Shown here one piece after another: positions 1 to 64,000 of a stretch of 64,000 nucleotides of DNA. The first letter of the stretch is position 1. Each line of letters starts with the position of its first letter. A program made the position numbers and the translations under genes. This DNA comes from Tagaea sp. CACIAM 22H2 (GTDB lineage: Bacteria; Pseudomonadota; Alphaproteobacteria; CACIAM-22H2), in NCBI GenBank assembly GCA_014444615.1, contig PVXE01000010.1, positions 1-64,000 of the forward strand, in the 5' to 3' direction. Under the pieces are notes generated by a model. The model did not search any database, was not told the origin of the DNA, and was given only the letters and a program-made list of their open reading frames with translations.

Positions 1-1
1 T

Positions 2-532
2 CAATTCTGGCTGTCGGGGCATGCGCCCGATCCGGCGACTTTGGCCGGCGACGCGATCGGCGGGCCCTACGAGCTGGTCGATCAAAATGGCGCGACGCGC
101 CGCGACACGGATTTCCGCGGCAAGTTCGTGATGATCTATTTCGGCTTCACCTTCTGCCCGGATGCGTGCCCGACGGCGCTGCTGGCCATGGCCCAAGCGA
201 TCGACGATATCGGGCCGCTCGCCGAACGCGTGCAGCCGATCTTCGTGACGATCGATCCCGAGCGCGACACGGTCGCGCAAATGAAATCCTATGTCGAAGC
301 GGTCGATCCGCGTTTGATCGGCCTGACCGGGTCGGCGGCGCAAGTCGCGGCGGCCGCGAAGGCCTATCGCGTGTTCTATCGCAAGGTCACGCCGCCGGGC
401 ATGAGCGACTATCTGATGGATCACACGTCGCTGATCTATCTGATGGGCCCCGACGGCAAGTACCTGGACCATTTCAGCCACGAAACGCCGCCCGATAAAA
501 TCGCCGAGCGGCTGCGCCGGCGTATCCGTTAG
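2..532 (+). CDS. SCO1/SenC family copper chaperone, 5' end outside window
   Basis: The open frame runs in from the left edge, so the N-terminus (normally a membrane anchor or signal peptide) is missing. The visible part is a thioredoxin-fold SCO domain. It has the copper-binding CxxxC motif within [11 protein letters not shown] and the distal His of the family within [11 protein letters not shown]. It ends in a basic tail typical of bacterial SCO proteins. SCO proteins deliver copper to the CuA site of cytochrome c oxidase or act as periplasmic thiol reductants. The stop codon overlaps the end of the convergent chemoreceptor gene by 4 bp. The family call is firm; the exact partner oxidase cannot be seen here. 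Confidence 0.93.
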
Positions 533-2490
533 GCCGCCTGCACCGCATCGAGGAACGCGGCGACCGCCCGGCTGAGTTCGCCGTTCTTGTCGGACACGCG
601 CTGCGAGGCGCCGAGCACGACGCCGGAGCTCGACCCCGTGCGTTCCGCCGCGTCGCGCACGCCATTGATGGCGCGGTTGGTTTCTTCCACGCCTTGGGCC
701 GCCTGTTCGACGTTGCGCCCGATCTCGCGCGTCGCGGCACTTTGCTCCTCCACCGCCGCCGATACGGCCGCCGTCATTTGCGAGATGCCGCGCACCGCCT
801 CGCCGATCGCGGTCATCGCCTCGACCACCCCTTCGGTGCGCTGCTGGATCGTCTGGACCTGGGCGGCGATTTCGTTGGTCGCCTGCGCGGTTTGCGAGGC
901 GAGCGTTTTGACCTCGTTGGCCACGACGGCGAAACCTTTGCCCGCTTCGCCCGCGCGCGCCGATTCGATCGTGGCGTTGAGCGCCAGCAAATTCGTCTGT
1001 CCGGCGATCGTGTTGATGAGCGTGACGACGCTGTCGATCTTCTTCGCGGCCTCGCTGAGCTCGCGCACGCGCTGCTCGCTCTCGCCGGCGAGCGCCGCGG
1101 TCTTGCCCGCGCTCTCGGACGAACTGGCAAGCTGGCGCGAAATTTCGCCGATCGATGCGGTTAGCTCTTCGGTCGCCGACGCGACCGTCTGCACGTTGCT
1201 CGAGGCTTCGTTGGCGCCCGATGCGGCTGCGACGGCCAGTTGCAGCGCGTCGGACGATATCTTGGTCAGATCGCCCGCGGTGCCCTGCAGGCTCGACACC
1301 GATTCCCCGGTCGTCTGAAGCATGCCGGCGACCGAGCTGCGGAATTCCTCGGTCAGCTGGCGGATTTTCCGGCCACGCTCGAGATCGGCTTGCTGGCGCG
1401 CTTGGGCTTGCGCCTCCAGCGCGCGCTGGCGCACCAGATTGTCGCGGAAGGCGACGAGGGCCCGGCCGAGGTCGGTCACCTCGTCCTTGCCCGCAACCGT
1501 GACCGCGATCTCGGTGTCGCCGCCGCTGAGCTTGGTCATCTCGCCGGTGATATGGACGAGCGGCCGCGCGATGGCGGCGGCGATCAGCATGGCGAGCGCC
1601 ACGACGACCAGCGCGATGACGGCGATGGCGATTCCGATCGTCGTGCGCAGGCTCGACAGGCGGCTTGCGGCGGCGGCGAGCTGCGTCTGGGCCTGCGCCA
1701 GTTCGATCTTAAGGATCTCGTCGATGACCCGGTCGATCGCGGCGTAGGCTTGGCTCATTTTCGGCGTCACGGCCGCGCGCTGACGGATCGACTCGGCCAG
1801 CGTCTCGAACGAATCCGCGTACCGTTTGAGATCGACGCGCAGCTCCGCGGCACCGGCGGGCGGGCGCGCGGCGATCGTGGCGTCGAGTGCGGCCAGCGAC
1901 TTGCCGAACTGCTCGAAATCCGCCTGCAGCTCGCGCAGCATGAAATCCTTCTCGTTGCGGCGGAGCTGGAGGAGCCCGCTCGTCAACGCATCGGCGGAAA
2001 GTTTATCCAGAGCGTCTTCGATCGTTTTAGCCGCGCCGCGCATCGCCGCCCATTTTCCGTCATTGGCGGTCAGGCCGATGTCGCGCTGTGTTTTGACCAC
2101 TTCGTCGAACGCGGTCCGGTAGTTCGTGAACTCGCCGTCGACGCGCGCGTAGAGGGCGCCCAATTCGCCTTGCGCTTCGGCCTTCAAGCCGTCGACGCGG
2201 CCGCGCACTGCTTCGAGCGACTTGGCGTGCATTTCGACGTAACGCATTTCCTTGCGCAGCAGAAAATCCTTCTCGTTGCGGCGCAGTTGCAGCAATTCGG
2301 CGTCGAACCGCAAAATCGCTTCCTTGCGCGCCGCCGCGCGCTCTTCGATTTGATGGACGTCGGCGAGGATACGCTCCTGGAAAAGGAACAGCGCGCCGAC
2401 CGCGACGAAGCCCGCGACGGCGATGGCACAGATGACGCCGAGCTTGCCGCGCATGCGCAGCCGCGACAAAAGCGATGCGAACATGTTCAT
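529..2490 (-). CDS. Methyl-accepting chemotaxis protein with HBM-type sensor
   Basis: A 653-residue chemoreceptor. It has a short cytoplasmic N-terminus, TM1 at about 17-37, and a long all-helical periplasmic domain (about 40-285). TM2 follows at about 288-312, then a HAMP domain and a C-terminal MCP signalling domain whose tip reads [19 protein letters not shown]. The periplasmic part carries the motif [11 protein letters not shown] twice (around residues 68 and 178). This suggests a helical bimodular (HBM) sensor built from two related four-helix bundles; known HBM receptors bind small carboxylates. Three in-frame ATGs lie at 2499, 2490 and 2484. I chose 2490 because a GAAGGA ribosome-binding site sits about 9 nt before it; 2499 would add three residues. 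The ligand cannot be predicted. Confidence 0.9.
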
Positions 2491-2830
2491 TGGGGCCATC
2501 CTTCATTGAGAAAGCGCGCCGCGCAGACATGTGGCGACATGTCGTGCGACTGCGGGGGGCGATCGACGCTGCCTGAAGCAAGGATAAACTGATTTGGGAT
2601 TGTAACGACGCGGGCATCTCCGAAGATACGCCCGGATGACCGAAGGTCGTACTAAATAAGAGGTTTATGCTGAAGGTATCGGACGTGTCAGGCCTAAACT
2701 TCGAACGACGAGCCGAGGCCCTGAGGGTGCTGTCGGTCGCGATAATCCATAAAATTGCAAGTATCAGTTACCGGGGATTAATCCTGGGCGGGGCAAACTT
2801 CCACAAATGTCATTCTTCTAGGGCCCCAAA
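2491..2830. other. Divergent intergenic region between two chemoreceptor genes
   Basis: About 340 bp without a convincing gene. It must hold both divergent promoters. Close to the minus-strand gene lie two copies of GACATGT, at 2526-2532 and 2536-2542, exactly 10 bp (one helical turn) apart; each contains the palindrome ACATGT. For the plus-strand gene, TAAAATTG at 2750-2757 followed 12 nt later by ACCGGGGA resembles a flagellar sigma-28 promoter, but the second element is poor. A 78-codon frame at 2667-2903 overlaps the start of the next gene, looks like no known protein, and is not called. Confidence 0.5.
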
Positions 2831-4525
2831 ATGTTCAAAAAATTTGCAACCGCACTCGGCCGGATTTCCATCGGCAGCCGCGTCGCGTGCGCCGCCATTC
2901 TAGGGGCCGCGCTCGCGATGTCGGCGACGCTTTACGCCACGATCCGTCAGGCCGACCAAGCGCTTTACGCGCAAGGGATGCGCCAGCTCGACGCGAATAT
3001 GCGCGTGATGACCGATTTCGTGCGCGGCTATGGCGGCGAGTTCCATATCCAGCGCGATAGGCTGTTCGTCGGCGACACGCTGCTCGACGGCGATTCCGTG
3101 ACCGTCGATCGGGTCAAGGCGGCGGTCGGCGGCGTGGCGACGATCTTCAAAGGCGACCTGCGCGTCGCGACCAATATCGTCGGCGCTAACGGGCAGCGCG
3201 CCGTGGGCACCAAGCTCGCGCCGGGGCCGGCCTACGATGCGGTGTTCAAGCGCAACGAATCCTATCGCGGGCCGAACATGATTCTCGGCCAGCCTTATTT
3301 CACCGCCTACGATCCGATCCGCGATGCGGACGGCCAGGTCATCGGCCTTTTATTCGTCGGCATTCCCGAGGCGGAGTTCCGCGCGGCAGCGAAGATGATC
3401 GCGGTCGAGGCGTCGGTCGCCGGCGGCGGCGCCGTCCTCGCGGCGTCCATCCTGTTGTGGCTGATCGTGCGCCGCATGCTGAAGCCGCTGAGCTTGATGG
3501 ACAAGGCGATGGAGAAGGTCGCGGCGGGCGACGAGACGGCGGCGATCCCGGGGGAAGGGCGGCGCGACGAGATCGGGCAGATGGCGAAAGCGCTGGCCGT
3601 GTTCCGCGACCGGATCGCGGAGAACAAGCGAATGGCCGAGGCGCGCGCCGACGACGAGCGCAAAGCGGGCGAGGAACGCCTTCGTCAGCGGCGCGAACTC
3701 GCCGACGCGCTCGATGCTGCGGTCAAGGACATCGTCGAGGGGCTCGGGAAATCGGCGCAAGACTTGTCGCAGACGGCGGACGGCTTGCGCGAAACGGCCG
3801 ACGGCACCAAGCGCCGCGCGAACGACGTGTCGCTTGCGGCCGGTCAGACCACGACGAACGTGCAGACCGTTGCCGCGGCGACGGAGGAATTGTCCGCGTC
3901 CGTCGCGGAAATCGCGCGCCAGGTCGCCGACAGTGCGACGGCCGCGAGTTCGGCGGTGGCGCAGGCCGATACGACGAACGGCACGGTCGCGACGCTGGCC
4001 GAAGCGGCGACGAAAATCGGCGACGTTGTGAAGCTGATTTCGGATATCGCGGGGCAGACCAATCTTCTCGCGCTCAACGCGACGATCGAAGCGGCGCGCG
4101 CGGGCGAGGCGGGCAAGGGCTTCGCCGTCGTCGCGTCGGAGGTAAAAAGCCTCGCGACGCAGACCGCGCGCGCGACCGAGGATATCTCGCGCCAAATCGG
4201 CGAGATCCAGTCCGCGACGCAAAAGGCCGTCGGTGACATCCGGGCGATCGGCGAAACGATCCGCGGCATCCACCAAACCGCGAGCGCCATCGCCGCCGCG
4301 GTCGAGGAACAGGGGGCCGCGACCGGCGAGATCGCGCGCAACGTGCAGGAAGCCGCGCGCGGCAGCCAAGCGGTCGCCGGGACGATCGGCGAGGTCAGCC
4401 GGGCGGCCGAAGCGACGGATACGGAAGTGGCGCGGGTGGGCGAAGCGAGCCGGACTTTGAGCGCGCAATCGGCCACGCTGCGCGAGGAAGTCGACAAGTT
4501 TTTGGTGCGCGTGCGCGCCGCGTAG
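2831..4525 (+). CDS. Methyl-accepting chemotaxis protein with Cache-type sensor
   Basis: A 564-residue chemoreceptor. TM1 lies at about 17-37. The periplasmic domain (about 38-190) looks like a single Cache fold of the Cache_3/Cache_2 fusion type, with the segments [16 protein letters not shown] and [18 protein letters not shown] that are typical of it. TM2 at about 192-212 is followed by HAMP and a signalling domain with the tip [20 protein letters not shown]. An AGGG stretch about 8 nt before the ATG can serve as ribosome-binding site. It points away from the HBM receptor across a shared intergenic region. The ligand is unknown; Cache_3-type sensors often bind organic acids. Confidence 0.9.
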
Positions 4526-4527
4526 GT

Positions 4528-4857
4528 TTAGACCGAAACGTCGACCTGGGTGCCCCGGCCCTGGCGGGCGGCAGCACCGCGCGAAGCGACGGCAAGGACC
4601 GAATTCGCCAGCGTGTCGCCCGCGCGTCCGGTTTCGGACGACGAGCGGCTTTCGCGCGAATTCTCGGTCTGGCCGGTCGCTTGCGCGCCCGCGGAGGTCT
4701 GCGTCTGCTGGACGACGTTGACCGTGCGCTGCGCCGCCACCGCCGCGACCTGCTGGAACACGTTGGTTCCGGTCTGCGCCTGATTGGTGGCGAGCTGTTG
4801 CTGCAGATAAGGATTCCGCAACAACACGCCGCCGCCCGGTGTGGCGATCATTTCCAT
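4528..4857 (-). CDS. Small hypothetical protein, Gln/Ala/Ser-rich
   Basis: A 109-residue protein read from the ATG at 4857 (an alternative ATG at 4851 gives 107). I do not recognise the family. It has no signal peptide or membrane segment. The N-terminus reads MEMIATPGGGVLLRNPYLQQ, the middle is rich in Gln, Val and Thr, a Ser/Glu/Arg stretch follows, and it ends in GRGTQVDVSV. Low complexity and the hydrophobic C-terminal tail suggest a small structural or secretion-associated protein, but no function is assigned. It ends 2 bp from the convergent chemoreceptor gene and follows the Nudix gene by 32 bp on the same strand, so the two may be co-transcribed. The reading frame continues upstream to 5040, but that part overlaps the Nudix gene. 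Confidence 0.6.
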   Translation of the reverse strand: MEMIATPGGGVLLRNPYLQQQLATNQAQTGTNVFQQVAAVAAQRTVNVVQQTQTSAGAQATGQTENSRESRSSSETGRAGDTLANSVLAVASRGAAARQGRGTQVDVSV

Positions 4858-4889
4858 AAAGGAAACAGTACCACTTTGGAGCGATACCC

Positions 4890-5312
4890 TCAAGCCAGCG
4901 GGGCGTCCAAGGCGTGGGCCGCCAAACCCGCTACCCTGTCCAGGAATATTTGCGGGGTGGCGGCGATTTGGGCAGGCTCGAACCAGCCGGCATCGTGGAC
5001 GTCGTCGCTGGCTTTCGGCTCGCCGTCGAGGAAGCGGCACAGTACCGCGACCAGCACGTAGTGGAACTTCAACGCGCCGTCGGGTTCGCGCACGATGACG
5101 TCGAGCGCATCGAGCGCGCGCAAGGCTTCGGCGCGTATGGTCGTTTCCTCGGCGAGTTCGCGGATCGCCGCGTCCATATAGCTCTCGCCCGGTTCGATCT
5201 TGCCGCCGGGGAAGCCCCAGCGCCCCGGATCGGGCGGGTTGGCGCGGCGCACCAGCAGCACCTTGCCTTGGTGCGGCACGATCGCGATTGCGGCGGGGCG
5301 CGGCTGGAACAT
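4890..5312 (-). CDS. Nudix hydrolase
   Basis: A 140-residue single-domain Nudix protein. The Nudix box is clear: GGKIEPGE, then SYMDAAI, then RELAEETTI. It matches the G-x5-E-x7-R-E-U-x-E-E pattern, with Thr in place of the usual Gly near the end. The N-terminal strand PAAIAIVPHQGKVLLVRR and the WGFPGGK turn are typical of ADP-ribose or MutT-like housecleaning pyrophosphatases. Substrate cannot be told from sequence. It is divergent from the riboswitch-controlled transcript that starts just beyond its 5' end. Confidence 0.88.
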   Translation of the reverse strand: MFQPRPAAIAIVPHQGKVLLVRRANPPDPGRWGFPGGKIEPGESYMDAAIRELAEETTIRAEALRALDALDVIVREPDGALKFHYVLVAVLCRFLDGEPKASDDVHDAGWFEPAQIAATPQIFLDRVAGLAAHALDAPLA

Positions 5313-5327
5313 GGCGCCTTGCCTACC

Positions 5328-5356
5328 TTGACAAGCCCGATCTGGACAAGCACCGT
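5328..5356 (+). promoter_or_regulatory. Candidate sigma-70 promoter for the cobalamin riboswitch transcript
   Basis: A perfect TTGACA at 5328-5333 is followed after 17 nt by CACCGT (5351-5356), a poor -10. Transcription would begin around 5363, just at the 5' strand of the riboswitch P1 helix, which supports the placement. It lies directly upstream of the start of the divergent Nudix gene. Confidence 0.4.
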
Positions 5357-5359
5357 GCG

Positions 5360-5537
5360 CGCGATGGTTCCCGCCAGGGATTGAATGGGAACGCGGCGCG
5401 AGTTCTTCGGAACTTTCATCCGCGGCTGCCCCCGCAACTGTGAGCGGCGAGCCGGATCGTCAAATTGCCACTGGCGCGGAACGCCGGGAAGGCGACGGTT
5501 CGGCGGCGACCCGCGAGCCAGGAGACCTGCCATCGTC
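5360..5537 (+). promoter_or_regulatory. Cobalamin (adenosylcobalamin-type) riboswitch
   Basis: All the diagnostic blocks are present in order: GGTTCCC at 5366, AATGGGAA at about 5384, GCCCCCGCAACTGT at 5428-5441, GCCACTGG (5467-5474), CGGGAAGG (5485-5492) and GAGCCAGGAGACCTGCC (5515-5531). The closing P1 helix pairs CGATGG (5362-5367) with CCATCG (5530-5535). Such elements bind B12 coenzyme and shut down translation or transcription of B12 and cobalt genes. Downstream, TCGGGCGG (5558-5565) can pair with CCGCCCGA (5635-5642), which abuts the ATG of the next gene. That fits control of translation start. Confidence 0.96.
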
Positions 5538-5643
5538 GTCGGTCACGTGCGAGCGTATCGGGCGGGGTGTCCCGGTGCGACAAGGCGGAAAGCGAAAACC
5601 GTCCTCTCGTCTGTGGCGAACCGAAACAGGGGTTCCGCCCGAA

Positions 5644-6078
5644 ATGCCTGAAGACTCTCCACCACCAACATTGGACGTTTGTAACCGGTGCCGTCCGCCG
5701 GGCTGGGAAGGCCCGCTCGAAGAGCGGCCGGGGCGCAAATTCGCGCAAGCCATCGACGCCGAACTCGCCAAGCGCGGATTAAGCGACGTTCATCGGCGCG
5801 ACATCTATTGCCAAAGCCAATGCACGCGCGCCTGCACGGTCGCGTTCGCGGGCGGGGCGCGGCGCTTCACCTTTCTGTTCGGGGATCTCGATCCCGGGAA
5901 ACATGCGGGCGACGTGATCGACGCGTTTCTGATGTATCGCGACCGCGAAGACGGATTCCTCGATCGCAAGGAACGGCCGGAGCCGTTGCGCGCCGGAATC
6001 CTCGCCCGCATCGCACCGCCCGGCTGGAAAGGACCCTTGGTCCTTGACGAAAAGCCTGGCGTCCAAGATTTGTTATAG
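5644..6078 (+). CDS. DUF1636 family predicted metal-binding protein
   Basis: A 144-residue protein with the Cys pattern of DUF1636 (COG5469): VCNRCRPP near the N-terminus and YCQSQCTRACTVAF in the middle, followed by RFTFLFGDLDP. These cysteines suggest metal or Fe-S binding, ferredoxin-like. DUF1636 genes are known companions of B12/cobalt genes in alphaproteobacteria and are often preceded by cobalamin riboswitches, as here. The start is set by the ATG that follows the anti-pairing element; the frame is open further upstream through the riboswitch, which is not coding. The stop codon (TAG, 6076-6078) lies inside the Zur-type palindrome that controls the next operon. The biochemical role is unknown. 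Confidence 0.85.
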   Translation: MPEDSPPPTLDVCNRCRPPGWEGPLEERPGRKFAQAIDAELAKRGLSDVHRRDIYCQSQCTRACTVAFAGGARRFTFLFGDLDPGKHAGDVIDAFLMYRDREDGFLDRKERPEPLRAGILARIAPPGWKGPLVLDEKPGVQDLL

Positions 6079-6085
6079 TATAACA
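6071..6085 (+). promoter_or_regulatory. Zur-type operator (TGTTATA-G-TATAACA)
   Basis: A perfect 15-bp inverted repeat, seven bases each side of a central G. It equals the core of the Zur consensus known from proteobacteria (TGTTATANTATAACA); the flanks GATT and CTTC are close to the consensus GAAA and TTTC. It sits 24 bp before the start codon of the substrate-binding protein gene, and the possible -10 hexamers TATAGT and TATAAC lie within it. Bound Zn-Zur would block this promoter. The gene content downstream (ABC uptake parts, COG0523 GTPase) agrees with zinc control. Calling it Zur rather than another Fur-family member is inference. Confidence 0.82.
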
Positions 6086-6109
6086 CTTCCCTCCCGAAGG
6101 GGTCGAAAC

Positions 6110-7585
6110 ATGCAGTTCCGTATTCTCGCGACCGCCGCCGCCCTCGCTTTGGCACCCATCGCGGCCGATGCGCAAACCCGCCCGCTCGTCGTCGGGCAGG
6201 GCTTTCTCACCGACTCCCTCGATCCCGCGCAGGGCGTGGCCGGCTGGGCGCTGCAATCGCATGGCGTGGCGGAGACGTTGTTCACCGTCGACCGCGAAGG
6301 CCGCATCGTGCCGAACCTTGCCGAAAGCGTTCGGCGCGACGGCGAAAGCTTCGTCATTCGCCTGAAGCCGGATCTAAAATTCGCCGACGGTTCGCCCTTG
6401 GATGCGACCGCGCTGAAAGCGTCGCTCGAGCGTGCGACCAAAGAGAACCCGCGCGCGCGGGGCCAAATCGGCACGCCCGTGCTCGATGTGTTGAACGCGC
6501 GAGAATTGCGCCTGCGTCCCGAGCGCCCCGTCGCAGCGATCGAAAGCGTGCTCGCGGAGTTTCCGCTGGCGATCCATAAATTCGACGGCACGAATGCGAG
6601 CATGACCGGGCCGTTCCGCGCGGTCGAGTTCAAGCGCGGCGAGAGTTTGCGCTTGGAGCCGAACCCGTTCTATCGCGACGCGGCGTCGCGGCCCGCGGTC
6701 ACGATCCGCCGGATCGGCGACGCGCAGACGCTGGCGTTGGGGCTTGAAAGCGGCGAGGTCGATATCGCGTTCAACCTCGCGCCCGAAACGCTGCCGCGAT
6801 TGAAGCGCCGGCCGGAATTGACGATCAAGTCGACGCCCGTCGCCTATCAATATATGGCGCTGCTGAACACGCAGCGCGCCCCTTTCGACGACGTGAAAGT
6901 GCGCCAAGCGGTCGATCTTGCGATCGATCGTTCGATGCTGGTCGCGGCCGCCAATGGCGGCGAGGCGGCGACCGGCATGTTCCCGCGCGTATTTCCCTTC
7001 GCGAGTGAAACCCCGCGCAAGTTCGATGCGCGCGAAGCGGAAAAACTGCTCGACGAAGCGGGTTGGAAGGCGGCGGCCAATGGTCAGCGCATGAAGGACG
7101 GGCGCGTACTCGAATTCACGCTGACGACCTATCCGCAGCGCCCCGATCTGGTGACGATCGCGCCGGTGATCCGCGCGAACCTGGAGCGTATCGGGTTTCG
7201 CGTGCGTATCGAGGTGACGGAGGCGATCTCGCCGCAGCTTCAGGCCAAGCGCTACGACGCCGCACTTTGGGCGATGCATGCCGCGCCCGGCGGCGACGGC
7301 GCTTTCGTGTTCGAGCAATATCTGCGCTCGACCTCGACGACCAATTTCATGTCCTTCGCCAACGCCCCAGTCGATGCGGCGCTGGATCGCTTGCGCGAGA
7401 TCGATGCGGCGCCCGCGCGCGCCGCAGCGTTGAAAGGGATCGAGCAGCTCGTGTTCGCGCAAGCGCCGGTCGTCTATCTGATGACGCCGGTTTGGCATGT
7501 CGGCCTGTCGAAGCGTGCTTCGTCCTACGTGCCGTATCCGTCGGATTATTACGTGTTGCGCGCCGATTTGCGCGCGAGCCCGTAA
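6110..7585 (+). CDS. ABC transporter substrate-binding protein, nickel/peptide (SBP_bac_5) type
   Basis: A 491-residue exported protein. Residues 1-22 form a signal peptide ending in ADAQ. The rest is a family 5 extracellular solute-binding domain, with the hallmark opening LVVGQGFLTDSLDPAQ, the FADGSPLDA loop and the KVRQAVDLAIDRSML helix. This family binds peptides, Ni(II) complexes or metallophore-metal complexes (NikA, CntA). The ATG at 6110 is chosen because it begins the signal peptide and follows the Zur-type operator. The permease gene starts on the very next base after the stop. The operator suggests a zinc-related ligand such as a zinc-metallophore complex, but this is inference. 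Confidence 0.88.
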   Translation: MQFRILATAAALALAPIAADAQTRPLVVGQGFLTDSLDPAQGVAGWALQSHGVAETLFTVDREGRIVPNLAESVRRDGESFVIRLKPDLKFADGSPLDATALKASLERATKENPRARGQIGTPVLDVLNARELRLRPERPVAAIESVLAEFPLAIHKFDGTNASMTGPFRAVEFKRGESLRLEPNPFYRDAASRPAVTIRRIGDAQTLALGLESGEVDIAFNLAPETLPRLKRRPELTIKSTPVAYQYMALLNTQRAPFDDVKVRQAVDLAIDRSMLVAAANGGEAATGMFPRVFPFASETPRKFDAREAEKLLDEAGWKAAANGQRMKDGRVLEFTLTTYPQRPDLVTIAPVIRANLERIGFRVRIEVTEAISPQLQAKRYDAALWAMHAAPGGDGAFVFEQYLRSTSTTNFMSFANAPVDAALDRLREIDAAPARAAALKGIEQLVFAQAPVVYLMTPVWHVGLSKRASSYVPYPSDYYVLRADLRASP

Positions 7586-8506
7586 ATGCCGCGCGCGGCG
7601 ATCGCGGAAGGATTGCGGGCCCTGCTGTTGCTGTGGCTCGCCAGCCTTGCCGCGTTCGCCGTGGTGCGCGCGATGCCCGCCGATCCGGCGGTGCTCAGCC
7701 TCATCGCGTTCGGCCAAGCCGCCGATGCCGAGACTGTCGAGGCCCTGCATCGCGAATGGGGCCTCGATCAAGCCTTGCCGCTGCAATACGCGGCGTGGCT
7801 CGGCGACTTCCTGACCGGGGATTGGCGGCGCTCGTTCAAGACGGGTGCCCCTATCTTGGACGAATTCGCCAAACGCTTGCCGGTCAGCCTGATCGTCGGT
7901 TTCGGCGGTTTGTTCGTGGCGTTGCTCGCCGTGGGACCGCTCGCGCGCGGGGCCGCCAAACGCCCGAACGGGTGGGCGGCGCGCGTGCTCGATGCCGCCA
8001 CGCTGGGCGCGCAAGCGATCCCGGCTTTCTGGCTCGGCTGCTTGCTGCTGTGGTTCTTCGCGGTCGAGTTGCGCGTCGTCGATGTGCTGGGCGAGGGGCC
8101 CGCGCGCTACGTGCTGCCGATCCTGATCGTCGCGTTCACGGGGCTCGGGCCGCTCGCGCAAGTCTATCGCGCGGGCCTGGCCGAGGTGAGTCGCGCCGAT
8201 TATTTCCGCACGGCGCTGGCGAAGGGGGCCGACCCCGACACGGCGCTGGAAGCGCAAGGCGGGCGCTACGCGAGATTGGGCCTGAGCGCCGCGCTGACGG
8301 CGGAAGCGGGCTGGGTCGTCGGCGGCACGGCGGTGGTGGAAGTCGTGTTCGGCCTGCCGGGCCTCGGCACGTTCCTGGTCGACAGCATCGCCATGCGCGA
8401 TTACTTCGTGCTGCAAGCCTATATCGTCGTCGCGGCGGCGTGGATGCTGGCGATCGCCTTCGTCGCGGCGGGCGCGCGCCATCTTCTGGACCCGAGGCTG
8501 CGCTGA
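7586..8506 (+). CDS. ABC transporter permease, DppB/NikB type
   Basis: A 306-residue integral membrane protein of the binding-protein-dependent permease family. It has an N-terminal TM segment at about 10-30, the periplasmic region with DFLTGDWRRSFKTGAPI typical of DppB/NikB, then further TM helices. The EAA loop lies near VYRAGLAEVSRADYFRTALA, with GADPD following. It would form the membrane channel with the next gene's product. Its ATG directly follows the stop of the binding-protein gene and its own stop overlaps the next start (TGATG), so translation is coupled. Confidence 0.88.
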   Translation: MPRAAIAEGLRALLLLWLASLAAFAVVRAMPADPAVLSLIAFGQAADAETVEALHREWGLDQALPLQYAAWLGDFLTGDWRRSFKTGAPILDEFAKRLPVSLIVGFGGLFVALLAVGPLARGAAKRPNGWAARVLDAATLGAQAIPAFWLGCLLLWFFAVELRVVDVLGEGPARYVLPILIVAFTGLGPLAQVYRAGLAEVSRADYFRTALAKGADPDTALEAQGGRYARLGLSAALTAEAGWVVGGTAVVEVVFGLPGLGTFLVDSIAMRDYFVLQAYIVVAAAWMLAIAFVAAGARHLLDPRLR

Positions 8507-9417
8507 TGTCGCATCACGCGCCCGCGGTCGTCGAACGCCGTCTTTGGGTGTTGCCCGCACTCGCGGGCACGGCGCTGATCTGCGCCGTGTGGCAGCCTTA
8601 CGCGCCCGACGCGATCGACATGCTGAATCGCCATGGCGCGCCGAGTTTCGCGCATTGGCTTGGCACCGATCATCTCGGCCGCGATGTGGCGGCGCGGCTA
8701 ATGGCGGGGATGGGACGCACGTTCCTGGCACTCGGCATCGTTGCGGCGATGTGCGTCACACTCGGTCTCGCGGTTGGCCTCGCGGCGGCGAGCATGTCCG
8801 GCATCTTGCGCGGCGCTTTACTGCGCGTCGCGGAATTCGCCAGCGTCATGCCCACGCTTGTCGTTGCCATCGCCATCGTCGCGTTGCTCGGCTTCGATGC
8901 GGTGACGGCGGGAATTGCGCTCGGCCTGGGGGCGTGGGGGCCCTATGCGCTCCTCGCCGACGGTTTGGCGCGGCGTGCGCTGTCTGAGCCTTACGTCCAG
9001 GCCGCGCGCGCTTTGGGCGGTACCAAAACCCGGCTGATGTTCCGCCATGTTCTGCCGGCCGTGCTCGACACGCAGCTCGCCTATCTGGGCGCCAAGCTGG
9101 GACGGATCGTCATCGCCTATGCCGCGTTGGCGTTTTTGGGCCTCGGCGCCGATTCCAGCCGTCCGGATTGGGGGGCGATGCTGTTCGAATACCGGCTTTA
9201 TATGTTCGATCACCCGGCTTTGATGCTGTGGCCGGGCTTCGCGGTGGTCGTCACATGCGCGGCTTTGCGCACCGCTTTGGGCCAGGATCGCGGGGCACGG
9301 GTTCCGGCCAGTTCCGGCGAAACCGCCGCCGCCCTGGAATGCGCCGATCTGCATGTCCACGGCGCCGCCGATAACCCTGTTGCCACAGGGGTGGAAACCG
9401 CGCGCCGGACGGGCTAA
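8506..9417 (+). CDS. ABC transporter permease, DppC/NikC type, with odd C-terminal tail
   Basis: A 303-residue permease. Features of DppC/NikC are visible: the FAHWLGTDHLGRDV motif, the EAA loop YVQAARALGGTKTRLMFRHV, and AFLGLGADSSRPDWGAML. The permease fold should end near residue 260. The last ~30 residues are unlike a permease tail: ALECADLHVHGA followed by NPVATGVETARRTG matches the first strand of an ABC ATPase up to just before the Walker A loop, where a stop occurs. This may be a scar of a deleted ATPase gene or fusion. No ATPase gene follows. The start overlaps the previous stop by one base. Confidence 0.85.
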   Translation: MSHHAPAVVERRLWVLPALAGTALICAVWQPYAPDAIDMLNRHGAPSFAHWLGTDHLGRDVAARLMAGMGRTFLALGIVAAMCVTLGLAVGLAAASMSGILRGALLRVAEFASVMPTLVVAIAIVALLGFDAVTAGIALGLGAWGPYALLADGLARRALSEPYVQAARALGGTKTRLMFRHVLPAVLDTQLAYLGAKLGRIVIAYAALAFLGLGADSSRPDWGAMLFEYRLYMFDHPALMLWPGFAVVVTCAALRTALGQDRGARVPASSGETAAALECADLHVHGAADNPVATGVETARRTG

Positions 9418-9436
9418 ATCCGGGGGAGAACCCGGA
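9375..9436 (+). other. Two small hairpins before the COG0523 gene
   Basis: CCCTGT (9375-9380) pairs with ACAGGG (9385-9390) around a TGCC loop. TCCGGG (9419-9424) pairs with CCCGGA (9431-9436) around GGAGAA, ending 11 nt before the start of the COG0523 gene. Neither has a U-run, so they are not standard terminators. The second may affect access to the ribosome-binding region. Confidence 0.35.
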
Positions 9437-9447
9437 GCACAAATTCC

Positions 9448-10542
9448 ATGACCGAGCAAATTCCCGTCACCGTCCTCACCGGCTATTTGGGGGCGGGCAA
9501 GACCACGCTGCTGAACCGCATTCTGACCGAGAGCCACGGCAAGAAATACGCCGTGATCATCAACGAGTTCGGCGAGGTCGGTATCGACAACGATATCGTG
9601 GTCGGCACGGACGAAGAAATCTTCGAAATGAACAACGGGTGCATCTGCTGCACCGTGCGCGGCGATCTGATCCGCACCATCGGCGGCTTGATGAAGCGCG
9701 CCGGCCAGTTCGACGGCATCATCGTCGAAACGACAGGCTTGGCGGAACCTGCCCCGGTCGCGCAGACCTTCTTCACCGACGACGAGGTCAAGACCAAGAC
9801 CAAGCTCGACGCGGTCGTGACCGTGGTCGACGCCAAGCATTTCCCGCTGCGCCTGGAAGACAGCCGCGAGGCGGAGGATCAAGTTGCCTTCGCCGACGTG
9901 ATCCTGCTCAACAAGACCGATCTGGTGTCGCCCGCGGAACTCAGCGCCGTCGAGCGCCGCATCCGCGACATCAACCCCTTCGCGCGCTTGCATCGCACGA
10001 AGAAAAGCGAGATCGATCTTTCCCTGATCCTGAACAAGGGCTCGTTCGACCTTCAGCGCATCCTGGAGCTCGATCCGCATTTCCTCGAGGATCACGACCA
10101 CCACCATCATCACGATCATGACCACGATCACGATCATCACGGGCATGATCATCATCACCATGGCGAAGACTGCCATGACGATCATTGCGACGATCCCACG
10201 CATGATCATTCCCATCGCGGGCACGCGCATCCGCGCCATGCCGACGATATCTTCTCTGTCGCGACCGTGATCGACGGACCCGTCGATCCGGAGAAGTTCC
10301 GCACCTGGATTTCCGGCGTGTTGCAGACGCAAGGCCAGAACATCCTGCGCGCCAAGGGCGTGATGTCGATCGACGGTGCGGAACAGCGCTTCGTGTTCCA
10401 GGCCGTCCATATGCTCGCGGATTCGACCTGGGGCCAGAATTGGCGCAAGGGCGAGAAGCGTCAGTCGAAGCTCGTTTTCATCGGCCGCAAGCTGGACGCC
10501 GACGCGCTGAAATCCGGCTTCGAAGCCTGCAAAGCGGCATGA
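9448..10542 (+). CDS. COG0523 (CobW/ZNG1-like) GTPase metal chaperone with His-rich loop
   Basis: A 364-residue G3E-family GTPase. It has Walker A GYLGAGKT (residues 12-19), the family's CxCC metal motif at 65-68 (NNGCICC), the ETTGLAEP switch, and NKTD (155-158) for guanine specificity. The C-terminal CobW_C domain follows. Between them, residues 211-264 hold about 25 His mixed with Asp plus two Cys, a probable zinc or cobalt binding and storage loop. Zinc-linked members transfer Zn(II) to client enzymes during zinc starvation; CobW members serve B12 synthesis. The upstream Zur-type operator favours zinc, while the riboswitch further upstream keeps a cobalt role possible. The ATG overlap with the next gene couples translation. 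Confidence 0.92.
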   Translation: MTEQIPVTVLTGYLGAGKTTLLNRILTESHGKKYAVIINEFGEVGIDNDIVVGTDEEIFEMNNGCICCTVRGDLIRTIGGLMKRAGQFDGIIVETTGLAEPAPVAQTFFTDDEVKTKTKLDAVVTVVDAKHFPLRLEDSREAEDQVAFADVILLNKTDLVSPAELSAVERRIRDINPFARLHRTKKSEIDLSLILNKGSFDLQRILELDPHFLEDHDHHHHHDHDHDHDHHGHDHHHHGEDCHDDHCDDPTHDHSHRGHAHPRHADDIFSVATVIDGPVDPEKFRTWISGVLQTQGQNILRAKGVMSIDGAEQRFVFQAVHMLADSTWGQNWRKGEKRQSKLVFIGRKLDADALKSGFEACKAA

Positions 10543-11567
10543 GCGAAACGGTCAAACTGCCCGCCAAGCGCGAGTTCGATTTCGCCGCCTATGTCTCCGG
10601 CGCCGCGTTCTCGGCGGACGGCGAAACGGCGGCGTTCGCCCTCGGCTCCGGGATCGTCAAGCTCGTCACGATCGCCGACAATTCGACGCGCGAGGTCGAG
10701 GCGCATAACGGCGCTAGCCTGTCTTTCGCCCCGCATCCCGATGGCACGTCCTTCGTGTCGGGCGGCGACGACGGGCGTTTGGTGCGCATCGGCGTCGACG
10801 GCTCGCTCGCAGAAATCGGCAAGGCGCAGGGCCGTTGGATTGACGCGCTCGCCACGCACAAGAACGGCGGCATCGCCTGCGGTATCGGCAAGGAAATCTG
10901 GTATTGGGCGCCGGGCGTGGCGGAGCCCAAGAAGCTCGGCCCCCATCCCAGCACGGTCGCGGCACTCGATTTCAGCCCCGATGGCAGCCGCGTGGCGGCA
11001 GCTCATTACGGCGGTGCTTCGATCTGGCAGGTGCGTAACCCCGCCAGTGCCCCGCGCAAGATGGATTGGAAGGGCAGCCACGTCGCGATCAAATACTCGC
11101 CCAATGCCAAGTTCCTCGCGACGACGACGCAAGACAACGCGATCCATGTCTGGCGCCTAGCCAACGGCCAGGACATGCAGATGGCGGGCTATCGCACCAA
11201 GGTGAAGGCGCTCGCCTGGACGGCCGATACGCGTTACCTGCTGTCGGATGCCGCCGATTGCTTCGTGTGCTGGGATTTTTCGGGCAAGGGCCCGGAAGGC
11301 CAGCCGCCTGTCGAATACGGTTTCGGCGACGGGGCGGGGATGACCGGTATCGTGGCACATCCCGACAGCGGATTCGTTTGCGGCGGGTTCGAGAACGGCG
11401 CGTTGCGTTTGGGCGACATGGACAGCCGCCGCGATCTCGAACTACGCGCACCGGCCGACACGCAAAAGCCGATCCGCGCGATGGCCTGGTCGCCGGATGG
11501 CTGGCGCATCGCGGCGGGCGCGGAAGACGGCTACGCCGTCGTGTTCGACCTTAAGAACAAGAGTTAG
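10539..11567 (+). CDS. WD40 repeat protein
   Basis: A 342-residue beta-propeller protein with about seven WD40-like blades. Repeats end in or near motifs such as IVKLVTIADN, GRLVRIGVDG, EIWYWAPG, GASIWQV, AIHVWRLANG, CFVCWDFSG and YAVVFDLKNK. There is no signal peptide, so it is cytoplasmic. The start overlaps the COG0523 stop (ATGA), making it a coupled partner of that GTPase. A WD40 protein beside a COG0523 gene in alphaproteobacterial zinc-responsive loci is something I recall from comparative studies; its function is not known to me. It may be a docking partner for the GTPase or its clients. Confidence 0.8.
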   Translation: MSETVKLPAKREFDFAAYVSGAAFSADGETAAFALGSGIVKLVTIADNSTREVEAHNGASLSFAPHPDGTSFVSGGDDGRLVRIGVDGSLAEIGKAQGRWIDALATHKNGGIACGIGKEIWYWAPGVAEPKKLGPHPSTVAALDFSPDGSRVAAAHYGGASIWQVRNPASAPRKMDWKGSHVAIKYSPNAKFLATTTQDNAIHVWRLANGQDMQMAGYRTKVKALAWTADTRYLLSDAADCFVCWDFSGKGPEGQPPVEYGFGDGAGMTGIVAHPDSGFVCGGFENGALRLGDMDSRRDLELRAPADTQKPIRAMAWSPDGWRIAAGAEDGYAVVFDLKNKS

Positions 11568-11962
11568 GCCGGCCGGCAGTTCAGCCGGAACACATTGCCT
11601 TCGATGTCCTCGGCGACGACCTGCCACGCGCCATAATAGGTGCGGTAGGGCGGCTTGATGATTTTGCCGCCCAACGCCGTCACCTTGGCGGCGAGCGTCT
11701 CGATATCCGGTTCCTTCGGCACCACGAAGGTCGGATAGACCTTCACGCCGTTGTCGCCCGGCACCCGGTCGGCAAGGTTGAGCACCGGATAGGCGTCGGT
11801 TTTGTTGAAGCCGAACTCGGTCTCGCCCAATCGCAACGCGCGATAGATCGGCGAGCGCGCCGTCTCGTTTTCCGGCAAGCCCAGCAGATCGCGATAGAAG
11901 CCCATCAAGGCGATGGGATCGTTGCAGAAGAAATTGACGTCGATACTGACGATCGGGGTCAT
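11564..11962 (-). CDS. VOC (glyoxalase/bleomycin-resistance fold) family protein
   Basis: A 132-residue protein with the beta-alpha-beta-beta-beta layout of the vicinal oxygen chelate superfamily. It begins IVSIDVNFFCNDPIALMGFYRDLLGLP and ends in AEDIEGNVFRLNCRP. The usual metal ligands are not obvious: the N-terminal His is replaced by Asp or Asn in VDVNFF-like context. It could be a non-enzymatic or unusual member. Its start overlaps the stop of the dioxygenase gene by 4 bp, so it belongs to that operon. Its stop overlaps the convergent WD40 gene. Substrate unknown. Confidence 0.78.
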   Translation of the reverse strand: MTPIVSIDVNFFCNDPIALMGFYRDLLGLPENETARSPIYRALRLGETEFGFNKTDAYPVLNLADRVPGDNGVKVYPTFVVPKEPDIETLAAKVTALGGKIIKPPYRTYYGAWQVVAEDIEGNVFRLNCRPA

Positions 11963-12897
11963 GCGGCTTTCAACCCGTAGGATTTGCGATACATCTCGGC
12001 GAGATGTTCGCCGGCGGTGCAGGGTTCGTGCATCGGCTTCTCGCCGGGAATGACCGTGCCGGGCAGGGCTTCGATCTTGGCGTGATAATTCGGGCTGTAG
12101 AACAGCGGCACCGAATATCGATCATGCGCCGACGCCTTGTTGATCACGCGATGCAGGTTCGAGCGATAGAGCCCGTTGGTCCAGCGCGGGATCATGTCGC
12201 CGAGATTAACGACGAAGCTGCCGGGAATGGGCGTGGCATCGAGCCAGGTTTTGCCGTCGGCGTCGAGCACCTGCAAGCCGCCGCTATCGTCCTGCGCCAG
12301 CACGGTGATCGCACCCCAATCGGTATGCGCGCCCGCACCGAACACGTTGGCGCCCGCATCCGCGGGATGCGGCGGATAGCGCAGCAGGCGCAGCGTGATC
12401 ATCGGCTCGGCCATCGTGTGGTCGAATTGCGTGGGCGGCAAATCGAGCGAGCGGGCAAGGTGGCGCATCAGCCCTTCGCACAGCTTCGTCGTCGCTTCGA
12501 TATAGGCGGCGCAGGATTCCGCCATCGCCGGCAACTCCTCGGGCCATTGATTGGCGCCGTAGCCGTTGAGCTCGGCCTTCACATACGGGTGCTCGGGCCC
12601 GTAGGGCACGCCGCAATAGAAGCTTTCCTTGCGGTCGGGTTCGGCCTCGGCGTCCAAGGTTTGGTCGCCGATCGCTTCCCAGCCGCGCTTGGCCTTGGAG
12701 TTGAACAGCGAGATCTTGCGCTTGGACGCCTCGGGCAGCGCGAAAAGGCGTTTGGCCCATTCGTATTGCGCGTCGATCAGGCTTTGCGGAATGCCGTGGT
12801 CGACGATGTAGAAAAATCCGTGGGCGGTCGCCGCCGCCCTGATGGCGGCGGCGATCTCCAGGTCGGATTTCGCGAGGCTGACGACCGGAATGCCCAT
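11959..12897 (-). CDS. Isopenicillin-N-synthase-like 2-oxoglutarate/Fe(II) dioxygenase
   Basis: A 312-residue enzyme with the N-terminal DIOX_N region (IPVVSLAKSD, then GFFYIVDHGIP) and the 2OG-Fe(II) core. Iron ligands are visible as HTD (GAHTDWGAITVL) and the later His in NLHRVINK. The RxS motif that holds 2-oxoglutarate appears as RYSVPLFYSPN. Related bacterial proteins act on varied small molecules, including ethylene-forming and flavonoid-like oxidases, so no substrate is assigned. It is the middle gene of a three-gene minus-strand set with an NMT1-like binding protein upstream and a VOC protein downstream, which suggests uptake plus oxidation of one compound. Confidence 0.88.
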   Translation of the reverse strand: MGIPVVSLAKSDLEIAAAIRAAATAHGFFYIVDHGIPQSLIDAQYEWAKRLFALPEASKRKISLFNSKAKRGWEAIGDQTLDAEAEPDRKESFYCGVPYGPEHPYVKAELNGYGANQWPEELPAMAESCAAYIEATTKLCEGLMRHLARSLDLPPTQFDHTMAEPMITLRLLRYPPHPADAGANVFGAGAHTDWGAITVLAQDDSGGLQVLDADGKTWLDATPIPGSFVVNLGDMIPRWTNGLYRSNLHRVINKASAHDRYSVPLFYSPNYHAKIEALPGTVIPGEKPMHEPCTAGEHLAEMYRKSYGLKAA

Positions 12898-12901
12898 CGC
12901 G

Positions 12902-13933
12902 TCAGCCTTTCGCGCGCAAAGTGCGGTCCGCGGTGGCCGGCAGGTACTGGCTGGTGAAGATGTCCTCCGGCTTCAGATCGCCTTTGAGATTGTAGGCGAG
13001 CAGCGTCTCCTCGATCGTCGCCTGTAGGCGCGCGGGCGAAGCGCCGCCCCAGCCGTAAAGGCGCGTATCGGGCGTGACCATCGAGCCTTCGACGATCATT
13101 TTCAGACGCTCGGTTTCGATCGCCTGATCGGCGAGCGCTTCGCGCGCTTTGACCGCCTTGCCGCCCGCGTCCGGATCGGCGATGCAGTCGAGCCAGCCGC
13201 GCGTCGCCGCGCGCACGAAGCCCGAAATCGCGCGCGGGTTCGTCGCCGGATTGACGATGATCGCGTTGCCGTAGCCTTTGAGGCCGTAATCCGAATAACG
13301 GAACGTGCGCATCTGATCGAGCGGCAGGCCGGCGAGCTTCAGGTTCAACAAGCCGGTGAAGTAGAAGAACGCGACCGCGTCGACTTCGCCCTTCAGGAAA
13401 AGCTGATTGCCAAGGCCCGGATCGACCGACTGCCATTGCACCGCATCGGCCGGCAGGCCCTGGGCGCGCGCGAAGATCGGGAACAGCGCGCGCGAGGCGT
13501 TGAAGGGCTGGCCCGCGACCTTCTTGCCGATGAAGTCGCGCGGCGCCTTGATGGGCGAGTCGGCTTTGACGATCAGCGCGTTCGGATTGCTGTCGTATTG
13601 GATCGCCGCGCAAACCAGCTTGCGGCCGGGATTGGCGAGGTTGTGCTGGATCATCGCGGGGATATCGGCCGAGGCGCCGTCATAGGCGCCGCCCGCGACC
13701 TGGGCGATGGCGCCCGCCGAGCCGTTGCCGACGTCGATCGTCACGTCCAGGCCTTCCTCGCGGTAATAGCCGCGCTCGGCCGCCACGAGAAAGCCGGCGG
13801 CCGAAGCTTCGACGCGCCAGCCGAGATTGAAGCGGAACTTCGCGGTCTGGCCGCGCGCCGATCCCAGGCCCAGGGCGACGGCCGGTGCGGCGAGAATCAA
13901 GGAACGGCGGCCGATACGGAGCGACTTCGTCAT
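12902..13933 (-). CDS. ABC transporter substrate-binding protein, NMT1/SsuA-like
   Basis: A 343-residue exported binding protein. The N-terminus RIGRRSLILAAPAVALG, with an RR pair and a hydrophobic stretch ending in ARGQ, may be a Tat-type or Sec signal. The mature part matches NMT1/THI5-like and SsuA-like proteins, with FLVAAERGYYREEGLDVTI, the ASADIPAMI loop and IKAPRDFIGKKVAGQP. These bind taurine, sulfonates, nitriles, pyrimidine precursors or aromatic acids. No permease or ATPase gene lies nearby, so it is an orphan component. GGGAGGT just before the ATG is a strong ribosome-binding site. Confidence 0.86.
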   Translation of the reverse strand: MTKSLRIGRRSLILAAPAVALGLGSARGQTAKFRFNLGWRVEASAAGFLVAAERGYYREEGLDVTIDVGNGSAGAIAQVAGGAYDGASADIPAMIQHNLANPGRKLVCAAIQYDSNPNALIVKADSPIKAPRDFIGKKVAGQPFNASRALFPIFARAQGLPADAVQWQSVDPGLGNQLFLKGEVDAVAFFYFTGLLNLKLAGLPLDQMRTFRYSDYGLKGYGNAIIVNPATNPRAISGFVRAATRGWLDCIADPDAGGKAVKAREALADQAIETERLKMIVEGSMVTPDTRLYGWGGASPARLQATIEETLLAYNLKGDLKPEDIFTSQYLPATADRTLRAKG

Positions 13934-14065
13934 AGGATACCTCCCAAAGGGTCGAAAACGACCCCAGAGGCGTGCAGTTTGCGTGCCGCGCGGACGGCCT
14001 GCCGATGTGCAAAAGGCCAGACCGGTCCCCGCCTTTGGGGCGCGGCCGCGATCCCCGAAAATGCG

Positions 14066-14100
14066 AAAGGCCCCGCCGGCGTGCGGGGCCTTTCTCTTTT
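14066..14100 (-). terminator. Stem-loop terminator after the first flagellin gene
   Basis: AAAGGCCCCGC (14066-14076) pairs perfectly with GCGGGGCCTTT (14083-14093) around CGGCGT. On the minus strand the flagellin transcript meets it 50-80 nt after the stop, and it continues CCTTTCGCATTTT. The plus strand also has a T-rich tail, so it may work both ways. It separates the flagellin array from the NMT1-like gene. Confidence 0.75.
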
Positions 14101-14144
14101 TGCTCTGTTTTGCTCGGCGGAAGGTCGACGGCGAAGCGCCGAGC

Positions 14145-14972
14145 TTACCCGAACAAGCCCAGCAGCACGGCCGGCTGCTGGTTGGCGATCGACAGCGACT
14201 GGATGCCCAGCTGCTGGCGAACCTGCAACGCCTGAACGGATGCCGCGGCCTTGCCGATATCCGCGTCGACGACGGCGCCGAGGCCCGTTATCGTCGCGTC
14301 GACCACCGAGTTCACGAAGTTCGACTGCAACGACATCGAACGCGTGTCCGAGGCGTTGGAGCCGAGCGACGTGGCCACCGCGTTGGCGAAAGTCGTCAAC
14401 GAGGTGAGGGCTGCGGTCGCCGCCGTGACAGTGCCGACCGTCGATGCGGCGAAGGTCGTGAACGCGGTGAAGACCGACGACTGGCTCGCCATCGTCAACG
14501 TCGTCGCCGAGGTATCGGCGAGGAACGTCTTGGCGGCCGAGTTGTTCGACAGCAGGTTTGTGCCGTTGTAGCTCGCCTGCGCGATGAAGTTCGAGATCTG
14601 GTTCGTCATCGCGTTGAAGTCGGCGGCGTAGATCGTGCGCTGGCTGTTGCCGATCGAACCGTCGGCGAGCTGCGTGATCTTGGCCTGGAGGTTACCCGCC
14701 AGATCCGAGATGTTGGTCAGCGCCGACTGCGTGACGGTGCCGAGGCCGACACCGTTCGCGAGCGAGCCTTGCACGGCCGAGAAGGCCTGAAGGTTGCCGC
14801 GAATGCCTTGCGCGACCGAGAAGGTCGACGCGTCATCGGCCGCATCCGCGACGCGATAACCCGTTTGAACCTGCTTGGACGCGATATTGAGTGCTGTTTG
14901 TGTATTGCGCAGTGAAGACAATGCGAGCAACGCGCCCACATTCGTATTCACGGAATTCGAGATTCCGGCCAT
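14145..14972 (-). CDS. Flagellin (copy 1)
   Basis: A 275-residue flagellin. The conserved D0/D1 N-terminus starts MAGISNSVNTNVGALLAL and carries the QTGYRVADAADDASTFSVAQ segment; the C-terminus ends LSIANQQPAVLLGLFG. The centre is short and rich in Thr, Ala and Ser with no added D2/D3 domain, so filaments would be thin-surfaced. The ATG at 14972 is preceded by AGAAAGGGACC, a good ribosome-binding site. It is the last of five same-strand flagellins and differs from the others in a C-terminal Gly and several central residues. Exported through the flagellar type III system, so it has no signal peptide. Confidence 0.93.
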   Translation of the reverse strand: MAGISNSVNTNVGALLALSSLRNTQTALNIASKQVQTGYRVADAADDASTFSVAQGIRGNLQAFSAVQGSLANGVGLGTVTQSALTNISDLAGNLQAKITQLADGSIGNSQRTIYAADFNAMTNQISNFIAQASYNGTNLLSNNSAAKTFLADTSATTLTMASQSSVFTAFTTFAASTVGTVTAATAALTSLTTFANAVATSLGSNASDTRSMSLQSNFVNSVVDATITGLGAVVDADIGKAAASVQALQVRQQLGIQSLSIANQQPAVLLGLFG

Positions 14973-15233
14973 TGGTTGGTCCCTTTCTGGTCTATGTGGT
15001 TTCGACTTCTGTCGAACCTGGAGTCCGTGTCGCCGTTCCCTCTTGATGGGGTTGGGCCGACGACGCCGCGTCCACGGACTGCCGAGCAATGAGATATTAA
15101 CGTAAAATCTACGGTTCCGGCAAGCCCTTGTTTTAAAAGACAAAAGTAGAATCTAGTTAATTAAAATAAAGATAAAATTAGCCATAATTAGAGCGCTACT
15201 ATAGTGCCGCACTCATGCGTTCGGTGAATGACT

Positions 15234-16064
15234 TTAGCGGGTGAGCCCGAGCAGGGCGCTGGGCTGGCTGTTGGCGAGGCCCAAGCTGGTGAAAGCCAGC
15301 TGACGCCCGACTTGGCGGGCGGAGGCTTGCGCCGCCGACGCGCCGAGATCGGCGTCGACCTGCGCGCCCAACCCGATCGTCACCGCATCGGAGATCGAGT
15401 TGGTGAGATTGGATTGCTGGACGAGGCCGCGCGTATCGGCGGCGTTGTTGGCCGCGGCTTGCGCGACGGTGCTTTGGAAATTCTGCAACGCGCCGAGACT
15501 GGCTTGCGACGTCGCGGCGGTCGAGGTGTCGATAGCACCTTGCAGCGTTGCGGCGCCGGTGCCAACTTGGCCCTGACCGGAAACCGAGATGCTGGCGCCG
15601 TTGGTATCGGCCAAGAACGACGTGCCGCTCGCCCCGGCTTGCAAAAGATTCTGACCGTTGAACCCGGCTTGCTGGATCGTGCTTTGAATCTGGCTGGTCA
15701 GCGATTGCACGTCGGCCGAATAGGTCGCGCGTTGCTGGGCCGACAGCGAGCCGTCGGAAAGCTGCGTCAATCGCTGCTGCAACTGGTTGGACAGATCCGA
15801 GACTTGACCGAGTGCCGCTTGCGTGACCGAGCCCAAACCCGCGCCGTTGGCGAGCGAGCTTTGCACGGCGGTGAAAGCCTGCAGGTCGCCGCGCAAGCCT
15901 TGCGCGACGGCGAAGGTCGACGCGTCGTCGGCCGCGTCCGCGACGCGCAATCCCGTTTGCAGACGCTTCTGTGCCTGCTGCAACGCCGCCGATTGGCTGC
16001 GCGTCGACGATAGCGCGCGATAGGCGCCTTCGTTGGTGTTGATGGAATTGATCGAACCGGCCAT
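15234..16064 (-). CDS. Flagellin (copy 2, divergent)
   Basis: A 276-residue flagellin that differs strongly from the other four. It starts MAGSINSINTNEGAYRAL, uses QQAQKRLQTGLRVADAADDAS, and ends LGLANSQPSALLGLTR. Its core is rich in Gln, Ser and Gly (SVSGQGQVGTGAATL). It may be a minor or positional filament subunit, or one used under other conditions. Only 92 bp separate it from the gene upstream, and most of that is a strong terminator, so there is little room for its own promoter. Expression by read-through is possible. Confidence 0.92.
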   Translation of the reverse strand: MAGSINSINTNEGAYRALSSTRSQSAALQQAQKRLQTGLRVADAADDASTFAVAQGLRGDLQAFTAVQSSLANGAGLGSVTQAALGQVSDLSNQLQQRLTQLSDGSLSAQQRATYSADVQSLTSQIQSTIQQAGFNGQNLLQAGASGTSFLADTNGASISVSGQGQVGTGAATLQGAIDTSTAATSQASLGALQNFQSTVAQAAANNAADTRGLVQQSNLTNSISDAVTIGLGAQVDADLGASAAQASARQVGRQLAFTSLGLANSQPSALLGLTR

Positions 16065-16075
16065 GAGGTAAATCT

Positions 16076-16114
16076 ACCCCAAAAAAAGAAGGCGCGGGAG
16101 TCTCCTCCCGCGCC
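16076..16114 (-). terminator. Rho-independent terminator after flagellin copy 3
   Basis: GGCGCGGGAG (16091-16100) pairs with CTCCCGCGCC (16105-16114) around TCTC. On the minus strand this stem is followed by CTTCTTTTTTT, a classic intrinsic terminator for the gene at 16157-16975. Confidence 0.9.
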
Positions 16115-16156
16115 CGCTTTTCTCCCGCAAAAAGTGCGGGAAATCGCCGTCCGGTA

Positions 16157-16975
16157 TTAGCGGAACAGGCCCAGCAGAACCGAGGGCTGCTGGTTGGCGA
16201 TCGACAGCGACTGGATGCCCAGCTGCTGGCGAACCTGCAACGCCTGCACCGAGGCCGAAGCCTTGCCGATGTCGGCATCGACGATGGCGCCGAGGCCCGT
16301 CGTCGTGGCGTCGACCACCGAGTTCACGAAGTTCGACTGGAGAGTCATCGAACGCGTGTCGGCGGCGTTTGCACCCAGCGACGAGGCCACCGCGTTGGCG
16401 AAAGTCGTCAACGAGGTGAGGGCCGCGGTCGCCGCCGTGACGGACGCAACCGTCGACGCGGCGAAGGTCGTGAACGCCGTGTGCACCGACGATTGGCTGG
16501 TCATCGTCAGCGTCGTCGCCGAAGTATCCGCCAGGAAGGTTTTGGCGGCCGAGTTGTTCGACAGCAAGTTCACGCCGTTGTAGCTCGCCTGCGCGATGAA
16601 GTTCGAAATCTGGTTCGTCATCGCGCTGAAGTCGGCGGCGTAGATCGTGCGCTGGCTGTTGCCGATCGAACCGTCGGCGAGCTGCGTGATCTTGGCCTGG
16701 AGGTTACCGACCAGGTTGGAGATGTTGGTCAGCGCGGCCTGGGTGACCGTGCCGAGACCCACGCCGTTCGCGAGCGAGCCTTGCACGGCCGAGAAGGCCT
16801 GAAGGTTGCCGCGAATGCCCTGCGCGACCGAGAAGGTCGACGCGTCGTCCTGCGCATCCGAGACGCGATAGCCGGTCTGGACTTGCTTGGAGGCGACGGA
16901 GAGCGCGGATTGAGTCGTACGCAGCGAGGCCAAGGCCACGAGCGCGCCAACGTTCGTATTGACGGAGTTCGTCAT
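16157..16975 (-). CDS. Flagellin (copy 3)
   Basis: A 272-residue flagellin, MTNSVNTNVGALVALASL at the N-terminus and LSIANQQPSVLLGLFR at the C-terminus, with the short Thr/Ala-rich centre of the array. Comparison by eye shows only two differences from copy 4: Asn for Asp in NISNLVG, and Thr for Gln in TLTMTSQ. The likely start is the ATG at 16975, preceded by AGAAGGAACC. The upstream leader of about 50 nt is almost the same as that of copy 4, but the promoter differs. This looks like a recent duplication or gene conversion. Confidence 0.93.
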   Translation of the reverse strand: MTNSVNTNVGALVALASLRTTQSALSVASKQVQTGYRVSDAQDDASTFSVAQGIRGNLQAFSAVQGSLANGVGLGTVTQAALTNISNLVGNLQAKITQLADGSIGNSQRTIYAADFSAMTNQISNFIAQASYNGVNLLSNNSAAKTFLADTSATTLTMTSQSSVHTAFTTFAASTVASVTAATAALTSLTTFANAVASSLGANAADTRSMTLQSNFVNSVVDATTTGLGAIVDADIGKASASVQALQVRQQLGIQSLSIANQQPSVLLGLFR

Positions 16976-17030
16976 CGTTATGGTTCCTTCTGGAAGATGT
17001 CCGGTCCGCTTCTGCGATCCGGTGCCGTTT
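16157..17030. repeat. Near-identical direct repeat, unit 1 (partner 17181-18054)
   Basis: The whole flagellin gene plus roughly 50 nt of leader is repeated in direct orientation at 17181-18054 with only scattered base changes. The similarity begins right at the stop codon on one side and fades in the promoter on the other. Long near-identical direct repeats like this can recombine, so copy number may vary. Confidence 0.85.
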
Positions 17031-17056
17031 GTCGGCAAAAATCACCGTAACCGAAT

Positions 17057-17083
17057 GTATCGGCAAAGTCAAAATTTGGTTTG
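17057..17083 (-). promoter_or_regulatory. Sigma-28-like promoter for flagellin copy 3
   Basis: Read on the minus strand, CAAACCAA is followed by 11 nt and then GCCGATAC. This is close to the flagellar sigma-28 pattern (TAAA..., 11 nt, GCCGATAA), with seven of eight bases right in the second block. It lies about 80 nt before the start codon. Some alphaproteobacteria use sigma-54 for flagellins, so testing is needed to be sure. Confidence 0.5.
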
Positions 17084-17120
17084 CAAAATGCTAATCACAG
17101 GGCGCGAACCGCCTGACGGC

Positions 17121-17154
17121 AAAAAAGAACGGGGGCGGCTTGCGCCGCCCCCGT
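17121..17154 (-). terminator. Rho-independent terminator after flagellin copy 4
   Basis: ACGGGGGCGGC (17129-17139) pairs with GCCGCCCCCGT (17144-17154) around TTGC. On the minus strand it is followed by TCTTTTTT, giving a strong intrinsic terminator for the gene at 17181-17999. Confidence 0.9.
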
Positions 17155-17180
17155 CTTTGCCTTCCCGAAGGGAAGATCGC

Positions 17181-17999
17181 TTAGCGGAACAGGCCCAGCA
17201 GAACCGAGGGCTGCTGGTTGGCGATCGACAGCGACTGGATGCCCAGCTGCTGGCGAACCTGCAACGCCTGAACGGAGGCCGAGGCCTTGCCGATGTCGGC
17301 GTCGACGATGGCACCCAGGCCCGTCGTCGTGGCGTCGACCACCGAGTTCACGAAGTTCGACTGGAGAGTCATCGAACGCGTGTCGGCGGCGTTGGCACCC
17401 AGCGACGAGGCCACCGCGTTGGCGAAAGTCGTCAACGAGGTGAGGGCCGCGGTCGCCGCCGTGACGGACGCAACCGTCGACGCGGCGAAGGTCGTGAACG
17501 CCGTGTGCACCGACGACTGGCTCTGCATCGTCAGCGTCGTGGCGGAGGTATCGGCGAGGAACGTCTTGGCCGCCGAGTTGTTCGACAGCAGGTTGACGCC
17601 GTTGTAGCTCGCCTGCGCGATGAAGTTCGAAATCTGGTTCGTCATCGCGCTGAAGTCGGCGGCGTAGATCGTGCGCTGGCTGTTGCCGATCGAACCGTCG
17701 GCCAGCTGCGTGATCTTGGCCTGGAGGTTGCCCACCAGATCCGAGATGTTGGTCAGCGCCGCCTGCGTGACGGTGCCGAGACCGACACCGTTCGCGAGCG
17801 AGCCCTGCACGGCCGAGAAGGCCTGAAGGTTGCCGCGAATGCCCTGCGCGACCGAGAAGGTCGACGCGTCGTCCTGCGCATCCGAGACGCGATAGCCGGT
17901 CTGGACTTGCTTGGAGGCGACGGAGAGCGCGGATTGGGTCGTGCGCAGCGAGGCCAAGGCCACAAGTGCGCCAACGTTCGTATTGACGGAGTTCGTCAT
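17181..17999 (-). CDS. Flagellin (copy 4)
   Basis: A 272-residue flagellin that differs from copy 3 at only two residues I could find. It has the same D0/D1 ends and short central region. The leader before the ATG (18000 to about 18050) is nearly the same as in copy 3, including GATCCGGT and CTTCTGCG pieces and the AGAAGGAACC ribosome-binding site. Its promoter has diverged to a sigma-70-like form, so the two copies may be used at different times while making the same filament protein. Confidence 0.93.
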   Translation of the reverse strand: MTNSVNTNVGALVALASLRTTQSALSVASKQVQTGYRVSDAQDDASTFSVAQGIRGNLQAFSAVQGSLANGVGLGTVTQAALTNISDLVGNLQAKITQLADGSIGNSQRTIYAADFSAMTNQISNFIAQASYNGVNLLSNNSAAKTFLADTSATTLTMQSQSSVHTAFTTFAASTVASVTAATAALTSLTTFANAVASSLGANAADTRSMTLQSNFVNSVVDATTTGLGAIVDADIGKASASVQALQVRQQLGIQSLSIANQQPSVLLGLFR

Positions 18000-18067
18000 C
18001 GTTATGGTTCCTTCTGGAAGATATCCGGTCCGCTTCTGCGATCCGGTGTCGGTTATCGACGATGCCG

Positions 18068-18096
18068 AAAATATTCCTGTTGGATAGCACTGTCAA
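18068..18096 (-). promoter_or_regulatory. Sigma-70-like promoter for flagellin copy 4
   Basis: On the minus strand TTGACA is followed by exactly 17 nt and TATTTT. The same place in copy 3 reads TTGACT and lacks a good -10, but has a better sigma-28 block. Overlapping remnants of the sigma-28 layout (CAAATCGT, 11 nt, GCTATCCA) are also visible here. Confidence 0.45.
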
Positions 18097-18183
18097 AATA
18101 CGATTTGTAACGAGGCCGAGAGTTGTCGGACTAAACGGCGAGTCTATTAAGATATTGTTTTGTATTTATTATTTGCAAGTACG

Positions 18184-18225
18184 AAACACCGCCGTTGCCT
18201 AATATATCGGCAATCGGCGGTGTTT
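18184..18225 (-). terminator. Stem-loop after flagellin copy 5
   Basis: AAACACCGCCG (18184-18194) pairs with CGGCGGTGTTT (18215-18225), and the inner TTGCC/GGCAA extends the helix past a one-base bulge to an AT-rich loop. It begins 25 nt after the flagellin stop on the minus strand. The U-run is short (TTT inside the stem), so termination may be weaker than at the other two. Confidence 0.7.
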
Positions 18226-18249
18226 GTCTTTCCGCGTCGAATTTGACGC

Positions 18250-19068
18250 TTAGCGGAACAGGCCCAGCAGAACCGAAGGCTGCTGGTTGGCAATCGACAG
18301 CGACTGGATGCCCAACTGCTGGCGGACCTGCAACGCCTGAACCGAGGCCGAAGCCTTGCCGATATCGGCATCGACGATGGCACCCAGGCCCGTCGTCGTG
18401 GCGTCGACCACCGAGTTCACGAAGTTCGACTGCAGCGTCATCGTGCGCGTATCCGCCGCGTTGGCGCCGAGCGAGGCCGCAACCGAGTTCGCGAACGTGG
18501 TGAGCGAGGTCAGCGCCGCTGTAGCGGCGGTGACCGAGGATACCGAAGCCTGCGCGAAGGTTGTGAACGCCGTGTGCACCGACGACTGGCTGGTCATCGT
18601 CAACGTCGAGGCCGACGTGTCGGCGAGGAACGTCTTGGCCGCCGAGTTGTTCGACAGCAAGTTGACGCCGTTGTAGTTGGCCTGCGCGATGAAGTTGGAG
18701 ATCTGATTCGTCATCGCGCTGAAGTCGGCGGCGTAGATCGTGCGCTGGCTGTTGCCGATCGACCCGTCGGCCAGCTGCGTGATCTTGGCCTGGAGGTTGC
18801 CCACCAGATCCGAAATATTGGTCAGTGCCGCCTGCGTAACGGTGCCCAGACCCACGCCGTTCGCGAGCGAGCCTTGCACGGCCTGGAAGGCCTGCAGGTT
18901 GCCGCGAATGCCTTGCGCGACCGAGAAGGTCGACGCGTCATCTTGCGCATCCGACACGCGATAGCCGGTCTGCACCTGCTTGGAGGCGACGGACAGGGCG
19001 GATTGCGTGGTGCGCAGCGAAGCCAACGCCACGAGCGCACCGACATTGGTGTTGATCGAATTCGACAT
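18250..19068 (-). CDS. Flagellin (copy 5)
   Basis: A 272-residue flagellin, MSNSINTNVGALVALASL at the N-terminus and the same C-terminal end as copies 3 and 4. It has a few differences, such as QAFQAVQGSL, ANYNGVNL and TFAQASVSSV in the middle. First gene of the five-gene array in transcription order. On the minus strand TTACAAAA, 11 nt, GCCATCCT (19153-19179) resembles a sigma-28 promoter. The leader differs from that of copies 3 and 4, so it is an older duplicate. Confidence 0.93.
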   Translation of the reverse strand: MSNSINTNVGALVALASLRTTQSALSVASKQVQTGYRVSDAQDDASTFSVAQGIRGNLQAFQAVQGSLANGVGLGTVTQAALTNISDLVGNLQAKITQLADGSIGNSQRTIYAADFSAMTNQISNFIAQANYNGVNLLSNNSAAKTFLADTSASTLTMTSQSSVHTAFTTFAQASVSSVTAATAALTSLTTFANSVAASLGANAADTRTMTLQSNFVNSVVDATTTGLGAIVDADIGKASASVQALQVRQQLGIQSLSIANQQPSVLLGLFR

Positions 19069-19358
19069 GCGGATACTCCGTCTGGATGGAGAACGGCGCA
19101 CTTCTGTGCGGCCGAAAAGCCAACATCTGGTAGAGATGTTTGCACTGAAGCTAGGATGGCGACAACAGATTTTTTGTAACGATTATAACTCGCTAGGAAG
19201 CCCCTATGCCGCCGGAGCAGAAGAAAATTAGGCGGACTGCCTGCGTCATGAGCAAAAATTGCGGCGTCACGCGGCGGGTTGACGGGAATAGGGGGGGCGG
19301 GTAGGAGAAGCGCCCGAACGCCGCTGGGGTTCGACGCCGGGCGTAAATCCGGCGACAA
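19069..19358. other. Intergenic region between the flagellin array and tRNA-Leu
   Basis: About 290 bp without a gene. The left part carries the leader and the sigma-28-like promoter of flagellin copy 5. The right part carries a candidate tRNA promoter: TTGACG (19279-19284), 17 nt, TAGGAG (19302-19307), some 50 bp before the tRNA. A run of seven G lies between them. No other structure was recognised. Confidence 0.45.
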
Positions 19359-19443
19359 GCGGGCGTGGCGAAACTGGTAGACGCGCAAGATTTAGGTTCT
19401 TGTGACGAAAGTCGTGGGGGTTCAAGTCCCTCCGCCCGCACCA
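19359..19443 (+). tRNA. tRNA-Leu (anticodon TAG)
   Basis: An 85-nt class II tRNA with encoded CCA. The acceptor GCGGGCG (19359-19365) pairs with CGCCCGC (19433-19439). The anticodon stem CAAGA/TCTTG encloses TTTAGGT, giving anticodon TAG for leucine CUA. A long variable arm and the GGTTCAAGTCC T-arm are present. Confidence 0.96.
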
Positions 19444-19499
19444 GCCTCGCCCGCGCGATCGAGCCTCCGGCGCCCCAACGACAAACGAGTTTTCAATCC

Positions 19500-20825
19500 A
19501 TGCAAGTCACCGAAACGCTCAACGAAGGTCTCAAGCGCGGCTACAAGGTCGTCGTTTCGGCCGCCGACATCGCCCGCAAGATCGACGGCGAACTCGAGGA
19601 AGTCGCCAAGAAGGCGAATCTTCCCGGCTTCCGTCCGGGCAAGGCGCCCAAGGGCGTCATCAAGAAGCGCTTCGGCCAGTCGGTGATGGGCGACGTGCTT
19701 CAGCGCGCGGTGCAGGACACGACGAGCCAGGCGCTGCTCGAGCGCAATCTGAAGCCCGCGATGCAGCCGAAGATCGAAGTGACGTCGTTCGACGAGGGCA
19801 AGGACCTCGAATACACGGTGTCGCTCGAAGTGCTGCCGGAAATCGTGCCGGTCGATTTCAAGACGATCGATCTGGAGCGCCCCAAGGCCGAGCCGGGCGA
19901 AGCGGAAATCGCCAAGGCGCTCGACAGCCTCGCGGCCTCGCAGCGCAAGACCCAGAAGGTCGAGACGGCGCGCGAAGCCAAGCTCGGCGATACCGCCGTG
20001 ATCGATTTCGAAGGCTTCATGGACGGCGAAGCGTTTCCGGGCGGGAAGGGCAGCGACCATCCGCTCGAACTCGGCTCCAACCAGTTCATTCCGGGCTTCG
20101 AAGCCCAGCTCGTCGGCAAGAAGGCCGGCGACAAGGTCGAGGTGAACGTCACGTTCCCGGCCGAATACGGTTCGGAAAAGCTCGCGGGCAAGGCCGCGAC
20201 CTTCAAGGTCGAGATCAAGGAGCTGCGCGAGCCGCTGCCCGTGACGATCGACGACGAATTCGCCAAGGGCCTCGGCTTCGAGGATCTGGAGACCGTCAAG
20301 AAGGTCGTGAAGGACCAGCTGTCGCGCGACTATCAGCGCGCCTCGCGCGCCAAGGTGAAGCGCGCGTTGCTCGACAAGCTGTCGGACGCGCATAACTTCG
20401 AAGTGCCGCCCGGCATGCTCGAAATGGAATTCCAGCAGATCTGGGGCCAGGTCGAAGCCGACCGCAAGCGCGGCGTCGAGGATCCGGAGCACAAGGGCAA
20501 GACCGACGACCAGCTGAAGGACGAGTACAAGGCGATCGCCCTGCGCCGCGTGCGCTTGGGTTTGCTGCTCGCCGAAGTCGGCCGCGCCAACGACGTGCAG
20601 GTCACGCAGGACGAAGTGAACCGGGCGCTGGGCGAGCAGGTCCGCCGCTTCCCCGGCCAGGAACGCCAGGTCGTCGAGTTCTATCGTTCGAATCCGGAGC
20701 TGCTGGCCCAGCTGCGCGCGCCGATCTTCGAGGAGAAGGTCGTCGACTTCATTCTGGAACTCGCCAAGGTCACCGATAAGCCGGTTACCGTCGAGGAACT
20801 GTTCAAGGAAGACGAAGCCGCCTGA
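19500..20825 (+). CDS. tig: Trigger factor (ribosome-associated chaperone and prolyl isomerase)
   Basis: A 441-residue protein. The N-terminal ribosome-binding domain holds the signature LPGFRPGKAPKGVIKKRFG (residues about 36-54, GFRxGK loop). The FKBP-type PPIase domain follows (about 150-245, GDTAVIDFEGFMDGEAFPGG) and then the helical C-terminal domain. It binds nascent chains at the ribosome exit tunnel. The ATG at 19500 starts MQVTETLNEGLKRGY, as in other trigger factors; the frame is open upstream into the tRNA, which is not coding. It heads the tig-clpP-clpX-lon proteostasis cluster. The stop codon lies inside the terminator hairpin. Confidence 0.97.
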   Translation: MQVTETLNEGLKRGYKVVVSAADIARKIDGELEEVAKKANLPGFRPGKAPKGVIKKRFGQSVMGDVLQRAVQDTTSQALLERNLKPAMQPKIEVTSFDEGKDLEYTVSLEVLPEIVPVDFKTIDLERPKAEPGEAEIAKALDSLAASQRKTQKVETAREAKLGDTAVIDFEGFMDGEAFPGGKGSDHPLELGSNQFIPGFEAQLVGKKAGDKVEVNVTFPAEYGSEKLAGKAATFKVEIKELREPLPVTIDDEFAKGLGFEDLETVKKVVKDQLSRDYQRASRAKVKRALLDKLSDAHNFEVPPGMLEMEFQQIWGQVEADRKRGVEDPEHKGKTDDQLKDEYKAIALRRVRLGLLLAEVGRANDVQVTQDEVNRALGEQVRRFPGQERQVVEFYRSNPELLAQLRAPIFEEKVVDFILELAKVTDKPVTVEELFKEDEAA

Positions 20826-20840
20826 TCCGGCTTCTTTTTT
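20814..20840 (+). terminator. Rho-independent terminator overlapping the tig stop
   Basis: GAAGCCG (20814-20820) pairs with CGGCTTC (20828-20834) and is followed at once by TTTTTT. The stop codon of tig is in the loop. Confidence 0.85.
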
Positions 20841-20854
20841 CCCATCTCTTGATC

Positions 20855-20896
20855 GAAGGGGGCTTTCGGACCTAAATGGTTCCGAAGGCCCTTTTC
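20855..20896 (+). terminator. Second hairpin between tig and clpP
   Basis: A long imperfect helix: GGGGCTTTCGGACC pairs with GGTTCCGAAGGCCC around TAAAT, followed by TTTTCGTTTC. It lies only 15 nt after the first terminator and 37 nt before clpP, so it may act as backup terminator or as a leader structure of clpP. Confidence 0.65.
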
Positions 20897-20932
20897 GTTT
20901 CGGGCGACGGCCAAGCCCCCAGGAGCTACCCA

Positions 20933-21568
<636 letters not shown>

Positions 21569-21699
21569 CCGGTAGGGTTAACGCGTATCGTTCCCGCTCG
21601 GTTCGCCCGGGTGGTATTGTTGCTGCAAGGCCATCGCGGGGCTAACATCCCCGCAATACCGGAGTCCTTTTTCGGGGCGCCGGTCCTGACGGAGAACCG

Positions 21700-22971
21700 A
21701 TGAACAAGTCCTCGGGCGATTCCAAGAACACGTTGTACTGCTCGTTCTGCGGCAAGAGCCAGCACGAGGTCCGCAAGCTGATCGCGGGCCCGACCGTATT
21801 CATCTGCGACGAATGCGTCGAATTGTGCATGGACATCATTCGCGAGGAGCACAAGACCACCCTCGTGAAGTCGCGCGACGGCGTGCCCACGCCGAAGGAC
21901 ATCTGCACCGTTCTCGACGATTACGTGATCGGCCAGGAGCACGCCAAGCGCGTGTTGTCGGTGGCCGTGCACAACCACTACAAGCGCCTCGCCCATGGCG
22001 GCAAGGGCGCCGAGGTTGAGATCGCCAAGTCGAACATCATGCTTGTCGGCCCCACGGGCTGCGGCAAGACGCTGCTGGCCCAGACGCTGGCGCGCATCAT
22101 CGACGTGCCGTTCACGATGGCCGACGCCACCACGCTGACCGAAGCCGGTTACGTGGGCGAGGATGTCGAGAACATCATCCTGCGTCTCCTGCAGGCTGCC
22201 GACTACAACGTCGAGCGCGCGCAGCGCGGCATCGTCTATATCGACGAGGTCGACAAGATCAGCCGCAAATCCGAGAACCCGTCGATCACGCGCGACGTGT
22301 CGGGCGAAGGCGTGCAGCAGGCGCTGCTCAAGATCATGGAAGGCACGATCGCCTCCGTGCCGCCGCAAGGCGGACGCAAGCATCCGCAGCAAGAATTCCT
22401 GCAGGTCGACACGACCAACATCCTGTTCATCTGCGGCGGCGCGTTCGCGGGCCTGGAAAAGATTATCGCGCAACGCTCGCGCGGCACGTCGATCGGTTTC
22501 GGCGCCGATGTGCGCGGGCCCGAGGAGCGCACGGCCGGCCACATCCTGCGCGACGTCGAGCCCGAGGATCTGCTGCGCTTCGGCCTGATCCCGGAATTCA
22601 TCGGCCGTCTGCCGGTGGTCGCGACGCTTTCCGATCTTTCGGAAGACGCGCTGATCGACATTCTGCAGAAGCCCAAGAACGCGCTGGTGAAGCAGTATCA
22701 GCGCCTGTTCGAGATGGAAGGCATCAAGCTGACCTTCGCGGAAGACGCGCTGCGCGCGATCTCCCGCAAGGCGATTCAGCGCAAAACGGGCGCGCGCGGC
22801 TTGCGTTCCATCATGGAAGGCATCCTGCTCGACACGATGTTCGATTTGCCCGGCATGGCCGGCATCGAAGAAGTCGTGATCAACGGCGAGGTCGTCGAAG
22901 GCCGCGCCAAGCCCTTGCAAGTGCACGGCGATCGCGCCATGCCGCAGCAAGTCGGCGGCGCTTCGGCGTAA
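21700..22971 (+). CDS. clpX: ATP-dependent Clp protease ATPase subunit ClpX
   Basis: A 423-residue AAA+ unfoldase. The N-terminal zinc-binding domain has Cys14, Cys17, Cys36 and Cys39. Walker A is GPTGCGKT, Walker B lies within [11 protein letters not shown], and the ClpP-docking IGF loop is SIGFGADV. The C-terminal small AAA subdomain follows. It recognises tagged substrates and threads them into ClpP. In Caulobacter ClpXP degrades cell-cycle regulators, so it is probably essential here. The length fits the family. Confidence 0.98.
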
Positions 22972-23178
22972 GGCCAAGGCGTAGGGCGGCGCGCCCCCAG
23001 AAGGCGCGCCGCCGGCCCCATTCGCGAGTCGGGCTTGATCCCCGGCCGCTTCGGGCCCAACTTTCCTTCCGTGGGCATCCGCTTCAGGGTGTCTTTATCG
23101 TCGTCGAAGACGCTAGTGCCGTTCGCCCGTCAGCGGGGGATGGCCGGAGGCGGGCTTCTTTCAGGAGTTACGGGTTTC
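22972..23178 (+). other. clpX-lon intergenic region with long perfect hairpin
   Basis: GGCGGCGCGCC (22985-22995) pairs perfectly with GGCGCGCCGCC (23003-23013) around CCCAGAA, 14 nt after the clpX stop. No U-run follows, so it may terminate with Rho or protect the 3' end. Further on, CTTGAT at about 23034 followed by CCAACTTT has some likeness to the alphaproteobacterial heat-shock sigma-32 pattern (CTTG, then C-rich TAT block), which would suit lon, but the match is weak. Confidence 0.5.
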
Positions 23179-25584
<2,406 letters not shown>

Positions 25585-25608
25585 CGGCGAGTCCCATTTT
25601 GCGAATAA

Positions 25609-25647
25609 GAACGGCCGGCTGGGGATAACCTCGCCGGCCGTTCGTTT
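25609..25647 (+). terminator. Terminator after lon
   Basis: GAACGGCCGGC (25609-25619) pairs perfectly with GCCGGCCGTTC (25633-25643) and is followed by GTTTACTT. An 11-bp GC-rich stem 24 nt past the lon stop. Confidence 0.85.
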
Positions 25648-25744
25648 ACTTGGCGTTGTCAAGCCGGATTTCCGACTCGACGCGATTGACGCGGGCGCTT
25701 CGCTTTGCCAAGAACGGTCCGCACAAACGAGCGGGGCCGGGGCC

Positions 25745-26017
25745 TTGAATAAGAACGATTTGATCGCCGCCGTCGCGGCGGAAACCGAATTGAGCAAGGA
25801 TCAGGCGTCCGCCGCTCTCGACGCCGCGTTCGACACGATCGCGCGGCAATTGCGCAAGGGCGGGGAAGTGAAGCTGTTCGGCTTCGGCACGTTCTACGTG
25901 GCTCAGCGCAAGGCTTGCCAGGGCCGCAACCCGCGTACCGGCGAAGCGATCCGTTTGAGCGCCACGCGCGCGCCCAAGTTCAAAGCCGGCAAACACTTGA
26001 GGGACGGGCTGAACTAA
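25745..26017 (+). CDS. hup: DNA-binding protein HU
   Basis: A 90-residue HU/IHF-family protein. It starts [21 protein letters not shown] and has the GFGTF turn and the DNA-binding arm with the R-N-P-x-T-G-E signature ([14 protein letters not shown]). It compacts and bends DNA as a dimer. The start codon is TTG at 25745, the only start giving the full family N-terminus. It lies between lon and a tRNA, the usual order lon-hup-tRNA in this lineage. Confidence 0.96.
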
Positions 26018-26039
26018 GCCACAACCTTCCTGCCGGGAA

Positions 26040-26114
26040 GGGCGGTTAGCTCAGCGGGAGAGCGTCTCGTTTACACCGAGAGGGTCGGGGGTTCGATCCC
26101 CTCACCGCCCACCA
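26040..26114 (+). tRNA. tRNA-Val (anticodon TAC)
   Basis: A 75-nt tRNA with encoded CCA. The acceptor GGGCGGT pairs with ACCGCCC (26104-26110). The anticodon stem TCTCG/CGAGA encloses TTTACAC, giving TAC for valine GUA. The D-arm and GGTTCGATCCC T-arm are standard. It begins 23 nt after hup. Confidence 0.97.
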
Positions 26115-26138
26115 CCGGCGCTTTCAAGGTGGGGTTCG

Positions 26139-27254
26139 ATGAAGATCGACGGCAAGCATTACCGAACGATTTGGCCCGTCGCTGACGGCGCCGTCGTGGT
26201 CGAAGTGATCGACCAGACCAAGCTGCCCCATAAATTCGAAACCAAGCGGCTGGCCACACTCGACGAAGCCGCCCACGCGATCAAAGCGATGATCGTGCGC
26301 GGCGCGCCGTTGATCGGGGCGACCGCTGCCTACGGCATGGCGATCGCACTGGCCGCCGATCCGTCAGACGTCGCGATGAACGCCGCCTATGACAAGCTGG
26401 CCGCGACGCGCCCCACGGCGATCAATCTGCGCTGGGCGCTGGATCGCGTGCGCAGCGCCGTGGCGCCGCTGGCGCCCGGTGCGCGCGCCAAGGTCGCCTG
26501 GGTGCTCGCCGCCGGGATTTGCGACGAAGACGTTTCGATCTGCGAAGCGATCGGCGAGCAGGGCTTGAAGCTGATCGAAGCCGCCTTCGCGAAGAAGGGC
26601 GGCAAGGGTGCGGTGAACATCCTGACCCATTGCAATGCCGGCTGGCTCGCGACCGTCGATTGGGGCACGGCGATCGCGCCGATCTACAAGGCGTTCGATA
26701 AGGGCATCCCCGTCCATGTGTGGGTCGACGAAACCCGGCCGCGCAACCAGGGTGCTTCGCTGACCGCGTTCGAGTTGGGCCGCCATGGCGTGCCGCATCA
26801 CATCGTCGCCGACAATTCGGGCGGCCATCTGATGCAGCACGGGCTTGTCGATCTATGCATCGTGGGCACCGATCGCGTCACCGCGCGCGGCGACGTGTGC
26901 AACAAGATCGGCACGTATCTGAAGGCGCTTGCCGCGCACGATAACGGCGTGCCGTTCTATGTCGCCCTGCCGAGTCCGACGATCGACTGGACGGTCGTGG
27001 ACGGCGTTAAGGAAATCCCGATCGAGGAACGCTCGTCGCTGGAGGTTACGCGCATCGCCGGGCGCTTGGCCGATGGCAGCGTGGTGGAAGTCGATATCGC
27101 GGCGCCGGGTAGCCCCGCGCGCAACGACGCGTTCGACGTAACCCCGGCGCGACTTGTGACCGCACTGATTACGGAGCGCGGCGTTTGCCCCGCCACGCGC
27201 GACGGGCTGCTGGGCCTTTTCCCCGAAGCCAAAACCCGCGCGGCGGGCGAGTAA
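26139..27254 (+). CDS. mtnA: S-methyl-5-thioribose-1-phosphate isomerase
   Basis: A 371-residue eIF2B-like isomerase of the methionine salvage pathway; it turns 5-methylthioribose-1-phosphate into methylthioribulose-1-phosphate. Key pieces are [13 protein letters not shown], the catalytic Cys165 in THCNAG and Asp245 in VGTDRV, plus [10 protein letters not shown] and GDVCNKIGT. Length fits the family. No other mtn gene lies nearby; the gene sits alone between tRNA-Val and tRNA-Asp. Eukaryotic eIF2B subunits share the fold but not these active-site residues, so the enzyme call is firm. Confidence 0.95.
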
Positions 27255-27344
27255 GCAAAGATTTTGACGGACTTAGCCCACAATGCTTGACGGGGCAGGG
27301 GTGGGGCTGTAAACACCGCCGTCCTTCGAGCGGAGTCCGGTTAT

Positions 27345-27421
<77 letters not shown>

Positions 27422-27508
27422 CTCCGCCGAAGGACTTTTCCCCTATCTCCTACCAATTCGATTGGTTGCTGCGCTGCGGCATCCGCTTGTGTGCCGTGCC
27501 CTAATGTA

Positions 27509-27538
27509 TTGGCAAGATTGACCGCGATGGCCTATACG
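27509..27538 (+). promoter_or_regulatory. Candidate promoter of the nuo operon
   Basis: TTGGCA (27509-27514), 18 nt, TATACG (27533-27538), ending 50 nt before the nuoA start. It is the best sigma-70-like pair in the 167 bp between tRNA-Asp and nuoA. The start site is not proven. Confidence 0.35.
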
Positions 27539-27588
27539 GTGGCTGTCGTTCGGCGTATCGTCGCGTCGTTCGGGAAGTCGAGGGGAGC

Positions 27589-27963
27589 ATGGACGCGAAC
27601 ACCGAGCTATTGCGGGAGTACCTCCCGATATTGCTGTTCTTGGGACTTGCGATCGCGTTGTCGGTCGTGATGGTCCTGGCCTCGCTGGTCGCCGGCCGCC
27701 AGCGCCCCGACGCCGAAAAACTCTCCGCCTACGAATGCGGATTCGAAGCCTTCGAGGATGCGCGCCGCAAATTCGACGTTCGCTTCTATCTCGTGGCCAT
27801 CCTTTTCATCATCTTCGACCTCGAAGTCGCCTTCCTCTTCCCCTGGGCCGTGGCGCTGGGCGAGATCGGCATGTTCGGTTTCTGGTCGATGGTCGTGTTC
27901 CTCGGCGTGCTGACGATCGGCTTCGCCTATGAATGGCGCAAGGGAGCGCTCGAATGGGAGTGA
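27589..27963 (+). CDS. nuoA: NADH-quinone oxidoreductase subunit A
   Basis: A 124-residue membrane subunit with three TM helices (about 12-34, 64-84, 93-113). The loop between TM1 and TM2 has [21 protein letters not shown], the most conserved part of NuoA, whose Cys is exposed in the deactive state of related enzymes. It helps form the quinone-site region with NuoH. First gene of a complete nuoA-N operon; its stop overlaps the nuoB start by 10 bp. Confidence 0.97.
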
Positions 27964-28502
27964 TCCAGATCCCCGGTTCCGGCGCGCCGCTGCCGCCGGG
28001 TGCCGCGCAAGACGCGCTGCTGAAGGCGGCGACCGACGAGCTGACCGAGAAGGGCTTCGTTATCGCCCAGCTCGACAAGCTGGTCGCTTGGGCGCGCACC
28101 GGCTCGCTGTGGCCGATGACGTTCGGCCTTGCGTGCTGTGCTGTCGAGATGATGCACACGGCCGCCAGCCGCTACGACCTCGACCGTTTCGGTCTGGTCT
28201 TCCGGCCGAGCCCGCGCCAATCCGACGTGATGATCGTCGCGGGCACGCTGACCAACAAAATGGCGCCCGCCTTGCGCAAGGTCTACGACCAGATGGCCGA
28301 GCCGCGCTGGGTGCTGTCGATGGGCAGCTGCGCCAATGGCGGCGGCTACTACCATTACAGCTACTCGGTGGTGCGCGGTTGCGACCGGATCGTGCCGGTC
28401 GACATCTACGTGCCCGGCTGTCCGCCGACCGCCGAGGCGCTGCTCTACGGAATTCTGCAGCTTCAGAAGAAGATCAAGCGCACGACCTCCATCCTGCGCT
28501 AG
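27954..28502 (+). CDS. nuoB: NADH-quinone oxidoreductase subunit B
   Basis: A 182-residue peripheral-arm subunit that holds cluster N2, the last Fe-S centre before quinone. The ligands are the tandem Cys61-Cys62 ([10 protein letters not shown]), Cys126 (MGSCANGGG) and Cys156 (VPGCPPTAE). The ATG at 27954 overlaps the end of nuoA and follows AGGGAG by 8 nt. Length and motifs are normal for alphaproteobacteria. Confidence 0.98.
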
Positions 28503-28528
28503 TTCGGGTTTTTGGGAGCCGGTACTTC

Positions 28529-29170
28529 ATGGCCGAGTGGGTGGACGAGGGGCTTCAGCCCCTGGCCGAGCGGATCGCGGGCGCTTTGGGCGCCGATCTG
28601 ATCGGTCACGAGATCGCGAAGGGCGAGCTGGCGCTGACGGTGCGCCGCGACGCCATCGTTGGCGTGTTGACGTATCTGCGCGACGACGACGCGTGCAAGT
28701 TCGGCGCTCTGATGGATGTGTGCGGCGTCGATTGGCCGGCCAAGCCCGAGCGGTTCGAGGTCGTCTATAATCTTCTGTCGATGCGCCATAACCGGCGTAT
28801 CCGCGTGAAGCTGACGACCGACGAAAACACGCCGGTTCCTTCGGCCGTGGGCGTGTTCCCGTCGGCGGGCTGGTTCGAGCGCGAGACCTGGGACATGTAC
28901 GGCGTGTTCTTCGCCGACCATCCCGATCTGCGCCGCATCCTCACCGATTACGGTTTCGAAGGGCATCCGCTGCGCAAGGACTTCCCGCTCACGGGCCATG
29001 TCGAAGTGCGCTACGACGCCGAACAGCGCCGCGTGGTCTACGAACGCGTGAAGCTGACGCAGGATTTCCGCAGCTTCGACTTCCTGTCGCCGTGGGAAGG
29101 CTTGGGCCTCAATCAGCTCGGCGAGCCGAAGGCGCCGCTGCCGGGCGACGAGAAGGCGAAGGGACAGTAA
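28529..29170 (+). CDS. nuoC: NADH-quinone oxidoreductase subunit C
   Basis: A 213-residue 30-kDa subunit of the peripheral arm, separate from nuoD (not the nuoCD fusion of enterobacteria). It contains the family signature [19 protein letters not shown], followed by [19 protein letters not shown]. It stabilises the Q-module by contact with NuoD. The ATG at 28529 gives [12 protein letters not shown]; the frame is open far upstream through nuoB, which is a different frame. nuoD starts 2 nt after the stop. Confidence 0.97.
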
Positions 29171-29172
29171 TC

Positions 29173-30402
29173 ATGGCCGAACCCGCCGCCACCGCGAATG
29201 CCGCGACCGATCCGGATCACGCCGCCGGTCAGGTCAAGATCAAGAATTACTCGCTGAATTTCGGGCCGCAACATCCGGCCGCGCACGGCGTGCTGCGCCT
29301 CGTGCTCGAAATGGACGGCGAGGTGATCGAGCGCGCCGATCCGCATATCGGGCTGTTGCACCGGGGAACCGAGAAACTCATCGAGTACAAGACGTATCTG
29401 CAGGCGGTGCCGTATTTCGACCGCCTCGACTACGTCTCGCCGATGAACCAGGAGCACGCCTACGCGCTGGCGGTGGAAAAGCTCTTGGGCATCCAGGCGC
29501 CGCCGCGCGCGCAATATATCCGCGTGCTCTACGCCGAAATCGGCCGCATCCTGAATCACATCCTCAACGTCACGACCTTCGCCCTCGACGTCGGCGCGAT
29601 GACGCCGCTGCTGTGGGGCTTCGAGGAACGCGAGACGTTGATGGAGTTCTACGAGCGCGTGTGCGGTGCGCGCCTGCACGCGGCGTATTTCCGTCCGGGC
29701 GGCGTGTCGCAGGATCTGCCCGCGGGTCTCGCCGACGACATGATGAAGTTCGTCGAGCATTTCCCCAAGATCCTCGACGACATCGAAACGCTGCTGACCG
29801 AGAACCGCATCTTCAAGCAGCGCACGGTCGATATCGGCGTCGTGTCGAAGGACGACGCGCTGGCCTGGGGCTTCTCGGGCCCGATGGTGCGCGGCTCCGG
29901 CATTCCGTGGGATCTGCGCAAGTCGCAGCCCTACGACGCCTACGACCAGATGGAATTCGACGTGCCCATCGGCAAGAACGGCGATTGCTACGATCGCTAT
30001 CTGTGCCGCATGGAGGAAATGCGCCAGTCGCTGCGGATCATGAAGCAGTGCCTGGAGAAGATGCCTTCGGGTCCCGTCAAGGGCCCGGACCGCAAGGTGA
30101 CGCCGCCCACGCGCGGCGAGATGAAGCGCTCGATGGAAGCGCTGATCCATCACTTCAAGCTCTATACCGAGGGCTATCACGTGCCCGCGGGCGAAACCTA
30201 CACCGCCGTCGAAGCGCCCAAGGGCGAGTTCGGCGTGTATCTCGTCGCCGACGGCACCAACAAACCCTATCGCTGTAAGATCCGCGCGCCGGGATTCGCG
30301 TTCCTGCAGGCGATGGACTTCCTTTCCAAGGGCCACATGCTGGCCGACGTCGTCGCGATCATCGGTTCGCTCGACATCGTGTTCGGGGAGATCGATCGAT
30401 GA
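29173..30402 (+). CDS. nuoD: NADH-quinone oxidoreductase subunit D
   Basis: A 409-residue 49-kDa subunit that forms the quinone-binding pocket with NuoB. The conserved loop [18 protein letters not shown] and the later [11 protein letters not shown] and [16 protein letters not shown] blocks are clear. It descends from the large subunit of NiFe hydrogenases but lacks the metal cysteines. The stop overlaps the nuoE start (ATGA). Confidence 0.98.
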
Positions 30403-31040
30403 GCGGCGGCAAGCCCAGCGTCGAACAGCCGGCGAGCTTCGTTTTCACGCCCGAGTATCTGGCACGCGCGCAACGCATCATCGCCAAATACCCGCCGGGC
30501 CGTCAGGCCAGCGCCGTGCTGCCGCTGCTCGATCTGGCGCAGCGCCAGCATCACAATTGGCTGCCGCGCGCGGCAATGGACTATGTCGCCGGTTTGCTCG
30601 ATATGGCGCCGATCCGCGTCTACGAAGTGGCCACCTTCTATTCGATGTTCAACCTCGCCCCCGTCGGCAAGTGGTTCCTGCAGGTCTGCACGACCACGCC
30701 GTGCTGGCTGCGCGGGTCCGACGAAGTGATGGCCGCGTGCGAGCGCAAGCTCGGCATCAAGGGCCAGCAGGACGCGTCGTTCCTGCATTCGGCCGACGGC
30801 CAGTTCACGGTGCGCGAAGTCGAATGCCTGGGGGCGTGCGTCAACGCGCCGGTCATCCAGGTGAACGACGATTTCTACGAGGACCTCGACGGTCCGCTGA
30901 CGGAAAAGCTGATCGATGCGCTGCGCAGCGGCCAAGTGCCGCCGAAGGGCTCGATGAAGGGCCGTCAGCATTCGATGCCCGAAGGCGGGCGCACGTCGCT
31001 GACCGAGTTCGCGGCCAAGACGGGTGCTGGAGAAGATTGA
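30399..31040 (+). CDS. nuoE: NADH-quinone oxidoreductase subunit E
   Basis: A 213-residue 24-kDa subunit with a thioredoxin-like [2Fe-2S] domain holding cluster N1a. The four Cys appear as two pairs: CTTTPC (in [11 protein letters not shown]) and CLGAC (in [11 protein letters not shown]). It sits beside NuoF in the NADH dehydrogenase module. The C-terminal tail ([20 protein letters not shown]) is typical of alphaproteobacteria. The start overlaps nuoD by 4 bp, and the stop overlaps nuoF by 1 bp. Confidence 0.97.
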
Positions 31041-32332
31041 TGCTGCAGGACAAGGATCGCATCTTCACCAATCTCTACGCCGACGGCGACTGGGGCCTGA
31101 AAGGCGCCATGGCGCGCGGCGATTGGGACGGCACGAAAGACATTCTCGCCAAGGGTCGCGACTGGATCATCAAGGAGATCCAGGATTCGGGCTTGCGCGG
31201 ACGCGGCGGTGCGGGCTTCCCGACCGGCATGAAGTGGTCCTTCATGCCGAAGAAATCGGATGGCCGTCCGCATTATTTGGTCGTCAACGCCGACGAATCC
31301 GAACCGGGTACGTGCAAGGATCGCGAGATCTTGCGTCACGATCCGCATAAGCTGATCGAAGGCTGCCTGATCGCCGGTTTCGCGATGGGGGCGAACGCCG
31401 CCTATATCTATGTGCGCGGCGAGTTCTATAACGAAGCCTCGCATCTCGAACTTGCGGTCCAGCAGGCTTACGACGCCAAGCTGCTCGGCGACGACGCGTG
31501 CGGCTCGGGCTGGAAGTTCGACGTCTTCGTCCATCGCGGTGCCGGCGCCTATATCTGCGGCGAAGAGACCGCGCTGATCGAAAGCCTCGAAGGCAAGAAG
31601 GGCCAGCCGCGCCTGAAGCCGCCGTTCCCGGCGGGTGTCGGCCTTTACGGTTGCCCGACGACGGTCAACAACGTCGAATCCATCGCGGTGGCGCCGACGA
31701 TCATCCGTCGCGGGGCCGCGTGGTTCGCCGGTATCGGCCGGCCCAAGAATTCGGGTACGAAGCTGTTCTGCATCTCCGGCCATGTGAACAAGCCTTGCAC
31801 GGTCGAGGAAGCGATGAGCATTCCGCTGAAGGAATTGCTCGAGAAGCATTGCGGCGGCGTGCGCGGCGGCTGGGACAATCTGCTCGCGGTCATTCCGGGC
31901 GGTTCGTCCGTTCCGGCGCTGCCCAAGTCGATCTGCGACACGGTGCTGATGGATTTCGACGCGCTGCGCGAGCATCGCTCGGGCCTGGGTACGGCCGCCG
32001 TGATCGTCATGGACAAGTCAACCGACATCGTGAAGGCGATCGCGCGTCTGTCGCGCTTCTACATGCACGAAAGCTGCGGTCAGTGCACGCCGTGCCGCGA
32101 AGGTACGGGCTGGCTCTACCGCGTCATGCAGCGCATGGTGAAGGGCCAGGCCGAGCTGTCGGAAATCGACATGCTGGAGGAGGTCACCCGCCAGATCGAA
32201 GGTCACACGATCTGCGCGCTGGGCGATGCGGCCGCATGGCCCGTGCAGGGCTTGATCCGCAATTTCCGCCCGCATTTGGAACAGCGCATCCGCGACTACA
32301 AGGCCGCGATCACGGCCCAGGCCGCCGAGTAA
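31040..32332 (+). CDS. nuoF: NADH-quinone oxidoreductase subunit F
   Basis: A 430-residue 51-kDa subunit that binds NADH and FMN. Visible are the FMN/NADH glycine loops [15 protein letters not shown] and [19 protein letters not shown], and the N3 [4Fe-4S] ligands [12 protein letters not shown] with a later Cys in HTICALGD. Electrons enter the complex here. The ATG at 31040 overlaps the nuoE stop; upstream open frame lies within nuoE and is not used. Confidence 0.98.
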
Positions 32333-32345
32333 CGGGAAGCGAACG

Positions 32346-34412
32346 ATGCCGAAAGTCACCATCGACGGCGAAACGATCGAAGTGCCCGCGGGCATCACGG
32401 TCCTCCAAGCCTGCGAAATCGCGGGCAAGGAAGTGCCGCGCTTCTGCTATCACGAGCGCCTGTCGGTCGCCGGCAATTGCCGCATGTGCCTGGTCGAGAT
32501 GGAGAAGAGCCCGAAGCCCGTCGCGTCTTGCGCGATGCCGGTCGCCGAAGGCCAAGTCATCAAGACCGACACGCCGCTGGTCAAGAAGGCCCGCAACGGC
32601 GTGATGGAATTCCTGCTGATCAACCATCCGCTCGACTGCCCGATCTGCGATCAGGGCGGCGAATGCGATCTGCAGGACCAAGCGATGTCCTACGGCAAGG
32701 ACAGCAGCCGCTATCACGAGAACAAGCGCGCCGTGCCCGACAAGGAAATCGGGCCGCTGGTCAAGACGACCATGACGCGCTGCATCCATTGCACGCGCTG
32801 CGTGCGCTTCTCGACCGAAGTCGCGGGCAACGAGGAGCTCGGCGCGGTGTTCCGCGGCGAGCACATGGAAATCGACACGTATGTCGAGAAGGCGCTGACC
32901 AGCGAACTCTCCGGCAATATCGTCGATTTGTGCCCGGTCGGCGCTTTGACGTCGAAGCCCTACGCGTTCACGGCGCGCCCGTGGGAACTGCGCAAGACGG
33001 AATCGATCGACGTGTTCGACGCGCTGGGCGCGTCGATCCGCGTCGATGCGCGCGGCGGCGAAGTGCTGCGCGTTCTGCCGCGCTTGAACGAGGAAACGAA
33101 CGAGGAGTGGATCGGCGACAAGTCGCGCCACGCCGTCGATGGCCTCAAGCGCCAGCGCCTCGACCGCCCGTATCTGCGCAAAGACGGCAAGCTCCAGCCC
33201 GTGTCCTGGGCCGAAGCGCTGACCGCCGCCGCCGCCAAGCTCAAGGGCACGAACGCATCACGTATCGGTGCGATCGCCGGCGATCTCGTGGACGCTGAGT
33301 CGGTCGCCGCACTGAAGGACATTCTTGCCGGGCTCGGCGTCGCCAATCTCGATTGTCGCCAGGACGGCGCCAAGATCGATCCGGCGAACCGCGCGTCGTG
33401 GCTGTTCAACTCGACCGTCCAGGGCATCGAAGATGCCGACGCGATCCTGTTGATCGGCACCAATCCGCGCTGGGAAAGCCCGGTGCTGAACGCGCGCATC
33501 CGCAAGCGCTACCGTGCGGGCGGCGTGAAGATCGCCGCGATCGGGCCGCAGCTCGATCTGCGCTACAAATACGAATATCTCGGTGCGGGCCCGACGACGC
33601 TCGCCGATGTCGCGTCGGGCAAGAACGCGTTCTTCGAGACGCTCAAGAACGCGGCCAAGCCGATGCTGATCATCGGTATGGGCGCTCTCGCGCGCGCCGA
33701 TGGTGCGGCCGTGCTCGCACTCGCGGGCGAACTCGCCGCCAAGGCCGGTATCGTCAAGGACGGCTGGAACGGCTTCAACGTGCTCAACACCGCCGCGGGC
33801 CGCGTGGGCGCGCTCGAACTCGGCTTCGTGCCGGGTGCCAATGGGCGCGACGTCGCCGGTATCGTCGAGGGTGCAAGCAAGGGCGAGATCGACGTCGTCT
33901 ATCTGCTCGGTGCCGACGAGATCGACACGTCGAAGCTCGGCAAGGCGTTCGTCATCTATCAAGGCCATCACGGCGACAAGGGTGCGCATCGCGCCGATCT
34001 GGTCCTGCCGGGTGCCGCCTACACCGAAAAGAACGCGACCTACGTGAACGTCGAAGGCCGCGCGCAGCACGCGCGCATCGCCGTGTTCCCGCCGGGCGAG
34101 GCGAAGGAGGATTGGAAGATCCTGCGCGCGCTGTCCGACGCGTTGGGCGCCAAGCTGCCTTACGATACGCTGTCGCAACTACGCGCGCGCTTGGCGAAAG
34201 CCTCGCCCGTGTTCGCCGAAATCGAAACCGCCCATCCGGCCGCTGCGCTCGGCGCACTGGGCAAGGCGGGGAATGTCGACCCGGCGGCGTTCGTCTCGCC
34301 GATCGACAATTACTATATGACCGACCCGATCAGCCGCGCCTCGGCGACGATGGCCGAGTGCACCCGGGTCTACGTGAAGGGCGAAGCGCCCCGGACCGGT
34401 ACGCATGGCTGA
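32346..34412 (+). CDS. nuoG: NADH-quinone oxidoreductase subunit G
   Basis: A 688-residue 75-kDa subunit. The N-terminal ferredoxin domain holds N1b (CYHE, then CRMCLVE and later SCAMPV). N5 has its His ligand in the [17 protein letters not shown] region, and N4 uses [10 protein letters not shown] and [14 protein letters not shown] molybdopterin-oxidoreductase-like domain without cofactor fills the rest. The length is the short alphaproteobacterial/mitochondrial type. The stop overlaps nuoH by 8 bp. Confidence 0.98.
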
Positions 34413-35421
34413 GAACGATCTCCTCTGGGGCGTGATCGTCCCCGGCGCCATCATCGTCGCGAAGATCCTCGCGATCGTGGTGCCGCTGCTCGTGGCCGTC
34501 GCCTTCCTGACGCTCGCCGAGCGTAAGGTCATCGGTGCGATGCAGTTGCGCAAAGGTCCGAACGTGGTCGGACCCTTCGGCCTGTTGCAGCCCTTCGCCG
34601 ACGGCTTGAAGCTGCTGCTCAAGGAAACCATCGTGCCGACCGGCGCCAACCGGTTCGTGTTCATGATGGCGCCGATGGTCACGTTCCTGCTCAGCCTCGT
34701 CGCCTGGGCGGTGATTCCGTTCGATTACGGGATCGTGCTGTCGGATTTGAACGTCGGCATCCTCTATCTCTTCGCGATTTCGTCGCTGGGCGTCTACGGC
34801 ATCATCATGGCCGGCTGGGCGTCGAACTCGAAATACGCGTTCCTCGGCGCGATGCGCTCCGCCGCACAGATGGTGTCCTACGAAGTCTCGATCGGCTTCG
34901 TCATCATCACCGTGCTGCTGTGTGTCGGTTCGCTGAACCTGACCGACATCGTGATGGCGCAGAAGAACATGTGGTTCGCCGTGCCGCTGTTCCCGATGTT
35001 CGTCATCTTCTTCATCTCGGCTTTGGCGGAAACGAACCGCTCGCCCTTCGACTTGCCCGAAGGCGAGTCCGAAATCGTCGCCGGCTATTTCGTCGAATAC
35101 TCGTCGATGAGCTTCGCGCTCTTCTTCCTCGGCGAATACGCGGCGATGATCCTGATGAGCGGGATGACCTCGATCCTGTTCCTGGGCGGCTGGCTGCCGC
35201 CGGTCGATATCGCGCCCTTCAACTGGGTGCCGGGCCCGATCTGGTTCGCGCTGAAGGTCGCGTTCTGCCTGTTCGTGTTCCTGTGGGTGCGCGCGACGAT
35301 GCCGCGTTACCGCTACGACCAGCTCATGCGTCTCGGTTGGAAAGTGTTCCTGCCGTTCTCGCTGTTCTGGGTGGTCTTGACCGCCGGCGTGCTGATGGCC
35401 ACCGGCTGGGTCCCGCGCTGA
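34405..35421 (+). CDS. nuoH: NADH-quinone oxidoreductase subunit H
   Basis: A 338-residue membrane subunit with eight predicted TM helices. It shapes the quinone channel at the junction of the two arms. The signature loops [19 protein letters not shown] and [18 protein letters not shown] are intact, including the acidic residues of the E-channel. It starts inside nuoG, so translation is coupled. Confidence 0.98.
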
Positions 35422-35440
35422 GGGGATGGGGAGAAAGACA

Positions 35441-35932
35441 ATGGCCACCGGCTTCGACCGCGCCGCGAGATCGCTGCTTCTGTCCGAACTCGTCACGGGC
35501 ATGGCGCTGACCTTGAAGTATTTCTTCAAGCCGACCGTGACGATGAACTACCCCTACGAAAAGGGCCCGATCTCGCCGCGCTTCCGCGGCGAGCACGCGC
35601 TGCGCCGCTACGCCTCGGGCGAGGAACGTTGCATCGCGTGCAAGCTGTGCGAGGCCGTGTGCCCCGCGCAGGCGATCACGATCGAGGCCGAACCGCGCGA
35701 GGACGGCAGCCGCCGCACCACGCGCTACGACATCGATATGACGAAATGCATCTATTGCGGCTTCTGCCAGGAAGCCTGCCCGGTGGATGCGATCGTCGAA
35801 GGTCCGAATTTCGAGTTCGCGACCGAAACGCGCGAAGAGCTGATGTACAACAAAGCCAAATTGCTGGCGAACGGCGACCGCTGGGAGGCCGAAATCGCGG
35901 CCAATCTCGCGGCCGACGCGCCGTATCGTTGA
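35441..35932 (+). CDS. nuoI: NADH-quinone oxidoreductase subunit I
   Basis: A 163-residue ferredoxin-like subunit with two [4Fe-4S] clusters, N6a and N6b: [12 protein letters not shown] and [12 protein letters not shown]. It passes electrons from NuoG to NuoB. The ATG at 35441 is preferred over 35426 because GGGGAGAAAG lies a normal distance before it and the product begins [11 protein letters not shown], as expected. Confidence 0.97.
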
Positions 35933-35942
35933 GGGCGAGGGG

Positions 35943-36560
35943 ATGCTCCAGACCATCGTCTTCTACCTGTTCTCGGCCGTGCTGATCGGCGGCGCCACCA
36001 TGGTCGTGGTCGCGCGCAACCCGGTTCACTCGGTCCTGTTCCTGATCCTGTGCTTCTTCAACGCGGCCGGCTTGTTCGTGCTGATGGGCGCGGAATTCCT
36101 CGCGATGCTGCTCGTCGTCGTCTATGTCGGCGCGGTCGCGGTGCTGTTCATGTTCGTCGTCATGATGCTGGATGTGGACTTCGCCAAGCTGCGCAGCGGC
36201 TTCGCGAACTACCTGCCCATCGGGGCGGCGATCGGCCTCGTGCTCGTGGCCGAACTCATCCTCGTCTTCGGCGCTTGGACCGTGTCGCCCGCGTTGCCCG
36301 AAGCGATGGCGCTGCCGATCCCGGATCCCTCGCAGATCCACAACACGAAGGCGCTCGGCCTCGTGCTCTACGACGATTACGTTTACGTGTTCCAGGCTTC
36401 GGGCCTTGTCCTTCTCGTCGCGATGGTGGGGGCGATCGTCCTCACTTTGCGCGAGCGCGAAGGCGTGAAGCGCCAGTCGATCGCCCGCCAGGTCGCGCGT
36501 ACGCGCGCCGAAGGTGTCGCCGTCGTCTCGGTCGAAAGCCGCAAGGGGGTCGACGTCTGA
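35943..36560 (+). CDS. nuoJ: NADH-quinone oxidoreductase subunit J
   Basis: A 205-residue membrane subunit with five TM helices. TM3 has the conserved [19 protein letters not shown] segment, whose pi-bulge is tied to the proton-pumping relay. The cytoplasmic C-terminus is basic. The stop overlaps the nuoK start (TGATG). Confidence 0.96.
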
Positions 36561-36868
36561 TGGCCATCGGTCTCGCGCATTATCTCGCCGTCGCGGCGAT
36601 CCTGTTCACGCTGGGCGTGGTCGGCATCTTCCTCAATCGGAAGAACGTGATCGTCATTCTCATGTCGATCGAATTGATGCTGCTCGCGGTGAACATCAAC
36701 TTCGTCGCGTTCTCGACCCATTTGGGCGACCTGGTCGGCCAGGTCTTCGCGCTGTTCGTGCTGACCGTCGCGGCCGCCGAAGCCGCCATCGGGCTCGCGA
36801 TCCTCGTCGTCTATTTCCGCAATCGCGGGACGATCGAGGTCGACGACATCAACATGATGAAGGGCTGA
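36560..36868 (+). CDS. nuoK: NADH-quinone oxidoreductase subunit K
   Basis: A 102-residue membrane subunit with three TM helices. The two buried glutamates needed for proton pumping appear in [16 protein letters not shown] and [13 protein letters not shown]. The ATG at 36560 overlaps the nuoJ stop by one base. It is related to MrpC of Na+/H+ antiporters. Confidence 0.97.
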
Positions 36869-36876
36869 TCCGGGCC

Positions 36877-38838
36877 ATGTATTCTGCCGCCGTCCTTCTC
36901 CCGCTTCTCGGTTTCGCGATCGCCGGTCTGGCGATGGCCTCGTCGTTGCCCCACGCGACCAAGGAACGCGTCGCCCAATACGCGACCACGGGCTGCGTGA
37001 TGCTCGCGGCCTTGTTCTCTCTGGTGATCTTCCACCAGGTCGGCGTGCAGGGGCAGACCCGCACGGTCGAATTGTTCACCTGGATCGAAAGCGGCGCCTT
37101 CGTCGCCAACTGGGCGCTGAAATTCGACGCGCTTTCGGCGACGATGCTGTGCGTTGTCACCATCGTGTCGTCGATGGTGCATCTCTATTCCATCGGCTAC
37201 ATGGCCGAGGACAAGTCGATCCCGCGCTTCATGGCGTATCTGTCGCTGTTCACCTTCTTCATGCTGATGCTGGTGACGGCCGACAATTTCATCCAGATGT
37301 TCTTCGGCTGGGAAGGCGTGGGTCTCGCGTCGTACCTGCTGATCGGCTTCTGGTTCGAGAAGGACAGCGCCAACGAAGCCTCGATCAAGGCGTTCCTGGT
37401 CAACCGCGTGGGCGATTTCGGCTTCGCGCTGGGCATCTTCGCCTGCTTCCTGCTGTTCGGTTCGGTCCAGTTCGACCAGATCTTCGCGGCGGCACCGCAA
37501 TTCACCGAAGCGAAGCTCGAATTCCTGGGTAAGGAATTCCATGCGCTGACGCTGATCTGCCTGCTGCTGTTCGTCGGCGCTTGCGGCAAGTCGGCGCAGC
37601 TGTTCCTGCACACCTGGCTGCCGGACGCGATGGAAGGCCCCACGCCCGTGTCGGCCCTGATCCACGCCGCCACCATGGTGACTGCGGGCGTGTTCATGGT
37701 GTGCCGTCTGTCGCCGCTGTTCGAATACGCGCCGACCGCGCTGATGGTCGTGACGATCGTGGGCGCTTCGACTGCGCTGTTCGCCGCCTCGGTCGGCCTC
37801 GTGCAGAACGACATCAAGCGCGTGATCGCGTATTCGACCTGCTCGCAGCTCGGCTACATGTTCTTCGCGGCGGGCGTGTCGGCCTATTCGGCCGCGATGT
37901 TCCACCTGACGACCCACGCCTTCTTCAAGGCGCTGCTGTTCCTATCGGCGGGCTCGGTCATCCATGCGCTGCATCACGAGCAGGACATGCGCAAGATGGG
38001 CGGGCAGGTGTGGACCAAGATCCGCGTCACCTACGCGATGATGTGGATCGGCTCGCTGGCGCTGGCCGGCATGGGCATCCCGGGTTTGAACATCGGCTTC
38101 GCCGGGTTCTATTCGAAGGACGTGATCATGGAGGCCGCTTACGGCGTCCATACGGCCGCGGGGCAATACGCCTTCTGGCTGGGCCTCGCTGCCGCCACGA
38201 TGACCGCCTTCTATTCCTGGCGCCTGCTGTTCATGAGCTTCCACAAGGCGCCGGATACCGACCATCACGCGGTCGACCACGCGCATGAATCGCCGATGGT
38301 CATGCTGATCCCGTTGTTCGTGCTCGCCTTCGGCGCGCTGTTCTCGGGCATGGGCCTCTACTACTTCTTCGTCGGCGAAGGCCGCGAGGCGTTCTGGGGG
38401 ACGGCGATCTTCACGCTGCATGACGGTATCGAAGCTGCACACCACGCCCCGCATTGGATTCCGCCGCTGCTGATCGCGGTGGGGCTGACGGGCATCGGCA
38501 TCGCCTACGGCCTCTATATCCGCAACCCGTCCAAGCCCAAGCAGATCGCCAAGGACTTCAAGGGGCTGTACGAGTTCCTGCTGAACAAGTGGTATTTCGA
38601 CGAGCTCTACAACGCGCTGTTCGTGCGTCCGTCCTTCGTCATCGGCCGCTTCCTGTGGAAGCGCGGCGACGGAACGGTGATCGACGGTATGGGGCCCGAC
38701 GCGATCGCGGCGGGCACCTTGGTCGTCGCCAAGCGCGCCGGCAAGTTGCAGACCGGCTACGTCTATCACTACGCCTTCGCGATGCTGATCGGCATCGTGG
38801 TTCTCGCCACCTGGTACATTCTGCGGACGGGCCGCTGA
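36877..38838 (+). CDS. nuoL: NADH-quinone oxidoreductase subunit L
   Basis: A 653-residue antiporter-like subunit at the far end of the membrane arm, with about 16 TM helices plus the long lateral helix at the C-terminus. Conserved loops include [18 protein letters not shown], with the glutamate of the first channel, and [24 protein letters not shown]. The ATG at 36877 lies 9 nt after nuoK. Length is normal. Confidence 0.97.
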
Positions 38839-38842
38839 GATC

Positions 38843-40402
38843 ATGACCGACTGGCCCATCCTTTCCCTCGTCGCGTTCCTGCCGCTGGCCGGGGCGCTGT
38901 TCATCCTGCTGCTCAACGGCACCGAGGAAGCCGTGGCCCGCAACGCGCGCTGGGCGGCGTTGTGGACCTCGCTGGTCGTGTTCGTGCTGTCGCTGCCGAT
39001 CTGGTTCGGCTTCGATCGTTCCAGCGCGGAATTCCAGTTCGTCGAGCACCATGTGTGGATCCCCGGCTACGGGATCGCCTATCACGTCGGCGTCGACGGC
39101 ATTTCGGCGCCCTTCGTGCTGCTGTCGACCTTCCTTACGCCGCTGTGCATCGCCGCATCCTGGCACGTCGAAAAGCGCGTGCGGGAGTACATGATCGCGT
39201 TCCTGGTGCTGGAAACCTTCATGGTCGGCACCTTCATCGCGCTCGACCTCGTGCTGTTCTACGTCTTCTTCGAAGCCGTGCTGATCCCGATGTTCCTGAT
39301 CATCGGCGTGTGGGGCGGGGCGCGGCGCGTCTATTCGGCGTTCAAGTTCTTCCTCTACACGCTGCTCGGCTCGGTGCTGATGCTGATCGCGATGCTGGCG
39401 ATGTATTGGCAGACCGAGACGACGAATATCGTCGAGCTGTTCGACTACGATTTCCCGCGCCAGATGCAGATGTGGCTGTGGCTCGCCTTCTTCGCGTCCT
39501 TCGCGGTGAAGGTGCCGATGTGGCCCGTGCACACCTGGCTGCCCGACGCGCACGTCGAAGCGCCGACGGCGGGCTCGGTCATCCTGGCCGGCGTGCTGTT
39601 GAAGATGGGCGGCTACGGCATGATCCGCTTCTCGCTGCCGATGTTCCCGGAAGCGAGCGACTATTTCACGCCGCTCGTCTTCGCGCTGTCGATCGTCGCG
39701 GTCATCTACACCTCGCTCGTCGCGCTGGTGCAAGAAGACATGAAGAAGCTGATCGCCTATTCGTCGGTCGCCCATATGGGCTTCGTGACGCTGGGCCTGT
39801 TCGCGGGCAACCGTCAGGGCGTGGAAGGGGCGATGTTCCAGATGATCGCGCATGGCGTGGTCTCGGGCGCGTTGTTCCTTTGCGTGGGCGTCGTCTACGA
39901 CCGCCTGCACACGCGCGAGATCAAGCGCTATGGCGGTCTCGTCCATCGCATGCCGGTCTACGCGGCCGTGTTCATGGTGTTCACCATGGGCGCCGTCGGC
40001 CTGCCGGGTACGGCCGGGTTCGTGGGCGAAATTCTTGTGCTGACCGGCACCTATCAGGCCTCGACCTGGGCCGCCGCGCTCGCGGCCACCGGCGTGATCC
40101 TGGGGGCGGCCTACATGCTCTATCTCTATCGCCGCGTGATCTTCGGCAAGCTGGTGCGCGACGATCTCAAGGACATGCTCGACCTCGATTGGCGCGAGAA
40201 GCTGATCTTCGCGCCGTTGATCGTCGCCACGCTGTGGCTCGGCATCCAGCCCAAGCCCGTGCTCGACATGATGGGAACGACGATCCAATCGGTCGTCGAT
40301 CGCTACGAGGCCACGCGCGGCACGCATAACCACGCCGACGCCAAGGCGCCGACGCAAGCTCAAGTTCCGGTGAACACGGCGCCGGCGGAGATCGCCCGAT
40401 GA
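38843..40402 (+). CDS. nuoM: NADH-quinone oxidoreductase subunit M
   Basis: A 519-residue antiporter-like proton-pumping subunit with about 14 TM helices. The key pieces [18 protein letters not shown] (channel glutamate) and [21 protein letters not shown] are intact. The stop overlaps the nuoN start (ATGA). Confidence 0.97.
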
Positions 40403-41844
40403 ACGACTTCCTGCTCGCCCCGCTGCTGCCCGAATTGATCCTCGCCGCGTCGGGATTGACGCTGTTGATGGTCGGCGCGTTCTCGAAGGGCGATCCGACG
40501 CGCAACGTGAATTTCCTCGCCATCGCGGCGTTGCTGGTCGCGGCGCTGGCCGCCGCCACGCAATCGCCCGACCGCACGACCCTGATGTCGGGCATGTTCG
40601 TGGCGGACGCGTTCTCGGGCTTCGCCAAGGTCGTGATCTTCCTGGCGACCGCCGCCGCGCTGGTCCTGTCGGACGACTACAACCGGCGCGAAGGTTTCGC
40701 GCGCTTCGAATATCCGGTGCTGACGATCTTCGCAGCACTCGGCATGTCGATGATGGTGTCGGCCAACGACCTCATCTCGCTCTATCTGGGTTTGGAGCTT
40801 CAGTCGCTTTCGCTCTACGTGTTGGCGTCGATCCGCCGCGACTCCCCGCGTGCGACCGAAGCGGGCTTGAAGTATTTCGTGCTCGGCGCGCTGTCGTCGG
40901 GGATGCTGCTCTATGGCGCGTCGCTGATCTACGGTTTCTCGGGCGCCACGAATTTCGAAACTATCGCCGGCGTGATGACCGACCATTCGGGCGGGGCGCC
41001 AATCGGCGTGGTGTTCGGCATCGTGTTCGTCTCGGCTGCGTTGGCCTTCAAGGTCTCGGCTGCGCCGTTCCATATGTGGACGCCCGACGTCTACGAAGGT
41101 GCGCCCACGCCCGTCACGGCGTTCTTCGCCGCCGCCCCCAAGCTCGCCGCGATGGCGCTGCTGGTGCGCGTGCTGGTCGAGCCACTGGGCTCGCTGGTCG
41201 GCGATTGGCGTCAGATTGTGGTCTTCGTCGCCATCCTGTCGATGCTGATCGGCAGCTTCGCCGCCATCGCGCAGACCAGCATCAAGCGCCTGATGGCCTA
41301 CAGCTCCATCGGCCATGTCGGCTACGCGCTGGTCGGTCTCGCCGCGGGCGACGAAACCGGCGTGCGCGGCGTGCTCGTCTATATGGCGATCTATGTCGTG
41401 ATGAATCTCGGCGCCTTCGCCGTGATCCTGTCGATGAAGCGCGACGGCAAGATGGTCGAAACGATCGGCGATCTCGCCGGTCTCGCGCGCACGCGCCCGA
41501 TGCTCGCGGGCGGGCTCGGCATCGCCATGTTCTCGATGGCCGGCATTCCGCCGCTCGCCGGGTTCTTCGGCAAGCTCTATGTCTTCCTCGCGGCGGTGTC
41601 GGCGGGCCTCTACCTGCTCGCCGTGATCGGCGTGCTCGCCTCGGTCGTGGGCGCCTTCTATTACCTGCGCATCGTCAAGATCATGTATTTCGACGAGCCC
41701 GTGCCCGCGTTCGACGCGGCCGAAGGCAATGGCCCGGCGGCGGTGCTGGCGGTTTCGTCGGTCTTCACGCTGCTGTTCTTCCTGCTGCCCGGTCCGCTGG
41801 TTGCGGCCGCGACCACCGCCGCCGCGTCGCTGTTCGGCGGTTGA
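40399..41844 (+). CDS. nuoN: NADH-quinone oxidoreductase subunit N
   Basis: A 481-residue antiporter-like subunit, the last complex I gene. Conserved stretches include [18 protein letters not shown] and [20 protein letters not shown]. It has about 14 TM helices. The stop is overlapped by the TTG start of birA, so the operon continues into coenzyme genes. Confidence 0.97.
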
Positions 41845-42593
41845 TCGCGCCGGTTGCCGATCGCGTGCGCTTGCCGCCGGAGTTCCGGCTGGCGGCGCAT
41901 GACAGCGTGGGGTCCACCAACGACGAAGCCAAGGCGATGGCCCGCGATGGTGCGGCGGACCTCACGCTCGTCTGGGCGCGCGAACAGAAAGCGGGAAGGG
42001 GCCGCCAGGGCCGCACATGGGCTAGCCCGCGCGGCAATCTATATCTCTCGATCGTCCTGCGGCCCAAGGCGAAAGCCGCAACCGCCGCGCAACTTTCCTT
42101 CGTCGCTTGCGTTGCCGTCGGCGGGACGGTCGCCGAGCTGGGCGCGCAAGACATCGAATATAAATGGCCCAACGACGTGCTGGTCGGCGGGCGGAAAATC
42201 TCGGGCGTGCTGCTCGAAGCCGAAAGCGGCGGCGATGGGCTCGCCTATCTGATCCTGGGCGTGGGCATCAATCTCGCCTCGTCGCCGGCCGAAACGCGCT
42301 ATCCCGCCACGTCGCTGCACGGCGCGGCGCCGGTCGAAGCGGCCCTGGAAGCCTTCGCGCGCCACTTCCTCGTCTTATATCGGCGCTGGACGGCGGAAGG
42401 TTTCGCGCCCATCCGCGCCGCGTGGCTCGCCCGCGCCGCGCGCTTGGGCCAGGCGATCGAAGTGCGCTTGCCCGATGGCACGCTGAACGGCGTGTTCACG
42501 GAATTGGGGGCGGGGGGCGAACTCCTGCTCGACACGGCCGCCGGGCGGCGTATCGTCACGGCGGGGGACGTCCATTTGCCGGGGATCGGATGA
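41841..42593 (+). CDS. birA: Biotin--[acetyl-CoA-carboxylase] ligase
   Basis: A 250-residue monofunctional biotin protein ligase without the N-terminal DNA-binding domain, so it does not repress biotin genes. The motif [19 protein letters not shown] binds biotinyl-AMP; [17 protein letters not shown] is the catalytic region. The C-terminal SH3-like cap is present. The TTG at 41841 is chosen because it overlaps the nuoN stop by 4 bp (TTGA) and gives the usual length; a GTG at 41865 is the alternative. birA after nuoN is common in alphaproteobacteria. Confidence 0.92.
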
Positions 42594-43369
42594 CCATGCT
42601 GCTCGTCATCAACTCCAACAACACCAACACCGTGTTCGGCGCGTTCGATTACGCGACCGGCGAGAAGCGCGCCTCGTGGCGCATCTCGACCGACCCGAAG
42701 CGCACCGCCGACGAATACGCGGTTTGGCTCACGCATCTGATGGCGCTGCAGTCGATGACGCTGGCGCAGATCGAAGGCGTCGTCGTGTCGAACGTCGTGC
42801 CGCAGGCGATGTTCAATCTGCGCGATTTTTGCCGCCGCTACGCGAAGGCGGAGCCGGTGATCGTGGGCGAGAAGGGCCTGAAATACGGCCTGGAGATCCG
42901 CATCGATCGGCCGGAGGAAGCGGGCGCCGACCGCATCGCCAACGCGGTGGGCGCGCGCACGCGCTACACGATGCCCGGCGTCGTCGTCGATTTGGGCACG
43001 GCCACCACCTTCGACGTGCTCGACGCGCAGGGCAATTACTGCGGGGGCACGATCAGCCCCGGCATCAATCTCGCTTTCGAAGCCCTCTATATGGGGGCGG
43101 CGAAACTGCCGCGCATCGAGATCCGCCGGCCGGCGCGCACCATCGGCACGTCGACCGTGACGGCGATGCAGTCCGGCATTTTCTGGGGTTATGTCGGCCT
43201 AATCGAAGGCATTGGTACACGCATCGCCGAGGAACTGGGCGGCACGCCGACCTTCATCGGCACGGGCGGCCTTATCTCCATCATCGCCGAGCACACCAAG
43301 CTTCTCGCCCATGTCGATCCCGATCTGACCTTGAAAGGTCTGGTCGATATCCACAGATTGAACCGATGA
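42590..43369 (+). CDS. coaX: Type III pantothenate kinase
   Basis: A 259-residue kinase of the ASKHA fold, the first step of coenzyme A synthesis. It has the N-terminal phosphate loop VINSNNTNTVFG, EEAGADRIANAVGA and VVDLGTATTFDVL, followed by GGTISPGINL. An unusual point is NSNNTNT, where many members have DxGNTxT: Asn replaces the first Asp, seen also in other alphaproteobacterial CoaX. It overlaps birA and rnj by 4 bp each. Confidence 0.93.
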   Translation: MTMLLVINSNNTNTVFGAFDYATGEKRASWRISTDPKRTADEYAVWLTHLMALQSMTLAQIEGVVVSNVVPQAMFNLRDFCRRYAKAEPVIVGEKGLKYGLEIRIDRPEEAGADRIANAVGARTRYTMPGVVVDLGTATTFDVLDAQGNYCGGTISPGINLAFEALYMGAAKLPRIEIRRPARTIGTSTVTAMQSGIFWGYVGLIEGIGTRIAEELGGTPTFIGTGGLISIIAEHTKLLAHVDPDLTLKGLVDIHRLNR

Positions 43370-45018
43370 GCGTGGATAAAGGTCTCTATTTTTTGCCGCT
43401 TGGCGGCTCCGGCGAGATCGGGATGAATCTCAACCTCTACCGCTATGGCGGGAAGTGGTTGATGGTCGATCTCGGCGTCACCTTCGGCGACGACGCGATG
43501 CCGGGGATCGACGTCATCACGCCCGATCCCAGCTTCATCGCCGAGAACCGTGACGATCTGCTGGGCCTCGTGCTGACCCACGCGCATGAGGACCATCTCG
43601 GCGCCGTGCCGTATCTCTGGCCGCTGCTGCGCTGCCCGATCTACGCGACCGGTTTCACCGCGTCGTTCCTGAAGCGCAAACTGGCCGAGACCGATTTCGC
43701 CAACCAAGTGCCGATCCATGTGATCGAGCAGGGTTCGCGCTTGCAGATCGGCGATTTCGACGTCGAGCTTATTCACATCACCCACTCCTGCCTGGAGCCG
43801 AACGCGCTGGCGATCCGCACGCCGGCCGGCACGGTGCTGCATACCGGCGACTGGAAGCTCGATGCCGAGCCGCTGATCGGCCCGACGACCGACGCCGACG
43901 CGTATCGCCGCGTGGGCGACGAAGGCGTGCTGGCGCTCGTCGGCGATTCCACCAACGCGATCAAGGACGGCGAGTCCGGCTCCGAAGGCTCGGTCTACGA
44001 GGAACTCGTGAAGCAGATCGCCGCCGCCCCGCAACGCGTGGCGATCGCCTGTTTCGCGTCGAACGTCGCGCGGGTCGAAAGCATCGCGCGCGCCGCGCGC
44101 GCGGCGGGGCGCGAAGTGGCGCTGGTCGGCCGCTCGCTGTGGCGCATCTACGAAAGCGCACGGGAGAACGGCTATCTCGCCGATCTGCCGCCCTTCATGA
44201 CCGAGACCGACGCGGGCTACGTGCCGCGCGACCGGATCGCGCTGATCTGCACGGGTTCGCAAGGCGAGCCGCGCGCGGCCTTGTCGCGCATTGCGGCCGA
44301 CGATCATCCGCATATCGTGCTGGAGGAGGACGATTGGGTTCTGTTCTCCTCGCGCACCATTCCGGGCAACGACCGCGCCGTCGGCCGCATGCAAAATCAG
44401 TTGATGCGCTTGGGCGTGAAGGTCATCACCGACCGCGACGCGCCGATCCATGTCTCGGGCCATCCGTGCCGCGACGAATTGGCGGCGATGTATCAATGGA
44501 TACGTCCCCGTGTGGCGATTCCCGTGCACGGCGAGCATCTGCACATGACCGCGCATGCCGAATTGGCGCGCAACTGCCAAGTGCCGTTCCAGATCGTGCC
44601 GGAGAACGGCCAGATCATCCGTCTGGATTTGCCCGGCGGGCCGCAGGTCGTCGATCACGTACAGTCCGGGCGCTGGGCCGTCGATGGCGGGCGTTTGCTG
44701 CCGGTCGACGGGGCGGTCGTGCGCGGCCGGGCGAAGCTGCTGTGGAACGGGGCGGTCGTCGCGACCGTCGTGGTCGACCGCAAGGGCCGTTTGATGGCCG
44801 ATCCGCAAGTCTCGGCCCCCGGCCTGATCGACGCCGACGATCCCGGCGACGAATTGGCCGACGATCTGATCGAGGCGGTGCGCGGCGCTGTCGCCCGCGT
44901 GCCGGACAAGGCGCCCGAGGACGAGATCGCCGAGGCCGCGCGCCGCGCCGTGCGCAAGCTCGTGAACCAGCGTTTGGGCAAGAAGCCGGTCGCCCAAATC
45001 CATGTCGTGCGGGTCTAG
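43366..45018 (+). CDS. rnj: Ribonuclease J
   Basis: A 550-residue metallo-beta-lactamase/beta-CASP nuclease. Residues 72-77 (HAHEDH) bind two Zn ions; later His and Asp ligands are in THSCLEPNALAI and HTGDWKLD. The beta-CASP helix region contains NQLMRLGVKVI, and HVSGHPCRDEL is the second His motif. It acts as 5'-exonuclease and endonuclease in RNA maturation and decay. In alphaproteobacteria it lies after nuoN-birA, as here. The start overlaps coaX (ATGA). Confidence 0.95.
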   Translation: MSVDKGLYFLPLGGSGEIGMNLNLYRYGGKWLMVDLGVTFGDDAMPGIDVITPDPSFIAENRDDLLGLVLTHAHEDHLGAVPYLWPLLRCPIYATGFTASFLKRKLAETDFANQVPIHVIEQGSRLQIGDFDVELIHITHSCLEPNALAIRTPAGTVLHTGDWKLDAEPLIGPTTDADAYRRVGDEGVLALVGDSTNAIKDGESGSEGSVYEELVKQIAAAPQRVAIACFASNVARVESIARAARAAGREVALVGRSLWRIYESARENGYLADLPPFMTETDAGYVPRDRIALICTGSQGEPRAALSRIAADDHPHIVLEEDDWVLFSSRTIPGNDRAVGRMQNQLMRLGVKVITDRDAPIHVSGHPCRDELAAMYQWIRPRVAIPVHGEHLHMTAHAELARNCQVPFQIVPENGQIIRLDLPGGPQVVDHVQSGRWAVDGGRLLPVDGAVVRGRAKLLWNGAVVATVVVDRKGRLMADPQVSAPGLIDADDPGDELADDLIEAVRGAVARVPDKAPEDEIAEAARRAVRKLVNQRLGKKPVAQIHVVRV

Positions 45019-45051
45019 TCGCCGCCCGGCGGCAATGCTATTTCCTTCTCC

Positions 45052-45456
45052 ATGATCGGTCGTCTCAACCATGTCGCGATCGTCGTGCCGGATTTGGCCG
45101 CCGCATCGCGCACCTATCGCGAGACCTTGGGCGCCAAGGTTTCCGCGCCCGTCGATCTGCCCGCGCACGGCGTGACGACCGTATTCGTCGAGCTCGACAA
45201 CACAAAGATCGAGTTGCTGCATCCGCTGGGCGAGAAATCGCCGATCGCGAAATTCCTCGCCGACCATCCCTCGGGCGGGATGCATCATGTCTGCTACGAG
45301 GTGGACGATATCCTCGCCGCGCGTGACCGCTTGAAGGCGCAGGGTGCGCGCGTGCTGGGCGACGGCGAGCCGAAGATCGGCGCGCACGACAAGCCCGTGC
45401 TGTTCCTGCACCCGAAGGATTTCGCGGGCACGCTGGTGGAGCTCGAACAGGCATGA
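45052..45456 (+). CDS. mce: Methylmalonyl-CoA epimerase
   Basis: A 134-residue VOC-fold protein beginning MIGRLNHVAIVVPDLAAA, with the metal His in LNHVAI, a Glu in FVELDNTKIELL, His in GGMHHVCYEV, and Glu in LVELEQA. It interconverts R- and S-methylmalonyl-CoA in propionyl-CoA breakdown, which links to a B12-dependent mutase elsewhere. Its place between rnj and a DUF1467 gene is the usual one. The stop overlaps the next start. Confidence 0.94.
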   Translation: MIGRLNHVAIVVPDLAAASRTYRETLGAKVSAPVDLPAHGVTTVFVELDNTKIELLHPLGEKSPIAKFLADHPSGGMHHVCYEVDDILAARDRLKAQGARVLGDGEPKIGAHDKPVLFLHPKDFAGTLVELEQA

Positions 45457-45710
45457 CGCCCGTAACCGCCATCGCGATGTATGTGGTGATTTGGTGGATC
45501 GTGCTGTTCGCTGTGCTGCCCTTCGGCGTGAAGCCGACCGAAACGCCGGGCGGGAAGGGCCAGATGACCGGCGCGCCCGAGAAGCCGATGATGGGCAAGA
45601 AGGTGATCTGGACCAGCATCGCCGCGGCGGTCGTCTGGCTGATCATCTTCGCGATCGTGCATTCCGATCTGCTGCCGGTGCGCGACGCGCTGCAATTGCC
45701 GCCGCGCTGA
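45453..45710 (+). CDS. DUF1467 family small membrane protein
   Basis: An 85-residue protein with two TM helices (about 5-25 and 50-70) around a Pro/Gly-rich loop that has the family's FGVKPTETPGGKGQMTGAPE-like stretch. DUF1467 proteins are found almost only in alphaproteobacteria, nearly always after mce. The function is not known. Translation is coupled to mce by ATGA overlap. Confidence 0.9.
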   Translation: MTPVTAIAMYVVIWWIVLFAVLPFGVKPTETPGGKGQMTGAPEKPMMGKKVIWTSIAAAVVWLIIFAIVHSDLLPVRDALQLPPR

Positions 45711-45714
45711 TCCG

Positions 45715-46272
45715 ATGAGCGGCTATTGCGACTTTGCCCCCGGCCACGCGCTGCACGGGCCCTACCACGACGGCGAATACGGCTTCCCGCTGGCCGGCGA
45801 CGACGCGCTGTTCGAGCGTTTGCTGCTCGAGATCAACCAGGCCGGTCTGTCCTGGGAATTGATGCTGAAGAAGCGCGAAGGGTTTCGCGCCGCCTATGCC
45901 GGGTTTTCGGTCGCCAAGGTCGCGCGCTTCGGCGCGAAGGACACCGCGCGCCTTTTGGCCGATGCGGGCATCGTGCGCAATCGCTTGAAGGTCGCCGCCG
46001 CGATCCACAACGCGAACGTGATTCTCGGCATCGCCAAGTCGCACGGGTCGTTCGCCGATTGGATAGAAGCACACCATCCGCTGACCAAGAAGGAATGGTG
46101 CAAGGTCTTCGCCAAGACCTTCAAATTCACCGGCGGCGAAATCGTCGGCGAATTTCTGATGAGCATCGGCTATCTGCCGGGCGCGCACCGCGAAACCTGC
46201 CCCGCCTACAAACGTATCGCGAAGCGGAACCCGCCTTGGATGACGGCGGCGAAGAAGGGCTTCGTTTACTGA
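45715..46272 (+). CDS. tag: DNA-3-methyladenine glycosylase I
   Basis: A 185-residue helix-hairpin-helix glycosylase that removes 3-methyladenine from DNA. The Zn-binding residues are in place: Cys5, His18 (PYHDGEYG), His158 and Cys162 (GAHRETCP). The segment LLLEINQAGLSWELMLKKRE is the substrate pocket region, though typical Tag has EWG where this protein has EYG. It starts 4 nt after the DUF1467 stop, so it is in the same transcript. Its place between the DUF1467 gene and proS is not universal. Confidence 0.93.
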   Translation: MSGYCDFAPGHALHGPYHDGEYGFPLAGDDALFERLLLEINQAGLSWELMLKKREGFRAAYAGFSVAKVARFGAKDTARLLADAGIVRNRLKVAAAIHNANVILGIAKSHGSFADWIEAHHPLTKKEWCKVFAKTFKFTGGEIVGEFLMSIGYLPGAHRETCPAYKRIAKRNPPWMTAAKKGFVY

Positions 46273-46574
46273 TTCCCGAAAAAATGGGCCCCTTAGAAAA
46301 CCGAAACCCGGCGGCCGCTTTCAAGCGAACCCGCCGGGTTGGTATTGGCGTGAACTCCCCAAACTTGGGCCGTGCGTCCCCGTGCGGGGCGTGTTCTTAT
46401 TTAAGGCGAGTATAGAGGGCCGAACGCGCCTGTCGAGCAATTTGTGCGAAGTTGCTTGTGTACATACGAAATGAAGTTTCAAGAACTTGTTGCGTTGCAC
46501 AAAAGCCGGGCAGGTGTGTCGTAATTTTGCCGAATTATCGTGAAATTCAAAGACTCTAGACGCAGGAGGCGTAA
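46273..46574. other. Intergenic region with stem-loop and AT-rich promoter zone
   Basis: About 300 bp without a gene. AACCCGGCGG (46305-46314) pairs with CCGCCGGGTT (46331-46340), with an inner CGCTT/AAGCG helix; it is a probable end of the long nuo-to-tag transcript, although no U-run follows on the plus strand. The part from 46430 to 46560 is AT-rich for this genome and should hold the promoter of the next gene; AGGAGG sits 6 nt before its ATG. Confidence 0.55.
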
Positions 46575-47027
46575 ATGGCCGCCAATTTCAGGTGGATCGC
46601 CGTTTTTGGGCTCGCGATGGCCGGGGGTATTCCGGGGTTTGCCGGGGCGCAGAATCCACCCGCGACTCCGACAAAGATCGAGGTGACGGGGGTGGATTGC
46701 CGCCGGCTGTTCGTCACGCATCAGCCCTCGGCGGACGTCGCCTATAAGCCGGGCGTGGATGTCCACGGCAAGCCGGTCGTCGGGGCCGATCTCAACCCCG
46801 CGCCGCAGATCAAGGTGCCCGAGACCGTGGCTTTCGACGTGGCGGTCGATCTGCGCCGCTTCGGCGTGCCGCAAACCTCGCCCTTGTTCCAGCCTTCGGT
46901 GAAGCTGGGGGAGGTGCGGGTCGACGTTTTGACCGGCAAGACCCTCTATAACGGCGAGGCGATCGGCAATCCGGAGATCGAAGCTTTGCGCGAAGCCTGC
47001 AAAGCCCAAGGCTTGGCGCCACGCTAA
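46575..47027 (+). CDS. Exported protein of unknown function
   Basis: A 150-residue protein with a clear signal peptide (about 1-25, ending GFAGAQ). The mature part has no family I recognise. It starts with [19 protein letters not shown] and contains [16 protein letters not shown] and [13 protein letters not shown], with two Cys in all (VDCRR, REACK), possibly forming a disulfide. GAGGCG-rich AGGAGG before the ATG makes it a well-translated gene with its own promoter. It lies between tag and proS. A periplasmic role is likely; nothing more can be said. Confidence 0.75.
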
Positions 47028-47083
47028 GATTCGCTTACGGTCGCGCCACTTTCCCGAACCGCCCTCCAGCCCCGAACGGTCCC

Positions 47084-48406
47084 ATGCGCCTGTCGCGTTA
47101 CTTTCTGCCCACGATCAAGGAAAACCCCTCCGAGGCGCAGATCGTCTCGCATCGGCTGATGCTGCGCGCGGGCATGGTCCGCCAATCGGCGGCGGGCATC
47201 TATTCCTGGCTGCCGCTCGGCTTCAAGGCGTTGAAGAAGATCGAGCAGATCGTGCGCGAGGAGCAAAACCGCTCGGGTGCCATCGAGCTGTTGATGCCGA
47301 CGATCCAGTCGGCCGATCTGTGGCGCGAAAGCGGCCGCTACGACGATTACGGCAAAGAGATGCTGCGCATCGTCGACCGGCACGAGCGCGAGATGCTGTT
47401 CGGGCCGACGAACGAAGAGCTCATCACCGATATCTTCCGCACCTATGTGAAGAGCTACAAGGACCTGCCGCTGAACCTCTATCACATCCAGTGGAAGTTC
47501 CGCGACGAGGTGCGCCCGCGTTTCGGCGTGATGCGCGGCCGCGAATTCCTGATGAAGGACGCGTATTCGTTCGACATCGACGGGAAGGGGGCCCGCGCCG
47601 CCTATAACAAGATGTTCGTCGCCTATTTGCGCACCTTCGCGCGCATGGGCTTGAAGGCGATCCCGATGCGCGCCGATACGGGGCCGATCGGCGGCGATCT
47701 CAGCCACGAATTCATCATCCTGGCCGACACCGGCGAGTCGGAAGTCTATTGCGACGCGTCGTGGATGGAAGCCGACGTGCTGAAGAAGGACGTCGACTTC
47801 ACGGCCGATCTTCAGCCGCTGGTCGACGAATGGCTGTCGAAATACGCCGCGACCAGCGAAATGCACGATCCCGCGAAATGCCCCGTGCCGGCCGAACGGC
47901 TACGCAAGGCGCGCGGCATCGAGGTCGGGCACATCTTCTATTTCGGCACCAAGTATTCGAAGCCGATGAACGCCCAGGTCGCGGGGCCCGACGGCGCGCC
48001 CGTGCTGGTCGAAATGGGCTCCTACGGTATTGGCGTTTCGCGCCTGGTCGGCGCGCTGATCGAAGCGAGCCACGACGAGGCGGGCATCGTGTGGCCCGAT
48101 GCGGTGGCGCCGTTCGACGTGGCGCTGATCAATCTGCGTGTGGGCGACGCCAAATGCGACGCGGCGTGCGAAGACCTTTACGCCAAGCTTCAAAAGGCGG
48201 GCAAGGACGTGCTCTATGCCGACACGTCCGACAGCGCCGGGGCGAAGTTCGCGACGATGGATCTGATCGGTCTGCCCTGGCAGCTGGTCGTCGGTCCGCG
48301 CGGTCTCGCCAACGGCAAGGTGGAATTGAAGCGTCGCCGCACGGGCGAGCGCGTCGAGTTGTCGGTCGAGGAGGCGTTGAACCGCCTGCTCGCGCCGGCT
48401 TCCTGA
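47084..48406 (+). CDS. proS: Prolyl-tRNA synthetase, short type
   Basis: A 440-residue class II synthetase. Motif 1 and 2 pieces are visible ([40 protein letters not shown]) and motif 3 ([16 protein letters not shown]). The anticodon-binding domain follows. At 440 residues it lacks the large editing insertion present in E. coli ProS (572 residues), which is usual for alphaproteobacteria; a separate ProX/YbaK-type deacylase elsewhere would be needed to clear Ala-tRNA-Pro. Confidence 0.97.
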
Positions 48407-48416
48407 GCCGCCGCGA

Positions 48417-49664
48417 ATGGCCTTCGGCGTGTTCGAGCGGATGGTGGCGATGCGCTATTTGCGTGCGCGCCGCCAGGAAGGCTTCATCTCGGTCATCGCG
48501 TGGTTCTCGCTGACCGGCATCGCGCTGGGTGTGGCCACGCTCATCATCGTCATGGCGGTGATGAACGGCTTCCGCGCCGAATTGCTCGGCCGCATCCTCG
48601 GCCTTAACGGCCATATGACCGTTTACGGCGCGTCGGAACCGCTGCGCGATTGGGATGCGGTGTCGACGCGATTGCGCGCCTTGCCCGACGTGCTCGACGC
48701 GTCGCCCTTGGTCGAAGGCCAGGCGATGGCGACGGCGAACGGGGCGGCGAGCGGAGCGCTGGTGCGCGCATTGCGGCCCGAGGATATGGCGCGGCGCACG
48801 CTGATCGTCTCCAACGTCAAATCGGGCGATATCGCCGATTTCAAAGGCGACGATGCGGCGATGATCGGCATTCGCATGGCCGGGCGCATGGGCCTGAAGG
48901 TCGGCGACCGGATCACGCTGATCTCGCCGCAAGGCAACGTCACCGCCTTCGGCACGATGCCGCGGCTGCGCGCCTTCAAGGTCGCCGCGATCTACGAAGT
49001 CGGCATGTTCGAATACGACAACGCCTTCGTGTTCCTGCCGATGGAGGCGGGGCAGAATTTCTTCCGCACCGGTGAAGACGTTTCGGGCATCGAAGTCTTC
49101 GTGCGCGATCCGCAGCGCGTTTGGCTCGCGCGGCGCGAGGTGATCGCGGCATCGCAACAGCCGGTGCGCGTGCTCGACTGGCAGCAGGCCAATTCCAGCT
49201 TCTTCAACGCGGTCCAGGTCGAGCGGAACGTGATGTTCCTGATTTTGACGCTGATCATTCTGGTCGCGGCGTTCAACATCATCTCGTCCCTCATCATGCT
49301 GGTGAAGGACAAGTCGCGCGACATCGCCATTCTGCGTACGATGGGCGCTTCGCGCGGTTCGATCTTGCGTATCTTCTTCATGGCGGGCGCTTCAATCGGC
49401 GTGCTGGGCACGTTCGCGGGCCTCGGCCTCGGCTTGTTGTTTAACGCCAACATCGAACATATCCGCCAGTTCCTGCAGTGGATCACCGGCACGCAGTTGT
49501 TCTCGGCCGAGGTCTATTTCCTCGCGACCATGCCGTCCAAGACCGACCCGAACGAGGTCGTGCAGGTGATGCTGATGGCGCTGGGCCTGTCGTTCCTCGC
49601 CACGATCTATCCCGCGTGGCGGGCGGCCCGCCTCGATCCGGTCGAGGCGCTGCGCTATGAGTGA
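48417..49664 (+). CDS. Lipoprotein-releasing ABC transporter permease (LolC/E family)
   Basis: A 415-residue inner-membrane protein with four TM helices: one at about 26-48, then a large periplasmic MacB-type domain, then three near the C-terminus (about 275-400). It opens [22 protein letters not shown], the LolC/LolE start. With LolD it extracts lipoproteins and hands them to LolA. Only one permease gene is present, as in other alphaproteobacteria, so the complex probably uses two copies of this protein. The stop overlaps lolD by 8 bp. Confidence 0.94.
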
Positions 49665-50337
49665 CGCGGCACTCGAACTCAAAGGCCTGCATCGCCGTTT
49701 CGCGCAAGCGGGCGGCGCGCTGCATGTTTTGCGCGGCGCCGATCTCAGGCTGATGCCCGGCGAGTGCGTGGCGTTGATCGGCCCGTCGGGGGCGGGCAAG
49801 TCGACGCTGCTGCATTGCGCGGGGCTTCTCGAAAAGCCCGACGAGGGCGCCGTGCTGCTCGGCGGGCGCGACTGCGCGATGATGGATGAAGCGGCACGCA
49901 CCAAGGCGCGGCTTTCGGATATCGGATTCGTCTATCAGTTCCACCATCTGCTGCCGGAATTCAGTGCGCTCGAGAACGTGATGATGCCGCAGCTCGTCGC
50001 CGGCAAGTCGAAGACGCAAGCCGCCGCGCGCGCCAAGGAACTTCTCGCCCGCGTGGGCTTGTCGGCGCGCGAGGATCATCGTCCCGCACGTTTGTCGGGC
50101 GGCGAGCAGCAGCGCGTGGCGATCGTGCGTGCCGTCGCCAACGGGCCGCGCGTGCTGTTGGCCGACGAGCCCACGGGGAACCTCGATCCGCGTACCGCCG
50201 AAGGCGTGTTTTCGGAGCTGTTGAATCTCGTGCGCACGACCGGTCTTGCGGCGCTGGTCGCGACGCATAATCCCGAACTCGCCGATCGCATGGATCGAAA
50301 GCTTCAGTTGCGCGATGGAACGCTCGCCGCCCCTTGA
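49657..50337 (+). CDS. lolD: Lipoprotein-releasing system ATP-binding protein
   Basis: A 226-residue ABC ATPase of the MacB/LolD group. Walker A is GPSGAGKST, the signature [14 protein letters not shown], and Walker [13 protein letters not shown]. It powers lipoprotein release from the inner membrane with the gene upstream. The protein ends in a normal LolD length. Confidence 0.96.
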
Positions 50338-50392
50338 CGTTGGCGAGGCGGAGCGAAACACTACCCAAATCATCGCGACTCGGGAGTCGATT

Positions 50393-50941
50393 TTGCGCCT
50401 AACCGCAATTCGCAATTTGGGAATCGCCGCCGTCGCCGCCCTGGCGCTGGGCGCTTGCGGCTTGACGGGCCAATCGGCGTCGACCGGCTCGGCGTCGAAC
50501 CCGAACGACAAGAACGCGTCGCCCGGCCCCGGCTTCGTGCGGTTCACCGACGTGCCCATGCCCGCCAACGCGTCGGTCGATCTCAACAACTTGTTCGTCA
50601 TGGGCAATGACGGCGCCTGGTTTGGCCGCATCGTGCTGTCACCGGGCAGCTCGGTCGCCGATATGTACGAATTTTACCGCCGCGAAATGCCGCGTTTCGG
50701 CTGGGCGGAGGTCTCGAATATTCGCTCGGCGAGTTCGGTGCTGGTGTTCCAGCAGGGCGACCGCGTAGCAACGATCCAGATCAACCAGGCCGGTACGATC
50801 ACGGCCGCGAGCAAGGTCGAGTTCTCGATGACGCCGCGCACCGGGCAGTTGCGCGTGATGTCGAACGGGCCGCAGCCCTCGCAACCTTCGCCATTGCCGG
50901 CCAATCCACGCCCGCAGGTCGACAGCGCGCCGCTGCGGTGA
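50393..50941 (+). CDS. Predicted lipoprotein of unknown function
   Basis: A 182-residue protein from the TTG at 50393, which has CGGGAG about 7 nt before it and starts MRLTAIRNLG. The hydrophobic stretch AAVAALALGAC ends in a lipobox (ALGAC), so the Cys at about residue 19 should be lipidated. The mature part has FTDVPMPANASVDLNNLFV, SSVADMYEFYRREMPRFGW and a Pro-rich tail. FYRREMPRFGW-like segments occur in small DUF-type lipoproteins of alphaproteobacteria, but I do not name a family. It follows the Lol genes, which would process it. The stop overlaps the next start. Confidence 0.78.
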   Translation: MRLTAIRNLGIAAVAALALGACGLTGQSASTGSASNPNDKNASPGPGFVRFTDVPMPANASVDLNNLFVMGNDGAWFGRIVLSPGSSVADMYEFYRREMPRFGWAEVSNIRSASSVLVFQQGDRVATIQINQAGTITAASKVEFSMTPRTGQLRVMSNGPQPSQPSPLPANPRPQVDSAPLR

Positions 50942-51690
50942 CCGCGCGCGCGTTCTGCGCGGACGCCGATCTGCGCTACGAAGCCTCTCGGCATCGTTTC
51001 GTTCCCGGCGGAGGTTTCACGCTGGGCGACGATTATCGCCTCGCGCATTTGCCGCTGGTCGATCCCGCCCATCCCAAGATCATCGCGGCGGTCCCCGGCA
51101 AGGACTACGACCGGGGTTATTACGCCGTGCCGCGTCACGCGCTGGCCGTACATGTCGCGGCCGAAATTTTGGAAGCGAGCCGGGTCTATCGCGATCTCGA
51201 CGCCGATCTGCGCAAGCGCGCGGTCGCCGGGAAGATCGCTTGGGCGACGCAGGCCAAGCGTCGAGACGTGTTGCACGCAACCATCGCCGGTCCGGTCGAT
51301 GCGCCAACGGCGGACGCCTATCTGCACGCGGGCGCTGCGTGGCGGGCGCGCACCGGCCCCGCCGCGATAAGGCTCGGCGGCCCGTTCGTCGGCAACCGCA
51401 ATCACGGGCGAATCTATCTGCCCGTCTATCCCGAGAATCGCGACGGTACGGATATGTACGCCGCGCTTCAGCGCGAAATCGGCGCGCGCCCCTCCGGATT
51501 TTATGCGATCGGCTTATGGCATCTCGCCGATGATCTGAATGCGGACGAAGCCGCGTCGCTTGCCGCTTGGCTCGATCGCTGGGGCGCGGAAACGGTCGCG
51601 ATCGTCGACGATCCGCGTCTCGGCATTTTGACCACGCGCGACGACCAGGCGTTGCGCGACCCCGCGTGGCGCTGGTTAGCGGCGGGTTAA
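50938..51690 (+). CDS. Hypothetical protein, 250 residues
   Basis: Start codon is GTG at 50938, overlapping the lipoprotein stop by 4 bp (GTGA). No family recognised and no signal peptide or TM helix. Segments that may help a search are RHRFVPGGGFTLGDDYRLAH, LHATIAGPVDA, RLGGPFVGNRNHGRIYLPVY and RWGAETVAIVDDPRLGILTT. A single H-x-T-I element (HATI) resembles half of a 2H phosphoesterase signature, but a second copy is missing. The coupling to the lipoprotein gene suggests a shared job. Base usage is normal for the window. Confidence 0.65.
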   Translation: MTARAFCADADLRYEASRHRFVPGGGFTLGDDYRLAHLPLVDPAHPKIIAAVPGKDYDRGYYAVPRHALAVHVAAEILEASRVYRDLDADLRKRAVAGKIAWATQAKRRDVLHATIAGPVDAPTADAYLHAGAAWRARTGPAAIRLGGPFVGNRNHGRIYLPVYPENRDGTDMYAALQREIGARPSGFYAIGLWHLADDLNADEAASLAAWLDRWGAETVAIVDDPRLGILTTRDDQALRDPAWRWLAAG

Positions 51691-51756
51691 TCCCGCAAAT
51701 TCTTCGAAAATTGTCGGCGTGAATTTCGTACCTGATGCCGCATTGTCGGCACGCGT

Positions 51757-51783
51757 ATTAACCACCGTTTAATTTGCCGGATG
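51757..51783 (+). promoter_or_regulatory. Sigma-28-like promoter for the chemoreceptor gene
   Basis: ATTAACCA (51757-51764), 11 nt, GCCGGATG (51776-51783), close to the flagellar/chemotaxis sigma-28 layout and 43 nt before the start codon. Chemoreceptor genes are common sigma-28 targets. Confidence 0.4.
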
Positions 51784-51826
51784 TTTTATCGCCTTGTCGC
51801 CGTAAAAATTTTCGTAGGGTCTCAAA

Positions 51827-53500
51827 ATGCTCGCCAATCTCAAGATCGCCTATCGCCTCATGATCGGTTTTGGGCTGATGGTCCTGATGATCGCGGGCCT
51901 CAGCGGCTATACCGTCTCCTCTTCGAGCGATACGATTGCGGCTTTCGACCGTGTCGTGCGCATCAAAAACAACGAAACGCTGATCCAACAATCGCTGCGC
52001 AACATGCACGAAGGGCGCGCGCATATCTGGATCGGCGTGGCAACGAACGATCTGGCTCGATGGGACAACGCGCAAGCATCGCTCAAGGCGGTTGCGTCGG
52101 GCTTCGAAAGCCTGGAGCGTTCGACCGTCAATCCTGATCGTTTGCGCCAGATTCGCGAGTTGCGGGCTGCGGTCGATGCCTATGTCGTGCGCGCGATGGC
52201 GTTGCGCGATTTGCGCGCGGCCAATGTGTCGCTCGAATCGCCCCAATGGCGCGCGGCAATCGACGCGACGAACGCGGAGGCCGCCAAGATCTACGGCATC
52301 GCCGATCCGTTGCAGAAAAACTTCTTCGACGTGGCGAGCCAGGCGACCCAAGAGGCTTCGTCGGATCTGCGCGAGGCCATCACAGTTTCACTGGTCGCCG
52401 GAATCTTGGCCGTGTTGGCCGGCATCGGACTGGCGCTGATCGCCGCGCGCAGCATCGCCGGCCCGATCAAGTCGATGACCGATGCGATGCTGAAGCTCGC
52501 GGGTGGCGACAAGGCGGTCGCGATCCCGGGCGTGGGCCGCAAGGACGAAGTCGGCGAGATGGCCGGTGCCGTCCAGGTCTTCAAGGACAATATGATCAAG
52601 ACCGACGAAATGGCCGAAGCGCAGCGCCAGGAACAGGTGAAGAAGGAAGAGCGTCAGCGCGTCGTCGACGGCTACATCAAGGATTTCGACAAGACCGTGA
52701 CCGGCGTGCTGCAGGTCGTGGCGTCCGCCGCCGAGGAATTGCAGGCGACGGCGCGTTCGATGTCGGCGACGGCGGCGGATACCAGCCGCCAATCGACCGC
52801 GGCGGCCGGCGCTTCCGAGGAAGCTTCGACCAATGTGCAGACGGTCGCGGCCGCGACCGAGGAAGTGTCTTCGTCGATCGCCGAGATCACGCGGCAAGTT
52901 TCGGAATCGACACGCATCACCAGCCAGGCGGTGCAGGAGACGGAACGGACCGATACGCAGCTTCAAGGTCTCGCCGAGGCGGCGCAGAGCATCGGCACGG
53001 TCGTGCAGCTCATCAACGAGATCGCGTCGCAGACCAATCTCCTCGCGCTCAACGCCACGATCGAAGCCGCGCGCGCGGGCGAGGCGGGCAAGGGCTTCGC
53101 GGTCGTTGCGTCGGAGGTCAAGTCGCTGGCCAACCAGACCGCCAAGGCGACCGAGGAAATCAGCGCCAAGGTGAACGAGATGCAGAACGCGACCGGCCGT
53201 TCGGTCGAGGCGGTCAAGGGCATCGGCAAGACGATCGGCCAGGTCAACGAGATCGCGGTTGCGATCGCGTCGGCGGTCGAGGAGCAGGGTGCGGCGACGC
53301 AGGAGATCGCGCGCAACGTCCAGCAGGCGGCGGCGGGCACGGCGGAGGTATCGAGCAATATCGCCGGCGTCACGCAGGCCGCGGGCCAGACCGGGGCGGC
53401 GTCCGAGCAGGTGCTGAGTGCGTCCGCCGAACTCGCCAAGAACGCCGAGCATTTGCGCAACCAAGTCGACGGGTTCCTCGCCAAGATCCGCGCCGCGTAA
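51827..53500 (+). CDS. Methyl-accepting chemotaxis protein with four-helix-bundle sensor
   Basis: A 557-residue chemoreceptor. TM1 lies at about 9-29. The helical periplasmic domain (about 30-185) fits the 4HB_MCP type, with no Cache motifs. TM2 at about 188-210 is followed by HAMP (about 212-265) and the signalling domain with tip [20 protein letters not shown]. It ends [15 protein letters not shown], much like the receptor at 2831-4525. No CheR-binding pentapeptide is seen at the C-terminus. The ligand is unknown. Confidence 0.9.
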
Positions 53501-53545
53501 TCGGTTCATCCACAGGCCGCTTGGCGGGCTGGAACGACTCGGGGC

Positions 53546-56500
53546 ATGGACGCTAATTTGGCGCCCATGCCCCACGCCGATTTCGTCCATCTTCGCGCCC
53601 ATTCGGCCTATTCGCTGTCCGAAGGCGCCATCAAGGTGAAGAAGCTGGTCGAGCTCGCCAAGGGCTCGGACATGCCGGCCTTGGGCATCGCCGACACCGG
53701 CAATCTTTTCGGCGGTCTTGAGTTCTCCTACGCCGCGATCGAAGCGGGCGTGCAACCGATCATCGGCTGCGATCTGGGCGTGCGCCGCGAAGGCGAGGGC
53801 GGGGGCATGGCGGCGCGGGTGGGCAAGGCGCCCGAGCCCGATCGCCTGTTGCTGATCGCGCAGAACGAAGCGGGCGGTTCCAATCTCGGCAAATTGTCGA
53901 GCCGGGCCTATCTCGACACGCCGCCGGGCGAAACGCCGCAGGTCACGCTGGCGCAAATCGCCGAAAAATCGGAAGGCCTGTTGTGCCTGACCGGCGGCGC
54001 CAAGGGCCCGGTCGGACGCTTGCTGCTCGAAGGCCAGCGCGCGGCGGCGGAAGCCATACTCGACAAGCTGCAGGAGGCGTTTCCGGGCCGCTTGTATATC
54101 GAGATCCAGCGCCACGGCCTGCCCGAAGAAGCCAAGATCGAAGAAGCGCTGATCGAGCTTGCCTATGCGCGCGATCTGCCGCTGGTCGCGACCAACGGCG
54201 TCTATTTCGCGGGTACCGGCATGTACGAAGCGCACGACGCGCTGCTGTGCATCGCCGAGGGACGCTTCGTCGCCGATCGCGAGCGCCGGCGCTTGACGCC
54301 CGAACATCGCTTCAAGACCGCCGCCGAAATGCGCGCGCTGTTCGCCGATCTGCCCGAGGCGATCGACAACACGCTGGTCGTCGCCAAACGCTGCGCGTGG
54401 TGGTTCTCCGGCCGCAAGCCGATCCTGCCGCGTTCGTCCCGCGCCAAAGAGATTTCGGAAGCCGACGCGCTGCGCGCGCTGGCGCGCGAAGGCTTGGACA
54501 AGCGCCTGATCGAAAACGTGTGGACGTCCGACATGGACGACGCCAAGCGCGCCGAAGTCGCCGAACCCTATCGCAAGCGGCTGGAATTCGAGTCCGACAT
54601 CATCGTGCAGATGGGGTTTCCGGGCTACTTCCTGATCGTCGCCGACTTCATCCAATGGGCGAAGCAGCACGGAATTCCCGTAGGGCCGGGCCGCGGCTCG
54701 GGGGCGGGCTCCGTCGTCGCCTGGGCGCTGACGATCACCGATCTCGATCCGCTGCGCTTCGGCTTGCTGTTCGAACGATTCTTGAATCCCGAACGCGTAT
54801 CGATGCCCGACTTCGATATCGATTTCTGCCAGGATCGGCGCGACGAAGTCATTCGCTACGTCCAAGGCGTCTATGGCGAGGATCGCGTCGCGCAGATCAT
54901 CACCTTCGGCAAGCTGCAAGCGCGCGCGGTGCTGCGCGACACGGGCCGCGTGCTCGGCATGCCCTATGGCCAGGTCGACCGCATCTGCAAGCTGGTCCCC
55001 AACAACCCGGCCGCCCCCGTCACGCTGCAACAGGCGATCGACGGCGAGCCCGCCTTGCGCGAGATGATCGCGGCCGACGAAGCGGTCGCGCGGCTTGTGG
55101 AGATCGCGAAGAATCTCGAAGGCCTTTATCGCCACGCCTCGACCCATGCCGCCGGCGTGGTGATCGGCGACCGGCCGCTCGACGAATTGGTGCCGCTCTA
55201 TCGCGATCCGCGTTCGTCGATGCCGGTCACGCAGTTCAACATGAAGGACGTCGAGAAGGCGGGGCTCGTCAAGTTCGACTTCCTCGGTTTGAAGACGCTG
55301 ACCGTGATCGTGCGCGCGGTCGAGCTGATCGCGCGCAAGAACGTGACGGTCGATATCGACCATCTGCCGCTCGATGATCGAAAATCCTACGAGCTGCTGT
55401 CGAAGGGCGACACGGTCGGCATCTTCCAGCTTGAAAGCACGGGCATGCGCGACGCGGTGCGCCGCCTGCGCCCCGACCGGATCGAGGACATCATCGCGCT
55501 CGTGGCGCTCTACCGCCCGGGTCCGATGGAGAACATCCCGAAATATATCGCGGTCAAGCAGGGCGCCGAGAAGCCCGACTATCTGCATCCGAAGCTGGAG
55601 CCGATCCTGAAGGAGACCTACGGGGTCATCATCTATCAGGAACAGGTGATGCAGATCGCGCAGGTGCTGTCGGGTTACTCGCTGGGCGGTGCGGATCTTC
55701 TGCGCCGCGCGATGGGCAAGAAGATCAAGGCGGAGATGGACGCCCAGCGGAAGATCTTCGTCGACGGCGCGGTCGCCAACGGCGTTGCCGAAGCGCAAGC
55801 CTCGTCGATCTTCGACCTCGTCGACAAATTCGCGGGCTACGGCTTCAACAAAAGCCACGCGGCCGCCTACGCCATCGTCGCCTATCAAACCGCGTGGCTG
55901 AAGGCGAATCATCCGGTCGAGTTCTTCGCCGCGTCGATGACGCTCGATCTGTCGAACACCGACAAGCTCAACATGTTCCGGCAGGAGGTCGAGCGCCTCG
56001 GCTACAAAATCCTGCCGCCGGACGTGAACAAATCCGAAGCTGCGTTCACGGTCGAGTATCCGGAAGGTCCGACGGGCAAGGGGGCCGTGCGCTACGCGCT
56101 CGCCGCCGTGCGCAATGTCGGCCTCGCCGCGATGGAAGCGCTAGTCGCCGAGCGTAAGGCGAACGGGCCGTTCAAATCGCTGTTCGACATGGCCCGGCGC
56201 ATGGACGCGCGCCAGCTCAACAAGCGCCAGCTCGAAAATCTGGTGAAGGCGGGCGCCTTCGACAGCCTCGATCCCAACCGCGCGCGCGTGTTCGCGGCGA
56301 TCGAAATGCTGCTGCGCACCGCGCAAGCGACGGCCGAAGAGCGCGAGACCAATCAGGTCAACCTGTTCGGCGGCGGCCCCGGCGGCGCAGCCGCCAACGA
56401 CCCGCCTTTGCCCAAGGTCAAGGAATGGAGCCTGCACGAACGCTTGCAGGCGGAATTCGAAAGCGTGGGCTTCTATCTGGCCGCCCATCCGCTCGACGCC

Positions 56501-57058
56501 TATGCGGTCGGGTTGAAGCGTTTGGGCGTCGTGCGCTCGGGCGAGATCGCGCGCAGCCTCGCCGCCGGCGGGTCGACGCGCGTGCGCTTGGCGGGCACGG
56601 TGCTGGGCCGCAAGGAACGCACTTCGGCCAAGGGCAACAAATTCGCCTTCGCCCAATTATCCGACGCGGGCGGCACCTACGAGATCATGATCTTCTCGGA
56701 AGTGCTGGCGAAGTCGCGCGAGCTTTTGGACAGCGGCAAGCCGCTGCTTGTCTACGCCGACGCGCGGGTGGAGGAAGAGAATGTGCGCCTGCTGGCCAGC
56801 GACATCAAAGCGCTGGATCAGGAGGTCGCGAACTCGGCGGCGGGCTTGCGCATCGGCATCGGCGATGCGGGCGCGGTCGAGGAATTGCGCAAGGTGGTCG
56901 CCAACGCCAAAAAGGGCAAAGGCGCCATCCGCGTCCAGGTGCGCAGCGCCGAGGGGGCGGAGGTCGAAATCCGCTTGAAGGAAACCTTCGCGATCACGCC
57001 GGAGATCCGTCAGGCGCTGGGCCAGGTGCCCGGCATCCTGGAAGTCGCCGAGATTTGA
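53546..57058 (+). CDS. dnaE: DNA polymerase III alpha subunit
   Basis: The replicative polymerase, 1170 residues. The PHP domain begins FVHLRAHSAYSLSEGAIK. The polymerase active site has GPGRGSGAGSVVAWAL and the catalytic aspartates in PDFDIDF (about residues 421-427). The helix-hairpin-helix and OB domains follow (OB near RLAGTVLGRKERTSAKG). An in-frame ATG at 53567 would give 1163 residues and starts closer to the family norm (MPHADFVHLR); neither has a clear ribosome-binding site. It is DnaE1 by length, not the ImuB-linked DnaE2. Confidence 0.97.
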   Translation: MDANLAPMPHADFVHLRAHSAYSLSEGAIKVKKLVELAKGSDMPALGIADTGNLFGGLEFSYAAIEAGVQPIIGCDLGVRREGEGGGMAARVGKAPEPDRLLLIAQNEAGGSNLGKLSSRAYLDTPPGETPQVTLAQIAEKSEGLLCLTGGAKGPVGRLLLEGQRAAAEAILDKLQEAFPGRLYIEIQRHGLPEEAKIEEALIELAYARDLPLVATNGVYFAGTGMYEAHDALLCIAEGRFVADRERRRLTPEHRFKTAAEMRALFADLPEAIDNTLVVAKRCAWWFSGRKPILPRSSRAKEISEADALRALAREGLDKRLIENVWTSDMDDAKRAEVAEPYRKRLEFESDIIVQMGFPGYFLIVADFIQWAKQHGIPVGPGRGSGAGSVVAWALTITDLDPLRFGLLFERFLNPERVSMPDFDIDFCQDRRDEVIRYVQGVYGEDRVAQIITFGKLQARAVLRDTGRVLGMPYGQVDRICKLVPNNPAAPVTLQQAIDGEPALREMIAADEAVARLVEIAKNLEGLYRHASTHAAGVVIGDRPLDELVPLYRDPRSSMPVTQFNMKDVEKAGLVKFDFLGLKTLTVIVRAVELIARKNVTVDIDHLPLDDRKSYELLSKGDTVGIFQLESTGMRDAVRRLRPDRIEDIIALVALYRPGPMENIPKYIAVKQGAEKPDYLHPKLEPILKETYGVIIYQEQVMQIAQVLSGYSLGGADLLRRAMGKKIKAEMDAQRKIFVDGAVANGVAEAQASSIFDLVDKFAGYGFNKSHAAAYAIVAYQTAWLKANHPVEFFAASMTLDLSNTDKLNMFRQEVERLGYKILPPDVNKSEAAFTVEYPEGPTGKGAVRYALAAVRNVGLAAMEALVAERKANGPFKSLFDMARRMDARQLNKRQLENLVKAGAFDSLDPNRARVFAAIEMLLRTAQATAEERETNQVNLFGGGPGGAAANDPPLPKVKEWSLHERLQAEFESVGFYLAAHPLDAYAVGLKRLGVVRSGEIARSLAAGGSTRVRLAGTVLGRKERTSAKGNKFAFAQLSDAGGTYEIMIFSEVLAKSRELLDSGKPLLVYADARVEEENVRLLASDIKALDQEVANSAAGLRIGIGDAGAVEELRKVVANAKKGKGAIRVQVRSAEGAEVEIRLKETFAITPEIRQALGQVPGILEVAEI

Positions 57059-57090
57059 CGCGCGCCCGATAGTCGCTATTCTCCCCCGCC

Positions 57091-57609
57091 ATGGCGGAGG
57101 AATTCACGCGGACCTATAAGACCGGCGAAGTCATCTTCACCCAAGGTGAAGACGGGCATTTCGCCTGCTTGTTGCGCGAAGGCTTGGTCGAGCTGTTCAG
57201 CGGCGAGGGCGCAACTCGTGTGCCGATCGCGCAGGTGCAGCCCGGGCGGATTTTCGGCGAGCTTTCGCTGGTCGATGGCGGCAAGCGCATGGCGACGGCC
57301 CGTGCGTTGATCCCCAGCAAGGTGTTTCTTCTCGACGAGAAGATCTTCCGCGGCAAGCTCGATGCGTTGCCCGAAAACGACCATCGCACTTTCGCGCGAT
57401 TGATCGAATTCGTGCGCGACACGCTGCCGCACGGGTTGGCGAAGCCCGGCGAAAAGGGCGCGCCCGATCCCGCGACGATCGCCGAAATGACCGCGCTGAT
57501 CGACGGCGCGGAGCTGACGCAAAACGTTTCGCGCGGCGGCGACGAATTCCTCGGCACGCTCGCCGATCTGTTGATTTTCTACGCCAAACGGCGTTTGCCG
57601 CCGGCCTGA
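57091..57609 (+). CDS. Cyclic nucleotide-binding domain protein
   Basis: A 172-residue protein with one cNMP-binding beta-roll (about 8-110): KTGEVIFTQGEDGHFACLL, then GRIFGELSLVDGGKRMATARAL, which matches the phosphate-binding cassette with GKRMATA in place of the usual xRxAxx. No DNA-binding helix-turn-helix follows; the remaining 60 residues are helical and unlike CRP. It may be a stand-alone sensor. It starts 32 nt after dnaE. Confidence 0.8.
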   Translation: MAEEFTRTYKTGEVIFTQGEDGHFACLLREGLVELFSGEGATRVPIAQVQPGRIFGELSLVDGGKRMATARALIPSKVFLLDEKIFRGKLDALPENDHRTFARLIEFVRDTLPHGLAKPGEKGAPDPATIAEMTALIDGAELTQNVSRGGDEFLGTLADLLIFYAKRRLPPA

Positions 57610-57611
57610 TC

Positions 57612-58070
57612 TCAAGTCTTCAGGAAAAACGCGCCCGTCAGCACCATGCCGATCGTCGTGCCGTCCTGCGACAGGGGCAAACGCAGAATTTCCAAGTTCA
57701 ACGGCCTTCCGCCGACCATGCCGTTGACGCGGTCATGCACCGGCTCGCGCGTCGCGATGACCGTGCGATAGCTTTCGGTCAAACGGCGTGCCAGTTCCTG
57801 GTCGGGAATATCGTCGACGTAAAGTCCGGTCGCGTCGTAGCCCGCATGCTCGACGATGCGTGTGCCGATCAGGCGATGGCGGAAACGGATCGGATCGCCG
57901 GGCTCGACATCGGCCAAGATCAAATGGCCCAACGCGAAGCGCATCTCCAACGGGTCGATATCCGCCCGCGCCGGCAGCCGGCCGAGTGTGCGGCGCTTCG
58001 CCTGCCAGTACTCGAGCAGCCGGCACAGTTCGGGCCGTTCGATGGTGAACTGGGGTGTTGCGAGGCTCAT
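57612..58070 (-). CDS. PAS_5 family protein
   Basis: A 152-residue protein with the alphaproteobacterial PAS_5-type domain: LCRLLEYWQAKRRTLGRLPARADIDPLEMRFAL-type opening (in pieces ADIDPLEM and LGHLILADVEP), RFRHRLIGTRI and YRTVIATREPVHDR. PAS_5 proteins are common in Rhodospirillales and lack an output domain. The ATG at 58070 is chosen as it begins MSLATPQFTIERPELCRLL; the frame runs open to 58160 without likely coding. It is convergent with the cNMP-domain gene, with 2 bp between them. Confidence 0.8.
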   Translation of the reverse strand: MSLATPQFTIERPELCRLLEYWQAKRRTLGRLPARADIDPLEMRFALGHLILADVEPGDPIRFRHRLIGTRIVEHAGYDATGLYVDDIPDQELARRLTESYRTVIATREPVHDRVNGMVGGRPLNLEILRLPLSQDGTTIGMVLTGAFFLKT

Positions 58071-58344
58071 GAAGTGCAAAATGCGGCACGGGCCTGAATG
58101 ACGCCTGAAGCCGGATCGAGAAATTAGCGGTAATTTGTTACCATTAGCCCATGCTTGCAAAGCAAGGAGGGGTGGGGTACATGCCTGCCCGCGTCACCGG
58201 GCATTCCGCCCGGCTGGCGACAAACCCTCACGCGGGACTTTCCGTCTTCCGGCGCCATAGGCCGGAGGCCGTTCCGGTGCCGGTTCCCCTCGGGATCCGG
58301 TGCTCGTCCCGCGGCGGATCAACCGGAGAAAGGATACCTCGCTT
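58071..58344 (+). other. Intergenic region and structured leader of rpsB
   Basis: About 270 bp between the divergent PAS_5 gene and rpsB. The plus-strand leader is strongly structured: CCGGCGCC (about 58247) can pair with GGTGCCGG (about 58275), and further GC-rich helices surround GGTTCCCC. Such a leader could serve as a binding site for ribosomal protein S2, which controls its own operon in other bacteria. The ribosome-binding site is GGAGAAAGGA, about 10 nt before the rpsB start. Confidence 0.45.
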
Positions 58345-59223
58345 ATGGCGATTCCGTCTTACACGATGCGTCAGCTGCTCGAAGCGGGCGTGCATTTCGG
58401 CCACCAGACCCGTCGCTGGAACCCGAAAATGGCGCCGTACCTGTTCGGCGTGCGCAACAACATTCACATCATCGACCTGCAGCAGACCGTGCCGCTGCTC
58501 GACGCCGCCTTGCAGGCGGCGCGCGACGTCGTTTCGCGCGGCGGCCGCGTGCTGTTCGTCGGCACGAAGCGCCAGGCGCAGGATCCGGTGGCCGAAGCCG
58601 CCAAGCGTTGCGGCCAGTATTTCGTGAACCATCGTTGGCTGGGCGGCATGCTCACCAACTGGAAGACGATCTCGAACTCGATCAAGCGCCTGCGCGAGAT
58701 CGACGAGCGTCTGGCGGGCGATTCGGCGGCCGTCGGCCTCACGAAGAAAGAAATGCTGTACATGACGCGCGAGAAGGAAAAGCTCGAGCGTTCGCTGGGC
58801 GGCATCAAGGAAATGGGCGGCTTGCCCGACCTGCTATTCATCATCGACACCAACAAGGAGTCGATCGCGGTCGAGGAAGCGCGCCGCCTGGGCATTCCGG
58901 TCATCGCGATCCTGGATTCGAATTCGGATCCCAAGGGCGTCACCTTCCCGGTGCCGGGCAACGACGACGCGCTGCGCGCCATCCAGACCTATTGCGATCT
59001 GATGGCGGGCGCGGTGCTCGACGGCTTGCAGGCCGAAATGAAGGCCGCTGGCGTCGATGTCGGCGCCGCGGTCGAAGCGCCGGCGGAAGCCGTCGCCGAA
59101 GCCCCGGCCGCGCCGGCCGAAGGCGAGGCGGTGCCGGACAAGGACGCGGCCGCCGCGGCCGAAGCCAAGCCCAAGAAGCCGCGCGCCAAGAAGCCCGCGA
59201 AGGAAAAGGCCTCGGCCGAGTAA
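58345..59223 (+). CDS. rpsB: 30S ribosomal protein S2
   Basis: A 292-residue S2. It starts [20 protein letters not shown] with the usual [15 protein letters not shown]. The C-terminal ~55 residues form an Ala/Glu/Pro/Lys-rich tail longer than in E. coli S2 (241 residues), typical of alphaproteobacteria. It binds the head-body junction of the 30S subunit. tsf follows in the usual order. The ATG at 58345 is supported by a GGAGAAAGGA ribosome-binding site. Confidence 0.98.
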
Positions 59224-59275
59224 GGCCGAGGTTTCCCTTCCGCTTTCCCAATATCGAATACGTTAGAGGACGAAT

Positions 59276-60199
59276 ATGGCCGAGATTTCCGCCGCACTCG
59301 TGAAGGAACTGCGCGAAAAAAGCGGTGCCGGCATGATGGACTGCAAGCGCGCGCTGACCGAAAGCGGCGGCGACATCGAAGGTGCCGTCGACTGGCTGCG
59401 CAAGAAGGGCCTCGCCGCGGCCGCCAAGAAGGCCGGCCGCATCGCGGCCGAAGGCCTGATCGGCGTCGCGTCGAACGGCAAGACGGGCGCGGTGGTCGAG
59501 GTCAACTCGGAAACCGACTTCGTCGCGCGCAACGACGCCTTCCAAGCCTTCGTGCGCGACGCGGCCACGGCCGCGTTGTCGGCCGGCGGCGATGTCGAGA
59601 AGCTGAAGACCACGGCGCTGCCCTCGGGCGGTGCGGCGGCCGATGCGCTGACGGCGCTGGTCGCCAAGATCGGCGAGAACATGTCGCTGCGCCGCACGGC
59701 GTCGCTGACCGTGTCGGACGGCGTGGTCGCGACCTACGTGCACTCGTCGGTGTCGGCCGGTCTCGGCAAGATCGGCGTGCTCGTGGCGCTGGAAAGCGCC
59801 GGCGACAAGGAGAAGCTGACGGCGCTGGGCAAGCAGATCGCCATGCACATCGCCGCCGCGAACCCGCAATCGCTCGACATCACCTCGGTCGATCCGGCGG
59901 TGCTGGCGCGCGAGAAGGCCGTGCTCGCCGAGCAGGCCGCCGCGTCGGGCAAGGCGCCGGCCGTCGTCGAGAAGATGGTCGAAGGCCGCGTGCGCAAGTA
60001 CTACGAGGAAACCGTTCTGCTCGAGCAGGTCTACGTCGTCGACGGCGAGACCCGCGTGAAGGACGTGGTCGCGAAGGCGGCGAAGGACCTCGGCACCGCT
60101 GTCGCCCTCAAGGGCTTCGTGCGCTACGGTCTGGGCGAAGGCATCGAGAAGAAGTCGGAAGACTTCGCGGCGGAAGTCGCGGCTCAGCTCAAGTCCTAA
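59276..60199 (+). CDS. tsf: Elongation factor Ts
   Basis: A 307-residue nucleotide exchange factor for EF-Tu. The N-terminal UBA-like domain reads [20 protein letters not shown]; the conserved [14 protein letters not shown] core and the [10 protein letters not shown]-like stretch ([14 protein letters not shown]) follow. Length is normal. It is 52 nt after rpsB. Confidence 0.98.
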
Positions 60200-60222
60200 A
60201 CGTCGAAATCAGGAGCGCGCGC

Positions 60223-60963
60223 ATGGCCAAGGCCCCGTCCAAGAACAAGGCCCAGACCAAATATAAGCGCGTGCTGCTGAAGATTTCGGGCGAAGTGCTG
60301 GCCGGGCCCGCAGGGCTCGGCCTGCACCCCGAAACCATCGACCGCATCGCGGCCGATGTGAAGGAAGTGCGCGATCTGGGCATCGAAGTCTGCCTGGTGA
60401 TCGGCGGCGGGAACATCTTCCGGGGCCTGGCCGGGGCCAAGAAGGGCGTGGAACGCGCCCATGGCGACTACATGGGCATGCTGGCGACGGTCATCAACGC
60501 GCTCGCCTTGCAGAACGCGCTGGAAGGCATCGGCGTCACCACGCGCGTGCAGTCGGCCATTCCGATGGCGTCAATTTGCGAGCCCTATATCCGCCGCCGC
60601 GCGATCCGCCATATGGAAAAAGGCCGCGTCGTGATTTTCGGCGCGGGCACGGGTAATCCGTTCTTTACGACCGACACGGCCGCTGCGTTGCGCGCATCCG
60701 AAATGGGCTGCGACGCGCTGTTGAAGGGCACCAAGGTCGACGGCGTCTACACGGCCGATCCGAACAAGGACAAGAAGGCAAAGCGCTACGACCGCCTGGG
60801 CTACAAGGAAGTGCTCGAACGCGATCTTGGCGTCATGGATGCCGCGGCGATCGCGCTCGCCCGCGAAAACCGCATTTCCATCCTCGTCTTTTCGATCCAG
60901 AATCCCGGCGGATTCGCCGAGGTGATGAAAGGCAAAGGCCGCCACACGCTGGTCGCCGACTGA
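60223..60963 (+). CDS. pyrH: Uridylate kinase
   Basis: A 246-residue amino acid kinase-fold enzyme that makes UDP from UMP. Motifs are [29 protein letters not shown] and the nucleotide segment [17 protein letters not shown], followed by [14 protein letters not shown]. Hexameric in the family and allosterically controlled by GTP and UTP. Confidence 0.98.
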
Positions 60964-60999
60964 CGGGTTGTTGACGCCCGCCGCAAGAAGGGAACGAAC

Positions 61000-61560
61000 A
61001 TGTCCGCCACCGCCGATATCGAAGAACTGCGCCGCCGTATGAACGGCTCGATGGACGTGCTGAAGAAGGAATTCTCCGGGCTTCGCACGGGGCGCGCCAA
61101 CGCCAACATGCTCGACCCCGTGACGGTCGAAGCTTACGGCAGCGCCATGCCGCTGTCGCAATGCGCCACGGTTTCGGCGCCCGAGCCGCGCATGCTGTCG
61201 GTTCAGGTCTGGGATAAGGGCTTGGTGAAGTCGGTCGAGAAGGCGATCCGCGAGGCCAATCTCGGCCTCAACCCGATGACCGAAGGCCAGCTTATCCGCA
61301 TTCCGATGCCGCCGATGACCGAAGAGCGCCGCAAGGAGCTCTCCAAGGTCGCGAAGAACTACGCCGAGGCGGCGCGCGTTTCGGTGCGCAACGTCCGCCG
61401 CGACGGCATGGACGGGCTCAAGAACGCGCTCAAGGACGGCAAGCAGACCGAAGACGAGAACCGCAAGGCGCAGACCCAAGTCCAGACCCTGACCGACGAG
61501 TTCATCAAGAAGATCGATGAGCAACTCGCGGCCAAGGAAAAGGACATCATGGCCGTCTGA
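61000..61560 (+). CDS. frr: Ribosome recycling factor
   Basis: A 186-residue two-domain factor that splits post-termination ribosomes with EF-G. It contains [21 protein letters not shown] and the C-terminal helix [24 protein letters not shown] (seen as two pieces). Length 185-186 is the family norm. Confidence 0.98.
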
Positions 61561-61595
61561 TCGGCCGGCGCTTTCTCCAACCTCGAGGACGGCCG

Positions 61596-62315
61596 ATGAC
61601 CGCCGAGCCCCGCGCCGTTCCCCAACACGTCGCGATCATCATGGACGGCAACGGCCGCTGGGCGAAATCCCGCGGCCTGCCGCGCGTGGCGGGCCACAAG
61701 CGCGGCGCCGATGCCGTGCGCCGGGCGGTCAAGACGGCGGGCGAATTGGGCGTGCGCTATCTCACGCTGTTCGGCTTCTCGTCGGAGAACTGGAAGCGCC
61801 CGCTCGACGAAATCACCGACCTGATGGCGCTGCTGCGCAATTACCTGCGCTCGGAACTCGCCGAACTGCATGCGCAGGGCGTGCGCGTGCGCGTGATCGG
61901 CGATCGCGCGCGCTTGGCGCCCGACATCGTCACGCTGATCGAGCAAGCCGAGCGCACGACCGAAGCCAACACGAAGCTCGATTTCGTCATCGCGCTGTCC
62001 TACGGCGCCAGGGCCGAGATCGCGCGCGCGGCGCGCGCCCTCGCGCATGCCGCCAAGGCGGGCGAGATCGATCCCGAGATGATCGGCGAGGCCGATATCG
62101 CCAAGCATCTCTACACGTCCGACATTCCCGATCCCGATCTGTTGGTGCGCACGAGCGGCGAGAAGCGCATTTCGAATTTCCTGCTCTGGCAATCGGCCTA
62201 TACCGAGTTCGTTTTCCTCGACGTGCTGTGGCCCGATTTCGACCGCGCCCATTTCGAGGCGGCGATCGCCGAATTCGGCAAACGCGACCGGCGCTACGGC
62301 GCCATCGTGGGATGA
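61596..62315 (+). CDS. uppS: Isoprenyl transferase (undecaprenyl diphosphate synthase)
   Basis: A 239-residue cis-prenyltransferase that makes the C55 carrier for peptidoglycan. The active site IIMDGNGRWAKSRGLPRVAG carries the catalytic Asp; the C-terminal RTSGEKRISNFLLWQSAYTE segment binds substrate. The stop overlaps cdsA (ATGA). Confidence 0.97.
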   Translation: MTAEPRAVPQHVAIIMDGNGRWAKSRGLPRVAGHKRGADAVRRAVKTAGELGVRYLTLFGFSSENWKRPLDEITDLMALLRNYLRSELAELHAQGVRVRVIGDRARLAPDIVTLIEQAERTTEANTKLDFVIALSYGARAEIARAARALAHAAKAGEIDPEMIGEADIAKHLYTSDIPDPDLLVRTSGEKRISNFLLWQSAYTEFVFLDVLWPDFDRAHFEAAIAEFGKRDRRYGAIVG

Positions 62316-63118
62316 GTCCGCTGCGCAAACGGATCCTGTCCGGGATCGTGATGCTGATCCTGGCGCTGCTCGGTCTGTTTTCGGGGCGCGAAGCTTTCGA
62401 ATTGATGCTGGCCTTGTGCGGCGCCGTTCTGGCTTGGGAATGGACGCGGCTGGTGGGCGAGGGGCGCTTCGGCGTGACCGGCCTTGCCATCGCCTTCGTC
62501 GTGCTGGCGGCTGGCGCGCTCGCGACCGACGAGCGTATCGCCCTTGCGATACTCGTGTGCTTCGCCGGGGCGATCGGGGTGTTTTTGGTGGCCGAGGGCG
62601 GCAAGCGCGGCCATCCGCGCTGGCTGGCGGCGGGCCCGGTCTATATCGGCTTGCCGATCGTGGCGCTGATCTGGCTGCGCGGCTACGACCTCGCCGGGCT
62701 CGAAACCATTCTCTGGCTGATGGCGTGCGTTTGGGCGACCGACACGGGCGCCTTCTTCGCCGGGCGCGGCATCGGCGGGCCCAAGCTCGCGCCCGCCTTG
62801 TCGCCCAATAAGACCTGGGCAGGGTTGATCGGCGGCATGACCTGCGCGGGGCTGGTGGCACCGTTTGCGAGCTGGCTGGCGCCGACCGGCCCGGCCGGCT
62901 GGCCGCTGGCCCTCGCCGGAATGGTGATCGCCGTGGTGGCGCAGGGCGGCGATCTGCTCGAATCTTTCGTGAAGCGCCATTTCGGGGTCAAGGACAGCGG
63001 TAAGCTGATCCCCGGCCATGGCGGATTGTTCGATCGCGTGGACGGGCTGCTGACGGCCGCTGCCGCCTTCGGCCTGTTCCAATGGGCGACCGGCGGGGCG
63101 GTGTTGGCATGGCGGTAA
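62312..63118 (+). CDS. cdsA: Phosphatidate cytidylyltransferase
   Basis: A 268-residue membrane enzyme that makes CDP-diacylglycerol, with about seven TM helices. The CDP-alcohol signature is present near the C-terminus: [24 protein letters not shown], seen as [12 protein letters not shown] and FDRVDG. The start overlaps uppS by 4 bp and the stop overlaps dxr by 10 bp. Confidence 0.96.
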
Positions 63119-64000
63119 AGCGCGTCACCGTTCTGGGATCGACCGGCTCGGTCGGCCGCAGCACCGTCGATCTGCTGGCGCGCGCGCCGGACCGTTTCGC
63201 GGTCGAGGCATTGACCGCCAATCGCGATGCGAAGGCCCTGGCGGCCCAAGCGGTGACGCTGAAGGCCAAGCGCGCGGTCGTCGCCGATTCGGCCGTCTAT
63301 GGCGATCTAAAGGCCGCCTTGGCCGGGACGGGGATCGAGGCCGCCGCCGGGCCGGACGCGGTCGTCGAGGCCGCCCAGCTGCCGGCCGATTGGGTCATGT
63401 CGTCGATCGTCGGGTCTGCGGGCTTGGCCCCCACGCTCGCCGCTATCCGCCAGGGCAAAACGATCGGCTTGGCGAACAAGGAGACGTTGATCTCCGCCGG
63501 GGCGCTGATGACCCAGGAAGTCGCCAAAGCGGGGGCGACGCTGATCCCGGTCGATAGCGAGCATTCGGCGATCTTCCAGGTCTTCGAACCGGCCCGGGCG
63601 GACAAGGTTGTCCGGCTGATCTTGACCGCCTCGGGCGGGCCGTTCCGCACCCGCACGCGCGATCAAATGCGCGACGTGACGCCCGAACAGGCGGTGGCGC
63701 ATCCCAATTGGTCGATGGGGGCGAAGATCTCCGTCGACTCTGCAACTATGATGAACAAAGGCCTCGAAACCATTGAGGCGATGTTTCTTTTTCCCGTCGG
63801 TGCCGAGCGGATCGACGTCATCGTCCACCCCCAGTCGGTCGTTCATTCGATGGTCGAGTATGTCGACGGTTCGATCCTCGCCCAGCTCGGTACGCCCGAT
63901 ATGCGTACACCGATTGCGGTTGCGCTGGCATGGCCCGATCGGATGGCGGCGCCCGTGCCCCGACTGGATTTCAAGAAATCAGCGAACTTAACGTTTGAAG
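63109..64000 (+). CDS. dxr: 1-deoxy-D-xylulose 5-phosphate reductoisomerase, 3' end outside window
   Basis: The frame is open from the ATG at 63109 to the right edge (297 codons), so about a quarter of the protein is missing. The NADPH-binding start [19 protein letters not shown], the [11 protein letters not shown] loop, metal/substrate residues in DSEHSAIFQ and the flexible loop [20 protein letters not shown] are present. It catalyses the first committed step of the MEP isoprenoid pathway, which feeds UppS upstream. The start lies inside cdsA. Confidence 0.97.

Follow-up and report, generated by a model that had tools for sequence, protein, structure and literature searches.

How is control divided between two adjacent flagellin genes that encode almost the same protein? 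The question is raised by the 64,000-nucleotide stretch of Tagaea sp. CACIAM 22H2 DNA analysed here (the window), where an earlier note had proposed a sigma-28 promoter for one gene and a sigma-70 promoter for the other. The genome it belongs to (G000) is a draft of 4.39 Mb, 92.4% complete. The minus strand of the window carries an array of five flagellin genes, of which copies 3 and 4 are the twins in question:

14145-14972, minus strand: flagellin copy 1
15234-16064, minus strand: flagellin copy 2, divergent (52% identity to copy 4), without an ARAA leader hairpin
16157-16975, minus strand: flagellin copy 3 (twin), 272 aa
17181-17999, minus strand: flagellin copy 4 (twin), 272 aa
18250-19068, minus strand: flagellin copy 5
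16090-16115, minus strand: terminator-like hairpin between copies 3 and 2
17128-17155, minus strand: terminator-like hairpin 3' of copy 4

Outside the array, G000 encodes four more full-length flagellins and a longer, 394-aa protein. G006 has the same array at the end of a contig; in G001 the contig end truncates it. Contigs C7, C8, C10 and C15 of G006 and C3 and C4 of G004 break off within flagellin genes that are nearly identical, and the partial matches come in pairs (G006, residues 94-272 twice and 1-57 twice; G004, residues 221-272 twice); the dispersed copies seem to be alike enough to break assemblies. The terminator-like hairpins of the region are as numerous as in shuffled sequence (6 against 6.6), so that their count is not significant. 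Copy 2 starts 26 nt past the one trailing copy 3 (window 15234-16156); upstream of it no leader hairpin was found and no promoter recognised, and its expression may rely on read-through from copy 3.

The twins are as similar as the earlier note had stated: 2 of the 272 residues differ, as do 37 of the 816 nucleotides. Their leaders are likewise common (53 of the 57 nt directly before the ATG are identical) and diverge further upstream, also as claimed. A site-wise comparison of copies 3 and 4 from both G000 and G006 found, in the 140 nt upstream of the genes, 22 sites that join orthologs, 1 that joins twins and 2 of the cross pattern; for the coding sequence the corresponding numbers were 13, 18 and 2, a significantly different distribution (p 3.3e-5). 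The suspected exchange between copies is thus borne out, coding sites that join the twins outnumbering those of the null, cross pattern by 18 to 2. From this difference between upstream and coding patterns it follows that the twin promoters were distinct already at the G000/G006 split, and that the coding sequence has been homogenised since then in part, and incompletely. Whole-gene distances by themselves give no sign of homogenisation: at fourfold sites the twins differ by 0.15 and 0.20, the orthologs by 0.14 and 0.21. The idea that control splits before sequence therefore has the order wrong for this pair, in which the promoters differed before the species split and the coding parts were partly homogenised afterwards.

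The promoters themselves were located as follows:

17044-17072, minus strand: copy 3 promoter, TTGACT (17072-17067), 17 nt, TACGGT (17049-17044); the hexamers, unlike the spacer, are conserved in G001 and G006
18068-18096, minus strand: copy 4 promoter, TTGACA, 17 nt, TATTTT; hexamers kept in G006

The TTGACA-17-TATTTT element described in the earlier note is therefore present before copy 4, at 18096-18068. TTGAC starts exactly 97 nt 5' of the ATG in copy 3 of G000, G001 and G006 and in copy 4 of G000 and G006. Downstream of the 17-nt spacer, which varies between genomes, copy 3 has TACGGT in G000 and G001 and TACAGT in G006, and copy 4 has TATTTT in both G000 and G006. Each twin is thus preceded by two hexamers conserved between species and spaced within the 16-18 nt of a sigma-70 (RpoD) promoter; agreement with the sigma-70 consensus is 10 of 12 positions for copy 4 and 8 or 9 of 12 for copy 3. 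Judged by sequence, both twins should have RpoD-type promoters at an equal distance from the ATG, and the same relative start base is predicted for both, since TTGAC stands at -97 in each and is kept between species. A common relative start and a common sigma factor, the outcome that the earlier note had named as contrary to its proposal, is what the in silico analysis predicts.

The sigma-28-like block from which the proposal of two sigma factors arose does exist. It reads CAAA-15-GCCGATAC at 17083-17057 upstream of copy 3, agrees with a sigma-28 consensus at 10 of 12 positions, and has no counterpart before copy 4. Its identity as a sigma-28 promoter was not confirmed. GCCGATAC (17064-17057) falls inside the spacer of the TTGACT-17-TACGGT promoter, and the window contains 13 equal or better sites over both strands (two overlapping pairs counted twice). 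The block reads GGTGCAAC in the G001 ortholog of copy 3 and GCCGCAAC in that of G006, with 4 and 2 of its 8 bases changed, at a place where TTGACT-17-TACRGT is retained. FliA (TIGR02479) was above cut-off in 0 of 11 same-genus draft genomes, in a search in which the named controls exceeded the cut-off in 3 of 14; the matches below cut-off may, by frame size, be RpoD and RpoH. A fliA gene might have been missed in G000 alone, given its completeness, but 7 of the genus genomes are at least 90% complete. A sigma-28 promoter for copy 3 was accordingly rejected, and transcription of copy 3 through sigma-28 and of copy 4 through sigma-70 is very improbable. Manufacture of one protein both in and out of the flagellar cascade through two sigma factors is not supported, both promoters being RpoD-type by sequence.

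The twins could nevertheless split transcriptional control within the RpoD type, through promoters unlike in strength or through an unseen regulator. Each promoter is kept between species and differs from the other, with the better consensus match before copy 4, and we consider such a division quite conceivable, if somewhat short of an even chance. It is compatible with control through the leader, developed below, and both can hold.

A different sigma factor may act elsewhere in the family. RpoN is encoded in 11 of 11 genus genomes, and 8 of the 59 genus flagellins have a sigma-54-like box upstream (shuffles: mean 0.78, maximum 3). The dispersed flagellin gene on contig C15 of G000 is among these eight; the one on C18 has a weaker box, below threshold, and its G001 and G006 orthologs pass. 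By these sequences, a sigma-54/sigma-70 split is suggested between the array and the dispersed paralogs and not between the twins. The boxes of the C18 and C15 paralogs (L087, L088), which have orthologs in G001, G006 and G010, take the form TGGC-N7-TTGC.

Attention then falls on what the twins have in common upstream of the ATG. Their predicted leaders, from the predicted transcription start, sit in the 5' region of structural flagellins and contain a series of hairpins, as do other copies of the array:

17023-17037, minus strand: copy 3 leader hairpin H0 (predicted fold)
17001-17022, minus strand: copy 3 leader hairpin H1, loop AGAA at 17013-17010
16984-16995, minus strand: copy 3 leader hairpin H2 (TTCC-AGAA-GGAA), Shine-Dalgarno in its 3' arm
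18048-18060, minus strand: copy 4 leader hairpin H0 (predicted fold), stem kept by a two-sided change relative to copy 3
18025-18046, minus strand: copy 4 leader hairpin H1, loop AGAA
18008-18019, minus strand: copy 4 leader hairpin H2 (TTCC-AGAA-GGAA)
15001-15016, minus strand: copy 1 leader hairpin H1, TTCGAC-AGAA-GTCGAA
19097-19110, minus strand: copy 5 leader hairpin H1, CGCAC-AGAA-GTGCG

The predicted twin transcripts fold into H0, H1 and H2 with z-scores of -4.3 and -2.8, and the G006 leaders give -2.3 (copy 4) and -3.1 (copy 3); those of copies 1 and 5 are barely beyond their shuffles (-1.0 and -1.1). Between the twins, H0 changes on both sides, GCCG/CGGC against GUCG/CGAC, and retains its stem. 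In both twins an additional predicted stem, UGACG...CGUCA, spans the start codon (16956-16976 and 17980-18000).

The element extends across the genus. Our set of 59 leaders, from which the 394-aa flagellin of C14 (L090) and about 20 further matches bearing an N-terminus (many of them contig-end pieces) were left out, shows H1 in many flagellins, 36-44 nt 5' of the start and with a loop of AGAA or AGAA plus one base. AGAA is the commonest loop (44/59; runner-up 6/59), and an H1 of at least 6 pairs, one mismatch allowed, occurs in 38 of the 59 against a base-shuffle mean of 0.21. H2 is shorter and often present too, its 3' arm being the Shine-Dalgarno; it is reduced to 2 pairs in 17 of the 59 rows. 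On C18 of G000 the AGAA hairpin is absent despite 77% identity to copy 4.

RNAalifold and a model (R1) built on a mixed 39-row alignment returned zero base pairs, because four- and five-base loops shift the 3' arms out of register, and this alignment was replaced by two subsets split by loop length. In the subset with four-base loops (30 rows, 27 distinct), 85.2% of cells pair, compared with at most 36.6% in slid registers, and 7 of the 8 H1 pairs show two-sided changes; since every row had been selected to have a stem of 4 pairs or more, the inner pairs are conditioned. The second subset, of nine rows, behaved similarly. Run against its own genome, model R2 placed the leaders of copies 1, 4 and 3 on top, with the following row at E 0.39 and with copy 5 and the dispersed paralogs unlisted; these top leaders were in the model, and the result bears on specificity only.

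The leader likeness of the twins could, in principle, reflect shared descent and gene conversion without any function, given that 53 of 57 leader positions match and that the twins exchange sequence. Such an origin does not account for stem covariation throughout the genus, nor for ARAA hairpins that recur in other families, and we give it very little credence. No known Rfam family could be assigned to the leader: none was found on the leaders of the window (rows below threshold, including one across the copy 4 leader, were judged chance), on the leaders of 16 related loci at the gathering score, or on 20 class leaders at E 0.1. A flagellar context is known for one candidate, the flg-Rhizobiales RNA (RF01736). 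This RNA is described as a candidate structured RNA of Rhizobiales and listed as cis-regulatory in the relevant section of PMC2864571. Its covariance model found nothing at E up to 10 between window positions 13000 and 20000, and had no match in 144 class genomes, the class search being run without a positive control.

Which protein might read such a hairpin? FlbT has reportedly been linked to flagellin 5'UTRs since 2000. It is encoded, together with FlaF, in 11 of 11 genus genomes, as expected for an FlbT-controlled leader, and CsrA was rejected as the reader here because it was not found in G000 or G002, the two genus genomes searched. Excerpts of PMC4347634, PMC3930126 and PMC7591256 describe FlbT as acting on the flagellin 5'UTR in Caulobacter, and the 2015 review, in the portion concerned, names no motif for the FlbT site and describes the mechanism as unresolved (PMC4347634).

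Among the 144 class genomes, FlbT was found in 50, CsrA in 30 and flagellin in 91. Of the 91 flagellin-bearing genomes, 48 have FlbT and 29 CsrA, a single one of them both, and 15 have neither (p 1.5e-11, kinship ignored). Two genomes, G053 and G086, had an FlbT match without a flagellin match, which may reflect assembly gaps. We sampled 40 leaders from 26 FlbT genomes of other genera and 40 from 37 FlbT-less genomes; the 26 were taken from the 48 with FlbT and flagellin by strength of flagellin match among the matches listed, and the two of the genus itself are among the 22 left out. With all letters counted, the FlbT set is led by the loops AAAA (11) and AGAA (9), the next reaching 4, and the 26 leaders from CsrA genomes by AGGA (9) and AGGT (6). 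Loops of the latter type are known for CsrA, and their appearance serves as a check on the counting method. An ARAA hairpin is present in 20 of the 40 FlbT-set leaders (dinucleotide-shuffle mean 1.9) and in 5 of 40 of the other set (mean 1.9, maximum 6). Counted by genome, they are present in 17/26 with FlbT, 1/25 with CsrA and 4/12 with neither, and AGG loops in 1/26, 12/25 and 3/12, respectively (related genomes, kinship ignored). By the rule used, the ARAA hairpin is missing from the remaining 20 of 40 FlbT-set leaders and from 9 of 26 FlbT genomes. In the FlbT-less loci L181-L205, hairpins with AGGT or AGGA loops are frequent and are followed by AAGTAGGAG-like Shine-Dalgarno stretches that resemble CsrA sites.

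A role of the hairpins that does without FlbT, by protecting the 5' end, limiting ribosome access or engaging another reader such as FlaF, would fit the Shine-Dalgarno inside H2 and the ARAA hairpins of the 4 genomes with neither FlbT nor CsrA. Yet a pure stability element needs no fixed loop, and here the stems vary and the loop stays; that the hairpins go with FlbT genomes, and are nearly absent from CsrA genomes and from one divergent flagellin clade, fits a specific reader. We consider the FlbT-free role unlikely, though not to be dismissed, and propose the twin leader as a candidate FlbT recognition element.

The divergent clade comes from leaders of Caulobacterales/Maricaulales type (two loci labelled only Alphaproteobacteria), where 24 were counted and 6 of 30 left out (L021, L061-L064). 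These leaders carry one to three ARAA-type hairpins, at least one in 19 of 24 and at least two in 11 of 24, against a shuffled mean of 0.4. In the flagellin tree, the 5 hairpin-less leaders and 1 with a hairpin form a single clade (support 97/95, one member weakly placed), so that the hairpin is found in 18 of 18 leaders outside the clade and 1 of 6 inside, with L033_7189 and L039_6001, too short for the tree, counted as outside. Part of PMC7591256 describes Caulobacter FljJ as a divergent regulatory flagellin that, together with FlbT, represses the other five, and we infer that the hairpin-poor clade corresponds to FljJ. Copy 2 of the array resembles FljJ in being a divergent paralog without the leader element (52% to copy 4), which is absent also from its four relatives (G001, G006, G007, G009). 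Its placement in the flagellin tree, where the copy 2 clade lies inside the genus and outside the hairpin-poor clade, speaks against common descent with the latter.

At the profile level, the N-terminus of FlbT weakly resembles CsrA. In single hhalign comparisons, a profile of 20 FlbT sequences matched one of 20 CsrA sequences with a probability of 75 (E 2.5e-5), and the N-terminal part of FlbT alone reached 86 (E 5.1e-6). The best column shuffle scored 20.9 among 100 and 19.9 among 200, compared with 33.2 and 31.2 for the real alignments, and six random alignment halves retained the same start, at 31 to 86%. FlbT L38-R39 aligns onto CsrA L43-R44, of which R44 contacts RNA. The FlbT model has five predicted strands followed by helices (pLDDT 84). 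Fold searches with the whole model and with its N-terminus, each as a single chain, did not list CsrA (best rows E 1.8 and 2.0); a search with one chain may overlook CsrA, whose dimer is domain-swapped. No convincing relative emerged when PDB sequences were searched with FlbT, and a Pfam scan of 20 FlbT proteins found FlbT in 20 of 20, the remaining rows being weak. Kinship of the FlbT N-terminus with CsrA is plausible from these profile alignments. Taken further, FlbT would be a CsrA-related RNA-binder that, in one part of the class, took over flagellin control from CsrA and recognises ARAA rather than GGA loops in the tandem hairpins of the leader, with divergent flagellins lacking the element (the FljJ-like Caulobacterales/Maricaulales clade and, separately, copy 2) as its partners. 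We advance this wider scheme tentatively, as a possibility that falls well short of probable.

For the twins themselves, we favour the following mechanism, to which we attach about even confidence. The twins would stem from an old tandem duplication of a structural flagellin gene. Each would have a separate RpoD-type promoter, equally far from the ATG in both and already different when the species diverged, with conversion keeping the coding parts similar. Their mRNAs would open with the AGAA-loop hairpin leader, whose last hairpin includes the Shine-Dalgarno. FlbT would read the ARAA loops and delay flagellin translation until the hook-basal body is ready. Through this hold on translation via the common leader, both twins would remain within the flagellar programme after transcription, whatever their promoter. 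The transcription starts, the binding by FlbT and the repression are putative steps of this scheme.

Known systems offer partial parallels. Caulobacter crescentus also has FlbT and FlaF and several flagellins, one about half identical to the others, and places control on the flagellin 5'UTR, which is published there and would apply here by our reading. Two differences stand out: copy 2 lies outside the hairpin-poor Caulobacterales/Maricaulales clade, and Caulobacter flagellins are described as RpoN dependent (PMC3930126), whereas the twins have promoters of RpoD type. Like CsrA-FliW, the system would combine fixed-loop leader hairpins near the Shine-Dalgarno with a small-protein reader (here a proposed one), but the loops are AGAA/AAAA instead of AGGA/AGGT and CsrA was found in neither of the two genus genomes searched. 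Campylobacter jejuni flaA and flaB, adjacent and near identical, are likewise a flagellin pair with separate promoters. There, flaA is FliA dependent and flaB RpoN dependent (PMC3930126), whereas both twins here are sigma-70-type. FlbT has been called a system analogous to CsrA-FliW (PMC4894983, in excerpt); neither an FlbT recognition motif nor a claim of FlbT-CsrA kinship appears in the excerpts of PMC2864571, PMC4347634, PMC3930126, PMC4894983, PMC8306008 and PMC7591256. The leader hairpins may already have been described in the 2000 FlbT paper or the 2020 Developmental Cell paper on FljJ, and we do not claim a first report.

Twins with separate promoters are an ordinary kind of finding; what this pair adds is promoters held apart while the coding parts homogenise, the reverse of the order first proposed. 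A short hairpin with a fixed loop would make the mechanism of FlbT, without a motif in the 2015 review, directly testable, and the pairing of ARAA loops with FlbT and of AGG loops with CsrA would unite two flagellin checkpoints under one theme.
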